Positions 1 to 64,000 of a stretch of DNA of 64,000 bases are shown one piece after another (the stretch's first letter is position 1; every line of letters starts with the position of its first letter). The notes below the pieces were generated by a model. It had not been told where the DNA came from. It ran no database searches and saw nothing but the letters and a program-made list of their open reading frames with translations. This stretch comes from Citromicrobium sp. JLT1363 (GTDB lineage: Bacteria > Pseudomonadota > Alphaproteobacteria > Sphingomonadales > Sphingomonadaceae). Position numbers and translations under genes: made by a program. The stretch lies in assembly GCF_000186705.1 (NCBI RefSeq), contig NZ_AEUE01000001.1, forward strand, positions 1 to 64,000, written 5' to 3'.

Positions 1-231
1 GGATCGGGCGATGGCGCCTGGCGCGCGCCGATGGGCACGATGGTGATTGGCGGGCTGGTCGTATCCACCCTGCTGACGCTGCTGATCGTGCCTGCGGGCT
101 TCAGCCTGGCGGACGGGTTCGAGAAGCGCGTCGGCCCGTGGCTGCGCACGCGCCTGCTCAGCTATCAGCCGGGCGACGACGTGAACCCTCAGGCGCGCGG
201 TGACGAGGCCGACCCCGCACCCGCCGAGTGA
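1..231 (+). CDS. RND efflux permease, C-terminal fragment
   Basis: Open from the first base of the window, so the 5' part of the gene is missing. The visible 76 residues contain the short Gly-Thr-Met stretch and the last hydrophobic helix (about residues 14-34 of the fragment) that close the inner-membrane permease of HAE1/AcrB-type RND pumps, followed by a charged cytoplasmic tail. RND permeases export drugs or solvents using the proton gradient, together with a periplasmic adaptor and an outer-membrane channel. The stop codon overlaps the GTG start of the next gene (GTGA), which suggests co-transcription. The substrate cannot be judged from the tail. Confidence 0.75.
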   Translation, partial: GSGDGAWRAPMGTMVIGGLVVSTLLTLLIVPAGFSLADGFEKRVGPWLRTRLLSYQPGDDVNPQARGDEADPAPAE

Positions 232-1499
232 CCCTGCCACCCGCCCAGACCTTCGCCAGCATCCAGACCACGCCCGATCGCGCGCGCGCCATGCGCCGGG
301 CCGCGACGGCAATGCTGGTGCTGATGGCGAGCGTCTTTGCGATCAGCCATACGCTGATCGATGCGCATCCGGCGTGGGGTTACGTCAACGCCTTTGCTGA
401 GGCGGCGATGGTCGGCGGGCTGGCGGACTGGTTCGCGGTGACGGCCCTCTTCCGCCATCCGCTGGGCCTGCCGATCCCGCACACCGCGATCATCCCGAAG
501 AAGAAAGACCGGATCGCCGACACCATGGCGCAGTTTCTGCGCGACAATTTCCTCACCCCTTCAGTGGTCGCGCGCCGGATGCGGCGGATGAACGTGGCGG
601 GCTCCGCAGGCGAATTCCTTGCCCAGCGCGAAGGGGGGGAGCGTTCGCGGCTGATGGGCGGCGGGGCAGAACTGATCGCCGAAGTGCTCGAATCGCTCGA
701 TCCGGAAAGGCTTGGCCTGCGGGTGCGCGCGGGGCTCGCAAGCCAGCTCGCCAAGGTGGAGCTGGCCCCGCTGCTGGGCGGATTGCTCGAGAACCTGATC
801 GCCGATGGTCGCCACCGGCCGCTGCTCGACGGGCTTATCCGCTGGGCCGGGCTGACGCTGGAGGACAACGAGGAGGCTGTGCGTGAGATCATCCGCAGCC
901 GCGCCAATTCGGTGCTGCGCTGGACGGGGCTCGATTCGCGCATCTCCAGCTCGGTGCTGGACGGTGTGTATCGCCTGCTGGCCGAGGTTCTGGTCGATCC
1001 CGATCACCCGATGCGCGGCAAGATCGACACCGCGCTGGTCAAGCTGGCCGTCCAGCTCAAGACCGACCCGGAGATGCGGGCCAAGGTCGAGGCGGTGAAG
1101 ATGGACCTGCTGGAGAACCCGGCGCTCGCCGACTGGTGGATGGGCGTTTGGGAGCGGATTCGCCGCTCGCTGATCGCACGCGCACGCGACCCCGACAGCG
1201 AGCTGGGCGAGGAGCTGCGCGGTGCCCTGCGCGAAGTGGGCAAGGCACTGCAGGACGATCCGCGCCTGCAACGCCAGATCAACCGCTTCGCGCGACGCAC
1301 TGCGGTGGGGCTCACCTCACGCTATGGCGCCCAGATCGTGGCGCTGGTGTCCGAAACCGTGAAGCGGTGGGACGCTGGCACGGTGACCGACCGGATCGAG
1401 AGCGCGGTGGGCCGCGATCTGCAATTCATCCGTATCAACGGCACGCTGGTTGGCGGGCTGGTCGGGATTACACTGCACGCGATTACACAGGTGGTCTGA
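228..1499 (+). CDS. DUF445 family membrane protein
   Basis: A 423-residue protein of the DUF445 type. An N-terminal hydrophobic helix (about residues 25-45) and a second hydrophobic stretch after a Gly-Gly-Leu-Ala-Asp-Trp-Phe-Ala-Val turn lead into a long, mostly helical soluble domain, and a last hydrophobic segment ends the protein. The motif GLADWFAVTALFRHPLG near residue 65 is the family hallmark. The biochemical role of the family is unknown. The GTG start overlaps the stop of the RND permease; an ATG near residue 22 is an alternative. Membrane location is inferred from hydrophobicity. Confidence 0.85.
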   Translation: MTLPPAQTFASIQTTPDRARAMRRAATAMLVLMASVFAISHTLIDAHPAWGYVNAFAEAAMVGGLADWFAVTALFRHPLGLPIPHTAIIPKKKDRIADTMAQFLRDNFLTPSVVARRMRRMNVAGSAGEFLAQREGGERSRLMGGGAELIAEVLESLDPERLGLRVRAGLASQLAKVELAPLLGGLLENLIADGRHRPLLDGLIRWAGLTLEDNEEAVREIIRSRANSVLRWTGLDSRISSSVLDGVYRLLAEVLVDPDHPMRGKIDTALVKLAVQLKTDPEMRAKVEAVKMDLLENPALADWWMGVWERIRRSLIARARDPDSELGEELRGALREVGKALQDDPRLQRQINRFARRTAVGLTSRYGAQIVALVSETVKRWDAGTVTDRIESAVGRDLQFIRINGTLVGGLVGITLHAITQVV

Positions 1500-1527
1500 G
1501 GGTTTCGAAAAGCGAGGGAACTGCGGA

Positions 1528-2634
1528 ATGGCAGCAGGCAATCTGTACGCAATCAATGCCGCCGGGGAGCTGGTCGAGATGAAACCCTCCGCGCCACAGG
1601 ATGAAGACCAGATGCAGCAGTTGATCGCGCGTCATCCGGCTGTGATTGGCGATGACGATGGCGAACTCCTCCTGGTGCAACGAGAGCAGTCCATCGCGGA
1701 TGGGGAATCGACGGGGCGGTGGTCGCTCGATCACCTTTACGTGACGAGCGCGGGAGTCCCGGTCCTCGTAGAGGTCAAGCGGGCCGTCGATACGAGGCTG
1801 CGGCGCGAGGTGGTAGGCCAGATGCTGGATTATGCCGCGAACGGCACGGCCTACTGGGAAGCTGGAACCATTGCGGGCAGTTTTTACGAGACGGCTTCGG
1901 AACATTCGCTCGATCCGGATGAGGTGCTGTCGCGCTTCCTTGGAGACGACCGGGATCCCTCCGAGTTCTGGGATCAGGTCGATGCCAACTTCGCAGCCGG
2001 GCGGGTGAAGCTTGTGTTCGTTGCGGATCGTATTCCAAGCGAACTGGCGCGCATCGTGGAGTTTCTCGACGAGCAGATGCGCGCCGACGTGCGGGCGGTC
2101 GAACTGCGCTGGTTCGAAGGTGCTGACGGCACGATGGCCCTCAATCCGCGCATTATAGGTGTATCCGAGAGGGCGCGGCTTGCGAAGCGGTCGGGCCAGT
2201 CCAAAACGCCCCTTACGATCTCAGAATGGATCGAAAGAACACCATTGAGCGACGAGGCGCGGCTCGCCGCACCCAAATTCATCGATCTCATCGAGAATGC
2301 AGGTGGGACCGTCACCGTCACCAAGGCGCAGGCAGCGCTGGTTGCGATCGTGAGCCGGGCGGAACCGGTCTATCCGCTGTCTTTCAGAAAGGATCGATCC
2401 GGATCGATACAGGTCCACTTGGAGCGGCTGGCCCGGACGAAGGCCTACGCGGACGAATCAGCGCGGCAGACCCTGTACGCCGATCTGACCGCAATCGTCG
2501 GCCCTCTCTTTTCCGAAAACATAGAGGGTCATCCAGGCTTTCCTGCCGAAAAACTCAACGACAGCGAAGCTCTTGCGGCCCTCTCATCCTTGATCGACGC
2601 GCTTTTCAGGAAGCTTGGGAGCGCCTCTGGCTGA
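1528..2634 (+). CDS. PD-(D/E)XK nuclease-like protein
   Basis: A 368-residue soluble protein. The ATG at 1528 is preferred over a more upstream ATG in frame because it follows GAGGGAA at good distance and the upstream extension overlaps DUF445. Near residues 75-110 it shows an Asp (in SLDHLYV), a beta-strand with VLVEVKRA, and a helix with an Arg-Arg-Glu-Val-Val-Gly-Gln-Met-Leu-Asp-Tyr pattern. This is the order of D, ExK and Q/Y elements in PD-(D/E)XK nuclease folds. Proteins of this shape occur as orphan genes with DNA-repair or defence roles. The remaining 250 residues have no recognised domain. Substrate and function are unknown. Confidence 0.7.
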   Translation: MAAGNLYAINAAGELVEMKPSAPQDEDQMQQLIARHPAVIGDDDGELLLVQREQSIADGESTGRWSLDHLYVTSAGVPVLVEVKRAVDTRLRREVVGQMLDYAANGTAYWEAGTIAGSFYETASEHSLDPDEVLSRFLGDDRDPSEFWDQVDANFAAGRVKLVFVADRIPSELARIVEFLDEQMRADVRAVELRWFEGADGTMALNPRIIGVSERARLAKRSGQSKTPLTISEWIERTPLSDEARLAAPKFIDLIENAGGTVTVTKAQAALVAIVSRAEPVYPLSFRKDRSGSIQVHLERLARTKAYADESARQTLYADLTAIVGPLFSENIEGHPGFPAEKLNDSEALAALSSLIDALFRKLGSASG

Positions 2635-2655
2635 AGCGCTCCCGCTTATCTTGGG

Positions 2656-3585
2656 TTAAAGCTTCTCGGTCAGCTCGGGCACGGCCTTGAACAGGTCCGC
2701 GACCAGGCCGATGTCCGCGACCTGGAAGATCGGGGCGTCCTCGTCCTTGTTGATCGCCACGATGACCTTGGAATCCTTCATCCCCGCAAGGTGCTGGATA
2801 GCGCCCGAGATGCCGATGGCGAAATAGGCTTCCGGGGCCACGATCTTACCGGTCTGGCCGACCTGGTAGTCGTTGGGCACGTAGCCTGCGTCCACCGCAG
2901 CGCGGCTCGCGCCGATGGCGGCACCCAGCTTGTCGGCCAGGGGCGTGATGTATTCCTCGAACGTCTCGGCATCCTTGAGCGCGCGGCCGCCCGATACGAC
3001 GACGCTTGCGCTGGTCAGTTCGGGGCGGTCGCTCTTGGCGAGTTCGCGGCTCACGAATTCGGAGGTGTCGGCGGTTGCCGCTGCATCGACCGATTCCACC
3101 GTGCCGCTGCCGCCTTCGGGCTCGGCCTTGTCGAAGGCCGTACCGCGGACGGTCAGCACGAGCTTGTCGTCGGTGCTTTCGACCGTGGCGATCGCGTTGC
3201 CGGCGTAGATCGGCCGGGTGAAGGTCTTGTCGCCTTCGACCGACAGGATGTCCGAAACCTGCATCACATCGAGCAGCGCGGCGACGCGCGGGGCGATGTT
3301 CTTGCCGGTGGTGGTGGCGGGCGCCACGAAGGCGTCGTGGCCGTCCATCAGCTTGACCACCAGCGGCGCGATGTTTTCAGCCAGCATATCCTTGTAGGCC
3401 GCGTCGTCGGCGCAATAGACCGTGCCGACGCCGGCGATCTTGGCGGCGGCATCGGCCACGCCCTTGCAGTCCGCACCCGCGACCAGCAGGTCGACATCGC
3501 CGAGCTTCGATGCGGCGGTCACCGTGGCGAGTGTGGCATCGGCCACCTCGCTGTTGTCGTGTTCTACCAGAACCAGAGTCTTCAT
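2656..3585 (-). CDS. etfA: Electron transfer flavoprotein, alpha subunit
   Basis: A 309-residue EtfA, the usual length. It partners EtfB and carries electrons from acyl-CoA and other dehydrogenases to ETF-ubiquinone oxidoreductase. The C-terminal FAD-binding half is clear: a Ser-Gly-Gly-Arg-Ala-Leu-Lys segment, then [10 protein letters not shown], then a helix with [11 protein letters not shown] and [11 protein letters not shown]. The ATG at 3585 is chosen because the protein then begins [10 protein letters not shown] as in the family; an in-frame extension to 3624 would overlap etfB. It lies 39 bases behind etfB on the same strand and is clearly co-transcribed. Confidence 0.97.
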
Positions 3586-3624
3586 GTTCTTACCTCGAAA
3601 TCTATAACCGGGCTCAGGCGCCAA

Positions 3625-4371
3625 TCAGGCGATGCCGAGCGCCTTGATCTTCGCGACCAGCGCATCGACATCCTCGACCTTTTCGCCGGCCTGGCGAACG
3701 GGTGGTTCGGCGACCTTGTGGGTCTTGAGGCGCGGCGCGGTGTCGACCCCGAAATCGCCCGGCGTCTTCGTGTCGAGCGGCTTCTTCTTGGCCTTCATGA
3801 TGTTGGGCAGCGAAGCGTAGCGCGGCTCGTTCAGGCGCAGGTCGGTGGTGACGATGGCGGGCAGCGTCAGCTTGACCGTTTCCAGACCGCCGTCGATTTC
3901 GCGCTTCACGGTCACGCTATCGCCTTCCAGCGTGATCGTGTTGGCAAAGGTGCCCTGCGGGCGGTCGAGCAGCGCGGCGAGCATCTGGCCGGTCTGGTTC
4001 GAATCGTCGGAGATCGACTGCTTGCCCAGCAGCACGAGGCCGGGCTGTTCTTCCTCGACGATGGCCTTGAGGATCTTGGCAACCGCGAGCGGCTCCAGAT
4101 CTTCGTCCGTTTCGACCAGGATTGCACGGTCCGCACCCATGGCGAGCGCGGTGCGCAGCGTTTCCTGCGCCTTTGCCGGGCCGATCGAGACGGCGACGAT
4201 TTCTTCGGCGTTGCCCGCTTCCTTGATCCGGATCGCTTCTTCGACCGCGATCTCGTCGAACGGGTTCATGCTCATCTTGACGTTGGCGAGGTCGACGCCG
4301 GAGCCGTCCGCCTTGACGCGTGGCTTCACGTTGTAGTCGATCACCCGCTTGACGGGCACGAGTATCTTCAT
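3625..4371 (-). CDS. etfB: Electron transfer flavoprotein, beta subunit
   Basis: A 248-residue EtfB that opens with [14 protein letters not shown], the family start, and carries the [13 protein letters not shown] segment next to the adenine-nucleotide (AMP) pocket. The ETF signature follows in the second half. It forms the soluble EtfAB heterodimer that feeds electrons from beta-oxidation and amino-acid catabolism to the quinone pool. First gene of an etfB-etfA operon. The 250-base gap upstream should hold its promoter. Confidence 0.97.
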
Positions 4372-4624
4372 TTCATATCCTTTCGTCTGGCAGCCCGGCG
4401 ATTGCCGACCGGACCGCAGAATGTCCCGACTTTCAAATGGCCGGGGCCGGTGTTGCGTTCCGGATACTGTGCCGTCAAGGGCGTGCGCGCAGCTTCGCCA
4501 AGGCGTAGCGTAAGCGAGCAGATCCTGAACTTCGTGAGATCGCGCAAGGGCCGCCGCGAATCACCTTGGAGGGTTTGCGGGCGGCACGGCCGGAACCAAC
4601 GGCGGTCAGGAATCTTCCACCTTC
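4372..4624. other. Intergenic region between etfB and exoD
   Basis: 253 bases between two divergent genes. The strand signals for both promoters should be here, but no clear sigma-70 pair or dyad stands out. No coding potential beyond shadows of the neighbours. Confidence 0.5.
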
Positions 4625-5248
4625 ATGGCCGATACGCCGAAAAACGTCTGTGGGATCATCGATCGGCTGACCGAGATCGGCGACAAGAACGACAAGGTCT
4701 CCATCGGGGATATCGTCGGCGCGTTCGGCAGCCGCTCCTACGGGCCCGTGTTCCTGGTGCCCGCGCTGATCGGCGTATCGCCGGTGGGCGGAATTCCCGG
4801 CGTCCCGACCTTCCTCGCGGCAACACTCCTGCTGATCGCGGTGCAGCTGGTCTTCGGAAAGGACCACCTGTGGCTACCCGGCGTCCTCAAGAACCGATCG
4901 GTGGAGGGCGAAAAGCTCGCCAATGCGGCGGAGGACATGGAAGGTGTGGCCAGGAGGATGGACAAGATCTTCCACGGGCGGCTGGAGATGTTCACCGGGC
5001 CTACCGCCGCGCGCGTCGCGGCAGGCGTCATCGCGCTGCTATGCCTCGCGGTTCCACCGCTCGAACTGCTGCCCTTTGCGGTCGCCCTGCCGATGGCGGT
5101 GATCGCGGCGTTCGGCATCGCGCTGATCGTGCGCGACGGCCTGCTGATGCTGGTCGCGTTTCTCGGCAGCGGCGCGGCGTTCTACGTGCTCGTCACGCAG
5201 GTTCTGCTGGGTAGCAGCGGTTCGGGCGGCAGCGGCGGAATGTTCTGA
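4625..5248 (+). CDS. ExoD-family exopolysaccharide synthesis protein
   Basis: A 207-residue integral membrane protein of the ExoD family. The N-terminal amphipathic part is followed by a hydrophobic loop segment with [21 protein letters not shown] (the ExoD hallmark, around residue 40), then paired hydrophobic helices near residues 120-190 and a Gly/Ser-rich tail. ExoD was linked to exopolysaccharide production and alkali tolerance in rhizobia; the molecular function is not known. Single gene, convergent with sucC. Confidence 0.85.
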
Positions 5249-5281
5249 CGAACGCCACCGCTGCCGCCGGGAACCACGGGC

Positions 5282-6481
<1,200 letters not shown>

Positions 6482-6597
6482 GGGGGCGGTCCGTCCTTAC
6501 GTCGGCTGAGGCTGAAGCGGGTGTTCGGCACGCGCATAAGCATGGATGTGGCCGCTTGAAAAGGGCGTGCGGCCCACGCACATCACGCCGTGTCGTC

Positions 6598-7395
6598 ATG
6601 ATAGACTATTCACGCCTCGATGCGATTGTCCGCGAAGCGGGGCTGATCGCCATGAACCGCTGGCCGGTGGCCGGTAAAAGCGTGAAAAGCTGGGACAAGG
6701 GCGACAATGATCCGGTCTGCGAGGGCGACCTCGAAGTCGATGCCTTCCTGCGGCGCGAACTGACGGCCCTGTTGCCGAGCGCGGGCTGGCTTTCCGAAGA
6801 AAGCGTGGACGAGGCCGCGCGCCTGACGGATCGGCTGGTATGGGTGGTCGATCCGATCGACGGCACGCGCGATTATCTTCGCGGGCGGACCGGTTGGGCG
6901 GTGTCGGTCGCGCTGGTCAGTTCGGGTCGCTCCCTGATCGCCTGCCTCGAGGCCCCGGCGCGCAAGGAAAGCTGGCAGGCCACCGCCGGTCGCGGAGCCA
7001 CGCTCAATGGCGAGCGTCTGGTCGCCTCGACGCGCACAGAGCTGCCCGGCGCACGGATTCCGGCGGCCGACCTTGCCAAAGCGGACCGGCAGCTGGTGCC
7101 GGTGGAGCAGCCCAACGGCATCGCCCTGCGCGCGGCCATGGTTGCATCGGGGCAGGCGGACCTGCTGGCGACCATGCGCTGGGGTTACGAGTGGGACATC
7201 GCCGCCGCGACGCTGATCGCGCGCGAGGCCGGCGCCGCGGTGAGCGATATTTTCGGCCAGCCGCTGGGCTACAACAAGCGCGATCCGCGCAGTTTCGGCC
7301 TGCTGGTCTGCGCGCCGGACATCCAGCAGGCGGCTATCGAGCATTTCGGACCGCGTGCGCGCGATCGGCTGGGCAGCGCAAAAGGCCCGGCCTGA
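6598..7395 (+). CDS. Inositol monophosphatase family protein (CysQ-like)
   Basis: A 265-residue member of the Mg-dependent, Li-sensitive phosphatase superfamily. The metal site is visible: Glu67-Glu68 in LSEES, the DPIDGT motif at residues 85-90, and YEWDIAAA near residue 200. The overall shape fits 3'(2'),5'-bisphosphate nucleotidases (CysQ) as well as inositol-1-phosphatases, and the substrate cannot be fixed from sequence. The ATG at 6598 is used because the upstream in-frame extension has no family similarity and runs toward the divergent sucC. Confidence 0.85.
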   Translation: MIDYSRLDAIVREAGLIAMNRWPVAGKSVKSWDKGDNDPVCEGDLEVDAFLRRELTALLPSAGWLSEESVDEAARLTDRLVWVVDPIDGTRDYLRGRTGWAVSVALVSSGRSLIACLEAPARKESWQATAGRGATLNGERLVASTRTELPGARIPAADLAKADRQLVPVEQPNGIALRAAMVASGQADLLATMRWGYEWDIAAATLIAREAGAAVSDIFGQPLGYNKRDPRSFGLLVCAPDIQQAAIEHFGPRARDRLGSAKGPA

Positions 7396-7427
7396 CGCGC
7401 TTATATTTTGCCGCCCGAATAGAAAGA

Positions 7428-7456
7428 GGGGGCCGACGCACGCGGCGCCGGCCCCC
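7428..7456 (-). terminator. Rho-independent terminator of the OmpA gene
   Basis: GGGGGCCG at 7428-7435 pairs perfectly with CGGCCCCC at 7449-7456 around a 13-base loop. Read on the minus strand the hairpin is followed by CTCTTTCTATT, a U-rich tail. It lies 28 bases past the stop of the OmpA-type gene. Confidence 0.8.
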
Positions 7457-7483
7457 GGTCGGATTGGTCGCTGACGGTCCGGC

Positions 7484-8176
7484 TTAGCGGCGCGCGGCGT
7501 TCACCTGTTCCTGGCTGATCGGAACGATCTTGATTTCCACGCGGCGGTTGAGCGGCTCGTTCACGCCGTCACCGGTCTGCACGCGCAGATACTGCGGGTC
7601 CTCGCCATAGCCGCGCGTGGCGATGCGCGAACGCGAAACGCCGCGCGACACCAGGTAGTCGGCCACGGCCTGCGCCCGGCGTTCCGAGAGCTGCTGGTTG
7701 TAGCCCGGGCTGCCGGTCGTGTCGGTGAAGCCATACACGTCGATCAGGCTGTTGGGATATTCGATCAGGCTGTTGGCCACCGTGTTCAGCGTGTTGCGGA
7801 AGTTGGTGTTGATCGTGGCCGAATTGGTGGCGAAGGTCACGCCGTCCGGAAGACGCACGAGAATCGCTTCCTGATCGCCGATTTCCTCGACATCCACGCC
7901 GCTGCCCGCGGTCTGTTCGTCGAGTTCGCGAATCTGGTCGTCGAACTGGTCGCCGATCACCGCGCCTGCGGTACCGCCGATGCCTGCGCCGATGATGCGC
8001 GCGGCATCGCCGCCGATCACGCCGCCCAGAAGATAGCCGAGCGTACCGCCAAGGGCGGCGCCAACGGCCGTGCGGGAGAAGGTCTGCTCGCCGGTATTCG
8101 GGTCGGTCACGCAAGCGGAGGTGCTCATCAGGGCCGCTGCGGCCACCGAGGAGAGCACGATACGGGAGGTTTTCAT
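7484..8176 (-). CDS. OmpA-family lipoprotein with glycine zipper
   Basis: A 230-residue envelope protein. A lipoprotein-type signal ends at a Ser-Ala-Cys (about residues 1-21). Next comes a glycine-zipper segment rich in GxxxG (about 35-80), then an OmpA C-terminal peptidoglycan-binding domain (about 115-225) with VYGFTDTTGSPGYNQQLSERRA and the closing NRRVEIKIVP. The protein is expected to tether the outer membrane to peptidoglycan. The ATG at 8176 is chosen since it starts the signal peptide; the 22-residue upstream extension is not signal-like. Confidence 0.92.
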   Translation of the reverse strand: MKTSRIVLSSVAAAALMSTSACVTDPNTGEQTFSRTAVGAALGGTLGYLLGGVIGGDAARIIGAGIGGTAGAVIGDQFDDQIRELDEQTAGSGVDVEEIGDQEAILVRLPDGVTFATNSATINTNFRNTLNTVANSLIEYPNSLIDVYGFTDTTGSPGYNQQLSERRAQAVADYLVSRGVSRSRIATRGYGEDPQYLRVQTGDGVNEPLNRRVEIKIVPISQEQVNAARR

Positions 8177-8365
8177 ATTTTCTGTCCCTCTAGTGTTTTT
8201 ATGCGCGAATGGGTCGCGCACGTTTGGGGGCTCGCGTTCCACCCACGCTCGCCGCCTCCGTAACGTAGCCCCTGCCTCGCCGGTTCCCGTGGACCGCCGG
8301 CAAGAACGCTGCAGGTGGGATGATGGCTGGCGCGGCGCCGCATTTGTGCTAGCGCGAACAATGTT

Positions 8366-9688
8366 GTGACACCTTTCCCCTGGACAGACCTGCTCGTCAT
8401 CGCGGCGCTGATCGTGCTCAACGGCGTATTTGCGATGTCCGAACTCGCCATCGTTTCCGCCAAGACCACGCGCTTGCAGGCCAGGGCAGACGCTGGCAGC
8501 AGCGCGGCCGCAGTTGCAATGGATCTCGCTTCCAATCCCGGCAAGTTCCTTTCCACGGTGCAGATCGGGATCACGCTGATCGCGATTCTCACCGGGGCCT
8601 TTTCAGGCGCGAGCCTTGAGGCGCCGGTGGGCGAAAGGCTGGCCGCGCTGGGTATTCCGGCGGATATCTCGCGCGAAGTTGCCTTTATCGTGGTGATCAG
8701 CCTGACCACCTATTTCAGCGTGGTTGTGGGCGAACTGGTGCCCAAGCAGCTTGCCCTGCGCGCCGCCGTGCCGGTTTCGATGATAATGGCGCGTCCGATG
8801 AAACTGCTCGCGATGCTGGGCGCGCCGATCGTCTGGCTGCTCGACACGTCCTCGGCCACGATCGTTCGCCTGTTCGGCGTGCGACCCGGCGGGCAGAACA
8901 GCGTGACGGCCGAAGAACTGCAGATGCTGTTCGCCGAAGCGACCCGGACCGGTGTGCTCGAAGCCGAACAGAGCGCGATTCTGAAAGGCGTGGTCCGGCT
9001 GGCCGACCGTCCGGTGCGGGAGGTGATGACGCCGCGCACCGAACTCGACTGGATCGATGCCAGCGCCGATCGCGCAGAGATCGAGCAGACCATCGCGGAG
9101 AGCCCGCACTCGCTGCTGCCGGTCGCCGATGGATCGCCCGACAAGGTCGTGGGCGTTGTGAAGGTGCGTGAAGTGCTCGCCGCGATGGTCTCGGGCCAGT
9201 CCTTCAAACTCACCGATCTTGCGAAGCGGGTGGAAGTGGTGCCCGACCAGCTCGATGCGATGGACGCGCTGCGTGTATTGCAGCAGGCCGATGTGGCGAT
9301 GGCGATGGTGCATGACGAATACGGCCATCTGGACGGCATCGTCACCCCGATCGACCTGCTGACCGCCATCGTGGGCCAGTTCGAGAGCGACAAGGATCAG
9401 GGCGACATACCCGAGGTGATCGAGAGGGCCGACGGTTCGCTGCTGATATCGGGCGCGCTCCCCGCCGAAACGCTCGGCGACCGGTTGAACCTGGATTATG
9501 GCGAGGATCGAGAGTTCGCCACCGCTGCAGGCTTCGCGCTGTCGGTGCTCAAGCGTCTGCCCGAGGAAGGCGAGGTTTTCACCCACCAGGGCTGGCGATT
9601 CGAGGTCGTCGATATGGATGGCCGCAAGATCGACAAGCTGCTGGTGGAAGAGATCGCACCCGCTGCCACGTCTCCGCAGGCAGGCTGA
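8366..9688 (+). CDS. CNNM/CBS-domain transporter (CorC/TlyC family)
   Basis: A 440-residue protein of the hemolysin-like CNNM family: an N-terminal transmembrane DUF21 domain (about residues 1-190) with ALIVLNGVFAMSELAIVSA, a pair of CBS domains (about 210-335; REVMTPRTELDWI opens the first), and a C-terminal CorC_HlyC domain (about 350-430). Relatives move or regulate Mg2+ or Na+. It starts with GTG at 8366; the ATG five bases upstream is out of frame and stops at once. It heads a run of same-strand genes reaching 11864. Confidence 0.93.
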   Translation: MTPFPWTDLLVIAALIVLNGVFAMSELAIVSAKTTRLQARADAGSSAAAVAMDLASNPGKFLSTVQIGITLIAILTGAFSGASLEAPVGERLAALGIPADISREVAFIVVISLTTYFSVVVGELVPKQLALRAAVPVSMIMARPMKLLAMLGAPIVWLLDTSSATIVRLFGVRPGGQNSVTAEELQMLFAEATRTGVLEAEQSAILKGVVRLADRPVREVMTPRTELDWIDASADRAEIEQTIAESPHSLLPVADGSPDKVVGVVKVREVLAAMVSGQSFKLTDLAKRVEVVPDQLDAMDALRVLQQADVAMAMVHDEYGHLDGIVTPIDLLTAIVGQFESDKDQGDIPEVIERADGSLLISGALPAETLGDRLNLDYGEDREFATAAGFALSVLKRLPEEGEVFTHQGWRFEVVDMDGRKIDKLLVEEIAPAATSPQAG

Positions 9689-9722
9689 CGGAACCACGCC
9701 GCGCGCGCGCGCTTTCCTAAGC

Positions 9723-10580
9723 ATGGCGAAACAACGCGATATCTGGCTGGTCGCTAACGAAGGCAGCGGCTCCGTGCGCGAGGAGCTGCTCGAGGCGCTG
9801 CACGATACCTGCGCAAGCTCGGACCTGTGCATTGCTCACCGCGCGGATTTCCCCGGCGATCCGATCCCTACCGCGCAAGAACTGGATCGCGCAGGCGTCG
9901 ATACGCTCGTCACGCTGGGCGGGGACGGCACGATCAACGCGGTCGTTTCAGCGCTGGCCGGCTGGGGCGGCGCGATCCTGCCGCTGCCCGGCGGCACGCA
10001 GAACCTCCTGACGCACCGCTTGCATGGCGAAGCCCGGGTCGAGGATGTGATCAAGGCCTTTGCCGGTGGCAAGGCGAACAAGGTCCGCCCCAAGATCATC
10101 CGCTCCTCGCAGGGCATCGCGCTCGCCGGGCTGATGGTGGGCCCCGGCACCAGCTGGAACGACGTGCGCGAGGCGATGCGCGCAGGCGATCCGGCGCAGA
10201 TGCTTCGCGCCACGGGCGCCGCGATCGAGGGTACCACGGGGCGCCCTCCGGTGCGCATTGCTGTGCCTCCCGAAGGTCAGAGAGAGGGCTATCCGATCAT
10301 CGAGCTGGTGCCCCATGCGAAGGGCATGGACGCCGCCGCCTATCACGCGCGCACCGGGGCCGACTTCGTCGCGCAGACCTGGGCGCTCATGCGGCAGGAA
10401 TTCCGCGAAGGCCCGCATGATACGCTGGGCCCGTTCGACCGGCTGGAAATGGAAAGCACCGGGGGTGAACCGCTTGACCTGCTGCTCGACGGAGAGCCGG
10501 CCGATGCAACCCCGCGCGAGACCTTCAGCCTCGAACAATGCCCGGTCGATCTGATTGCCACCATGCCGGGAGGGGGCTGA
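9723..10580 (+). CDS. Diacylglycerol kinase family protein
   Basis: A 285-residue protein with the DAGK catalytic fold. The nucleotide loop TLGGDGT at residues 64-70 is intact, followed by LPGGTQNLLTH, which takes the place of the usual GTxNxxA motif. Members phosphorylate lipids such as diacylglycerol, or related long-chain alcohols; the exact substrate is not predictable. The ATG at 9723 is preferred: an ORF in the same frame extends further upstream but overlaps the CNNM gene. It sits 34 bases after that gene. Confidence 0.85.
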   Translation: MAKQRDIWLVANEGSGSVREELLEALHDTCASSDLCIAHRADFPGDPIPTAQELDRAGVDTLVTLGGDGTINAVVSALAGWGGAILPLPGGTQNLLTHRLHGEARVEDVIKAFAGGKANKVRPKIIRSSQGIALAGLMVGPGTSWNDVREAMRAGDPAQMLRATGAAIEGTTGRPPVRIAVPPEGQREGYPIIELVPHAKGMDAAAYHARTGADFVAQTWALMRQEFREGPHDTLGPFDRLEMESTGGEPLDLLLDGEPADATPRETFSLEQCPVDLIATMPGGG

Positions 10581-10585
10581 CGCCG

Positions 10586-11440
10586 ATGGCCAAGACTCTG
10601 CTTTTCCACGTCAGCGACATTCACTTCGGGCTCGAGAATAACGAGGCGCTCGACTGGTTTTCGGCCGAGGTCACGCGCCTCCGGCCTGCCGCGATAGCCA
10701 TTACCGGCGACCTGACGATGCGCGCACGGCATCACGAATTCCGGGCCGCGGAGGAGTGGATCGGTACGCTCGATGCGCCGGTCACGCTCGATGTCGGCAA
10801 TCACGACATGCCCTATTTCAATCTGATCGAGCGTTTCTTCGATCCCTACAAGCGGTTCGGGCGGATGCGCGATGTGGTCGAGCGCGAGATCGACCTGCCC
10901 GGCATCGCGCTGGTCCCGCTGAAGACGGCGGTGCGCATGCAGCCCCGCTTCAACTGGTCGAAGGGCTGGGTCACGGGGCGAGCGCTGGAGAAGTGTCTTG
11001 CCCGGATCGATGCGTTGCCGCCGGGAACACGGGCACTGGTGACGGTCCACCATCCGCTGCGCGAAGTCGGCACGCAGGGCACGGCGCTGACCCGGGGCGG
11101 CTCGAAGGCGCTGGCCGAGCTGGCGAAGCGCAATGTAATCGGCGTGCTGTCGGGCCACGTGCACGATGCGTTCGACATCATGGAGGACACGCCGCACGGC
11201 CCGGTGCGGATGATCGGGGCCGGCACGCTGTCACAGCGGCTTCGTTCGACCCCGCCGAGTTTCAACGAACTGCACTGGGATGGCGAGAATTTGCGGGTGG
11301 ATATCCGCACCCTCGAAGATGTGGACGACGAGGCGATGAAGATCGACGACGTTCCCGAAGACGCGCAACCGCCACGCCATGAGGGCGAGCCGGTGGCGCC
11401 CGTTGGCGCGGTCCCGCGAACCGATCCGCCGGTGAACTAG
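10586..11440 (+). CDS. Calcineurin-like metallophosphoesterase
   Basis: A 284-residue two-metal phosphoesterase. The motifs appear in order: VSDIHFG (D11, H13), TGDLT, GNHDM, VHHPL and GHVHD. The family hydrolyses phosphodiesters such as cyclic nucleotides, or phospholipid intermediates; the substrate here is open. The ATG at 10586 follows GGAGGGGG, a strong ribosome site. It is directly behind the lipid-kinase-like gene (5 bases), so the two may act on the same pool, but that is only a guess. The last 40 residues are acidic and disordered. Confidence 0.9.
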   Translation: MAKTLLFHVSDIHFGLENNEALDWFSAEVTRLRPAAIAITGDLTMRARHHEFRAAEEWIGTLDAPVTLDVGNHDMPYFNLIERFFDPYKRFGRMRDVVEREIDLPGIALVPLKTAVRMQPRFNWSKGWVTGRALEKCLARIDALPPGTRALVTVHHPLREVGTQGTALTRGGSKALAELAKRNVIGVLSGHVHDAFDIMEDTPHGPVRMIGAGTLSQRLRSTPPSFNELHWDGENLRVDIRTLEDVDDEAMKIDDVPEDAQPPRHEGEPVAPVGAVPRTDPPVN

Positions 11441-11447
11441 GCGCCAG

Positions 11448-11864
11448 ATGGCCAACCAGGGGCAGCTGACAGGGAATGCCGGCCTGAACTACGTTCTCTG
11501 GCAGCTCTCGCGCAGAGGCTGGCATGCCATGCCGACCATCCGCAACGCGCGCGGGTCTGATATCCTGGCGACTGATGCCGCCGAAAGCGTATTTCTGGGA
11601 ATACAGTCAAAGGCCTTGAGCAAACGCAACCCGGTGCCCCTTGGGACCGACCTGGCGAAGCTGCGTTCCGATTGGTGGGTAATCACGATCCACGCCAATG
11701 CGGATCAGCCGATCTGCTTCATCATGACCTTGGACGAGGTGCGCGAGCTCGCGCATCGCGGAGAGAAGGACGGTCGCGTAACCTACTGGCTCCAGCCCAA
11801 AGCCTACGATCACGAAGCGTTTCGAGACGCGTGGGACCGTCTCGGCACCCCGGTTCTGAACTGA
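11448..11864 (+). CDS. Small endonuclease-like protein of unknown function
   Basis: A 138-residue soluble protein. It begins with a Gly-Asn-Ala-Gly-Leu-Asn-Tyr helix and then NARGSDILAT (Asp38) and GIQSKAL (Gln-Ser-Lys), which looks like a small PD-(D/E)XK fold with Gln in place of the usual acidic residue in the third motif. Proteins of this kind are common as single genes in sphingomonads and have no known role. It starts 7 bases after the metallophosphoesterase and should be read through from it. The nuclease assignment is a pattern match only. Confidence 0.65.
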   Translation: MANQGQLTGNAGLNYVLWQLSRRGWHAMPTIRNARGSDILATDAAESVFLGIQSKALSKRNPVPLGTDLAKLRSDWWVITIHANADQPICFIMTLDEVRELAHRGEKDGRVTYWLQPKAYDHEAFRDAWDRLGTPVLN

Positions 11865-11874
11865 CAAACAAAAA

Positions 11875-11898
11875 GGGCGGCGCCTTGCGGCACCGCCC
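11875..11898 (-). terminator. Terminator of the rplM-rpsI operon
   Basis: GGGCGGCGCC (11875-11884) and GGCACCGCCC (11889-11898) form a 10-bp stem with a 4-base loop. In the minus-strand transcript the one mismatch becomes a G-U pair and the stem is followed by TTTTTGTTTGTC. It therefore ends the ribosomal operon and may also stop the convergent plus-strand gene. Confidence 0.85.
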
Positions 11899-11942
11899 CT
11901 CCTGGTGATCTTGTACGGGTATAGCCTAAGCCGTACCTGCCA

Positions 11943-12503
11943 TCAACGCTTGGAGAACTGGAAGCTGCGGCGTGCCTTCGCGCGGCCGTACTTCTTGCGT
12001 TCCACCACGCGGCTGTCGCGGGTCAGGAACCCGGCGGACTTGATCGTGCTGCGCAGCTTGGGCTCGTACTTGCTGAGCGCCTGGCTGATGCCGTGCTTGA
12101 CCGCACCGGCCTGGCCCGACAGCCCGCCGCCACGCACCGTGGCGATCACGTCGTACTGGCCCTGGCGTTCGGTGATCGAGAAAGGCTGGTCGATGATCAG
12201 ACGCAGCGTCGGACGCGCGAAGTATACGTCCTGATCCTTGCCGTTGATCGTGACCTTGCCGCTGCCCGGCTTGAGCCAGACGCGTGCGGTCGCATCCTTG
12301 CGGCGGCCGGTGGCGTAGGCGCGGCCATGCTGGTCCAGCTCCTGCTCGCGCAGCGGGGCGGTGCTTTCCGCAACCACGGCAGCGTCGGCGGCCGGTGCAT
12401 CGCTTGCGATGTCGCCCAGATCGGCGAGGTCGCGGATGCTGGCAGTCTTGGGTTCGGATTCCGAACCCGCCTGCGACTCGTTCTGGTTCTTGTCGTCGGC
12501 CAT
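11943..12503 (-). CDS. rpsI: 30S ribosomal protein S9
   Basis: A 186-residue S9. The C-terminal 130 residues are canonical, from [15 protein letters not shown] through [17 protein letters not shown] to the basic tail that reaches the P-site tRNA (RSFQFSKR end). The first 55 residues are an acidic, low-complexity extension seen in alphaproteobacterial S9. It overlaps the rplM stop by one base (TAATG). Confidence 0.98.
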
Positions 12504-12982
12504 TAGCTGAGAGCCTTGTTCTTGCGGTTCATGGAAGCAACGTCGAGCACCTCGGGCTTCTGCCCGTCATGCGGATGCTCGGTACCGGCATAGAGGTGCA
12601 GCGCCTTCATCTGCTGGCGGCCAAGCGGCCCGCGCGGAACCATGCGTTCCACTGCCTTTTCCAGCACGCGTTCGGGGAACTTGCCCTCGAGAATCTTCGC
12701 GGGCGTGGTTTCCTTGATGCCGCCGGCATAGCCGGTGTGCTTGTAATACTTCTTGTTGCCCATCTTGCGGCCGGTGAACTTCACCTTGTCCGCGTTGAGG
12801 ACGATCACGTGATCGCCGCAATCGACATGCGGAGTATAGCTCGGCTTGTGCTTGCCGCGCAGATGGTTCGCGATGATCGCCGCCAGACGGCCCACGACGA
12901 GGCCTTCTGCGTCGATCACGTACCAGTTCTTTTCGACCTCGGCCGGCTTGATCGACCGGGTCACCTTGCTGAGAGCCTTCAT
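12503..12982 (-). CDS. rplM: 50S ribosomal protein L13
   Basis: A 159-residue L13 of normal length, with the [16 protein letters not shown] start, [21 protein letters not shown]-type middle (broken here only for quotation), [16 protein letters not shown] and HPHDGQKPE motifs. It is an early assembly protein of the large subunit. First gene of the conserved rplM-rpsI operon; the promoter should be in the 170 bases before it, a region that shows nothing else. Confidence 0.98.
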
Positions 12983-13152
12983 GGCTTTGCTTTCCCTTTT
13001 GGGCTTTCCCTTGCGGGGCGGCCCTGTGAAATTCGGGGTATCGCCGGAGCGCTGGCCGCTGGAGTTGCGGATTCGCCTGCCCGGTCGTGGAGCGCGCTAA
13101 TGCGTGCCGAAGGGCGGCAAGTCAAGCATTCATGCGGGATAGAGAAGAGGTA

Positions 13153-13884
13153 TTATGATACCGCATCCATCAGCCGCCAGGTTTCGCCGCCCTTGCGCGA
13201 GAATTGCGGTGAGCTGGTTTCGGCCTCGCGCTGGAAGCTGCGCAGAAGGCCCGATGCCGGGTCGCTCACCGCGATTTCGCGCATGGTCACGATGCCGCTC
13301 GTGCCGTCGGGCAGGTCGATGGCCTGGCTGGCCTCGCGTTCTCTCGGCGCGGGGAAGAAGAGATCGCGCGGCAGCCTGGTCAGCCATCGCTGGCCGCTTT
13401 GAGACATGTCCGCGACGAACTGGCGGGACGCGGAAACCACCTCGCCCCCGGTCGCGCGGGACCGGGCGAAGGCCACTGCCGCAGCAAGGGCCTCCTCGGG
13501 CAGTGGCGCAGGTTCACCCGCCCCGGCGGACAGGATATGGCCCGATTCGTCGAGATGAAGCGGCAGAAAGCCCGTCTCCTCCCGGCGGGCCTCGAGATCG
13601 GCGATCGCCTTCAATGGCGGCGGCGCATCGACCTGCACGAAGGACTGCGCGCCGGAAACGCCCATTGCACCGACCTGGGAAGGGCCAATGGCGATGGCCC
13701 AGCGGCGCGTGACCCGGATCTGGTTGCCATCCGAAAGCCAGCGCACCAGCACCCGTTCCAGCGTGAAATCCCCCGCCACGGCGGCAGGCTGCGCATGGGC
13801 GACAGGCGCGAGGAGGGCGGTGGCCCCCATCCCCAGAAGCACGGCGCGTCTGTTCACGCCCGGTCCCGTGCTTCTCCCGCTCAT
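13153..13884 (-). CDS. Secreted protein of unknown function
   Basis: A 243-residue protein with an N-terminal RR-containing hydrophobic signal (about residues 12-32) ending AHAQ, which looks like a Tat or Sec signal for periplasmic export. The rest alternates beta-rich stretches with a helix near residues 125-145 and has no motif that I recognise. The ATG overlaps the cutA stop (ATGA), making it the third gene of a ctaA-cutA operon. Whether it serves metal handling like its neighbours is speculation. Confidence 0.75.
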   Translation of the reverse strand: MSGRSTGPGVNRRAVLLGMGATALLAPVAHAQPAAVAGDFTLERVLVRWLSDGNQIRVTRRWAIAIGPSQVGAMGVSGAQSFVQVDAPPPLKAIADLEARREETGFLPLHLDESGHILSAGAGEPAPLPEEALAAAVAFARSRATGGEVVSASRQFVADMSQSGQRWLTRLPRDLFFPAPREREASQAIDLPDGTSGIVTMREIAVSDPASGLLRSFQREAETSSPQFSRKGGETWRLMDAVS

Positions 13885-14192
13885 CCGGTCAGGCCGGCAA
13901 GCCAGTCGGCCGTGGCCGCGCCTTGCGCCTCCGCGCGCCAGCCGAGAATTACAGGCGTATCATAGGGGTGGAGCGTCTCGAGGCGCGCGACTGCATCATC
14001 CAGCCGCGCTTCGTGTGTCTTGAAGAGCACGGCGAACTCCTCGCCCTCTCCGCGCTCACCCTCCCACTCGAACATGGCTTCGATCGAGCCCAGGAGGTTG
14101 GCGCAGGCCACGAGTTTCTCGTCGAGCAACCGCGCGGAGACCGCCCGCGCATCCGCGCGGTTGGCGAACACCGTGTAGATCAGCGCGCTCAC
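13881..14192 (-). CDS. cutA: Divalent cation tolerance protein CutA
   Basis: A 103-residue CutA1-type protein: IYTVFANRADARAVSARLL at the start, KLVACANLLG, and HPYDTPVI near residue 75. The family forms stable trimers and affects copper and other metal tolerance; the precise activity is debated. It starts with GTG at 14192, overlapping the ctaA stop (GTGA). A longer in-frame reading runs into ctaA and is not used. Confidence 0.92.
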   Translation of the reverse strand: MSALIYTVFANRADARAVSARLLDEKLVACANLLGSIEAMFEWEGERGEGEEFAVLFKTHEARLDDAVARLETLHPYDTPVILGWRAEAQGAATADWLAGLTG

Positions 14193-15259
14193 TCGCCATG
14201 CCCCTGGGGACGGCGGCCGACAGCGTGGGCGGCAGTCGCAGTGGCTGCGACCAGCAATGCACCGGTCACCTGGTGCGCCACCGCGATCCACAGCGACACG
14301 CCTGTCACCACGGTCACGATACCCAGCAGAACCTGCCCCATGGCCAGTCCGATCAGCGCCTTGCCCGCATTGTCTTCGCGCGAGAGCGCGCGCAAGCCGA
14401 GCCACAGCAGCGCCCCGAAGGCCGCCCAGGCGAACCAGCGATGGAGAAAATGGAGCAGGAAGGGATCGTGGGTAACGGCGAAGAACAGGCCTTGCGACAA
14501 GTCGGCCTCGGGCACGATGCGCTCCTGCATCAGGGGCCAGGTATTCGACGCGTGCCCGGCATTGAGCCCCGCGACCCAGGCGCCGAGCAGGATCTGAAGA
14601 AACAGGACAGCGCCGGCGAGCATGGCGATCGGGCGGAACCTGGCAGGCCGCGCCGCCCGGTCCCGATCGAGCGCCTGGAGATCGAGTGCGGTCCACACCA
14701 GCCCCGCCAGCGTGACCAGTGCGGTACACAGATGGATCGACAGCCAGAAATGGCTCACATCGGTCATCGTGCCTCCCAAGCCTGAGCGGACCATCAGCCA
14801 TCCGAACACGCCCTGAAGACCGCCCAGCGCCAGCAGCGCCAGCAGGCGCGGTGCGTAGCCTATGGGAATCCAGCCCCTTATCCATGCGAACGCGAGCGGC
14901 AGCGCAAAAGCGAGGCCGATGACGCGCCCGAGCAGGCGGTGGAACCACTCCCAGAAGAAGATCGCCTTGAAATCGGCGAGCGTCATGCCCGCCGGGCCCG
15001 CCTCGTAGCGGTATTCGGGCGTCGCACGGTATTTTGCGAACTCGGCCTGCCACTGCGCGTCGCTCAGCGGGGGAAGGACGCCCGAGGCGACGTTCCATTC
15101 GGTGATCGACAGGCCCGATTCGGTCAGCCGCGTGATGCCTCCAACCGCGACGATCAGCACGACCATCGCCGCGACCGCCAGCAGCCACCACGCCAGCCAG
15201 CCGGGACGACTCCGATCGTGCGCAAGATCGCTGGACTGATCCAAAGGTGTGCTGGCCAT
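14189..15259 (-). CDS. ctaA: Heme A synthase (COX15/CtaA)
   Basis: A 356-residue multi-helix membrane protein (about eight helices) that oxidises heme O to heme A for cytochrome aa3 oxidase. Visible markers are VGGITRLTESGLSITEW in the first helix region, the heme-ligand histidines in WEWFHRLLGR, FWLSIHLCTA, LLHFLHRWFAW and VAHQVTGALL, and LNAGHASNTWPLM. The ATG at 15259 is chosen because it gives the family length; the frame stays open upstream through the neighbouring divergent gene by chance. Confidence 0.95.
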   Translation of the reverse strand: MASTPLDQSSDLAHDRSRPGWLAWWLLAVAAMVVLIVAVGGITRLTESGLSITEWNVASGVLPPLSDAQWQAEFAKYRATPEYRYEAGPAGMTLADFKAIFFWEWFHRLLGRVIGLAFALPLAFAWIRGWIPIGYAPRLLALLALGGLQGVFGWLMVRSGLGGTMTDVSHFWLSIHLCTALVTLAGLVWTALDLQALDRDRAARPARFRPIAMLAGAVLFLQILLGAWVAGLNAGHASNTWPLMQERIVPEADLSQGLFFAVTHDPFLLHFLHRWFAWAAFGALLWLGLRALSREDNAGKALIGLAMGQVLLGIVTVVTGVSLWIAVAHQVTGALLVAATATAAHAVGRRPQGHGE

Positions 15260-15364
15260 GCCGTATGAATGCGTAAGGCGTGAAGGACTTGCAAGCGCGC
15301 AAACCCGCATGGGCATTGAATCTTCTGCAAGCACGCCCTTGCCGAATGAAACAACATAACATAA

Positions 15365-15781
15365 ATGCCCTGCATGGATCGGCCCTACGCCTCTAACCGC
15401 ATGAAGCTGGATGCGATCGGCATTGCGCTGTCCGCGCTGTGCGCGGTCCATTGCGTGCTGACCATCGTGATCATCACTTCGATCGGGTTGGCCAGCCACT
15501 GGCTGCTCTCTCCCGAACTGCATCGGTGGGGCCTCGCCGCCGCGACGCTGATCGCCGGAATCGCTATCGGGATGGGGGTGGCCCGGCACCGTCGTTGGTT
15601 GCCCCTCGCCATCGCCTCGGTGGGTTTGGCGCTGATGGGCGGCGCACTGTTGGGCCCGCACGGCACGCAGGAAGCGCTGCTTACCATCTCGGGCGTGGCG
15701 CTCGTCTCGGTCGGCCATCTTCTCAATCTTCGGCGCGGCGCGGCGATGAATGGCCCGGATGGCTTGCGCGAAAAGCGCTGA
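15365..15781 (+). CDS. MerC-domain membrane protein
   Basis: A 138-residue protein with four predicted transmembrane helices. The first contains [13 protein letters not shown], the Cys-x-x-x-Cys pair placed as in MerC mercury carriers. In genomes without mer operons such proteins are often linked to zinc or other metal uptake. ATG codons at 15365, 15374 and 15401 are all possible starts; the last leaves a typical MerC N-terminus. It runs into thiSG 19 bases downstream and may share its transcript. Confidence 0.85.
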
Positions 15782-15800
15782 GGCCCCAAGTCGCCCGCCT

Positions 15801-16793
15801 ATGAGCGACACCAAATCGATCCGGCTGAACGGCGAGAGCCGCACCACCTCCGCCACAAGCATTGCCGCGCTGGTGCGCGAACTCGGCCTCGCGCCGGAGA
15901 AGGTCGCGGTCGAACATAATGGCGAGATCGCGCCGCGCTCGCAGCTGGGCGAGATTGCGCTGGGCGAAGGCGACACGCTGGAGATCGTGCATTTCGTAGG
16001 CGGGGGCGACCACGCGCAGCCGGATGACGACACCTGGACCGTGGCCGGACACACCTTCCGCTCCCGCCTGATCGTGGGCACCGGCAAGTACAAGGATTTC
16101 GCGCAGAACGCCGCCGCGCTGGAAGCCAGCGGGGCCGAGATCGTCACCGTCGCGGTGCGGCGCGTCAACGTGTCGGATCCGAATCAGCCGATGCTGACCG
16201 ACTTCATCGACCCCAGGAAGGTCACTTACCTTCCCAACACCGCCGGGTGCTTCACCGCAGACGAAGCGGTACGCACGCTGCGGCTGGCGCGCGAGGCGGG
16301 CGGCTGGGATCTGGTCAAGCTGGAAGTGCTGGGCGAGGCGAAGACGCTCTATCCCGACATGCGCGAGACGCTGCGGGCGACCGAGACCCTTGCCAACGAA
16401 GGCTTCCACCCGATGGTCTATTGCGCGGACGATCCGATCGCCGCCAAGCAGCTGGAAGAGGCGGGCGCGGTGGCGATCATGCCGCTCGGCGCGCCGATCG
16501 GTTCGGGCCTGGGCATCCAGAACCGCGTCACCATCCGCCTGATCGTGGAAGGGGCGAGCGTTCCCGTGCTGGTCGATGCAGGTGTCGGCACGGCATCCGA
16601 TGCAGCCGTAGGCATGGAACTGGGCTGCGACGGCATCCTGATGAACACTGCCATCGCCGAGGCGAAAGACCCGATTCGCATGGCCCGCGCGATGAAGCTG
16701 GCGGTGCAGGCCGGGCGCGACGCCTACCTTGCGGGACGCATGGCAACGCGAAAATATGCCGATCCCAGCAGTCCGCTTGCGGGGCTGATTTAA
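15801..16793 (+). CDS. thiG: ThiS-ThiG fusion, thiazole synthase
   Basis: A 330-residue fusion. Residues 6-69 form a ThiS sulfur-carrier domain ending VHFVGGG at 64-69; residues 75-330 form ThiG, with [12 protein letters not shown], the LVKLEVLG segment containing the Schiff-base lysine, [13 protein letters not shown], and a final phosphate-binding [10 protein letters not shown] and [12 protein letters not shown]. ThiG makes the thiazole phosphate of thiamine from DXP, dehydroglycine and the ThiS thiocarboxylate. In this fusion the Gly-Gly is internal, so the usual free C-terminus is not present unless the protein is cut. The ATG at 15801 gives a full ThiS domain. Confidence 0.95.
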
Positions 16794-16818
16794 AGCGGAC
16801 TTAATGCTCCGCCAAGGT

Positions 16819-18294
16819 TCAGGCAATCTCCGCCGCGAAGAATTCGTCCAGCTTGGGGCCGTGCTCTGCACAAGCATGCTCGAGTAGCGCGAGCTGCAAC
16901 TCAAGGGGGAAAGACAGGCGGTGCGTCTCTGAGGAGCGCAAACGGTTGCAGATGCGTAGCAGGTCTTCGGTCGCACGGCTCCCAGTTGGCTTTAATCGAT
17001 AGGCTTCTGACTTCGCGAAACGCCCTGAAAGATCGCTTTCCTCGGCAGTGTACTGGCTGATCTTGTCCAACTCGTCTGCCGAACAGGAAAGGCGAGAGAT
17101 GAAGAAAAATTCCGGCTTTCCGCCTCTGAAAAGATAGACACAGAATCCCAGGGGCATTGCTCTGACCGTCACTGCGTCGATCAGGGTGTTCACCTCCGCC
17201 GTAAATTCGTCGGCACACGCGATACCCAGTTCCTCAAGCAATTCGCGCTTGCTTGCACTGGTAAGCCAATCGACAAGCGAACCCTCGCAACCTGCGTCGT
17301 GTAGATCGTCTTCGTCGAGCGACCCAGATCCGCTCGGAGCGACCAGCCCTGCCGACTGGAGGTTCTGCTGAGTCTGGTCGACCAGGATCAAGTAGTGATC
17401 GGATGTGAAAGCCAGGGTCGAAACTCCAATTTGGTTTGCACAATCCGATTGTTCCAATCCACGAAAAACCAAATCTGCGCCTTCTGCCTGCAGAAACCCC
17501 GAGAGACCGTCATATTGGCATTCGCGACTGTGGCGATTGATCACTTCCTTGAAGGACAGATCATTGGTCGCAAGCGTCGCCAGATAATTGGTACGCTGAA
17601 ATTGCACCACTTGGGGGAAGTTTCCGCTCTCATCGCGCACCAGATCCGTTCGCATGCGTATCTTGCGATCATTGCTAAATCGGCGCGCCGATGCAGTCCG
17701 GCTGAATTCGATGAATGGGGCTATAGAGTCGCGGACGGCAGGCGGGCCGTCGTACTGGGAAGTATCATGTGTGTATTTCGTACTGTTTGCCCGCCCCGAA
17801 ATCAGCCATGAGCTGACCTCTGGGCTCCAAGCACCAAAGCCATGATGGAGGTATTCTATCCTGTAGCCGCTTTTCAGATAGGCCTTGGGTAGTACAATGC
17901 GGTCCGTCAGCCTCACCAGAGAATAGGTAGCGTAGTCTATCACCTTGAGAGTGTTGAACCGGTCGAGCGTTCGTTGGCGAAGCGCCCTCAACTGCTTTCG
18001 GTCCGCGAAGAACTGGCGAAAGGTGCCGAGAACCCCTAGCGCAGTAGCGGGTAGACCGATGAATGCGGTCAGGTCGCCAGTCCATGTCAGGAATAGCATC
18101 GCGACTGAGAAAACGGTGAGGGCTACACCAGCCCAAAATGCGATACGATTGCCTTTGCCCAAGTCCTGGAGATCGTCCCGTCTGTCGACGAGCGCCTGCA
18201 CCCGGGCTTCGTGAGCTCTTCGTAGTCGCCGCACTTGAATTTCGTATCGAAGCTCCGCTGTGATGGTACGAAATCCAAGCATTCCCCGGATCAT
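16819..18294 (-). CDS. Two-helix membrane protein with Nudix-like domain
   Basis: About 491 residues. Two hydrophobic helices near residues 49-93 are bracketed by basic helical segments. Then comes a long middle region without known motifs, and near residues 290-405 a Nudix-like unit with LILVDQTQQN, then VAPSGSGSLD, then KRELLEELGI, which fits the REUxEExGU half of the Nudix box. The first half of the box (G-x5-E-x7) is degenerate, with Asp where Glu is expected. Nudix enzymes hydrolyse nucleoside diphosphates linked to another group. Base composition is visibly more AT-rich than the neighbours, suggesting transfer. The start is uncertain (TTG 18318, ATG 18294 or 18282). Confidence 0.75.
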   Translation of the reverse strand: MIRGMLGFRTITAELRYEIQVRRLRRAHEARVQALVDRRDDLQDLGKGNRIAFWAGVALTVFSVAMLFLTWTGDLTAFIGLPATALGVLGTFRQFFADRKQLRALRQRTLDRFNTLKVIDYATYSLVRLTDRIVLPKAYLKSGYRIEYLHHGFGAWSPEVSSWLISGRANSTKYTHDTSQYDGPPAVRDSIAPFIEFSRTASARRFSNDRKIRMRTDLVRDESGNFPQVVQFQRTNYLATLATNDLSFKEVINRHSRECQYDGLSGFLQAEGADLVFRGLEQSDCANQIGVSTLAFTSDHYLILVDQTQQNLQSAGLVAPSGSGSLDEDDLHDAGCEGSLVDWLTSASKRELLEELGIACADEFTAEVNTLIDAVTVRAMPLGFCVYLFRGGKPEFFFISRLSCSADELDKISQYTAEESDLSGRFAKSEAYRLKPTGSRATEDLLRICNRLRSSETHRLSFPLELQLALLEHACAEHGPKLDEFFAAEIA

Positions 18295-18418
18295 GCATCT
18301 TGCGCTTTGCCAAGCCAACCCTCCCCGTAAGTGGCAAGCGAAAGCAGACTTAGCGGATTGTTAACCAAGTTCGGCGAAACATGCTCCCCATCGGATGAAA
18401 GCCCGATGGAGGGGCACG

Positions 18419-18955
18419 ATGGCGACCAAGAACAACACCACCAGCCTGAGCATCGCGGAGATGCGCGAATTTGCCAGTTTCTCGCCCTGCGAGCAGCGTT
18501 TCATTCGCCGCAACCTCGATATCGGCCTCGGCCGGTGCGACGCGTTCAAGCTGTGGGCCCGCAATTCTTCGGAAAATGTCGCGATTCGCCGCCAGTATGT
18601 CGCCTATCAGGATCTCAAAGCCCTGCGGCGCTCCATCCCGGGTGCCGATGGCGGCGAGGCGATCTCGCCCTTCATGGGCCAGCTCTCGCGCCTTGCATCA
18701 TTCGATCTTGCGCAGGAACGGCTCGACGGTTTCTCGCCCTTCCGCTTCCTTTACGAACGCCTGCTTGGCGCCGATGTGCGCCCCTGGCTGCCCAGCGCCT
18801 TCTGTGCCGGGGCCGCCATGCCGAACCTGCGCCCGGCACGGCGCAAGCTGCTGCTGCAAAGCCTGAGCGAAGCGGCCGCGACGGCGCCCGCCTGGTCCAG
18901 CCGCGCACCCACGTTCTATCCCGAATATGTCGATCTTGAAGACGAGGCGGCCTGA
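18419..18955 (+). CDS. Conserved protein of unknown function
   Basis: A 178-residue soluble protein starting at ATG 18419 behind GGAGGGG (18408-18414). The middle has an Arg-rich helix with CEQRFIRRNLDIGLG and the end is acidic. I do not recognise a family. Codon use is that of the core genome. It stands alone between the AT-rich Nudix gene and the porin. Confidence 0.65.
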   Translation: MATKNNTTSLSIAEMREFASFSPCEQRFIRRNLDIGLGRCDAFKLWARNSSENVAIRRQYVAYQDLKALRRSIPGADGGEAISPFMGQLSRLASFDLAQERLDGFSPFRFLYERLLGADVRPWLPSAFCAGAAMPNLRPARRKLLLQSLSEAAATAPAWSSRAPTFYPEYVDLEDEAA

Positions 18956-19011
18956 ACCGGCCTGAACCGGACCGCCCCTTGCGAGCGGCCCGGCACTGAC
19001 GGCGAGTCGGT

Positions 19012-20658
19012 TCAGAACGCGACCTGCGCGCCTGCCAGAATCACATTCGTATCCGCATCCTGGTTCGACCAGGTGCCGCCATCGGGGAAATTGCCCCCCG
19101 ACAGGAAGTTGAGCGGGACGTAACCGTTCACGCGGATGAACTCGCCGAACAGGTTCACGTTCGGTGCGGGGAACCACGACCCGCCCAGCACGATCTGGTT
19201 CTGCCGCCGCCAGGGGGAGCCTTCCTCACCCGAAATGAACTTCGAGAATTCCGCCGACAACGCGAATTCGCGACGTTGCATCGTCAGGCTCTCGGCCCCG
19301 AAGCCGAAGCGGCCGCCGACCGTGAACGCCTCGGGCTTCACTGCGTCATACACGCTCCGCGGATTGGCCGGATCGGGCACGGCGGTGCCCGCCCATTCCT
19401 TCGTCGTCTTCGCATATTCGCCAATCAGCGTCAGCGGACCATAGGTCAGCTTGCCATAGGCGGCGATGCCCGGGTTGTTGTCCTGACACGGGTTGAAGTG
19501 CGTGACCGGATAATCCTGGCAATAGGCGGTCCCGCGCTGGTAGCTGGCACCGGCCATCAGCGCATTGCCTTCCCCGCCGAGGTCGATCGTGTAGCGCGCA
19601 TCGACCGCGAAGTTGTTCGCGCGCGAGGGCACGCTGGTGCCCAGCACCGGCACGTTCGCCGAACGGAACTGCGCGCCGCCTTGGATGATCATCCCGCGCA
19701 CATGCAGCCCGCCCGAGACGAAGCCGACCTGCCCGCCATAGGCGAGCCCCGCGAAGGCGTGCCAGTTGGTCGAATTGGTGAACGGGTTGACCGTGTCGTT
19801 GAGCCCGAAGGGCGTGTCCATCTTGCCGATCAGGGCATAGACCGGCAGCTGGTCCAGATCGCCGAACATCACCCAGCCGCGCCGCAGCTGGATCTGGTTG
19901 CGCGCCAGCGCGGTGATCGTCCCCTGACCGAAGCTCTGTTCCGGATCGTACAGCAGTTCCGCATAACCGGTGACGTTGGGCAGCAGCCGCGCGGTCAGCG
20001 CGAGGTTGGCCGAATGCAGCACCACTTCGGAAACATTGTCGCCCAGCTGGTTGGCGCTGGTCGGGTGGCGCATGAGGTAGCCGAACTTGGAGTCGACCGT
20101 CGCCCACTGATAGTTCGCGATCGCGGTGATCCCGCCCGACAGCGTGACCCGGTCGGTCAGCTCGCCCGATTGCAGCGCGGCCAGCTGGACCAGCGGCTTC
20201 GTGTTCACGTTCTCCGCATGGTCGAGCATCTGGTACGCATAGGCGGCGTTGGTGCCGACGAAGTTCTCCGACCCGGTTACCTGCATCTCGCGCGGGTCGT
20301 CGGCTTCGGTGACCACGTCGACCGGGCGGGCTGAGCCTGCCGTCGTTGCGACGCGCGCCGTGCCGGGTATCTCGGCTTGCGCAGCCGCTGCGGGCACCTG
20401 CGCGTCGGACGCCGCGACGACGACATCACCTTGCGCGGTGTTCACGCTGCGCAGGTCTTCAAGCTGCGCGCGCAGCTGCTCGTTTTCGCTCTGCAGCGCA
20501 TCGAGCCGGTCTTCGAGCGCTTCGAGACGCTCGAGCACGGCCGAGTCCTGAGCCAGAGCCGGCGTCGCCAGCGAGAAGAGCGAAATACCCCCCAAAAGGA
20601 TTGCGCATCGGCGCACACGGCCGCGTGTTGCGGTTGAGCAACTATTGGTGTTCATCAT
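19012..20658 (-). CDS. DcaP-like outer-membrane porin
   Basis: A 548-residue outer-membrane protein. A signal peptide (about 1-36, ending ALAQ) is followed by a coiled coil of about 35 residues (LERLEALEDRLDALQSENEQ region), a low-complexity linker, and then a long beta-rich barrel domain that closes with Phe (GAQVAF). This plan, with an N-terminal coiled coil before the barrel, is that of the DcaP trimeric porins, which pass negatively charged substrates such as dicarboxylates. The substrate is unknown. Two adjacent ATGs (20658, 20655) could serve as start. Confidence 0.8.
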   Translation of the reverse strand: MMNTNSCSTATRGRVRRCAILLGGISLFSLATPALAQDSAVLERLEALEDRLDALQSENEQLRAQLEDLRSVNTAQGDVVVAASDAQVPAAAAQAEIPGTARVATTAGSARPVDVVTEADDPREMQVTGSENFVGTNAAYAYQMLDHAENVNTKPLVQLAALQSGELTDRVTLSGGITAIANYQWATVDSKFGYLMRHPTSANQLGDNVSEVVLHSANLALTARLLPNVTGYAELLYDPEQSFGQGTITALARNQIQLRRGWVMFGDLDQLPVYALIGKMDTPFGLNDTVNPFTNSTNWHAFAGLAYGGQVGFVSGGLHVRGMIIQGGAQFRSANVPVLGTSVPSRANNFAVDARYTIDLGGEGNALMAGASYQRGTAYCQDYPVTHFNPCQDNNPGIAAYGKLTYGPLTLIGEYAKTTKEWAGTAVPDPANPRSVYDAVKPEAFTVGGRFGFGAESLTMQRREFALSAEFSKFISGEEGSPWRRQNQIVLGGSWFPAPNVNLFGEFIRVNGYVPLNFLSGGNFPDGGTWSNQDADTNVILAGAQVAF

Positions 20659-20916
20659 GTATCCCTATGTCCAAACGGCGGCGCCATTCAGATTGCAAAT
20701 AACGACCCCGATATAAGTGCAATCCCCAAAAACCGCCGATTGGCGCGTTATCGCGCGTCTCCTTTTCTGCCAAGGCTCCCATTGTGGGCTGCGCGAAAAA
20801 AAGTTGCTATCGGGCAACACCGGCTGCCGCGGTAGGGGCGGGGCAGGCGTTTGCCCGAGTGCGGGCGGATCTCGATTTCGGTAAGAACTCGCCAGCGCGG
20901 CGCTGGCAGGAGTGGC
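20659..20916. other. Intergenic region upstream of the porin
   Basis: 258 bases holding the porin promoter on the minus strand and the 3' end of the cupin gene. An AT-rich stretch at 20703-20790 (with GATATAAG and a run of A) is the likely promoter area. No gene is visible. Confidence 0.4.
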
Positions 20917-21306
20917 CTAGCGCTCTTCCACCATGAGGTAGATCACCGGCGTATCGCCGACATTGACCACCTCGTGCCACGCTGTCCCATCGCTCGAATA
21001 GTCCGAGCCTGTTTCCAGCGTGACGGTCCGAACCCCTGTCCCGTCGGTGATCCGCATGGTTCCGCCACTCAGCGCGTAGCCGTAATGGGCCGGATGGAAG
21101 TGCCTTTCGTGGCCAACGCCGGGCGGAAACGTGCAGCGCAGCACGCGATGAGTCTGCGTCTGGTGCTGCAGCGTGCAAACGCGCGCTCCCTCCCAGCCCG
21201 CTTCCAGTGCGCTCGGCAGGGGTTCGGGCGCGGCGCTGACGCTGGCGCAGGCCGATGCAAGCACGGCACCGCCGGCAAGCAGCGCCAGTCGATAAATCGC
21301 GCTCAT
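20917..21306 (-). CDS. Cupin-domain lipoprotein
   Basis: A 129-residue protein. A lipoprotein signal ends at SACA-type residues (about 16-22); a small cupin barrel follows with HERHFHPAHYGYALSGGTM around residues 66-84, holding the metal-binding histidines, and a Trp-His near residue 110. Function unknown; cupins are used for many enzymes and sensors. The start at 21306 overlaps the stop of the acyl-CoA ligase gene (ATGA), so they are co-transcribed. Confidence 0.8.
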   Translation of the reverse strand: MSAIYRLALLAGGAVLASACASVSAAPEPLPSALEAGWEGARVCTLQHQTQTHRVLRCTFPPGVGHERHFHPAHYGYALSGGTMRITDGTGVRTVTLETGSDYSSDGTAWHEVVNVGDTPVIYLMVEER

Positions 21307-23114
21307 CCGCGGTACAGCCCGTCCAGCCGGTCGCCGTAGCGTTCGCGGATCTTGTGCCGCCGGATCTTCATGCTCGGCGTCATTTCCTCGTTCTCGATGG
21401 AGAAGGGTTCGTCCGCGAAGGCAAAGCCGCGCACTTTTTCGACCACCGACAATTCGGAATTCACGCGGTCGACGGCCTTGCGGATCGCCGCGCGGAATTC
21501 GGGCAGCTCCTGCGCCTTCGCGCAATCGAGCGGCTTGCCCTGCGCCTTGCACCAGTCCAGCGCCCATTCGGCATCGGGCACGATCAGGCCGACGATGTAG
21601 GGCCGGCGATCGCCCGCGACCATCGCCTGACCGATCTCGGGCTGCAGGGTCAGCATGCCTTCGACCTTCTGCGGCGCGACATTGTCGCCCTTGTCGTTGA
21701 CGATCATGTCCTTCTTGCGGTCGGTGATGACGATCCGGCCCTTGTCGTCGATATGGCCGATATCGCCGGTGTGCAGCCAGCCATCCTGCAGGGCGCGATC
21801 GGTCTCCGGCTGGTTCTGCCAGTAGCCGTGCATCACCAGTTCGCCGCGGCACAGGATTTCGCCGTCCTCGGCGATCCGGATCTCCACGCCCTTCATCGGC
21901 GGCCCGACCGTATCCATGGAAACGCCGGCCGACGGCCTGTTGCAGCTGATGACCGGCCCGGCCTCGGTCTGGCCGTAGCCCTGCATCATCGGCAGGCCGA
22001 GTGCCTGGAAGAAGGTGCCGACTTCGGGATTGAGCGGAGCACCGCCCGATACCATCGCCTTGATCCGGCCGCCGAACTTCTGGCGAATCTTGGGGCGCAG
22101 CAGCCGCCCGACGAGCAGATCCATCGGCTTGTCGCGCAGCCGCTTCTTCCCGTTCGGGCCCGCCCGCTCCTCGATTTCGAGCGCGCGGTCCATCAGGTAG
22201 CTTGCGGCACCGCCCTGCTTGGCGATCTGCTTCATGATTCTCGTGCGCAGCACTTCGAACAGGCGCGGCACCACGACCATCACCGTGGGGCTCGTTTCCT
22301 CGATATTGCTGGCGAGCTTCTCCAGCCCTTCGGCGTAGAAAATCTGCGCGCCCACGCCGATCGGCAGGAACTGCCCGCCGGTATGTTCATAGGCGTGGCT
22401 GAGCGGGAGGAAGGAGAGAAAGCGCTCGTCATCCGAAAGCTTGAAATCGTCGATCAGGATGTCCGCCGCGCCCGCCACGTTGCACAGGATCGCGCCGTGG
22501 TGCTGCAGCACGCCGCGCGGCGCGCCGCCGGTGCCGCTGGTGTAGATGATGCAGGCGGTGTCCTTGCGGCCGATTCCCGCGATCCGTGCCTCGACCGCAC
22601 TGCGCGCCGCCTTGGCATCGCCTTCGATCATGCTCGCCCAGCCGTGGCAGGCAAGGTTGCCGCCCTGGTATCCGCGCACGCTTTCGATCGGGATGATGTG
22701 TTCGGCAATGCCGGTGTGAAAGATCGCCGGGATCAGCGGCCCGGACAGCTTCTCGTTCGAAACGATCACCGCCTTCGCGCCCGAATTGTCCAGGATATGG
22801 ATGTGATCGCGTTCGGTATTGGTGATGTAGGCGGGCACGGTGATGCAGCCCGCAGCCATGATCGCCAGATCGGCAATGCACCATTCGGGGCGGTTCTCCG
22901 ACACCAGCATCACCCGGTCGCCATCGGTGAGGCCCAGCCCGCGCAGGTTTTCGGCAAGAATGCAGACCTGTTCGGCGGCTTCCCGCCAGCTGATCGTCTG
23001 CCACTCGCCAGCGACCTTGCGCCCGAGGAAGGGCTTGTCACCGCCTTCGTCGGCGCGTTGCAGGAACAGCGAGACGAGATTGCTCGCCTGTTCGATCTCT
23101 CTAAGCTGCGTCAA
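21303..23114 (-). CDS. fadD: Long-chain acyl-CoA synthetase (AMP-forming)
   Basis: A 603-residue ANL-superfamily enzyme that activates fatty acids with ATP and CoA. The P-loop-like motif reads YTSGTGGAPRGVL instead of the usual TSGTTGxPKG, with Arg where Lys is common. The GYGQTEAGP motif and TGDIGHIDDKGRIVITDRKKD hinge follow in order. The architecture matches the large FadD15-like bacterial and eukaryotic long-chain ligases rather than E. coli FadD. Gene symbol given by class only. Confidence 0.85.
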   Translation of the reverse strand: MTQLREIEQASNLVSLFLQRADEGGDKPFLGRKVAGEWQTISWREAAEQVCILAENLRGLGLTDGDRVMLVSENRPEWCIADLAIMAAGCITVPAYITNTERDHIHILDNSGAKAVIVSNEKLSGPLIPAIFHTGIAEHIIPIESVRGYQGGNLACHGWASMIEGDAKAARSAVEARIAGIGRKDTACIIYTSGTGGAPRGVLQHHGAILCNVAGAADILIDDFKLSDDERFLSFLPLSHAYEHTGGQFLPIGVGAQIFYAEGLEKLASNIEETSPTVMVVVPRLFEVLRTRIMKQIAKQGGAASYLMDRALEIEERAGPNGKKRLRDKPMDLLVGRLLRPKIRQKFGGRIKAMVSGGAPLNPEVGTFFQALGLPMMQGYGQTEAGPVISCNRPSAGVSMDTVGPPMKGVEIRIAEDGEILCRGELVMHGYWQNQPETDRALQDGWLHTGDIGHIDDKGRIVITDRKKDMIVNDKGDNVAPQKVEGMLTLQPEIGQAMVAGDRRPYIVGLIVPDAEWALDWCKAQGKPLDCAKAQELPEFRAAIRKAVDRVNSELSVVEKVRGFAFADEPFSIENEEMTPSMKIRRHKIRERYGDRLDGLYRG

Positions 23115-23181
23115 AGGCGCACCTGCTCCCAGTTTTTGGTCTGTTTATAACGGTGCAGCGCGGCCTAGGCTCCCGCGAACC

Positions 23182-24948
23182 CTACGGCAAGCTGCCAGAA
23201 GGAAGCTGCGTCGTGTCCTCATGCCGGGTATAGGCGACCCCGCGCAGCCTTGGATCATAGGCCGCAACCCAGCCTTGGGGCGTTTTGAGCGCCCCGTTGG
23301 TGCGGAACAGGAAGTCGCTTGGGATCACGCTTTCGTGGCCGAGCGCGTTGAACTGCGGTGCGGCATCTTCGAACCAGCTGCCCTTCTCGACGATCAGCCG
23401 GTCGCCGAAGATCATCACCATGGGCAGGGCGAGCGCGTCTTCGAGGTCCAGGCCGAAGTCGATCACGCCGATAATCGTGCGCGCGGTCTGTATCGGGATC
23501 GTCGCGCCGCCCGCCGCACCCAGCGCAAGAAAAGGCTCGCCCTGCGGATCATAAACGACCGTGGGCGCCATCGAACTGCGCGGACGCTTCCCGCCCTGCA
23601 CGCGGTTGGCGGAAAGCATCCCGTCCCGCACCGGCGCGAAGTCGAAATCGGTCAGCTCGTTGTTGAGGTAGAACCCGCCGAAGCGCAGGCCCGATCCGAA
23701 TGCGCCTTCGATGGTGGAGGTATAGCTGACCATGGTGCCGTCGGCGCCGATGGCGACGAAATGCGTCGTGCCGCTCTCCGGATAGCCTTCCCCCGCGGGC
23801 GTGGGCGCGGGCGCGCCGGGCGGGGTGCCGGGCGTGACGCTGTCCATCCGCCGGGCCGGGTCGATCAGGAGCGCGCGGCTGGCGAGATAGTCCGGATCGA
23901 TCAGCCCTGCGGTGGGCACCTCCACGAAATCCGCATCGCCGGTGTAGATCGCGCGGTCCGCATAGGTGAGGCGCTGTGCCTCCACGAACAGGTGCCATGC
24001 CTCGACCGAGCGCGGGCCGAGCGCGGCGAGATCGAAGCGTTCGAGCTGTTCGAGAATGCCGATCACCGCGATCCCGCCCGAGGATGGCGGGCCCATGCCG
24101 CATACCTTGTAACCGCGATAATCGCCGCATACCGGCGCGCGCTCTCGCGCTTCGTAGGCCGCGATATCGGCGGGGGTCATCGCCCCGTCGCGCGGGGTTT
24201 CGGCGGCGATGGTCTGGGCCAGGGCCGTGGCTGAGTCGCCTTCGTAGAAGGCCTGGGGGCCTGCGCTTGCGATCCGTTCGAAGGTGGCTGCAAGGTCTGG
24301 CAGAACAATGCGTGTCCCCACCGGCCTGGGCGTGCCGTCCGCCTGATAGAACAGCGCGCGCCCTTCCGGGGTATGGCCTGCCCGATCGAACTGGCCTTCG
24401 AGCGAGGAATGCAGCCTCTCGTTGAGAACGAAGCCCTCGCGCGCAAGGGCAATCGCGGGCTGGAACAGCGCCGCCCAGGGTAGCCTGCCGTGCTCTGCGT
24501 GGAGCTTCGCGGCGACCGCGACATTGCCGGGCACGCCCACGCTCAGCCCGCTGATCGTCGCCTCAGGTCCGGGCAGGGGATTGCCGTCCTCGTCCAGAAA
24601 CCATGCGGGCGTTGCGGCGAATGGCGCCGTTTCGCGCCCGTCGTAGCTCTGCACCGTACCGTCGGGCGCGCCGTAGAGGATGAAGCCTCCCCCGCCGATT
24701 CCGGAACTCTGCGGCTCCACGACCGTGAGCGCGAGCATCGTGGCGAGCGCCGCGTCGACGGCATTGCCGCCTTGCGCCAGCATTGCTTCAGCCGCCGCCG
24801 TGGCGCGCGGGTCCGCCGAAGCGACCGCCCCGCCGAAGGTGGAAGCCGTCGGTGTCGGTGCCGGCGGCGTGAGCGGTGCGTCCGGCACGCTGGCACACGC
24901 GCCGAGCGAGACGATGGCGGCAAGGCCGGCGAGCGGGCGAAAGAGCAT
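23182..24948 (-). CDS. ggt: Gamma-glutamyltransferase
   Basis: A 588-residue periplasmic enzyme with a lipoprotein-type signal (LGACAS near residue 19). The proenzyme cleaves itself before the nucleophile Thr in the GTTHFVAI segment, about residue 390, giving large and small subunits; the small one holds the GSGLRFGGFYLNNELTDF segment. It transfers or hydrolyses the gamma-glutamyl group of glutathione. It sits 9 bases before pyrD's end on the same strand. Confidence 0.93.
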   Translation of the reverse strand: MLFRPLAGLAAIVSLGACASVPDAPLTPPAPTPTASTFGGAVASADPRATAAAEAMLAQGGNAVDAALATMLALTVVEPQSSGIGGGGFILYGAPDGTVQSYDGRETAPFAATPAWFLDEDGNPLPGPEATISGLSVGVPGNVAVAAKLHAEHGRLPWAALFQPAIALAREGFVLNERLHSSLEGQFDRAGHTPEGRALFYQADGTPRPVGTRIVLPDLAATFERIASAGPQAFYEGDSATALAQTIAAETPRDGAMTPADIAAYEARERAPVCGDYRGYKVCGMGPPSSGGIAVIGILEQLERFDLAALGPRSVEAWHLFVEAQRLTYADRAIYTGDADFVEVPTAGLIDPDYLASRALLIDPARRMDSVTPGTPPGAPAPTPAGEGYPESGTTHFVAIGADGTMVSYTSTIEGAFGSGLRFGGFYLNNELTDFDFAPVRDGMLSANRVQGGKRPRSSMAPTVVYDPQGEPFLALGAAGGATIPIQTARTIIGVIDFGLDLEDALALPMVMIFGDRLIVEKGSWFEDAAPQFNALGHESVIPSDFLFRTNGALKTPQGWVAAYDPRLRGVAYTRHEDTTQLPSGSLP

Positions 24949-24956
24949 GGCGATCC

Positions 24957-25991
24957 TCAGCTTTGCGATCCGATGGCCTCTTCAATCGAGGCAAAGCCTG
25001 CGCGCTGCAACCTTTGCTTGAGGCCGCGCGCGATCCGTCGCCCCAGCGTCGGTCCCTGATAGACCATCGCGGAATAGAGCTGCACCAGGCTGGCGCCCGC
25101 CACGATCCGCTCCCAGGCGGCATCCGCGCTGTCGATCCCGCCTGCCGCGATCAGCGGGATTTGCCCGCCGGTGGCCTTGCGGAAATCCTTCAGTCGCTGG
25201 AGCGCGATGGGGGCGAGCGGCGCGCCGGAAAGGCCGCCAGCCTCCAGCGCATGCTTCGACCGGAGCGGCGGGCGGGCGAGCGTGGTGTTGGAGATGATGA
25301 GCGCCGCCAGCGGGCTGTCGCCGGCGATCTTGGCAATCGCATCGATCTCCTTCGGCTCCAGATCCGGCGCGAGCTTGAGGAATACGGGTGTGGTCCGCTC
25401 TCCGCGCGCCTCGAAGACCCCGTCCAGCAAGTCCTTCAGCGCATCGCCCGCCTGCAGGTTGCGCAGGCCCGGCGTGTTGGGGCTGGATATATTGACCGTC
25501 AGATAGCTGGCGAGCGGCGCCATCAGTTCGGTCAGCAGCGCATAGTCTGCAATGCGATCATCGCTGTCCTTGTTGGCACCGATATTGATGCCGACGACGC
25601 CGGGACGCCCCACGCGCTTGCGCAGCCGTTCGTGCGCGGCCTGTGCCCCGCCGTTGTTGAACCCCATGCGGTTGATGACGGCGCGGTCCTCCACCAGCCG
25701 GAACAGGCGCGGTTTGGGGTTGCCCGCTTGCGGGAACGGCGTGATCGTTCCCACCTCGACGAAACCGAAGCCCAGTCCCAGCAGCGCGTCGGGCACCTCG
25801 GCATCCTTGTCATAACCGGGCGCAACCCCGACGGGCGAGGGAAAGGTCAGTCCGCCGAGCGACACTGCCAGCGCAGGGTCGTGCCGGGGCGGCTTGCCGG
25901 TTGGCATGCGTTTCAGTCCGGCGAGCGACAGGCGATGCGCGCGCTCGGGATCAAGGGTGAACAGCAGCGGGCGCAGGGCTGGGAACAGCAT
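24957..25991 (-). CDS. pyrD: Dihydroorotate dehydrogenase (quinone)
   Basis: A 344-residue class 2 PyrD. An N-terminal membrane-binding helix pair (FPALRPLLFTLDPERAH) precedes the FMN barrel, with NRMGFNNGG, VNISSPNTPGLRNLQ (the catalytic Ser is in this region) and AAGGIDSADAAWERI. It makes orotate in pyrimidine synthesis, passing electrons to ubiquinone. The ATG at 25991 is used; a 47-residue upstream extension in frame is not family-like and runs into the divergent promoter area. Confidence 0.96.
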   Translation of the reverse strand: MLFPALRPLLFTLDPERAHRLSLAGLKRMPTGKPPRHDPALAVSLGGLTFPSPVGVAPGYDKDAEVPDALLGLGFGFVEVGTITPFPQAGNPKPRLFRLVEDRAVINRMGFNNGGAQAAHERLRKRVGRPGVVGINIGANKDSDDRIADYALLTELMAPLASYLTVNISSPNTPGLRNLQAGDALKDLLDGVFEARGERTTPVFLKLAPDLEPKEIDAIAKIAGDSPLAALIISNTTLARPPLRSKHALEAGGLSGAPLAPIALQRLKDFRKATGGQIPLIAAGGIDSADAAWERIVAGASLVQLYSAMVYQGPTLGRRIARGLKQRLQRAGFASIEEAIGSQS

Positions 25992-26196
25992 GGCACCATG
26001 CCCTATGCCGCCCGTGGATCGCTGTCGACAGCCCTTTCCACCAGCGTGGCCGCAAGGCGGTCGGACCGCAACACTTCTCATGGAGGACCGCAGGGGCGCG
26101 GGCGGACTGTCCGATCTACCAGTGTGCACCACATGGTGCAGGGATTACGTTGCCCTTCGATCCCGCCCGGCGGGGGCGATATGCTCGGAGGTGACG

Positions 26197-26592
26197 ATGA
26201 AACGGTACGGTTTGGGCATGATGATCTGCGTGCCGCTGTGCATGACGGCAGCCGGGGCGAAGCTGGACGAAGCAGGCGTGGCTGCGGCAACCAACCTCGA
26301 CGAAGCGGTCATCTGCCAGATCGTCACGCGAGAGGCCGCGAATACGCGCGTGAAATCGATCCACCCGGCGCGCGACTGGGACAGTGCGGTGGAGATCCTC
26401 TACGCATCGAGCATCAGCAGTCCCGATGGCCTCCGTCCCGAACCCAAGGCAGAGGAACTGACCGCCGACTTGCAGCGCCGCAAGGGAACGACCAAGCGCG
26501 ACGAAATCAGGTTCACCAAATGGCTGACGGACAAGGTGAACGGGTGCGATGCGGCGATGACGAAGATTCTGGCAATTATATACTTTACTTAG
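26197..26592 (+). CDS. Small secreted protein, C-terminus altered by IS insertion
   Basis: A 131-residue protein with a signal peptide (about 1-20) and a region with two cysteines; function unknown. GGAGGTG precedes the ATG at 26197. The IS1595-family element begins at 26571, within codon 125. The last six codons and the stop now come from the left inverted repeat. Removing the element and one target duplication restores a reading frame ending with three other residues (Asp-Ala-Arg) and a TGA at 28920-28922, giving 128 residues. So the gene is changed only at its tip and may still work. Confidence 0.75.
   Translation: MKRYGLGMMICVPLCMTAAGAKLDEAGVAAATNLDEAVICQIVTREAANTRVKSIHPARDWDSAVEILYASSISSPDGLRPEPKAEELTADLQRRKGTTKRDEIRFTKWLTDKVNGCDAAMTKILAIIYFT
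26563..26570. repeat. Left target site duplication (AAGATTCT)
   Basis: 8-bp AAGATTCT directly before the left inverted repeat; the same 8 bases follow the right repeat at 28902-28909. This is the duplication length expected of IS1595-family insertion. Confidence 0.95.
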
Positions 26593-26594
26593 CA
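26571..26594. repeat. Left terminal inverted repeat (IRL)
   Basis: 24 bases identical to the reverse complement of 28878-28901. It contains TATAAT in the outward (minus) direction and supplies the new stop codon TAG for the interrupted gene. Confidence 0.95.
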
Positions 26595-26642
26595 GGCGCC
26601 GAGTCGCATATATCGGGCCTGCGATGTCAACGTAGGTGCCAA

Positions 26643-26804
26643 ATGGCTGACGCCACTGAGATTGAGATTACGCCTGAGATGATTGATGCGGGGGTTAAAA
26701 TTCTGCGTCGTGAGTTCGGCGGAGAGTCGGAAGGTCGGAATCGGTTTGTCGACTTTCCTGAAGCGGTCCGTGAACTTCTTCAAACTTGCGAAGCGCAGCG
26801 GTAA
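26643..26804 (+). CDS. Small cargo protein of the IS1595 element
   Basis: 53 residues, start ATG 26643 behind GTAGGTG. It opens with an acidic segment and an ITPEMIDAGVKIL helix; short proteins beginning with this helix are found as unassigned genes in phage and mobile DNA of alphaproteobacteria. Function unknown. It overlaps the 3' end of the opposite-strand gene by 110 bases, which weakens the call. Confidence 0.5.
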   Translation: MADATEIEITPEMIDAGVKILRREFGGESEGRNRFVDFPEAVRELLQTCEAQR

Positions 26805-27342
26805 TTCGCCGATCCCTCTTTGTGGCAAACGCGAAGCTCGCAGCCTCAGTCGCCAATATAAGTTGCTCAAGATCGTCGATGACCTGCTGGAGGTCTTCGG
26901 CTGAGAGCTTTTGATGTTTGGGGGGCTTGGTCGAGCGCGGGGACTTTATCTTGGCGTGCAGTTTATCCGTTCTGCCATGCACCACATACTCGGCGTGGAT
27001 GAGCTCGTTGCGTCGATCTGCGAGCGTTTTGGTTTTTTCAATAACATAATTGAGGATGCCTGCTTGCTGCTTGGTCAGTTTCACGGTTTGCAGGGCGAGG
27101 GCTAGCAGGTCGCGGCGAGCTTGGTGCGTCGGTTGGCGCTCCCAAATGGCCATTGCGTATTCCGGTCGCTTGGAGGCAATTAGCTTGCTGTAGATCTTGG
27201 CCAGCTTCAGCTCCTGGCGATTCCACAGTATTGTGATAACGCCGATCATCTCCGCTTCTTCAGGGAAGAAATCGCGTATCTCGTGCTGGTGCTCAAGCTC
27301 ACCTAGAGGCCAATACCAATCTGCTTTAGGATCACGAGCCAT
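26695..27342 (-). CDS. Cargo protein of unknown function
   Basis: A 215-residue soluble, largely helical protein from ATG 27342. It has a conserved-looking run of Trp, Asn and Arg residues near residues 40-75 (ILWNRQELKLAKIYSKL) and ADRRNELIHAEYVVH near residue 115, which resembles the central helices of RelA/SpoT-unrelated, 'RiboL-PSP-HEPN'-like folds where an R-x4-6-H motif is catalytic. The RNELIH arrangement fits that R-x4-H pattern, so a HEPN-type RNase is possible but unproven. Its ATG overlaps that of a plus-strand gene in a shared CATG. Confidence 0.65.
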   Translation of the reverse strand: MARDPKADWYWPLGELEHQHEIRDFFPEEAEMIGVITILWNRQELKLAKIYSKLIASKRPEYAMAIWERQPTHQARRDLLALALQTVKLTKQQAGILNYVIEKTKTLADRRNELIHAEYVVHGRTDKLHAKIKSPRSTKPPKHQKLSAEDLQQVIDDLEQLILATEAASFAFATKRDRRITAALRKFEEVHGPLQESRQTDSDLPTLRRTHDAEF

Positions 27343-27481
27343 GAAAGACACCAAACAAAGCGAAGAAACCTATTCCGAAGAAGAAACCAAACGCCGCCGG
27401 GAGGCAGCGCTAAAGCGGATGCTGGCGACCCCGCCCAAGCCGCAAGAGAGGGTCAAGAAGGGCGGGAAGCGCAAAAAGTGA
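27341..27481 (+). CDS. Small basic/acidic cargo protein
   Basis: 46 residues from ATG 27341, following TTAGGA at 9 bases. It is highly charged: an acidic start, then an Arg-rich helix (ETKRRREAALKRMLATPPK) and a Lys-rich tail. This pattern, TP-P-K-P near the end included, is seen in many unassigned small genes of alphaproteobacteria. It resembles short antitoxin-like DNA-binding proteins but no family is certain. Its stop overlaps the next start (TGATG). Confidence 0.6.
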   Translation: MKDTKQSEETYSEEETKRRREAALKRMLATPPKPQERVKKGGKRKK

Positions 27482-27651
27482 TGACATGGACCGTGCGCTT
27501 CTGGCGCGCTCTTCTTTCCCTTGCTCCCACTCACAGCCTCCAAGAGGCTTTGGGCGGTAGGGAGGGTGTTGTCGCTCGCTTCCTTGGCCCCGGCGAAACT
27601 ATGAGCCTCGATGTTCGGGGCGTATGCTGGGTGACGATCAACGAGGATTAG
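27481..27651 (+). CDS. Small cargo protein following the charged protein
   Basis: 56 residues, ATG at 27481 sharing its A with the preceding stop, so the two are translationally coupled. It has a hydrophobic N-terminal third (TVRFWRALLSLAPTHSL) and a neutral rest with GETMSLDVRGVCWVTI. Too short for an assignment. Its 3' end overlaps the stop of the KTSC gene on the other strand by four bases. Confidence 0.5.
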   Translation: MTWTVRFWRALLSLAPTHSLQEALGGREGVVARFLGPGETMSLDVRGVCWVTINED

Positions 27652-27842
27652 CACTGATAACGCCCGTCGATATGGGCGTTGAAGTATCGGCCCTTCGATG
27701 GGGCGTTACAAAGTCCTTCCCATATGTGCTGGGGCACGTTGCAGTAGTCATAGGGCTTCCCCTCGGGAAACCAGATCGTCAGACCCCCGGTCGCTGAATT
27801 GTATTCGGCTCGCTTGATCGCACTCGAATTGAAATAAGGCAT
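27648..27842 (-). CDS. KTSC-domain protein
   Basis: A 64-residue protein matching the KTSC domain: a first strand with SSAIKRAEYNS, a middle strand with LTIWFPEGKPYDYCNVP, and a closing NAPSKGRYFNAHIDGRY. The family is named for Lys-Thr-Ser-Cys-like residues and occurs alone or fused to lysyl-tRNA-synthetase-like and phage proteins; its activity is unknown. It lies between the other cargo genes and the transposase, reading with the transposase. Confidence 0.8.
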   Translation of the reverse strand: MPYFNSSAIKRAEYNSATGGLTIWFPEGKPYDYCNVPQHIWEGLCNAPSKGRYFNAHIDGRYQC

Positions 27843-27937
27843 TTGTCACCCCGCTCGCTAAAATACATAATCGCTTAAATCACGATTGAGTCCAGCGTTT
27901 GCGAGGCGTTCCGATCTGGCGGGGTATCTCCGCAAAC

Positions 27938-28852
27938 CTAGGCGGCGAGTTTATCAACCCGCCGATAGGTCAGGCGGCGACCAATACCCCCGCGCAGGAT
28001 TTCGCTAGCGCGCTCCGCGTCGTTCATGTCGCGGGTATTGTAGCGTAGATCGAACTCGGCACAGTAGCGACCAAGGTGGGCCTCGCTCATGTGGTGATAG
28101 GTGCCGATCACGCCGCGCTTGAAGATCGAGAAGAAGTTTTCGGCGCTGTTCGTGTGGTCGGTGCCATCGCGGGTGTATTCGCCCGCACCGTGGTTCACGG
28201 CAGAGTGTGCAGCGAACTCTTGGCCGAGACGGAAGTAAATGTGGCTGCGGTCGGTCTGTAGCGTGCTGGCTCGGTCGATATTGGTCACGATCAGGCTGCG
28301 AACGTCCTTGGCGTTGACGTTGGCGACATGGAACGAGCGGGCAACGCCAGTTTCGCGGTCGATCAGGGAGACGACAGCCTTCTTCTTGGCAGGCTTGCGG
28401 TGGGCACGGTTCTTGGCCTTGCCGCCAACGTAAGTCTCGTCGGCTTCAACCGACTTACCAGCGCCGCCCATGGGGCCAGTGGGGGCGGCGCCTTCCATGG
28501 CTTCACGGATGCGATGACAGAGGAACCACGCGGTCTTGTAGGAAACGCCGATCATGCGGCCCATCTGCGCCGCGCTCATGCCCTTCTTGGAAGCGGCCAT
28601 GATGTGCGTAGCCAGAAGCCACTTGTGCAGGGGAACGTGGCTGCGCTCCATAACGGTGCCAGTGCGGACGGTGAACTTGTCGCGGCAATCGTTGCAGAGG
28701 AACATACCGGCTTGGGTCTTGCCACCCATCTTACGGACAGCAAGCGAACCACAGTGCGGGCACACAGGCTCGCCATTCCAGCGCTCCGCTTCGATGTGAG
28801 CGGTGGCCTTGGCTTCGTCATGGAAGATCGGGTTGGTGATGTTGATGTCCAT
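27938..28852 (-). CDS. IS1595-family transposase
   Basis: A 304-residue transposase. A zinc ribbon at residues 31-56 (CPHC and CNDC pairs) precedes the catalytic core, with VEADETYVGGK (first acidic residue, D138) and HTNSAENFFSIFKRG near residue 240 in the C-terminal half. These are the ISXO2/IS1595 hallmarks. The gene is complete. Minus-strand TATACT at 28857-28864 just before the ATG is a plausible -10 element. Confidence 0.95.
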   Translation of the reverse strand: MDINITNPIFHDEAKATAHIEAERWNGEPVCPHCGSLAVRKMGGKTQAGMFLCNDCRDKFTVRTGTVMERSHVPLHKWLLATHIMAASKKGMSAAQMGRMIGVSYKTAWFLCHRIREAMEGAAPTGPMGGAGKSVEADETYVGGKAKNRAHRKPAKKKAVVSLIDRETGVARSFHVANVNAKDVRSLIVTNIDRASTLQTDRSHIYFRLGQEFAAHSAVNHGAGEYTRDGTDHTNSAENFFSIFKRGVIGTYHHMSEAHLGRYCAEFDLRYNTRDMNDAERASEILRGGIGRRLTYRRVDKLAA

Positions 28853-28877
28853 GCCCGAGTATATGCCACGAACAGGA

Positions 28878-28901
28878 TGCTAAGTAAAGTATATAATTGC
28901 C
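28878..28901. repeat. Right terminal inverted repeat (IRR)
   Basis: Perfect 24-bp reverse complement of the left repeat. It carries TATAAT (28892-28897) directed outward toward the regulator gene of the SUF operon. Confidence 0.95.
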
Positions 28902-28909
28902 AAGATTCT
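28902..28909. repeat. Right target site duplication (AAGATTCT)
   Basis: Second copy of the 8-bp target duplication, identical to 26563-26570. The displaced 3' end of the interrupted gene continues after it and stops at 28920-28922. Confidence 0.95.
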
Positions 28910-28982
28910 CGACGCCCGCTGAAGCGCGGCGAGGATGGCAAAAGACGCTAACGACTCGCAAGAGTCGGGTTTTGGTTGAAAT

Positions 28983-28999
28983 CGGACTGATTTAATCCG
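28983..28999. promoter_or_regulatory. Candidate operator of the SUF regulator
   Basis: CGGACTGATTTAATCCG is an imperfect palindrome: six of eight base pairs around the centre match. It ends 11 bases before the ATG of the Rrf2-type regulator, a normal place for autoregulation. The assignment is an inference from position and symmetry. Confidence 0.4.
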
Positions 29000-29010
29000 A
29001 ATTGGGCGCC

Positions 29011-29429
29011 ATGCGCCTCAGCAACCTCGCCGATTATGCCATTCTCATCATGGCCGCCGCCGCCAAGCATTGCGGCGGTGCGCGCACGAGCGCGTCGGCG
29101 CTGGCCGAGGAAACCGGCCTTCCCGTTCCCACCGCGCAGAAGATCGTCAGCAAGCTCTCCGCAGCAGGGCTGCTGCGCTCAACCCGCGGCGCGGGTGGCG
29201 GATTGCAGCTCGCGCGGCCCGCGGCGGCGATCAGCATGGCCGATATCGTCGAGGCGATCGAAGGCCCGATCGCGCTCGTCTCCTGCATCGATACCGGTGA
29301 CTGCGCCGTGGAGCACGAGTGCAGCGTCAAGCCGCACTGGCCGGTGGTCAATGCTGCCGTGCGCCGCGCGCTGGCGGATGTTTCGCTCGCAAGAATTGCG
29401 GGCGCAGCCCCTGTGAAGAAAGAACTGGC

Positions 29430-29433
<4 letters not shown>
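29011..29433 (+). CDS. Rrf2-family iron-sulfur regulator (IscR/SufR-like)
   Basis: A 140-residue regulator with an N-terminal winged-helix domain (about 1-65; [21 protein letters not shown] is the recognition part) and three cysteines at positions 92, 98 and 104 with C-x5-C-x5-C spacing. Those are the same positions used for the [2Fe-2S] cluster in IscR, which senses Fe-S supply. It is the first gene of the SUF operon, overlapping sufB by four bases (ATGA), and should control it. ATG 29011 is chosen over the upstream TTG. Confidence 0.93.
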
Positions 29434-30923
<1,490 letters not shown>

Positions 30924-30942
30924 GCACAACCCTCTCCCCCCT

Positions 30943-31028
30943 CGTCATCCCGGCCCCCGAGCCGGGATCCCGCTTTTTCCAGCGTGGCGCAAAAGGCAGC
31001 GGGACCCCGGATCAAGTCCGGGGTGACG
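30943..31028. repeat. REP-like palindromic element
   Basis: An 86-bp imperfect palindrome. It opens with CGTCATCCCGGCCC and closes with CCGGGGTGACG. Inside are two hairpins, CCCGGC around GAGCCGGG and CCCCGGATC around a loop closing in GATCAAGTCCGGGG-type pairing. Elements of this form are scattered between genes in sphingomonads and other alphaproteobacteria. Here it lies 20 bases after sufB inside the operon, where its hairpin could slow transcription or protect upstream mRNA. Confidence 0.8.
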
Positions 31029-31077
31029 GCTGTGTTTGTGGCTCTGTCGCACTCAGCTTTGAAGGGAATGCGGGGTG

Positions 31078-31296
31078 ATGTTTGCGCGCAATGACCCAAA
31101 CGGGAGCATGCGGTGGCTTTTGCTAGTCCTCGGCATCTGGTGGCTAGTTACCGCACCCTTCATTTCGCAGGGCTGGTGGTTGCTCGGGCACGCCGCCCTG
31201 ATTCTCTTTGTTCTGAGAGAAGCATTCCTCTCGTTTCGCCGGCACAAGCGAGCGCAAGACGATGCAGATTCTGATGTTCCCACGGTGATTGAATGA
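31078..31296 (+). CDS. Small membrane protein in the SUF operon
   Basis: 72 residues with two hydrophobic helices (about 10-28 and 34-52) and a charged C-terminal tail. ATG 31078 follows GGGG and is preferred over the GTG three bases earlier. The function is unknown. Its stop overlaps the next start (ATGA). Confidence 0.6.
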   Translation: MFARNDPNGSMRWLLLVLGIWWLVTAPFISQGWWLLGHAALILFVLREAFLSFRRHKRAQDDADSDVPTVIE

Positions 31297-31886
31297 CCGA
31301 CCGCAAAACCCTCAACCTCCGGCCCGCCTCCGAAGACACCACCGCCCCCGCCGTCAAACGCAAGGGCCGCGGGTGGGAAATCTCGGAGAAGCGGCTCGAT
31401 GCGCTGCATGATCGTGCGCGCGAGATGCGCCGCCATGCGAGCCCGGCGCACAAGGCGCTGGCCGAGAAGTTCTCCAAGGCCGATTTCGGGCGCTATTCCT
31501 TCACCCGTTTCGCGGTGGTCGGCAGCGCGATCGTAGACTTCAATTCGCACAATATGGGCCTCGCGATCCTGATCGACGAGGAGGGCGTCGAGCCCGCCAT
31601 CGCGACCCGGCGCGACAAGAGCCTCGAGGCGGTCGGCATCCGCGTGGTCCACATCCCTGCGGCCGATATCCTCGCCGATATCGACGCCGTGCTGGCCAAG
31701 CTGACGCAGGAAATGCGCGCCGCCATCGCCGACCGCAAGGAAGCGCGCCGCCGCCACGAGGCCGAGAACCCGCGCCAGACCAGGCCGCGTTACGATCGCG
31801 ACGGCAACGGCCCGCCGCGCAATACCTCCCCCCGAGACCGAAAGCCCCGCGATTCCAACCCAGGCAGGAACCATCGCGATGCATGA
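31293..31886 (+). CDS. DUF559-like protein in the SUF operon
   Basis: A 197-residue protein. The middle part has RFAVVGSAIVDFNSH, a strand with LAILIDEEG, then RRDKSLEAVGIRVVHIP, which follows the order of the Vsr/DUF559 endonuclease-like fold (a strand with Asp, a strand with acidic residue, a Lys/Arg helix, a last strand with GIRV). The lysine typical of the active site is not where expected, so activity is doubtful. The C-terminal 45 residues are basic and disordered. It overlaps both neighbours. Confidence 0.6.
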   Translation: MTDRKTLNLRPASEDTTAPAVKRKGRGWEISEKRLDALHDRAREMRRHASPAHKALAEKFSKADFGRYSFTRFAVVGSAIVDFNSHNMGLAILIDEEGVEPAIATRRDKSLEAVGIRVVHIPAADILADIDAVLAKLTQEMRAAIADRKEARRRHEAENPRQTRPRYDRDGNGPPRNTSPRDRKPRDSNPGRNHRDA

Positions 31887-32394
31887 CCTCGAAACACTTG
31901 CCCATACGGACCTGCGCGGGGCCTCGCGCGATCTGCGGACGATGCAGGCCTTCGCGCGCGATCTGCTGAACGCCGACGCGCCGCGCCTCGCGCCTCTGGA
32001 ACGCACGCTGCGCCGCGACCTCGATGCGGCGATCAATGGCCGTGCCGCTCCGTGGACCGCCACGCGCACCCGGCTCGAAGCGCGCAAGCTTGCGAAGCTG
32101 GCGCCCGCCGATGCCGGGTCGCCGCCTGTGCAATCGGCTCCGCGTTTTGCCGCGACCAGACCTGAACCCACCGCCGAGCGCAACGAGTTGCTCCATGTCG
32201 GCGCCGCGCTTGCCGCGCTGGCGCTGTGGCTCGCATGGGCCGCGCAGCTCGCGACGCAAACCTCCATCGCGTGGGACGGCGGCACCGGCCCGGCGCAAAC
32301 GCAAAACCTCGTCTCGCTCTATGCCCCTGCAGTGCTGGCGCTGCTCGCCACGCTGATCGCGATCAACCCTCCCTCCCATGGGAGGCGTGCGTGA
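31879..32394 (+). CDS. Membrane protein of unknown function in the SUF operon
   Basis: 171 residues: a helical soluble N-terminal part with several Arg-Leu repeats, then two hydrophobic helices near residues 105-125 and 145-165. It overlaps the previous gene by 8 bases and the next by four (GTGA). I do not recognise a family. Confidence 0.6.
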   Translation: MHDLETLAHTDLRGASRDLRTMQAFARDLLNADAPRLAPLERTLRRDLDAAINGRAAPWTATRTRLEARKLAKLAPADAGSPPVQSAPRFAATRPEPTAERNELLHVGAALAALALWLAWAAQLATQTSIAWDGGTGPAQTQNLVSLYAPAVLALLATLIAINPPSHGRRA

Positions 32395-32726
32395 AGACCG
32401 CCCTGCCGATCCTGGTGCTTCTGGCGCTCGACACGCCCGCTATGGCGCAGGAGTCGCTCAGCCCCGAGCAGGCGGAGACGCGCCTGCGCGGCTGCCTGCA
32501 GGCAGGGGCCGCGGGCGCGCCCCGGACCGGCCTGCGCGATGCGGTGGTCGCCACGCGCGCCTTCTGCGCGCCGCAGATCAGGCGGGTGCGGGCCAACCGC
32601 GTGGCCGCCGCAACGCAAGGCCTGACCGGCGAGGCCGCCGAGCGTGCCGCGCGGCAGGCGACGCAAGAACTGAACGACGAGATTGCTCTCGCCATCGCAA
32701 ATTTCACTGGATTGAGAACACTTTAG
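32391..32726 (+). CDS. Small secreted protein in the SUF operon
   Basis: 111 residues from GTG 32391. An N-terminal signal peptide ends AMAQ (about residue 18); two cysteines (in RGCLQAG and FCAPQ) may form a disulfide. The C-terminal half is helical. Function unknown. It ends two bases before the sufC start, so it is translated within the same operon. Confidence 0.65.
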   Translation: MKTALPILVLLALDTPAMAQESLSPEQAETRLRGCLQAGAAGAPRTGLRDAVVATRAFCAPQIRRVRANRVAAATQGLTGEAAERAARQATQELNDEIALAIANFTGLRTL

Positions 32727-32728
32727 AC

Positions 32729-33478
32729 ATGCTCCAGATCGACAATCTCCATGCCGAAATCGACGGCACCAAGATCCTCAACGGCCTCACGCTCAGCGTG
32801 AACGCCGGCGAAATCCACGCCATCATGGGCCCCAATGGCGCGGGCAAGTCGACGCTTGCCTATGTGCTGGGCGGGCGGCCCGGCTACGAAGTCACCGAAG
32901 GAAAGGTGTTCTTCCGCGGCGAGGACCTGCTGGCGATGGACCCGCACGAACGCGCGGCGGCGGGCCTGTTCCTCGGCTTCCAGTATCCGGTCGAGATTCC
33001 GGGCGTCTCCAACATCCAGTTCCTGCGCGAAGCCCTGAACGCGCAGCGTGCCGCGCGCGGCGAAGAGGCGATGACCGGGGGCGATTTCCTCAAGCTCGCC
33101 AAGGAGAAGGCCGGGCTGCTCAAGCTCGACATGGAGATGCTCAAGCGCAACGTGAATGTCGGCTTCTCGGGGGGCGAGAAGAAGCGTGCCGAGATGGTCC
33201 AGATGGGCATTCTCGACCCGCAATTCGCGGTGCTGGACGAGACCGACTCCGGCCTCGACATCGATGCGCTGCGCGTGGTCGGTGACGGGATCAACGCCAT
33301 CATGCGCCAGAGCGACAAGGGCGTGCTGCTTATCACCCACTACCAGCGCCTGCTGGAGGTGGTGCAGCCGACCCATGTCTCGATCCTCTCCAAGGGCCGC
33401 ATCGTGCGCACCGGCGGGGCCGAGCTGGCAACCGATCTCGAGCGTGAAGGCTACGACGCCGTCATGGCGGAGGCGTAA
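32729..33478 (+). CDS. sufC: Fe-S assembly ATPase SufC
   Basis: A 249-residue ABC-type ATPase. Walker A GPNGAGKS at residues 34-41, the ABC signature FSGGE at 146-150 and Walker B FAVLDE at 166-171 are intact. SufC dimerises on SufBD and drives cluster building on the scaffold. Stop and the sufD start overlap by one base (TAATG). Confidence 0.97.
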   Translation: MLQIDNLHAEIDGTKILNGLTLSVNAGEIHAIMGPNGAGKSTLAYVLGGRPGYEVTEGKVFFRGEDLLAMDPHERAAAGLFLGFQYPVEIPGVSNIQFLREALNAQRAARGEEAMTGGDFLKLAKEKAGLLKLDMEMLKRNVNVGFSGGEKKRAEMVQMGILDPQFAVLDETDSGLDIDALRVVGDGINAIMRQSDKGVLLITHYQRLLEVVQPTHVSILSKGRIVRTGGAELATDLEREGYDAVMAEA

Positions 33479-34239
33479 TGACCGAAGCGATCCTCCGCCC
33501 CACCCGCAAGAACGAAGCCTGGCGCTATTCGGACATCGACGCGCTTGAAGGCACCCCGCCGGAAACCTTCGAAGCGTGGGAAGATGTCCGCGTGGCCGAG
33601 GGCGAAACCTGGTCCGACCTGATCGTGATCGACGATGCGGATGGCCTGCAGATGCGCCGCTTGCGGATCGTGCTGGAAAAGAACGCGCGTGCCGAACTTG
33701 CGGCCCTCGTGGCCGGTGGCCAGCTCGGACGGCTCGAAGTGGTCGTGACGCTGGCCGAGGGCGCCCATTTCGAGCTTGGCGGGATTACGCTGGGCGGTGG
33801 CGACACCACCCGGGAGATCGTGACCCGCATGGCGCACGAGAAGCCGGGTGCGACGAGCAACCAGACCGTGCGCAGCGTCCACTGGGGCAAGGGCACGGGC
33901 AATTTCCTCGGCCGGATCGACGTTGTGCGCGACGCGCAGAAGACCGACGCGGCGCAGAGCTTCAAGGGGCTGCTGCTGGAAAAGGGTGCGAGCGTGAACA
34001 GCGTTCCGCAGCTGGAAATCTATGCCGACGATGTGCAGTGCGCGCATGGTGCGACCGTGGGCCAGCTGGACGAGTCCGCCCGCTTCTACATGGCTGCGCG
34101 CGGCCTGCCGCCCAAAACCATCCGCCGCCTGCTGGTACAGGCCTTCATCGGCGATGCGACCCGCGAACTGGCGGACGAGGCCACGCGCGAGGCGCTGCTG
34201 GAAAAGGCGCTCGACAAGCTGGAGGAGCGGGAGGGGTAG
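33478..34239 (+). CDS. sufD: Fe-S assembly protein SufD
   Basis: A 253-residue SufD-type protein (short form; E. coli SufD is longer). The beta-helix region runs from about residue 60, with EIYADDVQCAHGATVGQLDE and the closing helix RRLLVQAFIGDA. It partners SufB and SufC. The C-terminal end precedes sufS by two bases. Confidence 0.95.
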   Translation: MTEAILRPTRKNEAWRYSDIDALEGTPPETFEAWEDVRVAEGETWSDLIVIDDADGLQMRRLRIVLEKNARAELAALVAGGQLGRLEVVVTLAEGAHFELGGITLGGGDTTREIVTRMAHEKPGATSNQTVRSVHWGKGTGNFLGRIDVVRDAQKTDAAQSFKGLLLEKGASVNSVPQLEIYADDVQCAHGATVGQLDESARFYMAARGLPPKTIRRLLVQAFIGDATRELADEATREALLEKALDKLEEREG

Positions 34240-34241
34240 GC

Positions 34242-35471
34242 ATGGTCGATACGCTCACCAAGGACGGCGCTCTGGTCGACAAGGCCGACTTTCCCGGCAT
34301 GCTGACCGAGGATGGCAAGCCCTGGCACTATCTGGACAGCGCAGCCTCGGCCCAGAAGCCGCAGGCGGTAATCGACGCGATGAGTCGCGCACTGGGCAAG
34401 GATTACGCGACCGTTCATCGCGGCGTCTATTCGCGCAGCGCGCAGATGACGCTGGGGTACGAAGCCGCCCGCAAGCGCGTGGCGGACTTCATCGGCGCCG
34501 CTAGCCAGGACGAGATCGTGTTCGTGCGCGGCGCGACCGAGGGCATCAATCTGGTGGCGGAAAGCTGGGGCGGCGCGAACCTGAAGGCGGGCGACCGGAT
34601 CGTGCTTTCCGTGCTGGAGCATCACTCCAACATCGTGCCCTGGCAGTTGCTGGCGCAACGCACGGGCGCCTCCATCGATGTGTGCCCCATTACCCAGGAC
34701 GGGCGGATCGATCTCGACGCACTGGAGCGCATGCTCACCCCGAAGCACAAGATCGTGGCCCTGGCGCACCTTTCCAACGTGCTCGGCTCGCGGCTCGACG
34801 CGCGCCGCGCGGCCGATCTGGCGCATTCGGTGGGTGCCAAGCTGCTGCTCGACGGTTGCCAGGCCGCCCCGCGCGAGCCGCTGGATATGCAGGCGCTCGG
34901 CTGCGACTTCTACGTCTTTTCGGCCCACAAGCTGTACGGGCCGACCGGCATCGGCGTCCTGTGGGCGCACGAGGCGCTGCTGCAGGCCATGCCGCCCTGG
35001 CAGGGCGGCGGCGCGATGATCGACAAGGTGAGCTTCGAGGGGACGACCTACGCCCCCGCACCGCAGCGCTTCGAAGCGGGTACGCCGATGATTACCGAGG
35101 CGATCGCGTTGCATGCGGCGCTGGATTACCTGGCCGATATCGGAATCGACCGTATCCGCGAGCATGAAGCATCGCTGGTGCGAACACTGCGCAGCGAGCT
35201 TGCCCGCATCCAGGGCGTGCGCGTGTTCGGCCCGGATGATGCACTGGGGATCGTCTCCTTCGAACTGCCGGGGGTTCACCCGCACGATCTGGGCACCATA
35301 TTGGATGAAGAGGACGTGGCGATCCGCGCCGGGCACCATTGCTGCCAGCCGCTGATGGACCACCTCGGCGTACCGGCCACCGCCCGCGCCAGCTTCGGGG
35401 TCTATTCCGACGAAGCCGATGTCGCCGCGCTGATGCGCGGGATCGACCGCACACTCAAGATTTTCGCCTGA
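34242..35471 (+). CDS. sufS: Cysteine desulfurase SufS
   Basis: A 409-residue PLP enzyme that takes sulfur from cysteine. The PLP lysine is K230 in SAHKLYGP; the catalytic cysteine is C367 in RAGHHCCQP. The ATG at 34242 follows GGAGGAGCGGGAGGGG, a very strong ribosome site. No SufE gene is visible in the window, so its sulfur acceptor must come from elsewhere or be another protein of the operon. Confidence 0.97.
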   Translation: MVDTLTKDGALVDKADFPGMLTEDGKPWHYLDSAASAQKPQAVIDAMSRALGKDYATVHRGVYSRSAQMTLGYEAARKRVADFIGAASQDEIVFVRGATEGINLVAESWGGANLKAGDRIVLSVLEHHSNIVPWQLLAQRTGASIDVCPITQDGRIDLDALERMLTPKHKIVALAHLSNVLGSRLDARRAADLAHSVGAKLLLDGCQAAPREPLDMQALGCDFYVFSAHKLYGPTGIGVLWAHEALLQAMPPWQGGGAMIDKVSFEGTTYAPAPQRFEAGTPMITEAIALHAALDYLADIGIDRIREHEASLVRTLRSELARIQGVRVFGPDDALGIVSFELPGVHPHDLGTILDEEDVAIRAGHHCCQPLMDHLGVPATARASFGVYSDEADVAALMRGIDRTLKIFA

Positions 35472-35481
35472 GGACGCCACT

Positions 35482-36072
35482 ATGAGCGACGAAGAGAACA
35501 AGGACTATATTGCGGCCCCATCGCCGACCGACGATGTGACCGAGCTGCCGCCGCATCTCGCCCGTTCGGAAGGGAACGCGGCGCAGGCGGCGGAGCAGGC
35601 GCTGCCGCAGCATATCGCCGAAATGCCGGAAAAGCCCCCGCGCGCGCGGGTGGAGGACGCGGTCGATCCGGACGAGGAATCCGCAGGCGAGAAACTGTCG
35701 CGCAAGCGCGACTATCTGGACGGATTCCTGAAAAAGAAGCCAGAGAGTGCGGGCGAAACCGGTGCTGGCGGCGCGTTGCAGGAAGCGGTGATCGCCGCGC
35801 TCAAGGAAATCTACGACCCGGAAATCCCGGTCAATATCTACGATCTGGGCCTGATCTACGGAGTCGAGGTGAGCGAGGACAAGGACGTGGTCGTCACCAT
35901 GACGCTGACCACACCGCACTGTCCGGTGGCGGAATCGATGCCCGCCGAGGTGGAAATTCGCGCAGGCTCGGTGCCCGGTGTACGCGACGCCGAGGTCAAC
36001 CTCGTCTGGGACCCGCCATGGGGGCCGGACAAGATGACCGATGAGGCACGGCTCGAACTGGGGATGCTGTAA
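35482..36072 (+). CDS. sufT: SUF system protein SufT (MIP18/DUF59)
   Basis: 196 residues. The C-terminal half (about 98-196) is a MIP18/DUF59 domain: ALKEIYDPEIPVNIYDLGLIYGVEV, then TLTTPHCPVAESMP with the conserved Cys, then VNLVWDPPW. SufT-like proteins help Fe-S maturation. The N-terminal 95 residues are a charged, disordered extension. It overlaps sufA by one base. Confidence 0.9.
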   Translation: MSDEENKDYIAAPSPTDDVTELPPHLARSEGNAAQAAEQALPQHIAEMPEKPPRARVEDAVDPDEESAGEKLSRKRDYLDGFLKKKPESAGETGAGGALQEAVIAALKEIYDPEIPVNIYDLGLIYGVEVSEDKDVVVTMTLTTPHCPVAESMPAEVEIRAGSVPGVRDAEVNLVWDPPWGPDKMTDEARLELGML

Positions 36073-36428
36073 TGGCCGATACGAAGACCAGAGAACGCCC
36101 CGCCGCCGTCACGTTGACCGAAGCGGCCGAGCAGCGCGTGGCGGACCTGATGGCGAAGGCACCCGATGATGCGATCGGGGTCAAGCTCTCGACCCCGCGT
36201 CGCGGCTGTTCGGGCCTTGCCTACTCGGTCGACTATGTCAGCGAGGAACAGGCCTTCGACGAGAAGATCGAAACGTCCGGCGGTGTCTTCTACATCGACG
36301 GCGCCTCGGTGCTCTACCTCGTCGGCAGCGTCATGGACTGGGTGGAGGACGATTTCTCCGCCGGGTTCGTGTTCGAAAACCCCAACGCCAAGGGTGCCTG
36401 CGGCTGTGGCGAGAGCTTCATGGTCTGA
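36072..36428 (+). CDS. sufA: A-type Fe-S carrier (SufA/IscA family)
   Basis: 118 residues of the HesB/IscA family. The three cysteines that carry the cluster are in RRGCSGLAY and the C-terminal CGCGESF. It passes clusters from the SUF scaffold to target enzymes and is the last gene of the operon. Confidence 0.93.
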   Translation: MADTKTRERPAAVTLTEAAEQRVADLMAKAPDDAIGVKLSTPRRGCSGLAYSVDYVSEEQAFDEKIETSGGVFYIDGASVLYLVGSVMDWVEDDFSAGFVFENPNAKGACGCGESFMV

Positions 36429-36448
36429 GGGCCCCGAAGGCCACTGGG

Positions 36449-36895
36449 CTAGCGCCTGAGCGCCTTCGCGCAGGCGGCCCGGTCCACATCCAGCGCATCG
36501 CTGGACCGGCGGGCATCGACATAGGTCGCCGTCGGCTCTGCACCGGGGCGGAGCGGGTAGAGATAGACATCGAGCACGCATTGCTCGCCCGCGAATTGCA
36601 GCTTGCGCGCATCGCCTTCCAGCACGTCCAGCCGGGCGGGGCCGAAGATCTGCTCAAGCTGGCTCGCCCGCGATCCGATCACGAATTCCAGCCCCGCGAC
36701 CGCCATTACGCGTGGCGCGATGAACCCGTCGCGCGTAACGGGGCGCGGATTGGTGGGCGGCACGGTGACCGTGCGCGGGGGCGGTGTGCGCCCCGTGTCC
36801 GGCTGGCCGGAGGATGAGGCCTGCGGGATCGGCGTGGCACAGGCCGCGATCAGCGGGACCAGCGCGAGGGCGAGGAAATTCCGGGAGTTACGCAT
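36449..36895 (-). CDS. Lipoprotein of unknown function
   Basis: 148 residues. A lipoprotein signal with IAACATP around residue 18-20, a Pro-rich linker, then a small domain (about 60-148) with two cysteines and a GARKLQFAGEQCVLDVYLYP segment. Its start lies inside the C-terminal end of the next minus-strand gene (8-base overlap), so they share a transcript. Confidence 0.75.
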   Translation of the reverse strand: MRNSRNFLALALVPLIAACATPIPQASSSGQPDTGRTPPPRTVTVPPTNPRPVTRDGFIAPRVMAVAGLEFVIGSRASQLEQIFGPARLDVLEGDARKLQFAGEQCVLDVYLYPLRPGAEPTATYVDARRSSDALDVDRAACAKALRR

Positions 36896-37598
36896 CGCGC
36901 AGGCGTCCTTGCACGAGGTGAGTGGCGGCGGCGGCGCCGATGATCGGGGCGAGGAAATTGAGGCCGGGGACGGTCAGCATGCCCGCAATGATCAGCCCGA
37001 GTGCAAAGCGCGTGCCGCGCCCGATGGGCGGTTCATCCTTGCGATCGTGCCGGTGGCGCAGCCAGGCCATGTCGCGCAGCTCGCGCCCCAGCAGCCATGC
37101 GTTGACCAGCGCGAACAGCACCACCGTGCCGAACCCCGTAATCAGCAGAACCAGCGCCAGCGGCAGGATCAGGATATTGACGAAGACCACCCGGACCGCG
37201 CCCTTGAAGCTCAGCCACATGCTCTCGCCAAAGCCGATCCGGCGCGCGTCTTCCAGAGCCTGCGGGTAATACTGCGCTTCCACCACCTCCACCACATCGT
37301 CGGCGAAGAACTGGATCGCGGCGAGCGCGGTGACGCGGAACAGCAGCCAGCCGCCCAGCACGACGGCCAGCAAGGTGCCGATCGTGGCGACGACCTCCGC
37401 GAAATCGGCCGGCAGGTTCTCGTCCAGCAGCGATCCCAGCCCGCGGTCCACCAGCCACATCAGCCCGAGATACAGCAGCGCGCCTGCCGCGACGAACAGC
37501 AGCAGCGTGACGATCAGCGATTTGAGCAGCAGCCACAGGATGCGTGGGTCCGCCAGTTGCGCGAAGGCACGGGCAAGGGATGCGGGCAGCGACATCAT
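36888..37598 (-). CDS. EI24-domain membrane protein (CysZ-like)
   Basis: A 236-residue integral membrane protein with about five hydrophobic helices, matching the EI24/CysZ fold: a long first helix after LLLKSLIVTLL, ALEDARRIGFGESMWLS, PGLNFLAPIIGAAAATHL at the end. CysZ imports sulfate in gamma-proteobacteria; alphaproteobacterial relatives are not tested. Start at 37598 or the adjacent ATG 37595. Confidence 0.85.
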   Translation of the reverse strand: MMSLPASLARAFAQLADPRILWLLLKSLIVTLLLFVAAGALLYLGLMWLVDRGLGSLLDENLPADFAEVVATIGTLLAVVLGGWLLFRVTALAAIQFFADDVVEVVEAQYYPQALEDARRIGFGESMWLSFKGAVRVVFVNILILPLALVLLITGFGTVVLFALVNAWLLGRELRDMAWLRHRHDRKDEPPIGRGTRFALGLIIAGMLTVPGLNFLAPIIGAAAATHLVQGRLRDA

Positions 37599-37734
37599 GG
37601 CGGGCAGCTTTTCCGTTGCCACGCCCGGCAAGTCAATCGGTTGTGCGCGATGACTGGCCTTGGCCCTGGCTCGCTTGGTCGCTAGGTCGGCGGCAGAAGA
37701 CACTGCTACCAGCAACACAGGATCACAACCGCCC

Positions 37735-38742
37735 ATGCCCGACACCCAGTTCGACGTCATCGCCATCGGCAACGCCATCGTCGATGTGATCGCCCCCGTG
37801 ACCGACGATTTCCTGGAAGCGGAAGATCTGCCCAAGGGCACGATGCGGCTGATCGATGCGGAACGCTCCGTCGATCTGTACGGCAAGATGGGCCAGACCA
37901 AGGAAATCTCCGGCGGTGCGGCTGCCAATACGCTGGCAGGCGCGACCATGCTGGGCCTGAAGACCGCCTTTATCGGGCAGGTCGCGGACGATCAGCTGGG
38001 CGAAATCTACCGCCACGATCTCACGTCGGTAGGCGTCAGCTTCGATACGCCCGCGCGCCCCTACAGCGACAAGGAAAGCGAGCCGCCCACCGGGCGCTGC
38101 CTGATACTGGTCGCCCCCGACGGGGAGCGCACGATGAACACCTCGCTCGGCGCATCGCAGTTCCTGCCCGCCAGCGCGATCGACGAAGACGTCATTCGCG
38201 CCAGCGGCGTGCTGTTCCTCGAAGGCTATCTGTGGGATCCGGAAGAACCGCGCGCGGCAATGCGCCGGGCGATTCAGGTGGCGCGCGATGCGGGCCGCAA
38301 GGTGGCCTTTGCGACCTGCGCCGACTTCTGCGTCCACATGCACGGCAAGGATTTCCGCAAGCTGATCGACGACGGCCTGATCGACATCCTGTTCGTGAAC
38401 GAGGAAGAGGCGGGCATTCTCGAAGGATCGGACCCCGATGCGGCGCTCGAATCGCTCGCCAAGGACGTGCCGCTGGTGGTGATGACGCGCGGTGGTGACG
38501 GCGCTGTCGCAGCCCGTGGGGACGAGCGTGCTACCGTGAAGCCCGAACCGGTGGAGCAGGTGAAGGACCTGACCGGCGCAGGCGACCTGTTCGCGGCCGG
38601 GTTCCTCTCGGGCTACTGCCGCGATGCCAGCCTCGAAGAATCGCTGATCCGCGGCGCGGTGGCGGCGGGTGAGGTCATCTCGCACTGGGGCGCGCGGCCC
38701 GAGGCGGACCTGCAGGCGCTGGTGGCGAAGCGGTTGGGTTAG
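37735..38742 (+). CDS. PfkB-family adenosine kinase
   Basis: A 335-residue sugar kinase of the ribokinase/PfkB family. The motifs are GGAAANTLAG near the start and DLTGAGDLFAAGF with the catalytic Asp near residue 280. It resembles adenosine kinase-like PfkB enzymes of alphaproteobacteria that phosphorylate adenosine or other nucleosides. ATG 37735 is preferred; the 25-residue upstream extension is in the EI24 promoter area. Its stop overlaps that of the next convergent gene. Confidence 0.9.
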   Translation: MPDTQFDVIAIGNAIVDVIAPVTDDFLEAEDLPKGTMRLIDAERSVDLYGKMGQTKEISGGAAANTLAGATMLGLKTAFIGQVADDQLGEIYRHDLTSVGVSFDTPARPYSDKESEPPTGRCLILVAPDGERTMNTSLGASQFLPASAIDEDVIRASGVLFLEGYLWDPEEPRAAMRRAIQVARDAGRKVAFATCADFCVHMHGKDFRKLIDDGLIDILFVNEEEAGILEGSDPDAALESLAKDVPLVVMTRGGDGAVAARGDERATVKPEPVEQVKDLTGAGDLFAAGFLSGYCRDASLEESLIRGAVAAGEVISHWGARPEADLQALVAKRLG

Positions 38743-39137
38743 GGGGCGACCGGGTATCGCTGCCCGATCCACCAGTCATTCATCCAGTCTGCATAGCCAA
38801 GCAACTCGCCTTCGCGCCGCTCCTCAGTCGCGCTCCAGACTGGCGAGCGCATAAGCTCAATCATCGCCTCCATGCGCCATTCTTCTCCGGGAAGCGCATA
38901 GAGGATGCGATGCAACCGTAAATCCGGCCGACCCGGGAATTGGTCGAAGGAATCACGTCGCAAGATTTGTCCGGCGGCAACATGCCTGTCGAACATACGC
39001 AGGTATCGCAGCATAGAGAGCGGGTAGCCGCCTTCGGCGTCTGCGAAATGGGCCAGCGGCTTTTCACCGCGAAGCATCAGCCCCAACTCCCGATTGGTAT
39101 GGATGAGATAGGGCGGTCGCTGAGTACACTTAGTCAC
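38739..39137 (-). CDS. Hypothetical protein
   Basis: 132 residues from GTG 39137, one base after the purD stop. Arg- and Trp-rich, with LHRILYALPGEEWRMEAMIEL and WMNDWWIGQRYP. I do not recognise a family. Its slightly lower GC and Trp richness set it apart from its neighbours; it could be a fragment. Confidence 0.6.
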   Translation of the reverse strand: MTKCTQRPPYLIHTNRELGLMLRGEKPLAHFADAEGGYPLSMLRYLRMFDRHVAAGQILRRDSFDQFPGRPDLRLHRILYALPGEEWRMEAMIELMRSPVWSATEERREGELLGYADWMNDWWIGQRYPVAP

Positions 39138-39138
39138 G

Positions 39139-40419
39139 CTATCCGGCGGTCTCCCGCTCCACCTCGCGCCATCCGATATCCCGGCGGCAGAAGCCGTCGG
39201 GGAAGTCGATCGCGTCGACCGCCTCGTAGGCGGCGGCCTGCGCCTGCGTCACATTGCTTCCCAGCGCGGTCACGTTGAGCACGCGGCCGCCACTGGAAAC
39301 CAGCACGCCATCGTCGCCCCGCGAAGTGCCGGCGTGGAAGACCTTGGCGCCGCCATCCTCGGCAGACCCGAGACTGATCGCAACGCCTTTCCTGGGCGTG
39401 CCCGGATACCCCTGCGCCGCCATCACCACGGTCAGCGCGGTTTCGTCCACAAACCGCACGGGCTCCGCCTGCGCCAGCGATCCGGTCGCGCAGGCGTGCA
39501 GCAGCTTGGCGAGATCGCCCTGGAACCGCATCATCAGCACCTGGCATTCCGGATCGCCGAAGCGGATGTTGTACTCGACAAGCTTGGGACCTTCGCTGGT
39601 CAGCATCAGCCCGGCATAGAGCACGCCGACATAGGGCATGCGTTCTTCGCCCAGCGTGCGCACAGTCGGCACGACGATCTCCCGCATGGCCTGGTCGAGC
39701 AGGTCCTGCGTCAGCACCGGGGCGGGGCTGTAGGCGCCCATTCCGCCCGTGTTGGGGCCGGTATCGCCTTCGCCCACGCGCTTGTGATCCTGCGCGGTGC
39801 CGAAGGGCAGGATCGTCTCTCCATCGGTGAGCGCGAAGAAGCTTGCCTCCTCACCCTCCATGAATTCCTCGATCACCACTTCCGAACCCGCCGATCCGAA
39901 CCTGCCGTCGAACATTTCGGACAGCGCTTCCTGCGCTTCGTCCCGCGTCTGCGCGATGACCACGCCTTTCCCCGCTGCCAGGCCATCCGCCTTCAGCACG
40001 AATGGCGGGTCGAAATGTTTGAGCGCACCCCACGCCGCCTCCAGCGACGTCGCGCGTTCGTAGCGCGCGGTGGGGATGCCTGCGCGCTTGCACAGGTCCT
40101 TGGTGAAACCCTTGCTGCCTTCGAGTTGCGCGGCAGCCTTGCCCGGCCCGAACACCGCGATCCCCTTCGCCCGCAGATCGTCCGCCAGCCCCGCGACCAG
40201 CGGCGCTTCGGGCCCGACCACGACGAGGTCGATATGGTTCTCGTGACAAAAGGCGGCCACGGCCTTGTGATCGGCGGCATCCAGCGCGACACTATCGGCA
40301 AGGCTGGCGGTACCCGGATTGCCCGGTGCCGCGTAGAGCATGGCACAGGATGGGGAGTGGGCGAGCTTCCATGCCAGGGCATGTTCGCGGCCTCCCGAGC
40401 CGAGCAAAAGGATATTCAT
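39139..40419 (-). CDS. purD: Phosphoribosylamine-glycine ligase
   Basis: A 426-residue ATP-grasp enzyme (GARS) that makes glycinamide ribonucleotide in purine synthesis. Motifs: [15 protein letters not shown] at the start, [26 protein letters not shown] in the ATP-grasp centre, [10 protein letters not shown] at the metal site. The ATG at 40419 is on the opposite strand of the xseA ATG, sharing CATG. GGAAG at 40428-40432 is its ribosome site. Confidence 0.97.
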
Positions 40420-41899
40420 GGGCGCTTCCACTCCGTACGATTCTGGCGATGATGCTGATCCCTCGCTGCTAGCGAACAGCAGGCCGGGCGACAATTCCGA
40501 GCCGCTCAGCGTCACCGATCTCTCGCGCAGTCTCAAGCGCGTGGTGGAGGACCGGTTCGGCTTCGTGCGGATGCGCGGCGAATTGTCGGGCGTGAAGCGC
40601 GCGGCATCGGGCCACCTCTACTGCAGCCTGAAGGACGAGAAATCGGTGATCGACGGGGTGATGTGGAAGAGTGCCGCCCCGCGCCTCGCCTTCCTGCCGG
40701 AGGACGGGCTTGACGTGATCGCGACCGGAAAGATCACCACCTATGCCGGGCGCAGCAAATACCAGATCGTGATCGAGCGGATGGAGCTGGCGGGCGAGGG
40801 CGCCCTGCTCGCGCTGCTGGAAAAGACCAAGGCGCGGCTGGAAGCCGAGGGGCTGTTTGCGCCGGAGCGCAAGAAGCCGCTGCCATTCCTGCCGCAGGTG
40901 ATCGGCGTCGTCACTTCGCCCACGGGCGCGGTGATTCGCGATATCCTCCACCGCCTGCACGACCGTTTCCCGAGCCGCGTGATCGTGTGGCCGGTGCTGG
41001 TGCAGGGAGAGGGCGCCAAGGCGCAGGTCAGCGCGGCCGTGCGGGGGTTCAACGCTCTCGAACGTGGGGGCAGCGTACCCCGGCCGGACCTGCTGATCGT
41101 CGCGCGCGGCGGCGGCTCGATCGAGGATCTGTGGACCTTCAACGAGGAAGAGGTCGTCCGCGCGATTGCCGATTCGCACATCCCGGTAATCTCCGCCGTG
41201 GGGCACGAGACCGACACGACGCTGGCCGATTTCGCCGCCGATCACCGTGCCCCCACACCCACCGCCGCCGCCGAACGCGCGGTGCCGGTGCGCGCCGAGC
41301 TGGCCGCTGCCATCGCCGATCTGGGTGCGCGCCAGATGCGCTGCGCCTCCCGCCCCGTCGCGCTCGGGCGTGAGCGGCTGGATGCCTGCGCGCAGCGGCT
41401 GCCCAAGCCGGAAACGCTGCTGCAACCCGCTGCCCAGGCCCTCGACGAGGCGACCGAGCGGCAGCGCCGTGCGCTGGTCGACCGGGTGGGCGTAGGGCGC
41501 GCCGCGCTCGATCAGGTGGCTGCGCGCCTCGCCCCGTCGACGCTGCGCTGGCGCGTGGCACAGGCGAGGGAACGGCTCGATGCGACGCGGCTGGCGCCCG
41601 CCATGCTCACCTCCCGGCTGGCGCGCGCGGGCGAACGGCTGGATGCGGGCGTGACGATGCTGCGTTCGCTCGATCCCAGGGCCCCGCTCAAGCGCGGATA
41701 TGCGCTGGTTTTCGGGCCCGAGGGGGAGCTGGTCCGCAGCGCGGGCAAGGCACGCGAAGCGGGCACGCTGCGGCTCGAATTTGCCGACGGGCAGGTCTCG
41801 GCCACCACCGGCGATTCGGCGCCTGCGCCCGCCGCCCCGCCTCCGAAGCCCAGACGCAAAAGCCCTCCGCCGCCCCCGGGGCAGGGCGACCTGTTCTGA
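40418..41899 (+). CDS. xseA: Exodeoxyribonuclease VII, large subunit
   Basis: A 493-residue XseA. An OB-fold (about 40-130) with [18 protein letters not shown], then the catalytic region with [30 protein letters not shown] and [19 protein letters not shown], then a coiled C-terminal part and a Pro-rich tail. It degrades single-stranded DNA with XseB, which is not in the window. ATG 40418 has AAAAGGA upstream, inside the purD start region. Confidence 0.96.
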
Positions 41900-41939
41900 A
41901 GAGGGTGTTTAGGCGGCGCAGGATTGCTATATCGCCCGC

Positions 41940-42143
41940 ATGCTTACCACTTCCAGCGATCAGCCCGCCAAGCTTCAGTTCGGCCCCAATTCCTTCCGCG
42001 TGATCCGCGCGGGACGCTACGTGCCCTGTGCGGTGACGGGCGAACCGATCGAGCTCGAAGCCCTGCGCTACTGGAGCGCGGAGTACCAGGAAGCCTATGC
42101 CAGCTGCGAGATTGCGACCCGCCGCCTGACTGGTCAGGCGTGA
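41940..42143 (+). CDS. DUF2093 protein
   Basis: 67 residues, nearly all DUF2093: SFRVIRAGRYVPCAVTGEPI and LRYWSAEYQEAYASC. The family is alphaproteobacterial and has no known function. The stop overlaps the start of the next gene (GTGA). Confidence 0.9.
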   Translation: MLTTSSDQPAKLQFGPNSFRVIRAGRYVPCAVTGEPIELEALRYWSAEYQEAYASCEIATRRLTGQA

Positions 42144-43084
42144 ATCTGCGTCTGGCAAAGGCGGGGGCCGGATCGATCGCGGTCCTGATGGCGCTCGGCA
42201 GTTGCACGAGCGGCGCGGATGATGGCGAGCCCCTGCGCGAGGTGGCCCAGCCGCTGCCGCAAGCCACTGCGCCAGCGCCAACTGCGATTATCCGCGTCCC
42301 ACCGCCTGCACCCGTGACCGCGCGCACGACCTTCACCTATGACGGCGAGCTGGAGCAGGGCGGCTGGATTCGCGGGAAGGTCCCCTCGAACACGCGCAGC
42401 GCCCGTCTGGAAGGGCAGGAAATCGGCTTCGACGACGATGGCCGTTTCTTCGCTGCCTTCGACCGTGACCAGGGCCCCCGGGCCGCGCTGGTGGCCACTC
42501 TGGAAGATGGCCGGACCGTCACCAGCGAACTCACCATCGCGCCGCGCGACTGGGACCTCGAATATGTGAACGTGCCCTATCGCGCGGGCCGCAGCAGCGC
42601 GGAGTTCCGGCGTCTGCGCGAAGGCGAGATCGCGCAGATCGTTGCCGCGCGCGCGCAGGAGACCGGGGCGGAAGGCTGGCGGCAGGATTTCATCTGGCCC
42701 GCCACGGGGCGCATTTCGGGGCGATTCGGCGCGCAGCGCGTCTATCAGGGCAAGCCCGGCCCCTATCACTCCGGCCTCGACATCGCGCAGCCCACGGGCA
42801 CGCCCTACAAGGCCCCGGCGGACGGCGTGGTGACGCTGGTCGCGCAGGATCCCTTCACGCTTGAGGGTAACCTGCTGATGATCGACCACGGGATGGGGCT
42901 GAACAGCGCCTTCCTGCATTCGGCGACGATCGTGGTGCGCGAGGGCCAGCGCGTGCGGCAGGGGCAGTATCTCGGCACGATCGGCGCGACCGGCCGCGCG
43001 ACCGGCCCGCACCTGCACTGGAGCCTCAAATGGCGCGATTCGCGGCTCGACCCGCTGCTGTTTCTGGGACCGATGCCGGACTGA
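42140..43084 (+). CDS. M23-family metallopeptidase
   Basis: 314 residues. A lipoprotein-like signal (LMALGSCTS) precedes a linker and a C-terminal peptidase M23 domain. Zinc ligands are the HSGLD and GPHLHW motifs; a SGRFGAQRVYQGKPG stretch opens the domain. It cuts peptide links in peptidoglycan or serves as a division-hydrolase cofactor. GTG start at 42140. Confidence 0.9.
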   Translation: MNLRLAKAGAGSIAVLMALGSCTSGADDGEPLREVAQPLPQATAPAPTAIIRVPPPAPVTARTTFTYDGELEQGGWIRGKVPSNTRSARLEGQEIGFDDDGRFFAAFDRDQGPRAALVATLEDGRTVTSELTIAPRDWDLEYVNVPYRAGRSSAEFRRLREGEIAQIVAARAQETGAEGWRQDFIWPATGRISGRFGAQRVYQGKPGPYHSGLDIAQPTGTPYKAPADGVVTLVAQDPFTLEGNLLMIDHGMGLNSAFLHSATIVVREGQRVRQGQYLGTIGATGRATGPHLHWSLKWRDSRLDPLLFLGPMPD

Positions 43085-43231
43085 GCCCTGACACACCTGA
43101 CACAGTGTCCAGGGCCTGAAAATCCACGCTCACGAAGAGGGTGAATCCCGCGGGGTATCGACGGTTTGAAAGAGCCGCGCGCAAGCTAGCGCGGGCGCAG
43201 CATGTAGGACAGCGACGAAAGCGGACCGCAC

Positions 43232-43281
43232 ACGAACGACGGGCGCGATCGCAGCGAACTGCGAACGCGCCCGTCGTTCGT
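43232..43281. terminator. Long inverted repeat downstream of rpmB
   Basis: Perfect 16-bp inverted repeat (43232-43247 and 43266-43281) with an 18-base loop. It lies 26 bases past the rpmB stop on the minus strand. No U-run follows on either strand, so if it ends transcription it is not a textbook terminator. The rest of 43085-43307 shows nothing else. Confidence 0.5.
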
Positions 43282-43307
43282 ATCCAGGGGTGAAACCCGG
43301 TGAGGGC

Positions 43308-43601
43308 TCAGGCTGCCGGAGCGGCGGCGGCCTTCTTCAGCTCGCGCTTCACCTTGAGGGCGCGCGCGGAGAGCTTTTCGTCCTTGGTCTTGAGCAGCCA
43401 GTTGTCCAGCCCGCCATTGTGCTCGACCGAACGCAGACCCTGCGTGGAGACGCGGAACTTGAAGCTGCGGTCCAGCTTCTCGCTCAGCAGCGTGACGTTC
43501 TGCAGGTTGGGCAGAAACACGCGCTTGGTCTTGTTGTTCGCGTGGCTGACATTGTTGCCTACCTGGCGACCCTTGCCGGTCAGTTCGCAGATGCGCGACA
43601 T
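43308..43601 (-). CDS. rpmB: 50S ribosomal protein L28
   Basis: A 97-residue L28 starting [16 protein letters not shown] and including [16 protein letters not shown]. Longer than E. coli L28 by an alphaproteobacterial C-terminal extension with Lys and Ala. Single gene. Confidence 0.97.
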
Positions 43602-43734
43602 GGCTTATCTCTTCTTAAAAAGGTGATCGGTCTGTGCCGGAAAGTCGCCGCGCTTAGCGGCCAATATGCGAATCGTCAACAACCGATAGTGGCGCTTGCC
43701 GACCCGACAAGGGGCTTATAGCGCACATATCACG

Positions 43735-44190
43735 ATGACGCGATGGCCTTTGCCCGATCCCATGCAAGCCGCTCTGGCGCAGGCGCAGCTGGCCGCCAAA
43801 GCGGGCGAGGTGCCGGTGGGCGCGGTGGTCGTGCGCGATGGCGCGGTGATCGCAGCTGCGCATAATGCCCCGCGCGGGCAGAACGATCCGACGGCCCACG
43901 CGGAAATTCTCGCGCTGCGGCATGCGGCACAAACGCTGGGTCAGGAGCGACTCGAAGGCTGCGACCTGTGGGTGACGCTGGAGCCCTGCGCGATGTGCGC
44001 GGGCGCCATCGCCCACGCGCGAATCGCGCGGCTCTACTACGCCGCGCCCGATCCCAAGGGCGGCGCGGTGGCGCACGGCGCGCGCGTTTTCGAACATCCG
44101 CAATGCCATCATAGGCCCGAGGTCTATTCGGGCATGGGTGAGGAGGAGGCGGCGGGGCTGCTGCAGGGGTTTTTCGCGGGGAGGCGATGA
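43735..44190 (+). CDS. tadA: tRNA-specific adenosine deaminase
   Basis: A 151-residue deaminase that makes inosine at the wobble position of tRNA-Arg. Zinc ligands are H55 in TAHAE (E57 catalytic) and the cysteines of EPCAMC at 83-88. The ATG at 43735 is preferred since MTRWPLPDPM fits the family; further ATGs upstream are out of family. Confidence 0.92.
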   Translation: MTRWPLPDPMQAALAQAQLAAKAGEVPVGAVVVRDGAVIAAAHNAPRGQNDPTAHAEILALRHAAQTLGQERLEGCDLWVTLEPCAMCAGAIAHARIARLYYAAPDPKGGAVAHGARVFEHPQCHHRPEVYSGMGEEEAAGLLQGFFAGRR

Positions 44191-44519
44191 AGATGGGGCA
44201 TTCCGAAGCCCATATTCGCTGGACGAGCCGACTGATGAGTTGGGCGTCCTACGGTGCGATCCTGCTTATCCTGGCAACCACCTTGGTAGGCATTTCTCGA
44301 CCGAACACCGAGATCACAACGGTCTTCGTGATGCTCGTATTCACTCTTGGGCCGATGCTGATGCTGGCTGGCTTTGGGATCGGACTTTACGCAACGCTAC
44401 GAATACGATGCCCAGAATGCGGGGATCGTTTCTATTCGTCGATTACGCCGACATTCCCGGTGAGTTGGCCGCTGCAGAATCACTGCGTTTCGTGCGGGCA
44501 TGACGTCGATGTCGTCTGA
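44187..44519 (+). CDS. Membrane protein with zinc-ribbon-like tail
   Basis: 110 residues: two hydrophobic helices (about 20-40 and 45-65) and a C-terminal Cys pair set (RCPECGDRF and HCVSCGHD) forming a possible zinc ribbon. Overlaps tadA by four bases (ATGA). Function unknown. Confidence 0.65.
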   Translation: MKMGHSEAHIRWTSRLMSWASYGAILLILATTLVGISRPNTEITTVFVMLVFTLGPMLMLAGFGIGLYATLRIRCPECGDRFYSSITPTFPVSWPLQNHCVSCGHDVDVV

Positions 44520-44526
44520 CCGCCGT

Positions 44527-45243
44527 CTATAAACCCCGCCAGATTTTTGCCGGAGCATCGTCCGCCGCCCCGCGCGCGGAACGCCTGCACGCCGCCGGCA
44601 TCCAGTCGCGCCCGTAGCAAAGCCGCAGCTCCTCCAGCCAGCCGCGCTCGTTCAATTGCACCGCGATCATCTCACGCCGCCAGTGGGGATTCGCCTGCAT
44701 CCACGCCATGCGGATATCGCCCGCGGTCAGCTCCTCCTTGCGGGAAAGCCGGTCGAGATCGGGCCAGCGTAGCGAGCGGTGCAGGATGCGGGTGATGCGG
44801 AAATAGCGGTCGGGCGTATCGGTGAGGCAGGAGCCGTGCTTGGCCCATTGCCGCATGGCAAGCTGCGCGGAGGGCTGCACGCACATCTGCCGGGCGAGCT
44901 GCGCGCCGCTTGGCCGGGCGCGCCGCGCGGCGCACCATTGCGGCCAGTTGCGCCCGCCTCGGCCGGCGCCCTGCGGCCACAGCCCATGCACGATCAGCCC
45001 GAAGCTGCCTGCCTGTCCGGAACATTGCCGGGCGTGGCGCGGTGAATCCCTGCGGGTGCGGCAGAATTCCGGGCTCCAGCTGAGCGACAGGACGTAGCCG
45101 GTGACCGGCATTGCCCGGCTCGGCCCGTCGCGTGCGATCTTCGGCACGGGCACGCTGCGCGGCTGGTTGCACTGGTAGCTCTGGGCGCTCGCCCCGCTGG
45201 CCAGCGCTGCACCCGATGCCAGTGCCAGCGCTATCCGCAGCAT
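44527..45243 (-). CDS. Ribonuclease T2 family protein
   Basis: A 238-residue secreted RNase with a signal peptide (about 1-21). The two conserved active-site blocks are present: FGLIVHGLWPQG with the first catalytic His and MRQWAKHGSCL with the second. The family cuts RNA via 2',3'-cyclic phosphate. The start overlaps nothing; the next gene begins three bases upstream. Confidence 0.9.
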   Translation of the reverse strand: MLRIALALASGAALASGASAQSYQCNQPRSVPVPKIARDGPSRAMPVTGYVLSLSWSPEFCRTRRDSPRHARQCSGQAGSFGLIVHGLWPQGAGRGGRNWPQWCAARRARPSGAQLARQMCVQPSAQLAMRQWAKHGSCLTDTPDRYFRITRILHRSLRWPDLDRLSRKEELTAGDIRMAWMQANPHWRREMIAVQLNERGWLEELRLCYGRDWMPAACRRSARGAADDAPAKIWRGL

Positions 45244-45246
45244 CGC

Positions 45247-45639
45247 TCAGGCATCGGAGCGTGGCGGCGTCTCGTCCGCGTCCCTGCTGTTGAGCCAGCG
45301 GATCGAGTCGCTGCGGAACAGCAGCCCCACCGCCACCGCCTGCGCGACCAGACCGGCCAGCGCATAAATCTCGGACAGGGCCATGCTGCCCACGAACAGT
45401 CCGCCCACGCTGATCAGCGATAGCAGGAACAGCGCCACGATGATCCACTTGGCGATGATGCTGCGCCTGCGGCTCAGCAGATACCACAGGATCAGCCGGA
45501 TCACCTCGCCCACGAAATATGCGATCACGTAGCTTACCGGCGCACTGGCACTGAAATATCCGGTCGCAAATCCAAGAAAGCCGAGGAAGATCGAGCCGAG
45601 GTAGAAATAGTCGAACAGTTTGATGGAGTTGGGTTTCAC
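45247..45639 (-). CDS. Membrane protein of unknown function
   Basis: 130 residues with about four hydrophobic helices starting near residue 8 (LFDYFYLGSIFLGFLGF), an inside-positive RRR loop and a disordered end. Genes of this shape are common in sphingomonads. It precedes RNase T2 by three bases. Confidence 0.65.
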   Translation of the reverse strand: MKPNSIKLFDYFYLGSIFLGFLGFATGYFSASAPVSYVIAYFVGEVIRLILWYLLSRRRSIIAKWIIVALFLLSLISVGGLFVGSMALSEIYALAGLVAQAVAVGLLFRSDSIRWLNSRDADETPPRSDA

Positions 45640-45700
45640 GGTGCTCTCCCCTGCATGCCGCCCGCAGGGTGGCGCAGCGCGCGCCTGCCTGCAAGCGCGG

Positions 45701-46576
45701 TCAGCCCAGAGAGGTGAAATCGAGCCCGATATCCGCCGCAGGGGCGCTCTGGGTCAGCCTGCCGACCGACACGAAGTCGACACCGGTCGCGGCCTTGGCG
45801 GCAATGGTCTCCAGGTTGATGCCGCCGCTCGCCTCGGTCGGTACGCGGCCCCCCGAGAGTTCGGCCACCAGCGCAGCGGCTTCGCGCAGGGCCGGAGGCT
45901 CCATGTTGTCGAGCAGCAGGCGCGTGGCCCCGGCGGCAAGGGCAGGCTCGATCTGTTCGATCCGGTCCACCTCGCAGATGATCTGCGCAACGCCCGCCTC
46001 GCGCGCGCGGCGCACCGCTTCGCCCACTGATCCGGCGACCGCGACGTGGTTGTCCTTGATCATTGCGGCATCCCACAGGCCCATGCGGTGGTTGCTGCCG
46101 CCGCCCATGCGCACCGCGTATTTCTCAAGGTGGCGCAGGCCCGGCAGGGTCTTGCGCGTATCGAGCAGGGTGCAATCGGGGTTGTCCATCGCGTCGACAT
46201 AGGAGCGCACCAGCGTTGCGATGCCCGAGAGGTGCTGCACGGTGTTGAGCGCGGCGCGTTCCGCGGTCAGCATTGCGCGGCCCTTGCCCTCGAGGCGCAT
46301 CAGGTCCGTCCCGGCGGGGACGCGCGTACCATCCTCGACCAGATGCTCGATCGTGCAATCGGGATCGAGCGCGCGGAAGAAGGCGGCGGCGATCGGCAGG
46401 CCTGCAACGGTGATCGGGTCGCGGCTGTCCATCACCCCGGCAAAGCGCGCATCGGCGGGAATTACCGCTTCGGAAGTGACGTCGCGCCCGCCGCCGGGCA
46501 GACCTTCGCCAAGGTCTTCGGCCAGCGTTTCGCGCACGAACGCATTGAGATCGAATCCTTGAAGCTGAAAACCCAC
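45701..46576 (-). CDS. nadC: Nicotinate-nucleotide diphosphorylase
   Basis: A 291-residue QPRTase that joins quinolinate and PRPP for NAD. Marker motifs are LNTVQHLSGIAT, LLDTRKTLPGLRHLEKYAV and MIKDNHVAVAG, ending SGGINLETI. Starts with GTG at 46576. Single gene in the window; nadA and nadB are elsewhere. Confidence 0.95.
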   Translation of the reverse strand: MGFQLQGFDLNAFVRETLAEDLGEGLPGGGRDVTSEAVIPADARFAGVMDSRDPITVAGLPIAAAFFRALDPDCTIEHLVEDGTRVPAGTDLMRLEGKGRAMLTAERAALNTVQHLSGIATLVRSYVDAMDNPDCTLLDTRKTLPGLRHLEKYAVRMGGGSNHRMGLWDAAMIKDNHVAVAGSVGEAVRRAREAGVAQIICEVDRIEQIEPALAAGATRLLLDNMEPPALREAAALVAELSGGRVPTEASGGINLETIAAKAATGVDFVSVGRLTQSAPAADIGLDFTSLG

Positions 46577-46681
46577 ACCAAATCCAATCCTGGTCGCGTC
46601 AGCCAGAGGGCGAGAGCCCGACGGCCATCGGGCCGCCCCCGTGGAGGCCTTCGCGCTAGCGAACTGTCGCGAACGAAAAAA

Positions 46682-47479
46682 TCAATGCACGAACCGTGCC
46701 ACGACGTCGCGGTAGCTGCGCGAGACCTTCACCTCGGCGCCCGATCCCAGCACCAGGAAGCATTCGCCATTGGTATGCGGCTTCACCTGCCGCACCTGGT
46801 CGAGATTGACGATGGTGGAACGGTGCACGCGCTGGAACTTGCGCGGGTCCAGCCGCCGTTCGAGGTCCTTCATCGTCTCGCGCAGGATCAGCGAATTGTC
46901 GCCGGTATAGATGCACATGTAGTCGCCTGCGGCCTCGATGTGTTCGATCGAATCGACTTCGACGCGGAAGATCTTGCCCCGGTCCTTCACGTTGAGCAGC
47001 TTTTCGAAGCGGTCGGCGCCGTCGCCCGATCCTTCCTGCAGCTCCTCCGCCGTTTCGGGGGCGACTTCGGCGAGCACGTTCATCAGCTTTTCCGCCTCGT
47101 CCGCGCCGCGCTTCTCGTTCATGCGCTGGCGCACACGCTCGATCACGTCGGCCAGCTTGTCCTCGTCCACCGGCTTCATCAGGTAATGCAGCGCATTGGC
47201 CTGGAAGGCGCGGATCGCGTGTTCCTGGTAGGCTGTGACGAAGACGAACAGCGGCGGTTCGATATCCATCACGCCCTGGACCACGCCGAACCCGTCGAAA
47301 CCGGGCATCTGGATGTCGAGGAAGACGAGGTCGGGGCGCAGCGTCTTGATCTTGCGGATCGCCTCGCGCCCGTTGGAGCAGGTGTCGATGATTTCGACGT
47401 CCTCGAACGGTTCCAGCCGCAGCTGCAGGCCCTGGATCGCGAGTTTCTCGTCGTCCACGATGATCGCTTTGATGGTCAT
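46682..47479 (-). CDS. LytTR-family response regulator
   Basis: A 265-residue regulator. The receiver domain (about 1-120) has the phosphoacceptor Asp in LVFLDIQMPGF near residue 55. After a linker, a LytTR DNA-binding domain (about 160-265) holds FRVEVDSIEHIEAAGDY and RKFQRVHRSTIVNL. It lies 3 bases behind the sensor kinase and pairs with it. Targets unknown. Confidence 0.93.
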   Translation of the reverse strand: MTIKAIIVDDEKLAIQGLQLRLEPFEDVEIIDTCSNGREAIRKIKTLRPDLVFLDIQMPGFDGFGVVQGVMDIEPPLFVFVTAYQEHAIRAFQANALHYLMKPVDEDKLADVIERVRQRMNEKRGADEAEKLMNVLAEVAPETAEELQEGSGDGADRFEKLLNVKDRGKIFRVEVDSIEHIEAAGDYMCIYTGDNSLILRETMKDLERRLDPRKFQRVHRSTIVNLDQVRQVKPHTNGECFLVLGSGAEVKVSRSYRDVVARFVH

Positions 47480-47482
47480 GAT

Positions 47483-48742
47483 CTATTGTCCCATGGCGCG
47501 GGGGTACGCCGAATTTTCAACGGACGGCGCGCCGTCCTGTTTCCCGGACGCGAGCCTGCCGTCCTGCACACCTTCGCGCAGCGAGGGATGGGTGGTCAAT
47601 TCGGGCGGTGGCACCAGCAGCGCCTCCTCCTCCTCGCCTTCGCGTTCGAACGGTATCTCGATCACCACGGTGAAGCCGCCTTCTGCCGGAGACCGGATTT
47701 CGAAAAGATGTCTATTGCCATAGGCTTGCGCAAGCCTGTCGCGAATATTGGCGAGCCCCACGCCGGTCGAATCGGGGCTGGTGCTCTGCGGCAGCGAGGT
47801 GCGCGTCGATTCCACAGGATTTTTCAGGCCCGGCCCCGTGTCCGAAACAACCAGCCGCAGGCGCGAGCCCGAAATCTGCGCCGAGAGCGAAATGCGCGCC
47901 CCGTCCTCCAGCGGCGAAACGGCATATTTGATCGCATTCTCGATCAGCGGCTGCAGCAGCAGCGAAGGCAGGATCGCTTCGGCAGCATCCTCCGAAATAT
48001 CGAATTCGGTCTGCAATCGCTCTTCGAAGCGCATGCGTTCGATGTCGAGATAGAGCTTCAGCGTCTCCACTTCCTGCGCCACCGTAACCGTGCCGCCGGG
48101 TTCGGACACCAGCGTGTGCCGCAGGAAGCGCGACAGGCGGGTGAGCATCGCGTTGGCGGGCTCGGTTTCCTTGAGCAGTACCAGCGTGCTGATCGAATTG
48201 AGCGTGTTGAACAGGAAATGGGGGTTCAGCTGGTACCGCAGCATGGCCAGCTGCGCGCTGGTCGCCTGCGCTTCCAGCCGTTCCAGCCGGTCGATCGATT
48301 CTTCCAGCTGGAGGAAGTAGTTGATGGCGTAATACAGCCCCGTCCACGCGCCCAGCAGCGGCAGCTCCACCGCCAGATACAGGAAGAACAGCTGCGTCAG
48401 CGTGGTTTCGCGGTCGGTATAGTACAGCCCCGCGACCCAGGCTTCGATCAGCACCTGGAGGCTGAGCGCGGTCGCCAGCGCGATGGCCGTGAAGCCCCAG
48501 GTGACGATCGGCGGGCGCCCGATCAGGTTGCGGTAGATTACCGAGAGCACGAGGCTGAAGGAAAAGCCCGTGACCGTGGCGATGAACACGATCATCAGCA
48601 GGCCGAAGCCCTGCCCGTTGGCCAGGCCCTGCACGCTGCGCAGCACCATCGCGCTGCCCCAGCCCGCGAATTGCAGGTTCCAGAACGCGCGGTTCTTGTT
48701 GGCGAAAAACGGTGCAGGGCGGGAGGGCAGCACGGCCATCAT
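47483..48742 (-). CDS. LytS-like sensor histidine kinase
   Basis: A 419-residue membrane kinase with about four hydrophobic helices (about 20-160), then the His-box LRYQLNPHFLFNTLNSIS (HisKA_7TM/His_kinase class) and an ATPase domain with LIENAIKYAVSPLEDG and GVGLANIRDRLA. Typical partner of LytTR regulators; the stimulus is unknown. Two adjacent ATGs at 48742 and 48739. Confidence 0.93.
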   Translation of the reverse strand: MMAVLPSRPAPFFANKNRAFWNLQFAGWGSAMVLRSVQGLANGQGFGLLMIVFIATVTGFSFSLVLSVIYRNLIGRPPIVTWGFTAIALATALSLQVLIEAWVAGLYYTDRETTLTQLFFLYLAVELPLLGAWTGLYYAINYFLQLEESIDRLERLEAQATSAQLAMLRYQLNPHFLFNTLNSISTLVLLKETEPANAMLTRLSRFLRHTLVSEPGGTVTVAQEVETLKLYLDIERMRFEERLQTEFDISEDAAEAILPSLLLQPLIENAIKYAVSPLEDGARISLSAQISGSRLRLVVSDTGPGLKNPVESTRTSLPQSTSPDSTGVGLANIRDRLAQAYGNRHLFEIRSPAEGGFTVVIEIPFEREGEEEEALLVPPPELTTHPSLREGVQDGRLASGKQDGAPSVENSAYPRAMGQ

Positions 48743-48832
48743 CCGGCGTGTCTAGCGCAAGCTTGCGCGCAAGCCCAAACTTTTGCGCGCCGATCTGCGA
48801 TGGGTTACATTCCACGCAAGAGGAGAGGACAT

Positions 48833-49450
48833 ATGCAACCCGCCGACACGCTGCATTCCGCGCAGGAGCGCGCCAAATTTCGTGAGATGAAGGAAGGCAC
48901 GGCGCAGGACTGGGCGATCATCGGCAGCGAATACCGCGCCTTCGCCAAAGGCCTGCCCGACCGGGTGCTGGACCATCTCAGGCTGCTCGACGGTGATTTC
49001 GGCGGTTTCCCGATCTGCCGGCTGGAGCATTCGCTGCAGACCGCGACCCGCGCGCACCGCGATGGCCGGGACGAGCCCTATGTCGTGATGGCGCTGCTGC
49101 ACGACATCGGCGACACGCTGGGCAGCTACAACCACCCCGAAGTGGCGGCCGCGATCCTCAAGCCCTTCGTCAGTGAGGAACTGCACTGGATCTGCCAGAA
49201 CCACGGCGCCTTCCAGGGATATTACTATTTCCACTTCCTCGGCATGGATCAAAACGCGCGCGAAGCCTTCCGCGACCATCCGCATTTCGAGGCGTGCCGG
49301 GAATTTTGCGAGAAGTACGACCAGGCGGCATTCGATCCCGAGTATGAGAGCGAGCCGCTGGAATTCTTCGAGCCGATGGTGCGCCGGGTGATGGCAAAGC
49401 CGCTTGCCTCCGCCTACGCAAAGGCGATGGAGGACGAAGCCGCCGCCTAA
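48833..49450 (+). CDS. HD-domain protein
   Basis: A 205-residue protein with an HD-type metal site: His in LEHSLQTATRAHRDG and the LLHDIGDT pair, then His near WICQNHGAF. Proteins with this spacing include HD phosphohydrolases and PhnZ/MIOX-like diiron oxygenases; the local order is close to the latter but not decisive. A strong AGGAGAGG precedes the ATG. It is the only plus-strand gene between two minus-strand runs. Confidence 0.8.
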   Translation: MQPADTLHSAQERAKFREMKEGTAQDWAIIGSEYRAFAKGLPDRVLDHLRLLDGDFGGFPICRLEHSLQTATRAHRDGRDEPYVVMALLHDIGDTLGSYNHPEVAAAILKPFVSEELHWICQNHGAFQGYYYFHFLGMDQNAREAFRDHPHFEACREFCEKYDQAAFDPEYESEPLEFFEPMVRRVMAKPLASAYAKAMEDEAAA

Positions 49451-50463
49451 TCGGAGGGCATGTCCTCGCGCCGGAAATGCTCCGCCCAGTCGGCCTTGCC
49501 CGTTTCGGCGACGAGCGATTCGATCAGCGGAAACTCGGCCTCGATGAAATCGCGGCGCTCGTCCCAGCCGTCGTGCGTACGCTTGCGGAAGATCCATCCG
49601 CCATGCCGCGGCCCCCATGTTTCCATGAACGCGCTCGCCGCGGAAGGTTCGAAGCCTGCGTTCACGAGCAGCCAGGGCATCAGCCTGTCCGCCTCGCGCT
49701 CGGTCAGGCGCACGGTCTTCTGCTGGCGACCGCCATTGGCGTCGAACCAGGCGCGGTGCTTGAGCACGTTATGCGCGAATTCATGCGCGAGCACGGCGGC
49801 CAGCAGCGGGTCGGGATAGTCGAGCCCGGCAAAATCGGGGCCGATCACCACCCGATGCCCGTCCGCCACCGCACTGCTGCCTTCGCCGATCTCGAACCGG
49901 CTGCGGCAGGCGGGTGATCCAGCGATATCGAAAGTCAGCGGCACGCCATCGCGCAGGACGGAGACCGGTACGGCGCCGGTTTCGGCCAGCACACGCTCGG
50001 TCTCGGCCCGGACGGCTTCGATCCGCGCCCACGGCCTGGCCCCTGCCATCGGGATATCGGCGATCCGCAGGTCGCCGATTGCGGTCACCGTGTCGTCCAC
50101 CCGCAACCCCGCGCGCATCGCCGGGCCATCGGGCACCAGCGCCTGTACGCCCACATCGCCTTCCAGCCGCAGCAGGTCGCGCAGCTTGTCCCCCTCGCCA
50201 TAGGAGGCCATGTCGTGCAGCAGCATTCCGGCCGAGGCGGTCACATCCTCGCAGAAATCCACATTGCTGGTCGCCAGGCGATAGCCGAGCCACAGAACGC
50301 GCGCGTCCTGCGCCCGAAACGCGACGAGCGCGGCGGGCAGCGGGGCGCGTGGCTCAGCCGAGGGCGTGCTCTGGTCAGCGGTCGCGGGCGTATCCTGCGC
50401 TGCCGACTGAGCCATCGCAGGCGCTGCAACCAGCGCGAGTGCCAAGATGGCGCGACGGATCAC
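49447..50463 (-). CDS. Secreted M48-like zinc protease with PDZ-like region
   Basis: 338 residues from GTG 50463. A signal peptide (ending APAMAQ), then a region with LVPDGPAMRAGLRVDD, which reads like a PDZ domain, then the HExxH zinc motif HEFAHNVLKH near residue 225 and a possible third ligand in TEREADRL. It should act in the periplasm. It overlaps dsbA-like by four bases (GTGA), so its folding may depend on that gene. Confidence 0.75.
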   Translation of the reverse strand: MIRRAILALALVAAPAMAQSAAQDTPATADQSTPSAEPRAPLPAALVAFRAQDARVLWLGYRLATSNVDFCEDVTASAGMLLHDMASYGEGDKLRDLLRLEGDVGVQALVPDGPAMRAGLRVDDTVTAIGDLRIADIPMAGARPWARIEAVRAETERVLAETGAVPVSVLRDGVPLTFDIAGSPACRSRFEIGEGSSAVADGHRVVIGPDFAGLDYPDPLLAAVLAHEFAHNVLKHRAWFDANGGRQQKTVRLTEREADRLMPWLLVNAGFEPSAASAFMETWGPRHGGWIFRKRTHDGWDERRDFIEAEFPLIESLVAETGKADWAEHFRREDMPSD

Positions 50464-51179
50464 GAATCGTCGTCGGCGCTGTCGGCCGCAGCTTCCACCG
50501 CCGTGGCCAGCGCCTCCACACCCTGAGCCCCGTGCAGGATCGTGTTGCCGGTGATCCATGCGGGCGTCCCGGTGAAGCCCAGTTCCTCGGCCAGCAGCGC
50601 GTTGCGCATCAGCTCCATCGTTACGTCCTGGCCCTCTGCGTCGGCTCGCGCCCGTTCCATGTCGAGCCCGGCGGCCTCGCCCGCGCGTGCCAGCGCATCC
50701 GCATCGGCCGTTTCCTGTTCGAACAGCGCCCCATGGAAGGCGGCGAACCTGCCCTGCTTCGCGGCAGCCAGCGCCAGCCGCGCGGCAGCCTCGCTGCCTT
50801 CGAAGATGGGCCATTCCTTGATCACCACGCGCAGCTGCGGGTCCTGCGCGATCAGCTGTTCCAGATGGCCGTGGCTGAGGCGGCAGTAGCCGCAATTATA
50901 GTCCGAGAATTCGAACAGGGTGCGCGTGCCTTCAGGGTTGCCGAGCACCGCGCCGGGGAAGGGTGCGCGCCATTCGTCGCCTGCCTTCGCCAGCCGGGCC
51001 TGCGTCTCGCGTTCCTGCAGCTCGGTTGCCATGCGCGGGAGCATGTCCGGATTGTCGAGCAGGAAGGCCTCCGTCTGCCGGTCGGCCAGCCCGGTCGCCT
51101 GATACAGCGCCGCGCCCAGCACTCCGCCAAGCAGGGCAAGGGCGAACACGCCCACGATGCGCAGGATGGTGTCTTTCAT
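50460..51179 (-). CDS. DsbA-like thiol oxidoreductase
   Basis: 239 residues. An N-terminal membrane anchor (about 6-27) is followed by a thioredoxin-fold domain with the redox motif Cys-Gly-Tyr-Cys in DYNCGYCRLS and the cis-Pro loop FTGTPAWI. Enzymes of this group add or shuffle disulfides. The surrounding genes are exported proteases. Confidence 0.9.
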   Translation of the reverse strand: MKDTILRIVGVFALALLGGVLGAALYQATGLADRQTEAFLLDNPDMLPRMATELQERETQARLAKAGDEWRAPFPGAVLGNPEGTRTLFEFSDYNCGYCRLSHGHLEQLIAQDPQLRVVIKEWPIFEGSEAAARLALAAAKQGRFAAFHGALFEQETADADALARAGEAAGLDMERARADAEGQDVTMELMRNALLAEELGFTGTPAWITGNTILHGAQGVEALATAVEAAADSADDDS

Positions 51180-51192
51180 GGTCGCGGGGCCC

Positions 51193-52572
51193 CTAGCTGT
51201 CTTCGCGTTCGCGTTCGAGCGCGGCCTGCGCCTGCATGCGCACGTCCTGCGCGCGCAGCCAGTCGGCAGAGCCCACCGGCAGTTCGGATTCGGCGCGCTG
51301 GGCATTGCGCAGTGCCTCGATGTAGCGGCGGGTCATCACCTGCTGTTCCGCGCTGGCGAGCTGTGCGCGCGGCATGTCGCCCTTGGCGGCGTAGACCACG
51401 CCCAGCTGATACCAGGCGAAGGGATTGAGCCGGTCCTTGGCGACGGCCGCGCGCAGCACCTGTTCGGCCTCGTCGTAATGGCTCGCATCCTCGGTCGCGA
51501 TCAGCGCGTGGCCGAAGAGCGATGCGATCAGCGGCTGGCTGCCGCTGAGCGTGCTGGCCTTGCGCAGGTCCGGCAATGCCTCGTCGGGGCGCCCCGATTC
51601 GAGCAGCACCTGCCCGCGCAGTTCGAGGAAGTAGGGGTTCTCGGGATTGATCGCGATCAGCGCGTCGGCCTCCGCCAGTGCAGCCTCGACCCGCGCATCC
51701 TTGTGGTAGGCATAGGCGCGCGCATAGCGCGCCGGCACGCTTGCATCGGTGACAGGGTAGGTCCGCAGCGTTCGCACGGGTTCGGAAAGATAGCCGAACA
51801 GCTTTGCACGCACGCGCTGGAAGCGCGCCTCCAGTTCCGGGTCGGGCGGCGTGTCCCATGCCGGGTCGCGCGTATAGACCTCGCGCAGGCGGCTGATGCG
51901 GTCGCCCGAAAGCGGGTGGGTGCGGTTGAAGCCCGCCTCGTCGCTCTGGCTGCGCGCGTAGCGATATTCCTGGTTGAGCAGCGTTTCGAAGAACGACAGC
52001 GATCCGCGCCCGGTGATCCCTGCGTCGGAAAGATATTGCGCGCCCGCGGCATCGGCGGCCGATTCCTGCACGCGGCTGAAGGCGAGATACTTGCCGAGCG
52101 CCGCGCGCTGGCCCGCCATGATGACGCCCATCGCCGCATCTCCCGCGCCCGCTGCCGCGGCCACCGCGCCCAGCAGCAGCGAAAGGATCGAGATGTTCTG
52201 CGCGCTGCGCATGCCATCGCCCGAGCTGACCACGTGGCCGCCGGTGATGTGGCCCAGTTCGTGCGCGATCACGCCCTGCACCTCGTTGGCGCTACCGGCC
52301 GCGTTGATCAGGCCCGAATGGATATAGACCACCTGTCCGCCCGCCACGAAGGCGTTGATCGACGGATCGTTGACGAGCACGACATCGACATTGCCGGGGC
52401 GCAGCCCGGCCGCCTCCACCAGCGGTTCGGCCATGTCTTGCAGCAGTGCCTCGGTCTCGGCATCGCGCAGGATGCTCTGCGCCATGGCCGGCTGGGATGC
52501 GAGCGTGAGAGCCAGCAGGCAGGCGAGCGCCCGCGCCGTGAAGCGGACAAGGAAGCGGGGAGCAGTCACCAT
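51193..52572 (-). CDS. M48-family metalloprotease with TPR tail (BepA-like)
   Basis: A 459-residue periplasmic protease. A signal peptide ends SQPAMAQ, the zinc motif is VIAHELGHITGGH near residue 125, the third ligand lies in RVQESAADAAG, and the C-terminal part (about 270-450) has tetratricopeptide-like helices. It resembles BepA, which checks outer-membrane protein assembly. Confidence 0.93.
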   Translation of the reverse strand: MVTAPRFLVRFTARALACLLALTLASQPAMAQSILRDAETEALLQDMAEPLVEAAGLRPGNVDVVLVNDPSINAFVAGGQVVYIHSGLINAAGSANEVQGVIAHELGHITGGHVVSSGDGMRSAQNISILSLLLGAVAAAAGAGDAAMGVIMAGQRAALGKYLAFSRVQESAADAAGAQYLSDAGITGRGSLSFFETLLNQEYRYARSQSDEAGFNRTHPLSGDRISRLREVYTRDPAWDTPPDPELEARFQRVRAKLFGYLSEPVRTLRTYPVTDASVPARYARAYAYHKDARVEAALAEADALIAINPENPYFLELRGQVLLESGRPDEALPDLRKASTLSGSQPLIASLFGHALIATEDASHYDEAEQVLRAAVAKDRLNPFAWYQLGVVYAAKGDMPRAQLASAEQQVMTRRYIEALRNAQRAESELPVGSADWLRAQDVRMQAQAALEREREDS

Positions 52573-52584
52573 GGTGACGCCACG

Positions 52585-53691
52585 CTAGCCTTCCGGGGGC
52601 TGAATGTCTCCTGAAGCTTGCGCTTGCTCTTGCGCGCCGCCTTCGCCCGTGCCGGTTCGCGTGGCCTGCAATTCCCGTTCCCGACGCGCGGCGCGCGTGC
52701 GTTCGCGCGCGGCTTCCTGCAGCCTTTCGCGCAGGAAGGTCGTCACCGTATCCTCCACCCGGGGATCGCCGATCCGGCTGCCGTCGAAGGGCCGGGCCAG
52801 CGTCATGATGATGCCCGCATGGCCCATATCGTTGAATACGGCGTGCCGCGCGCGCGCGCCCTTGGCGGCGAGCGCGTCGTAGAGAGCCCTGGAATTGGCC
52901 GGTTCGACCGCTTCGTCCTGGAAACCCGTCGCGAGCAGCATGGGCGGCGCGTCGGCCCGGGCGAAGTTGACCGGCTGTGTCTCCGCGATTCTCTGGGTCT
53001 CGCCGAAGGCATCCTCGGCATTGCCTTCTTCCAGCGGCAGGAAATCGTACGGTCCGGCCAGGCCGATCACGCCGTCGATCGTATCGTCGGGCAGGCCGAG
53101 GCGGCGCGTCCAGCGCCGGTCGAGCCCCAGCATCACCGCGTTGTAGGCGCCTGCCGAATGGCCCATTAGGTAGATCCGTTCGGGATCGCCGCCATATTTG
53201 CGGATGTTCTGCGTGGTCCACCTGAGCGCTGCCGCCCCGTCGGCGAGCATCGCGGGGTACTTGCCTTCGGGCAGCAGGCGATAGCCCGCGTTGACCACCA
53301 CGAAGCCCTTGGGGGCGAAATTGCGGCCGATGAAGCCGTATTGCGCCGGGTCGCCATTCGCCCAGCCGCCGCCGTGGAAGAAGATCAGCACCGGCTGCAG
53401 TGCATCTTCGGGCGCATCCTCGCTGCGATAGATATAGAGCTGCCGGTCCTCGTGGTTGCCGTAGGCGAGGGGGCCACGCTGCTCGATCCGGTCATTGGCG
53501 CTGAAGGCGCGATCGATCGTGTTGGGAATATCGTGGCGCACATTGGGCCAGATCCAGTGCCACAGATTGTAGGCGAGGATCGTCAGCGCCAGAACGAAGA
53601 TCATCTGGAACAGGCAGCAACCGCCCGGTTCCTTAGGCTTCTTCTCCAGCTCGCGACTCCACCGTTTCCACGATGCGCGATGTTTCCCCAT
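52585..53691 (-). CDS. Alpha/beta hydrolase (esterase-like)
   Basis: 368 residues, start ATG 53691. A membrane anchor (about 28-50) precedes an esterase fold: FFHGGGWANGD, the nucleophile in MGHSAGAYN, and Asp-His in HAVFNDMGHAG. It is close to carboxylesterase/kynurenine formamidase-like hydrolases of bacterial lipoproteins. A later ATG at 53604 would remove the 59-base overlap with the next gene. Confidence 0.8.
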   Translation of the reverse strand: MGKHRASWKRWSRELEKKPKEPGGCCLFQMIFVLALTILAYNLWHWIWPNVRHDIPNTIDRAFSANDRIEQRGPLAYGNHEDRQLYIYRSEDAPEDALQPVLIFFHGGGWANGDPAQYGFIGRNFAPKGFVVVNAGYRLLPEGKYPAMLADGAAALRWTTQNIRKYGGDPERIYLMGHSAGAYNAVMLGLDRRWTRRLGLPDDTIDGVIGLAGPYDFLPLEEGNAEDAFGETQRIAETQPVNFARADAPPMLLATGFQDEAVEPANSRALYDALAAKGARARHAVFNDMGHAGIIMTLARPFDGSRIGDPRVEDTVTTFLRERLQEAARERTRAARRERELQATRTGTGEGGAQEQAQASGDIQPPEG

Positions 53692-54736
53692 GCGGTGCAA
53701 CCCCTGCTGCTCTCAGGAAATCCCGACCGACCGCATAGCTGTTTCCCAACCACAGGGGCACCCCAAAGGACTCGATGACCCGTTTCGCGTCAAGTTCGAC
53801 CTCGGTCAGCACTTTTTCGGTCGTGCGGATGAACACCGCCGCGATCCGCTCGGGCTCGCGCGCGACCGCCTCGGCAAAGGCGGGCAGGTCCCCCTGCGTA
53901 TCGTCGCCGATGAAGGCGAAGCGCATGTCCGCGAAATGATCGAGGATTTCGGAGATCGACTTCCGCTTGTGCTCGCCGTGGCTCTTCTTGCCGATCGTGG
54001 CGCGGTTGAAGCCCCAGTTGCGCAGGAACAGCGCGCCCAGCGGCAGTCCGCGCGACTGCTGGAACGCGACGAGGTAGGAAAACAGGTTCCACGGGGAAGA
54101 CGAGATATAGAAGAACGGGCGATGCGTTGCCGGGATGAAGCTGCCGGTGGGCTGCTGTTCGCTCGGCACCGCCAGCCCTCCGCCGATCGCGCCGTAGAAG
54201 GCGTCCGCGCCTTTCACGAGGATGCGATCCTGCGGCATCTGCGCGAAGATGCGCTTCCAGTTGCGCACCACGTTGTGGATGCCGCCGGTAATGCCCGTTT
54301 CGATGATCGTATCGTCGATGTCGGAGATTACGCCGATCTGCGCGTCCTCCCCCGGCACCAGCACATGCCCCGTCACCGACTGGTGGCCATCGGCGTTCTC
54401 CCAGCCCAGCCGGACGACTTCCCACGCGGTTTGCGCGTGGTAGGGCCAGTCGCCTTCGAGCGGCACATCGAACCGGAAATAGCCATCGTCGTCGGACGTG
54501 ACGACATGGTTGAAATCCTCGCCATCCGCGCGGGTGAGGCACAGGGTGACGCGCACATTGCGGACTTCGCTGGCGAAGAACTGCGACATCATGACGCGGA
54601 AGGTGCGCCAGCGGCCCGCCTGTTCGAATTCGGGCGCGCGGGAGCGCTGGGTCCGGCCGACCAGCGTCAGCCTGCCGCGGCTGCGATATCCGAAATAAGG
54701 TTGCACCCGAACCGGGCGGCGCCTGAAAATCGCCAT
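53633..54736 (-). CDS. App1-type phosphatidate phosphatase family
   Basis: A 367-residue protein with the DUF2183/App1 catalytic domain: SDIDDTIIETGI holds the Asp-x-Asp-x-Thr of HAD phosphatases, followed by FFYISSSPWNLF and FIGDDTQGDLP. Yeast App1 dephosphorylates phosphatidate; the bacterial role is open. The N-terminal part is a beta-rich domain. Confidence 0.88.
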   Translation of the reverse strand: MAIFRRRPVRVQPYFGYRSRGRLTLVGRTQRSRAPEFEQAGRWRTFRVMMSQFFASEVRNVRVTLCLTRADGEDFNHVVTSDDDGYFRFDVPLEGDWPYHAQTAWEVVRLGWENADGHQSVTGHVLVPGEDAQIGVISDIDDTIIETGITGGIHNVVRNWKRIFAQMPQDRILVKGADAFYGAIGGGLAVPSEQQPTGSFIPATHRPFFYISSSPWNLFSYLVAFQQSRGLPLGALFLRNWGFNRATIGKKSHGEHKRKSISEILDHFADMRFAFIGDDTQGDLPAFAEAVAREPERIAAVFIRTTEKVLTEVELDAKRVIESFGVPLWLGNSYAVGRDFLRAAGVAPHGETSRIVETVESRAGEEA

Positions 54737-54805
54737 GGACGCGCAGCTAGCCTGCCCCGGCCCCCGCGTGAACCCCCAAGGAGGTGCGGGTTCACTCTCC
54801 CGGTA

Positions 54806-56284
54806 TCAGCCGGCGAGATGCTTCGCCGCGCGGGCCAGCAGGCGGTCATCATCCGCAACTTCCCCGAGAAAGGCGATCTCGCCATTATCGTCGCGGCGGA
54901 TGACGCACAGCGAATGGCGCGCGCCCTCGGTCGGGATTTCGGAGAGCGGGCGCGCTGCCAGCGTACCCAGCCTGCGCTCGATCCGCGTGCCTGCCGTGGC
55001 GGCGGAACCCGAGGGACGGCGCGCAGCACGCTCGCGGGCGACGATTGCCTTGAGGCCGCCCTCTGCTGCCTCGATGGTATCGGCCAGCGTGCCCGGGGCG
55101 ATCTCTTCGCGGTGCGCAAAGGCGAGCACGGCGGCATACTCGGCCAGCCGCGACTTGTCGTAATCGGTCCCGAAGACGAGCTTGACCACCGGGGTCAACG
55201 GCGCGCGCGGCGAGATGGAAATCGCGTTGTCTTCCAGCAGCCGGGCGAAGGCGTCCGGCTCCTGCTGCGCGGCCAGGCTCACGTCGTAGGCACGGCCCAC
55301 CGCACGGTAGAGCGCGGCGTGGCTGCGCATTTCGGCGCTGCGGGCTTCGGCGGCAAGCGCCCGTGCATCGGCCAGGCAATCGTGCAGACCCGTGGGGCTT
55401 TGCGGCGCGGGCGTCGTGCCCGGCCGATCGAACGCGTCGCCGTCCGCATCAGGGCCGCCGCTTTCTTCGGCGGTGGCCGAATCGGTTGCCGACTGTTCGA
55501 TTCCATCGAGATGGGCGTCGAGCCGGGCGAAGGAAGGGCTGGGAAGAGGCCGCTCGCCCGCTTCCTCGCCACCGGGGGCGCCCGGCCCATCGGCCCAGCG
55601 CGTGATCGACGGGGCGGTGGCAGTGCGCGGGGCCTTGCCGCTCAAGGGGTCTTCTTCCTCCCGCTCGGCCGGCTTGCCCGACAGCGCCTGATCCACTTCG
55701 AGCAGCAATTCGTCCGTCGTCAGCTGGTCGGCCACTTCCTTCCAGTTGATGACCCCGTAGATGAAGTCGATGGTCTCGTCGTCGGTGGAGAAGGGCAGCA
55801 GGATTCCCCGATAGAGAATCGCCACGTCCTGCGCGTTGACGAACTCCGCCTCGAACCCGATCGGGGCCTCGTTGGCGAGGATCTGCATGTAGTGATCGGT
55901 CATCCTGCTCAGCAGGGAGCGGCCCGGCACGTCGGCAAGCGTGCGGATGTCCCCTTGCGCGCCGCATTCACCCGCCAGCTTGGCGCCGAGGAAGGTGATG
56001 GCCGGATCCTCGATCCCCGCCGTGAAGTCCAGCAACACGCCGTTATCGGCGAAATCGGGCAGGCTGTCGGGCTCGATATCCTCGACGCTGGGATAGCGGC
56101 GCTCCCCCAGCAGGGTGGCCCAGTAGTTATAGGCGCGCACCTGCATCCGGCGCTCGTCCTGACCCACCGGGGCCGGCGGGCTGTCGTCCACGGCAAGCTC
56201 GCCGTCCTCGTCGCCCGTCCCGTCCCAGGGAGTCTCGTCGTCCGCCCCGTCGGGAAGGCCGAATTTTCCGCGCAAGCTGTCCAT
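54806..56284 (-). CDS. PAS_5-domain protein
   Basis: 492 residues. The region about 45-185 fits the PAS_5 family of alphaproteobacteria (RMQVRAYNYWATLLGERRYPS, then DNGVLLDFTAGIEDPAI). An Asp/Glu/Pro-rich middle is disordered and the C-terminal 190 residues have no known domain. PAS_5 proteins are thought to sense but have no defined output. Function unknown. Confidence 0.75.
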   Translation of the reverse strand: MDSLRGKFGLPDGADDETPWDGTGDEDGELAVDDSPPAPVGQDERRMQVRAYNYWATLLGERRYPSVEDIEPDSLPDFADNGVLLDFTAGIEDPAITFLGAKLAGECGAQGDIRTLADVPGRSLLSRMTDHYMQILANEAPIGFEAEFVNAQDVAILYRGILLPFSTDDETIDFIYGVINWKEVADQLTTDELLLEVDQALSGKPAEREEEDPLSGKAPRTATAPSITRWADGPGAPGGEEAGERPLPSPSFARLDAHLDGIEQSATDSATAEESGGPDADGDAFDRPGTTPAPQSPTGLHDCLADARALAAEARSAEMRSHAALYRAVGRAYDVSLAAQQEPDAFARLLEDNAISISPRAPLTPVVKLVFGTDYDKSRLAEYAAVLAFAHREEIAPGTLADTIEAAEGGLKAIVARERAARRPSGSAATAGTRIERRLGTLAARPLSEIPTEGARHSLCVIRRDDNGEIAFLGEVADDDRLLARAAKHLAG

Positions 56285-56387
56285 GTCTTCAACAAACCCC
56301 TGAATGTTTGGGGTCCGTTGTGACGGGCCATGGTAAATATTGCGTTAGCCGCGGCAGCGTGTGTTCGCGCCCGCTGCCGCGCCGGGA

Positions 56388-56855
56388 TCACCGGCTCATG
56401 TAGCGCATCCTGATCTTCTGGTAGACCGGCGCGTCGCTATCCACCGTGAAGGCTGCGGCAGAGAATTTCGGCGGGCCGAACCGGGCCTTCGCATCGCGGG
56501 AGAAACCGAAGCCTTCCTTGGGCAGGAACAGCACGGTGTCCGCCTTTCCGTTGCCGTTCTCGTCATGCAGCAGCGAAATGGCATATTCGCCGGGCGGCAC
56601 GTCGTTGAACACGATCGTGACGCGCGCATTCGCCCGCACCATCCGGCGCTGCGCCCGCTCGTCCTCGCCACAATCGGGGAAGGCCCCTTCGCTGGGCGTG
56701 AGACAGGCAAGGACCGATCCGTCTGCCGAGCGCACGTCGACCACGGTGACGACAACGTCCTGCGGCACCCTGGCGCTGTTGCCCAGTGTCAGCAGCGCCG
56801 CGCCGCCCAGCGCTAGCGCGGGAAGCTTTGCGATAGTCCCCGGTCGGTTTTGCAT
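56388..56855 (-). CDS. DUF2141 secreted protein
   Basis: 155 residues with a hydrophobic signal (about 8-28) and a DUF2141 domain: VFNDVPPGEYAISLLHDENGNGKADT near the middle, closing PVYQKIRMRY. The family is a periplasmic beta-sandwich without known function. The start overlaps the end of the next gene by 43 bases. Confidence 0.85.
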   Translation of the reverse strand: MQNRPGTIAKLPALALGGAALLTLGNSARVPQDVVVTVVDVRSADGSVLACLTPSEGAFPDCGEDERAQRRMVRANARVTIVFNDVPPGEYAISLLHDENGNGKADTVLFLPKEGFGFSRDAKARFGPPKFSAAAFTVDSDAPVYQKIRMRYMSR

Positions 56856-57535
56856 AAGCGGTCCCAGAATCTGAAATAGAGCCCGTAATTGCACAGGTAG
56901 CGTTCGTGATGGAGCTGGTGATGGCTGGCGGTGATGATCCACCCGCCAAGCGGCGAACGGACGAGCCACCGCGGAAACATCTCCCACCCCATGTGGTTCG
57001 TGACGCCCATCACGGTCATCACGGCCAGCACGACGCCCAGCATAGCAATGTGGATGGGCACGAGGAAGACGAGAAAGGGGATAATCACCGCACCCGTGAG
57101 GGCTTCTATCGGATGGAAGCTCATCGCGGCCCATGCGGTGGGCGGCCGGCTGGCGTGATGGACGGCGTGCGCCACGCGAAAGACACGCGGGCGATGCATC
57201 CAGCGATGCGTCCAGTAGAACCAGGTGTCGTGCGCGAAGAGGTAGATCAGCACGGAGAGCGGCAGGTACCACAGCGGATAGGCGGTCCAGTCGCGGTAGA
57301 TCAGGGTCCAGCCGAAACGATCCCAGCCGAAGGCGACGATGCCCGCCGGGATGCCGAAGATTGCTGCAGAGACCAGCGACCAGCCGATCTCGCGCCGGAT
57401 CTGCTTGCGCAGCCCCGCGTGGTAACCCGGGCGCACGCGCGCGGTCAGCATGGCGAAGGCCCCGCTGGTGGCGAGGTAACGCAGCGCAACGATTGCGGTC
57501 ATCGCGATGATCGAGAGGGTGAAGGCAAGCAGCAT
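56813..57535 (-). CDS. Sterol desaturase family hydroxylase
   Basis: A 240-residue membrane-bound di-iron enzyme. Eight histidines are in the usual clusters: HDTWFYWTHRWMH, HAVHHASRPP, and HHQLHHERY. Several transmembrane helices surround them. Members hydroxylate fatty acids, carotenoids or sterol-like lipids; substrate is unknown. Confidence 0.9.
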   Translation of the reverse strand: MLLAFTLSIIAMTAIVALRYLATSGAFAMLTARVRPGYHAGLRKQIRREIGWSLVSAAIFGIPAGIVAFGWDRFGWTLIYRDWTAYPLWYLPLSVLIYLFAHDTWFYWTHRWMHRPRVFRVAHAVHHASRPPTAWAAMSFHPIEALTGAVIIPFLVFLVPIHIAMLGVVLAVMTVMGVTNHMGWEMFPRWLVRSPLGGWIITASHHQLHHERYLCNYGLYFRFWDRLCKTDRGLSQSFPR

Positions 57536-57579
57536 CGGCGACTTGCCCTATGCCGCAGATGGAGCGCGGTTGCGAGAAC

Positions 57580-58089
57580 CTATTGCTCGCCACCCCAGGG
57601 CGCGCAGGCCGGATCGCAGGCGACCGTGGCACGGCGCAGCGCGGTGCGCGCAAGCCGCTCCACCTCCACCTTGCGCCGCGCGGGGGCCAGCGGATGGCGC
57701 GCCGCCGGGCGCAGGATCTCCGCATCGTAGCCATCGGCCACGATCAGCCCGCAGCGTTCGGGCTGGAATGCCTCGCCTTCCAGGATCGCGGGATCGAGAT
57801 GCGCGCCGATCCCCCAGTAGAACTTGTCGCAATGGTCCAGGTAATCGGTCCACTTGCCATCCCCGGTCAGATCAGCGCGGGACACCTTGATCTCCACGAT
57901 GATGACATGCCCCTTGGCATCCACCCCCATCAGGTCTGCGCGGCGCCCGCCACGCAGCGGCATTTCGGTAAGCGTCCAGATGTCGTTGCGCGCGAACAGC
58001 CGCATGATCCCGCGCGCCGCCTGGCTCGCATCGCACAGCGACTCAGCAGGGGTGGCGGGGGTGTCGAGAAGGAAGGGAGCGTCGGCCAT
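57580..58089 (-). CDS. mmcB: MmcB-family DNA repair protein
   Basis: A 169-residue protein of the MmcB family named in Caulobacter, where it belongs to the DNA-damage response. The nuclease-like core has GRRADLMGVDAKGHVIIVEIKVSRADL, fitting a PD-(D/E)XK active site. Relatives are confined to alphaproteobacteria. Confidence 0.88.
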   Translation of the reverse strand: MADAPFLLDTPATPAESLCDASQAARGIMRLFARNDIWTLTEMPLRGGRRADLMGVDAKGHVIIVEIKVSRADLTGDGKWTDYLDHCDKFYWGIGAHLDPAILEGEAFQPERCGLIVADGYDAEILRPAARHPLAPARRKVEVERLARTALRRATVACDPACAPWGGEQ

Positions 58090-58152
58090 GCGCCCTAGGA
58101 ACAGACCGGAAACATCGTGTCAAGCCGCCTGCTGCGCGCGCGGTGCGGGGAG

Positions 58153-58530
58153 CTAGCAGGCGAGCGCCGTAGCCGCTTCGCCCAGCACCTGTGCGCGCCC
58201 GCGCTCGTACTCGTTCCACAGCCGGATCGCTGCGGCATGCGGGTTGGCGGAGGTGCCGTGCGCGGCGAGCAGCGCGTCGAGCCCTGCGCGCATCGTTGCC
58301 ACCAGTTCGGCCAGCGCGAAGATCGCCGCATCGCCCCGCGTGCCCTGCACGGCGGCGAGCAGGCCGATGCGCGCTTCGGCGTGGACGTCGTGAACCGGGG
58401 TGGGCCTGCCCGCGAGCATCGCGAGGACCCTCGCGGCGTCCTCTACCGCGCCCCACTGTTCGACCAGCGTGGACCCCGCGTCGAGCGGGTGCGGCGGCGC
58501 AAGATCTGCTTGGGGGGCGAGGTCGCTCAT
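58153..58530 (-). CDS. Hypothetical helical protein
   Basis: 125 residues, alpha-helical throughout, with an Ala-rich four-helix-like pattern. I do not recognise a family. It lies between mmcB and the tRNA gene. Confidence 0.6.
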   Translation of the reverse strand: MSDLAPQADLAPPHPLDAGSTLVEQWGAVEDAARVLAMLAGRPTPVHDVHAEARIGLLAAVQGTRGDAAIFALAELVATMRAGLDALLAAHGTSANPHAAAIRLWNEYERGRAQVLGEAATALAC

Positions 58531-58673
58531 GACAGGCGGACGCTACCCGTGCGAATCTTGCCAATCTCCTAAGGCCCGGCGCGTGTATGACGGGCAATGC
58601 GACGCACCCGGCGATTTTTACCGTGGCGCGCGCCCCGGCGCTTTGCTAAGCGCCCGCTTCGCGCATTCGCGAT

Positions 58674-58750
<77 letters not shown>

Positions 58751-59106
58751 GCTTTTCCGCCATTTTTGTCCGACCGACCGATTTTGCACTCCGGTGTGTT
58801 TCCGGTGAAATGGGTAGAACATTCGCGAATTATCGCGTCGCCTATGTAGCGGGCGCCGAGCTCAGGGCACATCTGTCCGCTCTCGTCCCCAATCGCGAAC
58901 GATCCCAAGATGTCCGCTATGCGCCCTAATTTTGGCCATTCGCGACGTTCGCGACGTATCCTGAAAGCCGCCGTTCGTTCAGGGTTCACCAAATGGCAAC
59001 AAGGCGCCCTAGTTTCGGTCGTTCATCGGCCCGGCGCGCAATCTCGAAAGCCGCCGTTTGTTCACATCGCGCGATACCCGGCGAGCCTCTCGCACTCAGC
59101 GGGCGG
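58751..59106. other. Gene-free region with decayed direct repeats
   Basis: 356 bases with no reliable gene. It contains two related segments, 58921-58983 and 59004-59066, aligned at a fixed 83-base offset without gaps, identical at GCGCCCT and nearly so at GAAAGCCGCCG. Such non-coding repeats are seen in Erythrobacter-like genomes. The minus-strand reading through the tRNA is a known spurious type. Confidence 0.7.
58921..59066. repeat. Pair of degenerate direct repeats, 83-base period
   Basis: Copy one spans 58921-58983, copy two 59004-59066. Best conserved blocks are GCGCCCT at the left edge and GAAAGCCGCCGTTCGTTCA (copy two differs by one base, T for C) near the right edge. Confidence 0.6.
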
Positions 59107-59625
59107 ATGCAGCTGATGACAACAATGGACGCGATCCAGGCGCAAGGCGGCGCCCGCCTTTGGAAGGCAGACGTCCTCGTGCAATGGGCGGGTCGGCGCA
59201 TCGCGATAGAGATACAGCGCTCCTACCAACACCTTCGCGACTTCGAGCGTCGGCAACAGAGATACCGGGACGCTGACGTGGAGTGCGTCTGGCTGCTGCC
59301 GCGCGACGCCTACCATAGGCTCGCGAAAGCCACGGGAAGGGTCCGCCTTAAAGAGGAATTCGGGGGAAGTTTCCCGCCTTCAGGAAGCATCGGACCATGT
59401 CTGCGGCACCTACCTGTCGCTAGCCTCCATGATCCCGAGAGGGCGGAGATCGCAGGAGCCGGACTTTTCCGAGTCACCCTCGACGCGTGGTGCCGCGCGA
59501 TACTGGAACGGCAATTTCAGTGGTCTGATGGCCTATGGATGATCGGAACAGACCCATCATCGCCGATATCCGGAATACACTCTCCGGTGACGAGGCCAAC
59601 GAACGCGACTGGCGAGCCGCGCTAA
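59107..59625 (+). CDS. CoiA-like nuclease-domain protein
   Basis: 172 residues from ATG 59107. Residues 18-65 read like the nuclease core of competence protein CoiA: WKADVLVQ (D22), then RRIAIEIQRSYQ (E35, Q37), then FERRQQRYRDADVECVWLLP. The upstream zinc-finger and helical parts found in full-length CoiA-like proteins are absent, so this may be a 5'-truncated gene; the frame does stay open back to 58993 but across the degenerate repeat. Low GC for the region. Confidence 0.65.
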   Translation: MQLMTTMDAIQAQGGARLWKADVLVQWAGRRIAIEIQRSYQHLRDFERRQQRYRDADVECVWLLPRDAYHRLAKATGRVRLKEEFGGSFPPSGSIGPCLRHLPVASLHDPERAEIAGAGLFRVTLDAWCRAILERQFQWSDGLWMIGTDPSSPISGIHSPVTRPTNATGEPR

Positions 59626-59655
59626 CATCGGTGCCGCGTCGTGACGTCTATACTC

Positions 59656-60990
59656 CTAGCGGCTGATCCGGTTGGACATTTCATCACCGACCGCCTCGAT
59701 CCTGCCGGGGTCGACCCGAAGCCCTAGGATGCTGGGCGGATTGTCACGTTCAAACAGGCGCAGGTCCTCGCGCTCGCGCGGGGTCATGCCGATCGCAGAT
59801 CGCTTCACGATGCCAGCCACCGCCTGCTGCCTGATCCAGTAGAATAGCTGATCGATGCGCTGCAGAACGATCGGAAGGTTCCCATCCGGATCCTTCCGCG
59901 ACATGTGCCGATCCATGACGGCCCGGATCGAATGCAGCCGATCCTTGGAGCTTGGATGCGTGGAATCGATGCCTCCAGTCTCACGCTTATGGAGCGACTG
60001 ACAGGCGTCCACCACCTCGATGCCCTTGAGAAAGATGTAGGGAGCGACACTGGTCAGGGCGTTCGAGTATCCGAGGCGCACCGCGGTCTCTGTCGCGAGA
60101 ACCGCTCCTGCGGCGTCCGCCTCGAACTCCGCCTCATGGGAGAAGATCGTCGCCTCGGTATCCCCGAAAGCATCGTCCCTGACGCCCACGCTCTCCGACG
60201 CAGTCTCAAGGTGACCGAGCATAAGATGAGAGAGCTCGTGCGCGATCACGAAGCGCTCCATCGCGACGTTCAGGGGGATGTAGAGTGTCAACGCGCCGGC
60301 TTCAGGGATCCACGGCTCGCTCGCGCGGACGGTGCCCAGGAAGACCATCGCGGCGAACATGTCCTCGATGCGTCGCGCGATGTCGGGGGCTTTGGCGTTC
60401 GAGACGATCCGCCGATCCTCGAAGACGATCGCACCGTCCTTCACCACGCCTCGCGTGAAGCAGGTGGCCACGATCTTGGCGAGCGAAGCGCAGAAGATGA
60501 AGAGCTCGGAATCGACGAACACATGATGATACTCGTCGTCCCAGGTGTTCGCACAGCAGAAGGCGTTGACGAGGCCCGATGGCACCGACGAGACGAGGAG
60601 CTTACGGCCGCCCGGTTCCAGGGCGGCCAGCGCCATCGTCTCCGACACTTGGTCGACGATCTGCTGGATCAGCTCGCGCGTCCGCGGCTCGTCGTATTCA
60701 CCGACCTTGGCGGAGGCGGGCCTCGTGAGCATCGCGTCGAACTCGCCCATCATTTCGCCACCGGCGCCCTCGACCGCGTCGCGCATCTTGCGCAGGTGAT
60801 CGTCGCGGATGTGCAGAGGGGCCGCGTTCGTCTCGCGGGCCAGCAGGCCCGAATACCGCTCCGCGAACCGCGCCTGCACCGATTCCGCCCAGTCACGGGC
60901 TCCCTGCAGCCGAAGCTCCGGGGTCATCTCCTCATCATCGAAACCGTCAGCCAACTCTGCTTTCCAAACTACCGTGCGGATCGGCCCCAT
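59656..60990 (-). CDS. Zinc metallopeptidase of unknown family next to Zorya
   Basis: 444 residues, no signal peptide, no clear membrane helix. The zinc motif HELSHLMLGH starts at residue 251, and EFEADAAG at 288-295 fits the M48-type third ligand (E-x-x-A-D). Upstream of it a Cys pair (FCCANTWDDEYH) and a long N-terminal helical region have no known match. Its role is unknown. Because its promoter lies next to the small ORF and Zorya genes it may be part of the same accessory locus. ATG at 60990; ATG of codon 22 is an alternative. Confidence 0.75.
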   Translation of the reverse strand: MGPIRTVVWKAELADGFDDEEMTPELRLQGARDWAESVQARFAERYSGLLARETNAAPLHIRDDHLRKMRDAVEGAGGEMMGEFDAMLTRPASAKVGEYDEPRTRELIQQIVDQVSETMALAALEPGGRKLLVSSVPSGLVNAFCCANTWDDEYHHVFVDSELFIFCASLAKIVATCFTRGVVKDGAIVFEDRRIVSNAKAPDIARRIEDMFAAMVFLGTVRASEPWIPEAGALTLYIPLNVAMERFVIAHELSHLMLGHLETASESVGVRDDAFGDTEATIFSHEAEFEADAAGAVLATETAVRLGYSNALTSVAPYIFLKGIEVVDACQSLHKRETGGIDSTHPSSKDRLHSIRAVMDRHMSRKDPDGNLPIVLQRIDQLFYWIRQQAVAGIVKRSAIGMTPREREDLRLFERDNPPSILGLRVDPGRIEAVGDEMSNRISR

Positions 60991-61172
60991 AAACGATTGC
61001 GAATACGACGAAACCCATGCCAGCTAGATCAACACGAACAGCCACGAAATCAGCAAGGGTTGCTCAATCGATGACAATGATGGGGCGGCCAAAGCAAGCG
61101 CGACTGATCTGACAGCGACACCTGCTCCACACCGCACCCGAACATCAGGACAGGATCACGGCGTAAACTGCG

Positions 61173-61343
61173 ATGAGCGGGAAGCCTGTTTCAGAACTGG
61201 CTGATCTCCCATTTGGCGGGGACATCATCGTCGATAAGGTCGAGACGCTCTATAGCGGCATTCGCCTGCACGTGGCCGAAAAGTCCTATCTAATCGAAAT
61301 CTCGTCTGGGAATACTTGGGAGTGTCCGGAGGAATTATTCTGA
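61173..61343 (+). CDS. Small hypothetical protein
   Basis: 56 residues from ATG 61173. A compact beta-rich pattern with SELADLPFGGDIIVD and LHVAEKSYLIEISSG. No ribosome site stands out and it is too short to be sure. It could be an accessory product of the Zorya locus. Confidence 0.4.
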   Translation: MSGKPVSELADLPFGGDIIVDKVETLYSGIRLHVAEKSYLIEISSGNTWECPEELF

Positions 61344-61422
61344 GGATATCGCCTAGGTTCAACTACAATGACCACAGAACTCGACAAGCCAAGCTCAAGT
61401 CCCAAAAAAATCATGAAGTTGC

Positions 61423-61531
61423 TGCGACCTGCCTTGGCGCACACTCTCGGTTTCGATAGGGTTTAGCTCGTGCGGAGCTATTCATGCCGGTTGTCGTCCG
61501 TAGGCTCGGTCTGCGAACGCTGCAGGTCGCA
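61423..61531. promoter_or_regulatory. Separated inverted half-sites upstream of zorA
   Basis: TGCGACCTGC at 61423-61432 and its exact reverse complement GCAGGTCGCA at 61522-61531, 89 bases apart, in the 223-base gene-free area before zorA. They could be binding sites for a looping regulator. Chance is not excluded. Confidence 0.3.
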
Positions 61532-61566
61532 AAAGCCTGGCACGTTCGAATGCTTCTGGGGGTTGC

Positions 61567-63492
61567 ATGAAAATTACGGAATGGCTCGGTCACGGGCTCA
61601 TCTATTTCTTCACAGAAATACCAATCATCGGCGATGCGATGGCGGCTTTCTTGGCGATTGTGCTAATCGGCGCTGCGCTCGTGATCGCCTACCATTACAG
61701 GCGCAAATATCACGCCCCACTTGCGGGCGCGATCTATGCGCGCGTTCGCCTTCTCGATGAGATAACGGGCGGCAGCACCGCCGATGTAGACCAGGCGCGC
61801 CTCGAGTTTGCGCGCAGGTTCAATGACATTGATGAGCAAATGATGGAGGCGAACGGTTCGGAGGCGCTGCCTCTGCGTAGAACTTGGGAGGAGTATCGCG
61901 AAACGATTGTCGATCCCTCGGCAGAGGTTCTTCAGAACTCCGCTCGCCCCGAACACTTCTTCGTTAATTTAGGTGACCGCCATCGTGGGTTGAACTGGTT
62001 TGCCAATATATTCATCGCACTGGGACTTCTAATCACTTTCCTGGGCATCATCGCAGCCCTTTCGACACTTGATTTCAGCGGCGGTGTCGACGCGATGCAG
62101 GAGCGGCTCAATGACTTGATGAAGGTCGCTGGAGCAAAGTTCTGGGCTTCGGTGGGAGGCATCGTGGCCTCCATCATTCTTCGTTCCTATGACTACCGGT
62201 TCGGCAAGCGGATCAATGACGGATTATCCATGCTCTGCGACAAGCTCGAGCATGGGATGGCTTATCTGCCACCGCAACGTATTGCGAGCGATCAGCTTGA
62301 ACAACTTAAAGAACAAACGCCGGCACTCCGTGCCTTCTCAGAGCAGCTTGCTGCCGCCCTCGATGGCGCTTTGGAGAAGCAGATGGCTCCCATGATCACC
62401 CATCTCGGATCGATCCAGCAGGGCATAGACAAGATCAGCGGCGGTGGCGGTGAAGCCGTCCGCGACGCGATCGCTTCAAGCGCTGGCGCTGAAATGGCCG
62501 GGCTGGCGGATGCCATTGGCGCGATGACACATTCCATGGCTTCGATGTCTGAACGGATCGAAAAACAGAGCGGTGAAGCTGATCGCCAAATCGAAGAAGC
62601 TGTCAGACGCTTCGGTCAAGCCTCGGAAGAAATGCGTTCAGCGTTTGGGGAGCTTAGTCGTAACTTCGGCGTTGTTGCTGACCGCATGCGGGAAGAAAAT
62701 GAGCAGGCCAGCGAACTTGCGAGGAAGCGGATGGACGAACTGCTGAGCAATCTCGGGAATACACTCGACGAGATGAAATCCGGTCTCGCCTCTGCTGCGA
62801 GCGAGATGGGTGAAGCGTCTGCACAGGCCGCGAATGACGCGGCCCGGATCGGCCAAGAAGCAATGGAAAAATCTTTCTCACAGTTCGTTGAACGGTTCAA
62901 TCAGACCGGCCAACCGCTGGTTGGCAGCATGAAAGATGCAGGTGAAGCCATCTCGTCGTCTGCGGATGGCCTTTCCAGTGCGCAAAGCGCCATCGGAGAT
63001 CACGCGCGTGCGATTGAGCAAGTAGCAGCGCGATCAAGTGATCTCGCTTCTGCTTTCGGAACGGTGGCCAACGACGTCGAGGCGGCTACGGCCCCTGTCC
63101 GTCAGTCGGCAGCTTCCATCGCTGAAGCAGTCAAATCCGTTGAATCTATCGTTTCAAACAATGCGCAGTCGTCCGAAAGTGCACGCGACGAGATGCGCCA
63201 ACTTGCCGCAGCGCTAAACGAGACCGCGACTGCCGCCTCCTCCGCATGGTCTGAATATCGCGCTCGTTTCGAAGACGTGGACAGAGCTCTAGGCGATGCG
63301 ATCGAGAAGATTTCTGACGCTGCGGGCAACCATGCTTCGAACCTCAACGAGCGGGTCGGCCAGATCGACAAAGCGCTGGGCGATGGGGTGGCGCAGCTCG
63401 CCGGCGCTCTCGAACCTCTCACGACCTTGCGGGATACCGTCGAGGAACTTGCTGGCATCCTTGCCAACCAGAACAGGGAAGCCGCTGAATAA
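61567..63492 (+). CDS. zorA: Zorya anti-phage membrane motor protein ZorA
   Basis: 641 residues. Transmembrane helices near 24-43, 144-166 and 186-206 surround a MotA/TolQ/ExbB-like proton-channel unit; the segment SVGGIVASIILRSYDYRFG fits the last helix of that family. A very long cytoplasmic tail (about 230-641), rich in Ala, Glu and Gln with heptad repeats, follows. This is the ZorA plan: a MotA-like stator with a long intracellular tail. It overlaps zorB by one base (TAATG). With ZorB it forms an ion-driven complex that senses phage entry. The tail in ZorA is known to transmit the signal to effector proteins. Confidence 0.88.
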   Translation: MKITEWLGHGLIYFFTEIPIIGDAMAAFLAIVLIGAALVIAYHYRRKYHAPLAGAIYARVRLLDEITGGSTADVDQARLEFARRFNDIDEQMMEANGSEALPLRRTWEEYRETIVDPSAEVLQNSARPEHFFVNLGDRHRGLNWFANIFIALGLLITFLGIIAALSTLDFSGGVDAMQERLNDLMKVAGAKFWASVGGIVASIILRSYDYRFGKRINDGLSMLCDKLEHGMAYLPPQRIASDQLEQLKEQTPALRAFSEQLAAALDGALEKQMAPMITHLGSIQQGIDKISGGGGEAVRDAIASSAGAEMAGLADAIGAMTHSMASMSERIEKQSGEADRQIEEAVRRFGQASEEMRSAFGELSRNFGVVADRMREENEQASELARKRMDELLSNLGNTLDEMKSGLASAASEMGEASAQAANDAARIGQEAMEKSFSQFVERFNQTGQPLVGSMKDAGEAISSSADGLSSAQSAIGDHARAIEQVAARSSDLASAFGTVANDVEAATAPVRQSAASIAEAVKSVESIVSNNAQSSESARDEMRQLAAALNETATAASSAWSEYRARFEDVDRALGDAIEKISDAAGNHASNLNERVGQIDKALGDGVAQLAGALEPLTTLRDTVEELAGILANQNREAAE

Positions 63493-64000
63493 TGGAAGGC
63501 GTGGTCCGCCGGAAGCCGCCTGAGGAGGGCGAAAGCTATTTTATGTCCATGACGGACATGATGGTCGGCCTGCTTCTTATCTTCATTATCCTGTTGGCCT
63601 ACTTTGCCCTCAATCTGCAGACGAAAACCGAGGAGCTGACAGGCGCTAACAGGACCCGCGCCGAGATCCTCAACGATCTGCAGCAGTCCCTGAAAGACCG
63701 AGGGCTCAAAGTGGAAATCGACACCAAGACCGGAGTTCTGAGGCTCCCCGACGACGTCCTGTTCGACAAAGGCCAATGGGAACTGACGGAGAGGGGGCAG
63801 GCTGCCATCAGCAAAGTTGCCAACGCCATGGTCGAAGTCCTGCCTTGTTATACCGCTTCCGATCTTTGCGAAGGCGAACGCTCACCCCACTTGATCGACG
63901 CTGTCTTTGTCGAGGGGCACACGGACTCTGACGTGATGTCTGGCGGCATCAACAACTATGGACTTTCTGTGCGCCGGGCAGAAACAACTTTCACCATGCT
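63492..64000 (+). CDS. zorB: Zorya protein ZorB, MotB-like (5' part, cut by window)
   Basis: The first 169 codons; the gene continues past the edge. A single transmembrane helix (about 19-40) with Asp22 in MTDMMVGLLLIFIIL, the acidic residue that carries protons in MotB/ExbD/TolR proteins. A linker leads to an OmpA-like peptidoglycan-binding domain: VLRLPDDVLFDKG and VEGHTDSDV, then NNYGLSVRRAE. This matches ZorB, the wall-anchored partner of ZorA. Confidence 0.88.
   Translation, partial: MEGVVRRKPPEEGESYFMSMTDMMVGLLLIFIILLAYFALNLQTKTEELTGANRTRAEILNDLQQSLKDRGLKVEIDTKTGVLRLPDDVLFDKGQWELTERGQAAISKVANAMVEVLPCYTASDLCEGERSPHLIDAVFVEGHTDSDVMSGGINNYGLSVRRAETTFTM

Follow-up and report, generated by a model that had tools for sequence, protein, structure and literature searches.

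The window analysed here comprises bases 1 to 64,000 of the 518,446-base contig NZ_AEUE01000001.1 of Citromicrobium sp. JLT1363; contig coordinates continue those of the window beyond its right edge. Starting inside the window and continuing past this edge is a type I Zorya operon with its full gene set (zorA-zorB-zorC-zorD); it represents a known kind of immune system, with all four genes on the plus strand and neighbouring genes overlapping by 1 to 7 bases. The first two open reading frames, which overlap by one base and of which the second runs off the window, had been recognized in a preliminary description as the ZorAB core of Zorya defence, and the effector genes that would define the type were expected outside the window. 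Reading past base 64,000 together with profile searches recovered ZorC and ZorD in that position; since both follow ZorAB and are matched by PADLOC and Pfam models, the system is assigned to type I. The features of the locus are, in contig coordinates:

58674-58750, plus strand: tRNA-Arg (CCG), found with ARAGORN; left border of the island
61567-63492, plus strand: ZorA, 641 aa, MotA/TolQ-like membrane protein (PADLOC PDLC00604, NCBIfam NF033914)
63492-64220 (window part 63492-64000), plus strand: ZorB, 242 aa, MotB-like (PADLOC ZorB1, OmpA)
64217-65623, beyond the window, plus strand: ZorC, 468 aa (PADLOC ZorC1, Pfam EH_Signature)
65617-69429, beyond the window, plus strand: ZorD, 1270 aa (PADLOC ZorD1, SNF2 and Helicase_C)
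68935-69426, beyond the window, plus strand: MITD1-like domain of ZorD, by predicted fold
69426-69764: small non-Zorya ORF, 112 aa, overlapping the ZorD stop
78717-78770, beyond the window: right border repeat, an exact 54-base copy of 58698-58751, the 3' end of the tRNA

The ZorA protein matches the PADLOC ZorA1 model PDLC00604 end to end (1167.8 bits, residues 1-641) and exceeds the cut-off of the NCBIfam model ZorA_1 (NF033914; 244 bits, cut-off 190). Its cytoplasmic tail extends for about 430 residues past the membrane region, close to the "roughly 400" estimated initially; several ZorA models match at about residues 139-207, and residues T157 and S195 are kept in 67 of 69 rows. A phmmer search of PDB with ZorA as query matched the type II structure 8vvi (5.7e-4) and found no type I ZorA structure. 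The MotB-like ZorB was matched by ZorB1 models at 2e-81 (the best PADLOC match) and 3e-81, and by the Shewanella ANA-3 type I ZorB structure PDB 8vvn_B at 2e-22; the membrane Asp and the wall-binding domain previously ascribed to it are evident in D22, conserved across 70 of 72 aligned rows, and in a Pfam OmpA match of 29.7 bits (cut-off 27.2). ZorC matches PADLOC ZorC1 (PDLC00620, 796 bits) and the Pfam EH_Signature family (PF15611; 2.1e-36, 126.6 bits, cut-off 27.5); phmmer against PDB gave no meaningful match for this protein.

The candidate effector helicase ZorD matches PADLOC ZorD1 (PDLC00634) at 1888 bits and SNF2 (PF00176) in Pfam at 8e-49, together with Helicase_C. Its residues 326-976 align at 1.3e-91 with PDB 8qy7, an entry described as a DEAD/DEAH box helicase that we take to be E. 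coli ZorD; K521, D632, and E633 are kept in 80 of 80 rows. The Citromicrobium locus shares with the type I reference (Shewanella ANA-3 ZorAB, 8vvn; helicase 8qy7) the four genes and their order, the membrane Asp, the wall-binding ZorB, the EH-signature ZorC, and the Snf2 ZorD. Unlike the reference, its ZorD is about 290 residues longer and ends in a MITD1-like domain, and its ZorB and ZorD remain under the NCBIfam equivalog cut-offs (ZorB1, 42.4 of 400; ZorD, 364.8 of 1500), which indicates that this branch is divergent from the sequences behind those models. Scanning for promoters and terminators gave results at chance level.

ZorA, ZorB, ZorC, and the helicase part of ZorD are of a known kind; the interest of the locus rests on the unusual C-terminal tail of ZorD. 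The earlier suggestion that the effectors could be new thus holds in one respect only: ZorC and ZorD are standard, but ZorD carries a MITD1-like tail that is missing in 8qy7 (1080 residues). By prediction, the C-terminal domain adopts a PLD-like fold of the MITD1/MIT_C kind (PF16565), joined to the Snf2 helicase by a low-complexity linker. The best structural match of the predicted fold was human MITD1; for a second model of the domain, MITD1 was absent from the Foldseek top 50. Human MITD1, whose C-terminal domain is known from PDB 2ymb and 4a5z, differs from ZorD in carrying an N-terminal MIT domain and in having no helicase; the MIT domain is reported to bind ESCRT-III, and the protein to act in cytokinesis (PMC9477494).

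Sequence profiles capture this domain unevenly. The Citromicrobium tail had no match in Pfam, Mrr included; the MIT_C profile found nothing in the Citromicrobium genome; and a profile built from the domain gave no meaningful match among PDB sequences (best E 0.67). When the Pfam MIT_C profile was compared with MITD1-like ZorD tails, 7 of 21 rows matched up to E 1 (best 1.2e-6), the Citromicrobium tail not among them. In 398 genomes of the phylum, the domain profile gave four matches, counting that of Citromicrobium; the others were two Snf2 ORFs with lengths of 1238 and 1222 aa and a weakly matched ORF of 79 aa. Across 26 loci with MITD1-like tails, the D-P of a DPY motif, an H-x-R motif, and one Gly are invariant, and the His and Arg of HxR also occur in the Citromicrobium ZorD; the Asp at H+7, which would complete an HxR-x4-D motif and so the H-x-K/R-x4-D signature of HKD-type nucleases of the PLD superfamily, is found in 5 of the 26 loci and is a Lys in Citromicrobium. 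Enzymes of the PLD type are known to cleave without a metal ion. A C-terminal swap among close relatives was considered, as matches seemed to end near residue 1000-1040, and was rejected, because these apparent ends arose where alignments broke in the variable linker; the same domain follows that linker in 14 of 14 cases.

The wider distribution of ZorD tails was surveyed by a profile search of genome contigs with a nine-row ZorD alignment, and the best 79 of 518 confirmed relatives were taken as Zorya loci. The genes stand in A-B-C-D order on one strand in 67 of these 79 loci; not all genes were found in 11 (seven without ZorA, ZorB, and ZorC; L034 without ZorA and ZorB; L027, L041, and L065 without ZorA), and in the one remaining locus (L084) ZorD lies on the opposite strand. 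The ZorD tails fall into 40 short, 26 MITD1-like, and 13 with another domain, shares that lean towards ZorDs like that of Citromicrobium because the 79 loci are the best of the 518. The other domain is Mrr_cat (Pfam) in 13 of 13 (best 9.6e-22); these ZorDs resemble the Citromicrobium protein in the helicase core and in the place of the extra domain, and differ in the tail itself. Mrr_cat matched the Mrr-class tails and none of the MITD1-like rows, and a profile comparison of MITD1-like with Mrr tails gave a probability of 0.13%. An Mrr-like nuclease is named for type I ZorD in PMC11890865. Since the Mrr tail is missing in 66 of the 79 loci, and 55 of these nevertheless carry A, B, C, and D in that order, we do not count this nuclease as defining type I; equally, with 40 of 79 ZorDs short-tailed, type I Zorya in general can do without the MITD1-like domain. 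The PADLOC model PDLC00634 is labelled "SWI2/SNF2 helicase, Mrr-like nuclease", and its positions 1053-1207 correspond to the MITD1-like domain; the "Mrr-like nuclease" part of the label is unfit for this ZorD branch.

A quick ZorD tree was computed from 76 rows (75 loci and Citromicrobium, with the tail left out and L030, L043, L091, and L092 dropped as too short). On it, 25 MITD1-like rows formed one side of a single branch with SH-aLRT support of 100, and the Mrr rows were scattered, with seven changes of which at least five are forced by starred branches. As the MITD1-like rows lie on one side of one branch, a single gain of the domain in this ZorD lineage fits the tree. The neighbouring group on the tree is an 18-row short-tailed clade (support for the joint group, 84) that is alphaproteobacterial by names except for L055. 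The nearest ZorDs on the tree belong to Novosphingobium, Erythrobacter, Tsuneonella, Pontixanthobacter, and Qipengyuania; the MITD1-like lineage consists mostly of sphingomonad and caulobacterial systems.

Outside Zorya, domains of this kind were found chiefly on BrxL. In 200 genomes of the phylum, MIT_C exceeded its Pfam cut-off in three proteins, all of them BrxL fusions with MIT_C at the C-terminus (L101, L102, and L103), and in 385 genomes of the class again in three proteins, one of which was already in the BrxL set; two matches below the cut-off (L104 and L105) are ABC ATPases. Such a domain occurs in 25 plasmid records; among the 20 listed, 15 are annotated as brxL, and one adjoins pglX and pglZ. 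BrxL with MIT_C (BREX type 1) resembles ZorD in that a domain of the MIT_C kind sits C-terminally on a defence ATPase and has HxR, DPY, and RG(L/I/V)D-like motifs. It differs in the ATPase, in the Asp at H+7 that is kept in the three BrxL rows (H-A-R-x4-D), and in the weak profile-profile match between the ZorD tail and BrxL MIT_C (hhalign probability 3.5% and 10.8%). In 1030 of 2913 BrxL-bearing taxa, BrxL is reported to end in an HKD-endoDNase where others have the LonP domain, and a Lys-to-Arg change in it is thought compatible with activity (PMC12839542); we infer that the HKD-endoDNase is the same kind of domain as BrxL MIT_C and the ZorD tail. A similar kind of module links Zorya to BREX. 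A literature search for work joining Zorya with HKD found none; the main structural Zorya paper was outside this search, and an earlier mention of the domain is possible. In the accessible parts of the literature pairing Zorya with phospholipase D, the ZorD tail is not mentioned.

The MITD1-like tail is probably a DNA-cutting or a docking module. Judging by its position and company, a nuclease role is likely, if by a small margin: the domain would be the DNA-cutting effector and would stand where other ZorD proteins have the Mrr nuclease. Alternatively, within a type I Zorya system the domain may not cut but anchor ZorD, with membrane lipid, the ZorA tail, or DNA as its docking partner, an explanation that we regard as a serious, if minority, contender. 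The best structural match, MITD1, is no nuclease; membrane binding was reportedly assigned to its PLD fold in work of Hadders et al. from 2012, the Asp of the catalytic motif is missing in 21 of 26 loci and in Citromicrobium, and the long linker would suit a tether. Yet docking does not readily account for the invariance of the HxR His and Arg in 26 of 26 loci, for the Mrr nuclease at the same position in 13 other ZorDs, or for the HxR-x4-D motif in the three BrxL MIT_C rows, where the BrxL C-terminal domain is a predicted DNase. A more far-reaching proposal would view ZorD as a helicase of modular build, with a C-terminal slot that may be empty or be filled, by exchange, with either an Mrr nuclease or a PLD-fold nuclease of the MITD1 type in which HxR replaces HxK; the same module would arm BrxL in BREX, and the domain now found in MITD1, a eukaryotic ESCRT factor, would have served bacterial antiviral proteins first. 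In this full form the proposal is rather unlikely.

The nuclease reading can be placed in the current model of Zorya action. In published accounts, ZorAB is a 5:2 ion-driven motor in which ZorB binds the wall and the ZorA tail is rod-like; envelope damage caused by phage is thought to activate ZorAB, with ZorC and ZorD being recruited and the incoming DNA degraded (PMC11890865; PMC12904381). By analogy with other Zorya systems, the Citromicrobium ZorAB would be an ion-driven motor sensing envelope damage by phage; its ZorA tail would call ZorC and ZorD to the entering phage DNA, and the tethered PLD-fold domain might then act on DNA gripped by the ZorD helicase. The type of the system is settled as type I, and ZorD proteins vary at the C-terminus, with a MITD1-like domain in one lineage, an Mrr domain in other ZorDs, and none in the short-tailed ones; this variation allows a direct test of which ZorD part cuts DNA, and of whether recruitment by ZorAB is equal across effectors. 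The reading as a whole, a type I Zorya operon in a tRNA-Arg-bordered island with a MITD1-like PLD-fold ZorD tail that is most likely its DNA-cutting effector, is given a probability of about 0.7.

The island itself is delimited by the tRNA-Arg and its 54-base copy, about 20 kb apart; between the repeats lie CoiA-like and M48-like genes, the Zorya operon, the small ORF, a type I restriction system, and a YgjP-like gene. DNA similarity to two congeners reaches slightly beyond the tRNA and stops at 58757. On the other side, the 7.1 kb following the second repeat matched these congeners in DNA weakly and over short lengths only, so that no empty site is demonstrable there. The G+C content of the island is 0.587, compared to 0.654 for window positions 1-58673. 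Most likely, Zorya was carried here by an island that is, or once was, mobile. Among the listed island genes no integrase was noticed, and the border repeat is a partial tRNA copy, as might be expected if the operon were a decaying Zorya remnant; this is very improbable, since all four frames are open, conserved residues are retained, and ZorA, ZorC, and ZorD cover almost the full length of their best PADLOC profiles. A stator of another kind (flagellar or ExbBD/TolQR) beside an unrelated helicase can practically be dismissed: ZorA and ZorB have folds common to MotAB and ExbBD/TolQR, and ZorB gives matches below cut-off to MotB_plug (16.3 of 24) and ExbD, but a type I Zorya profile is the best PADLOC match for each of the four adjacent genes, and their order recurs in the 67 loci noted above. 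Flagellar, Tol, or Exb genes, already reported as not nearby, were absent from the neighbouring proteins scanned with Pfam (sets of six and ten).

Just past the tRNA, a CoiA nuclease-like protein is encoded at 58993-59625 (PF06054, 2.5e-8), followed by an M48-type metallopeptidase match on the minus strand at 59656-60990, divergent from ZorA (Pfam, 29.9 bits, cut-off 20.3); both genes were considered as Zorya partners and rejected, each occurring in 0 of 79 loci. The 112-aa ORF downstream of ZorD has no family match under E 0.1, and as a candidate fifth Zorya gene it was discarded, having no relative in the 79 Zorya loci (E 0.001). Its relatives occur in 3 of 149 genomes of the family, Citromicrobium included, and on rhizobial, Vibrio, and other plasmids (10 records); the two that were examined stand in other contexts, one of them close to paired genes for a UvrD-helicase and an AAA ATPase. 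Finally, in the type I restriction-modification locus at contig positions 70251-77880, hsdM and hsdS are separated by a RhuM-family gene, and a 209-aa ORF that weakly matches HsdS precedes hsdM.
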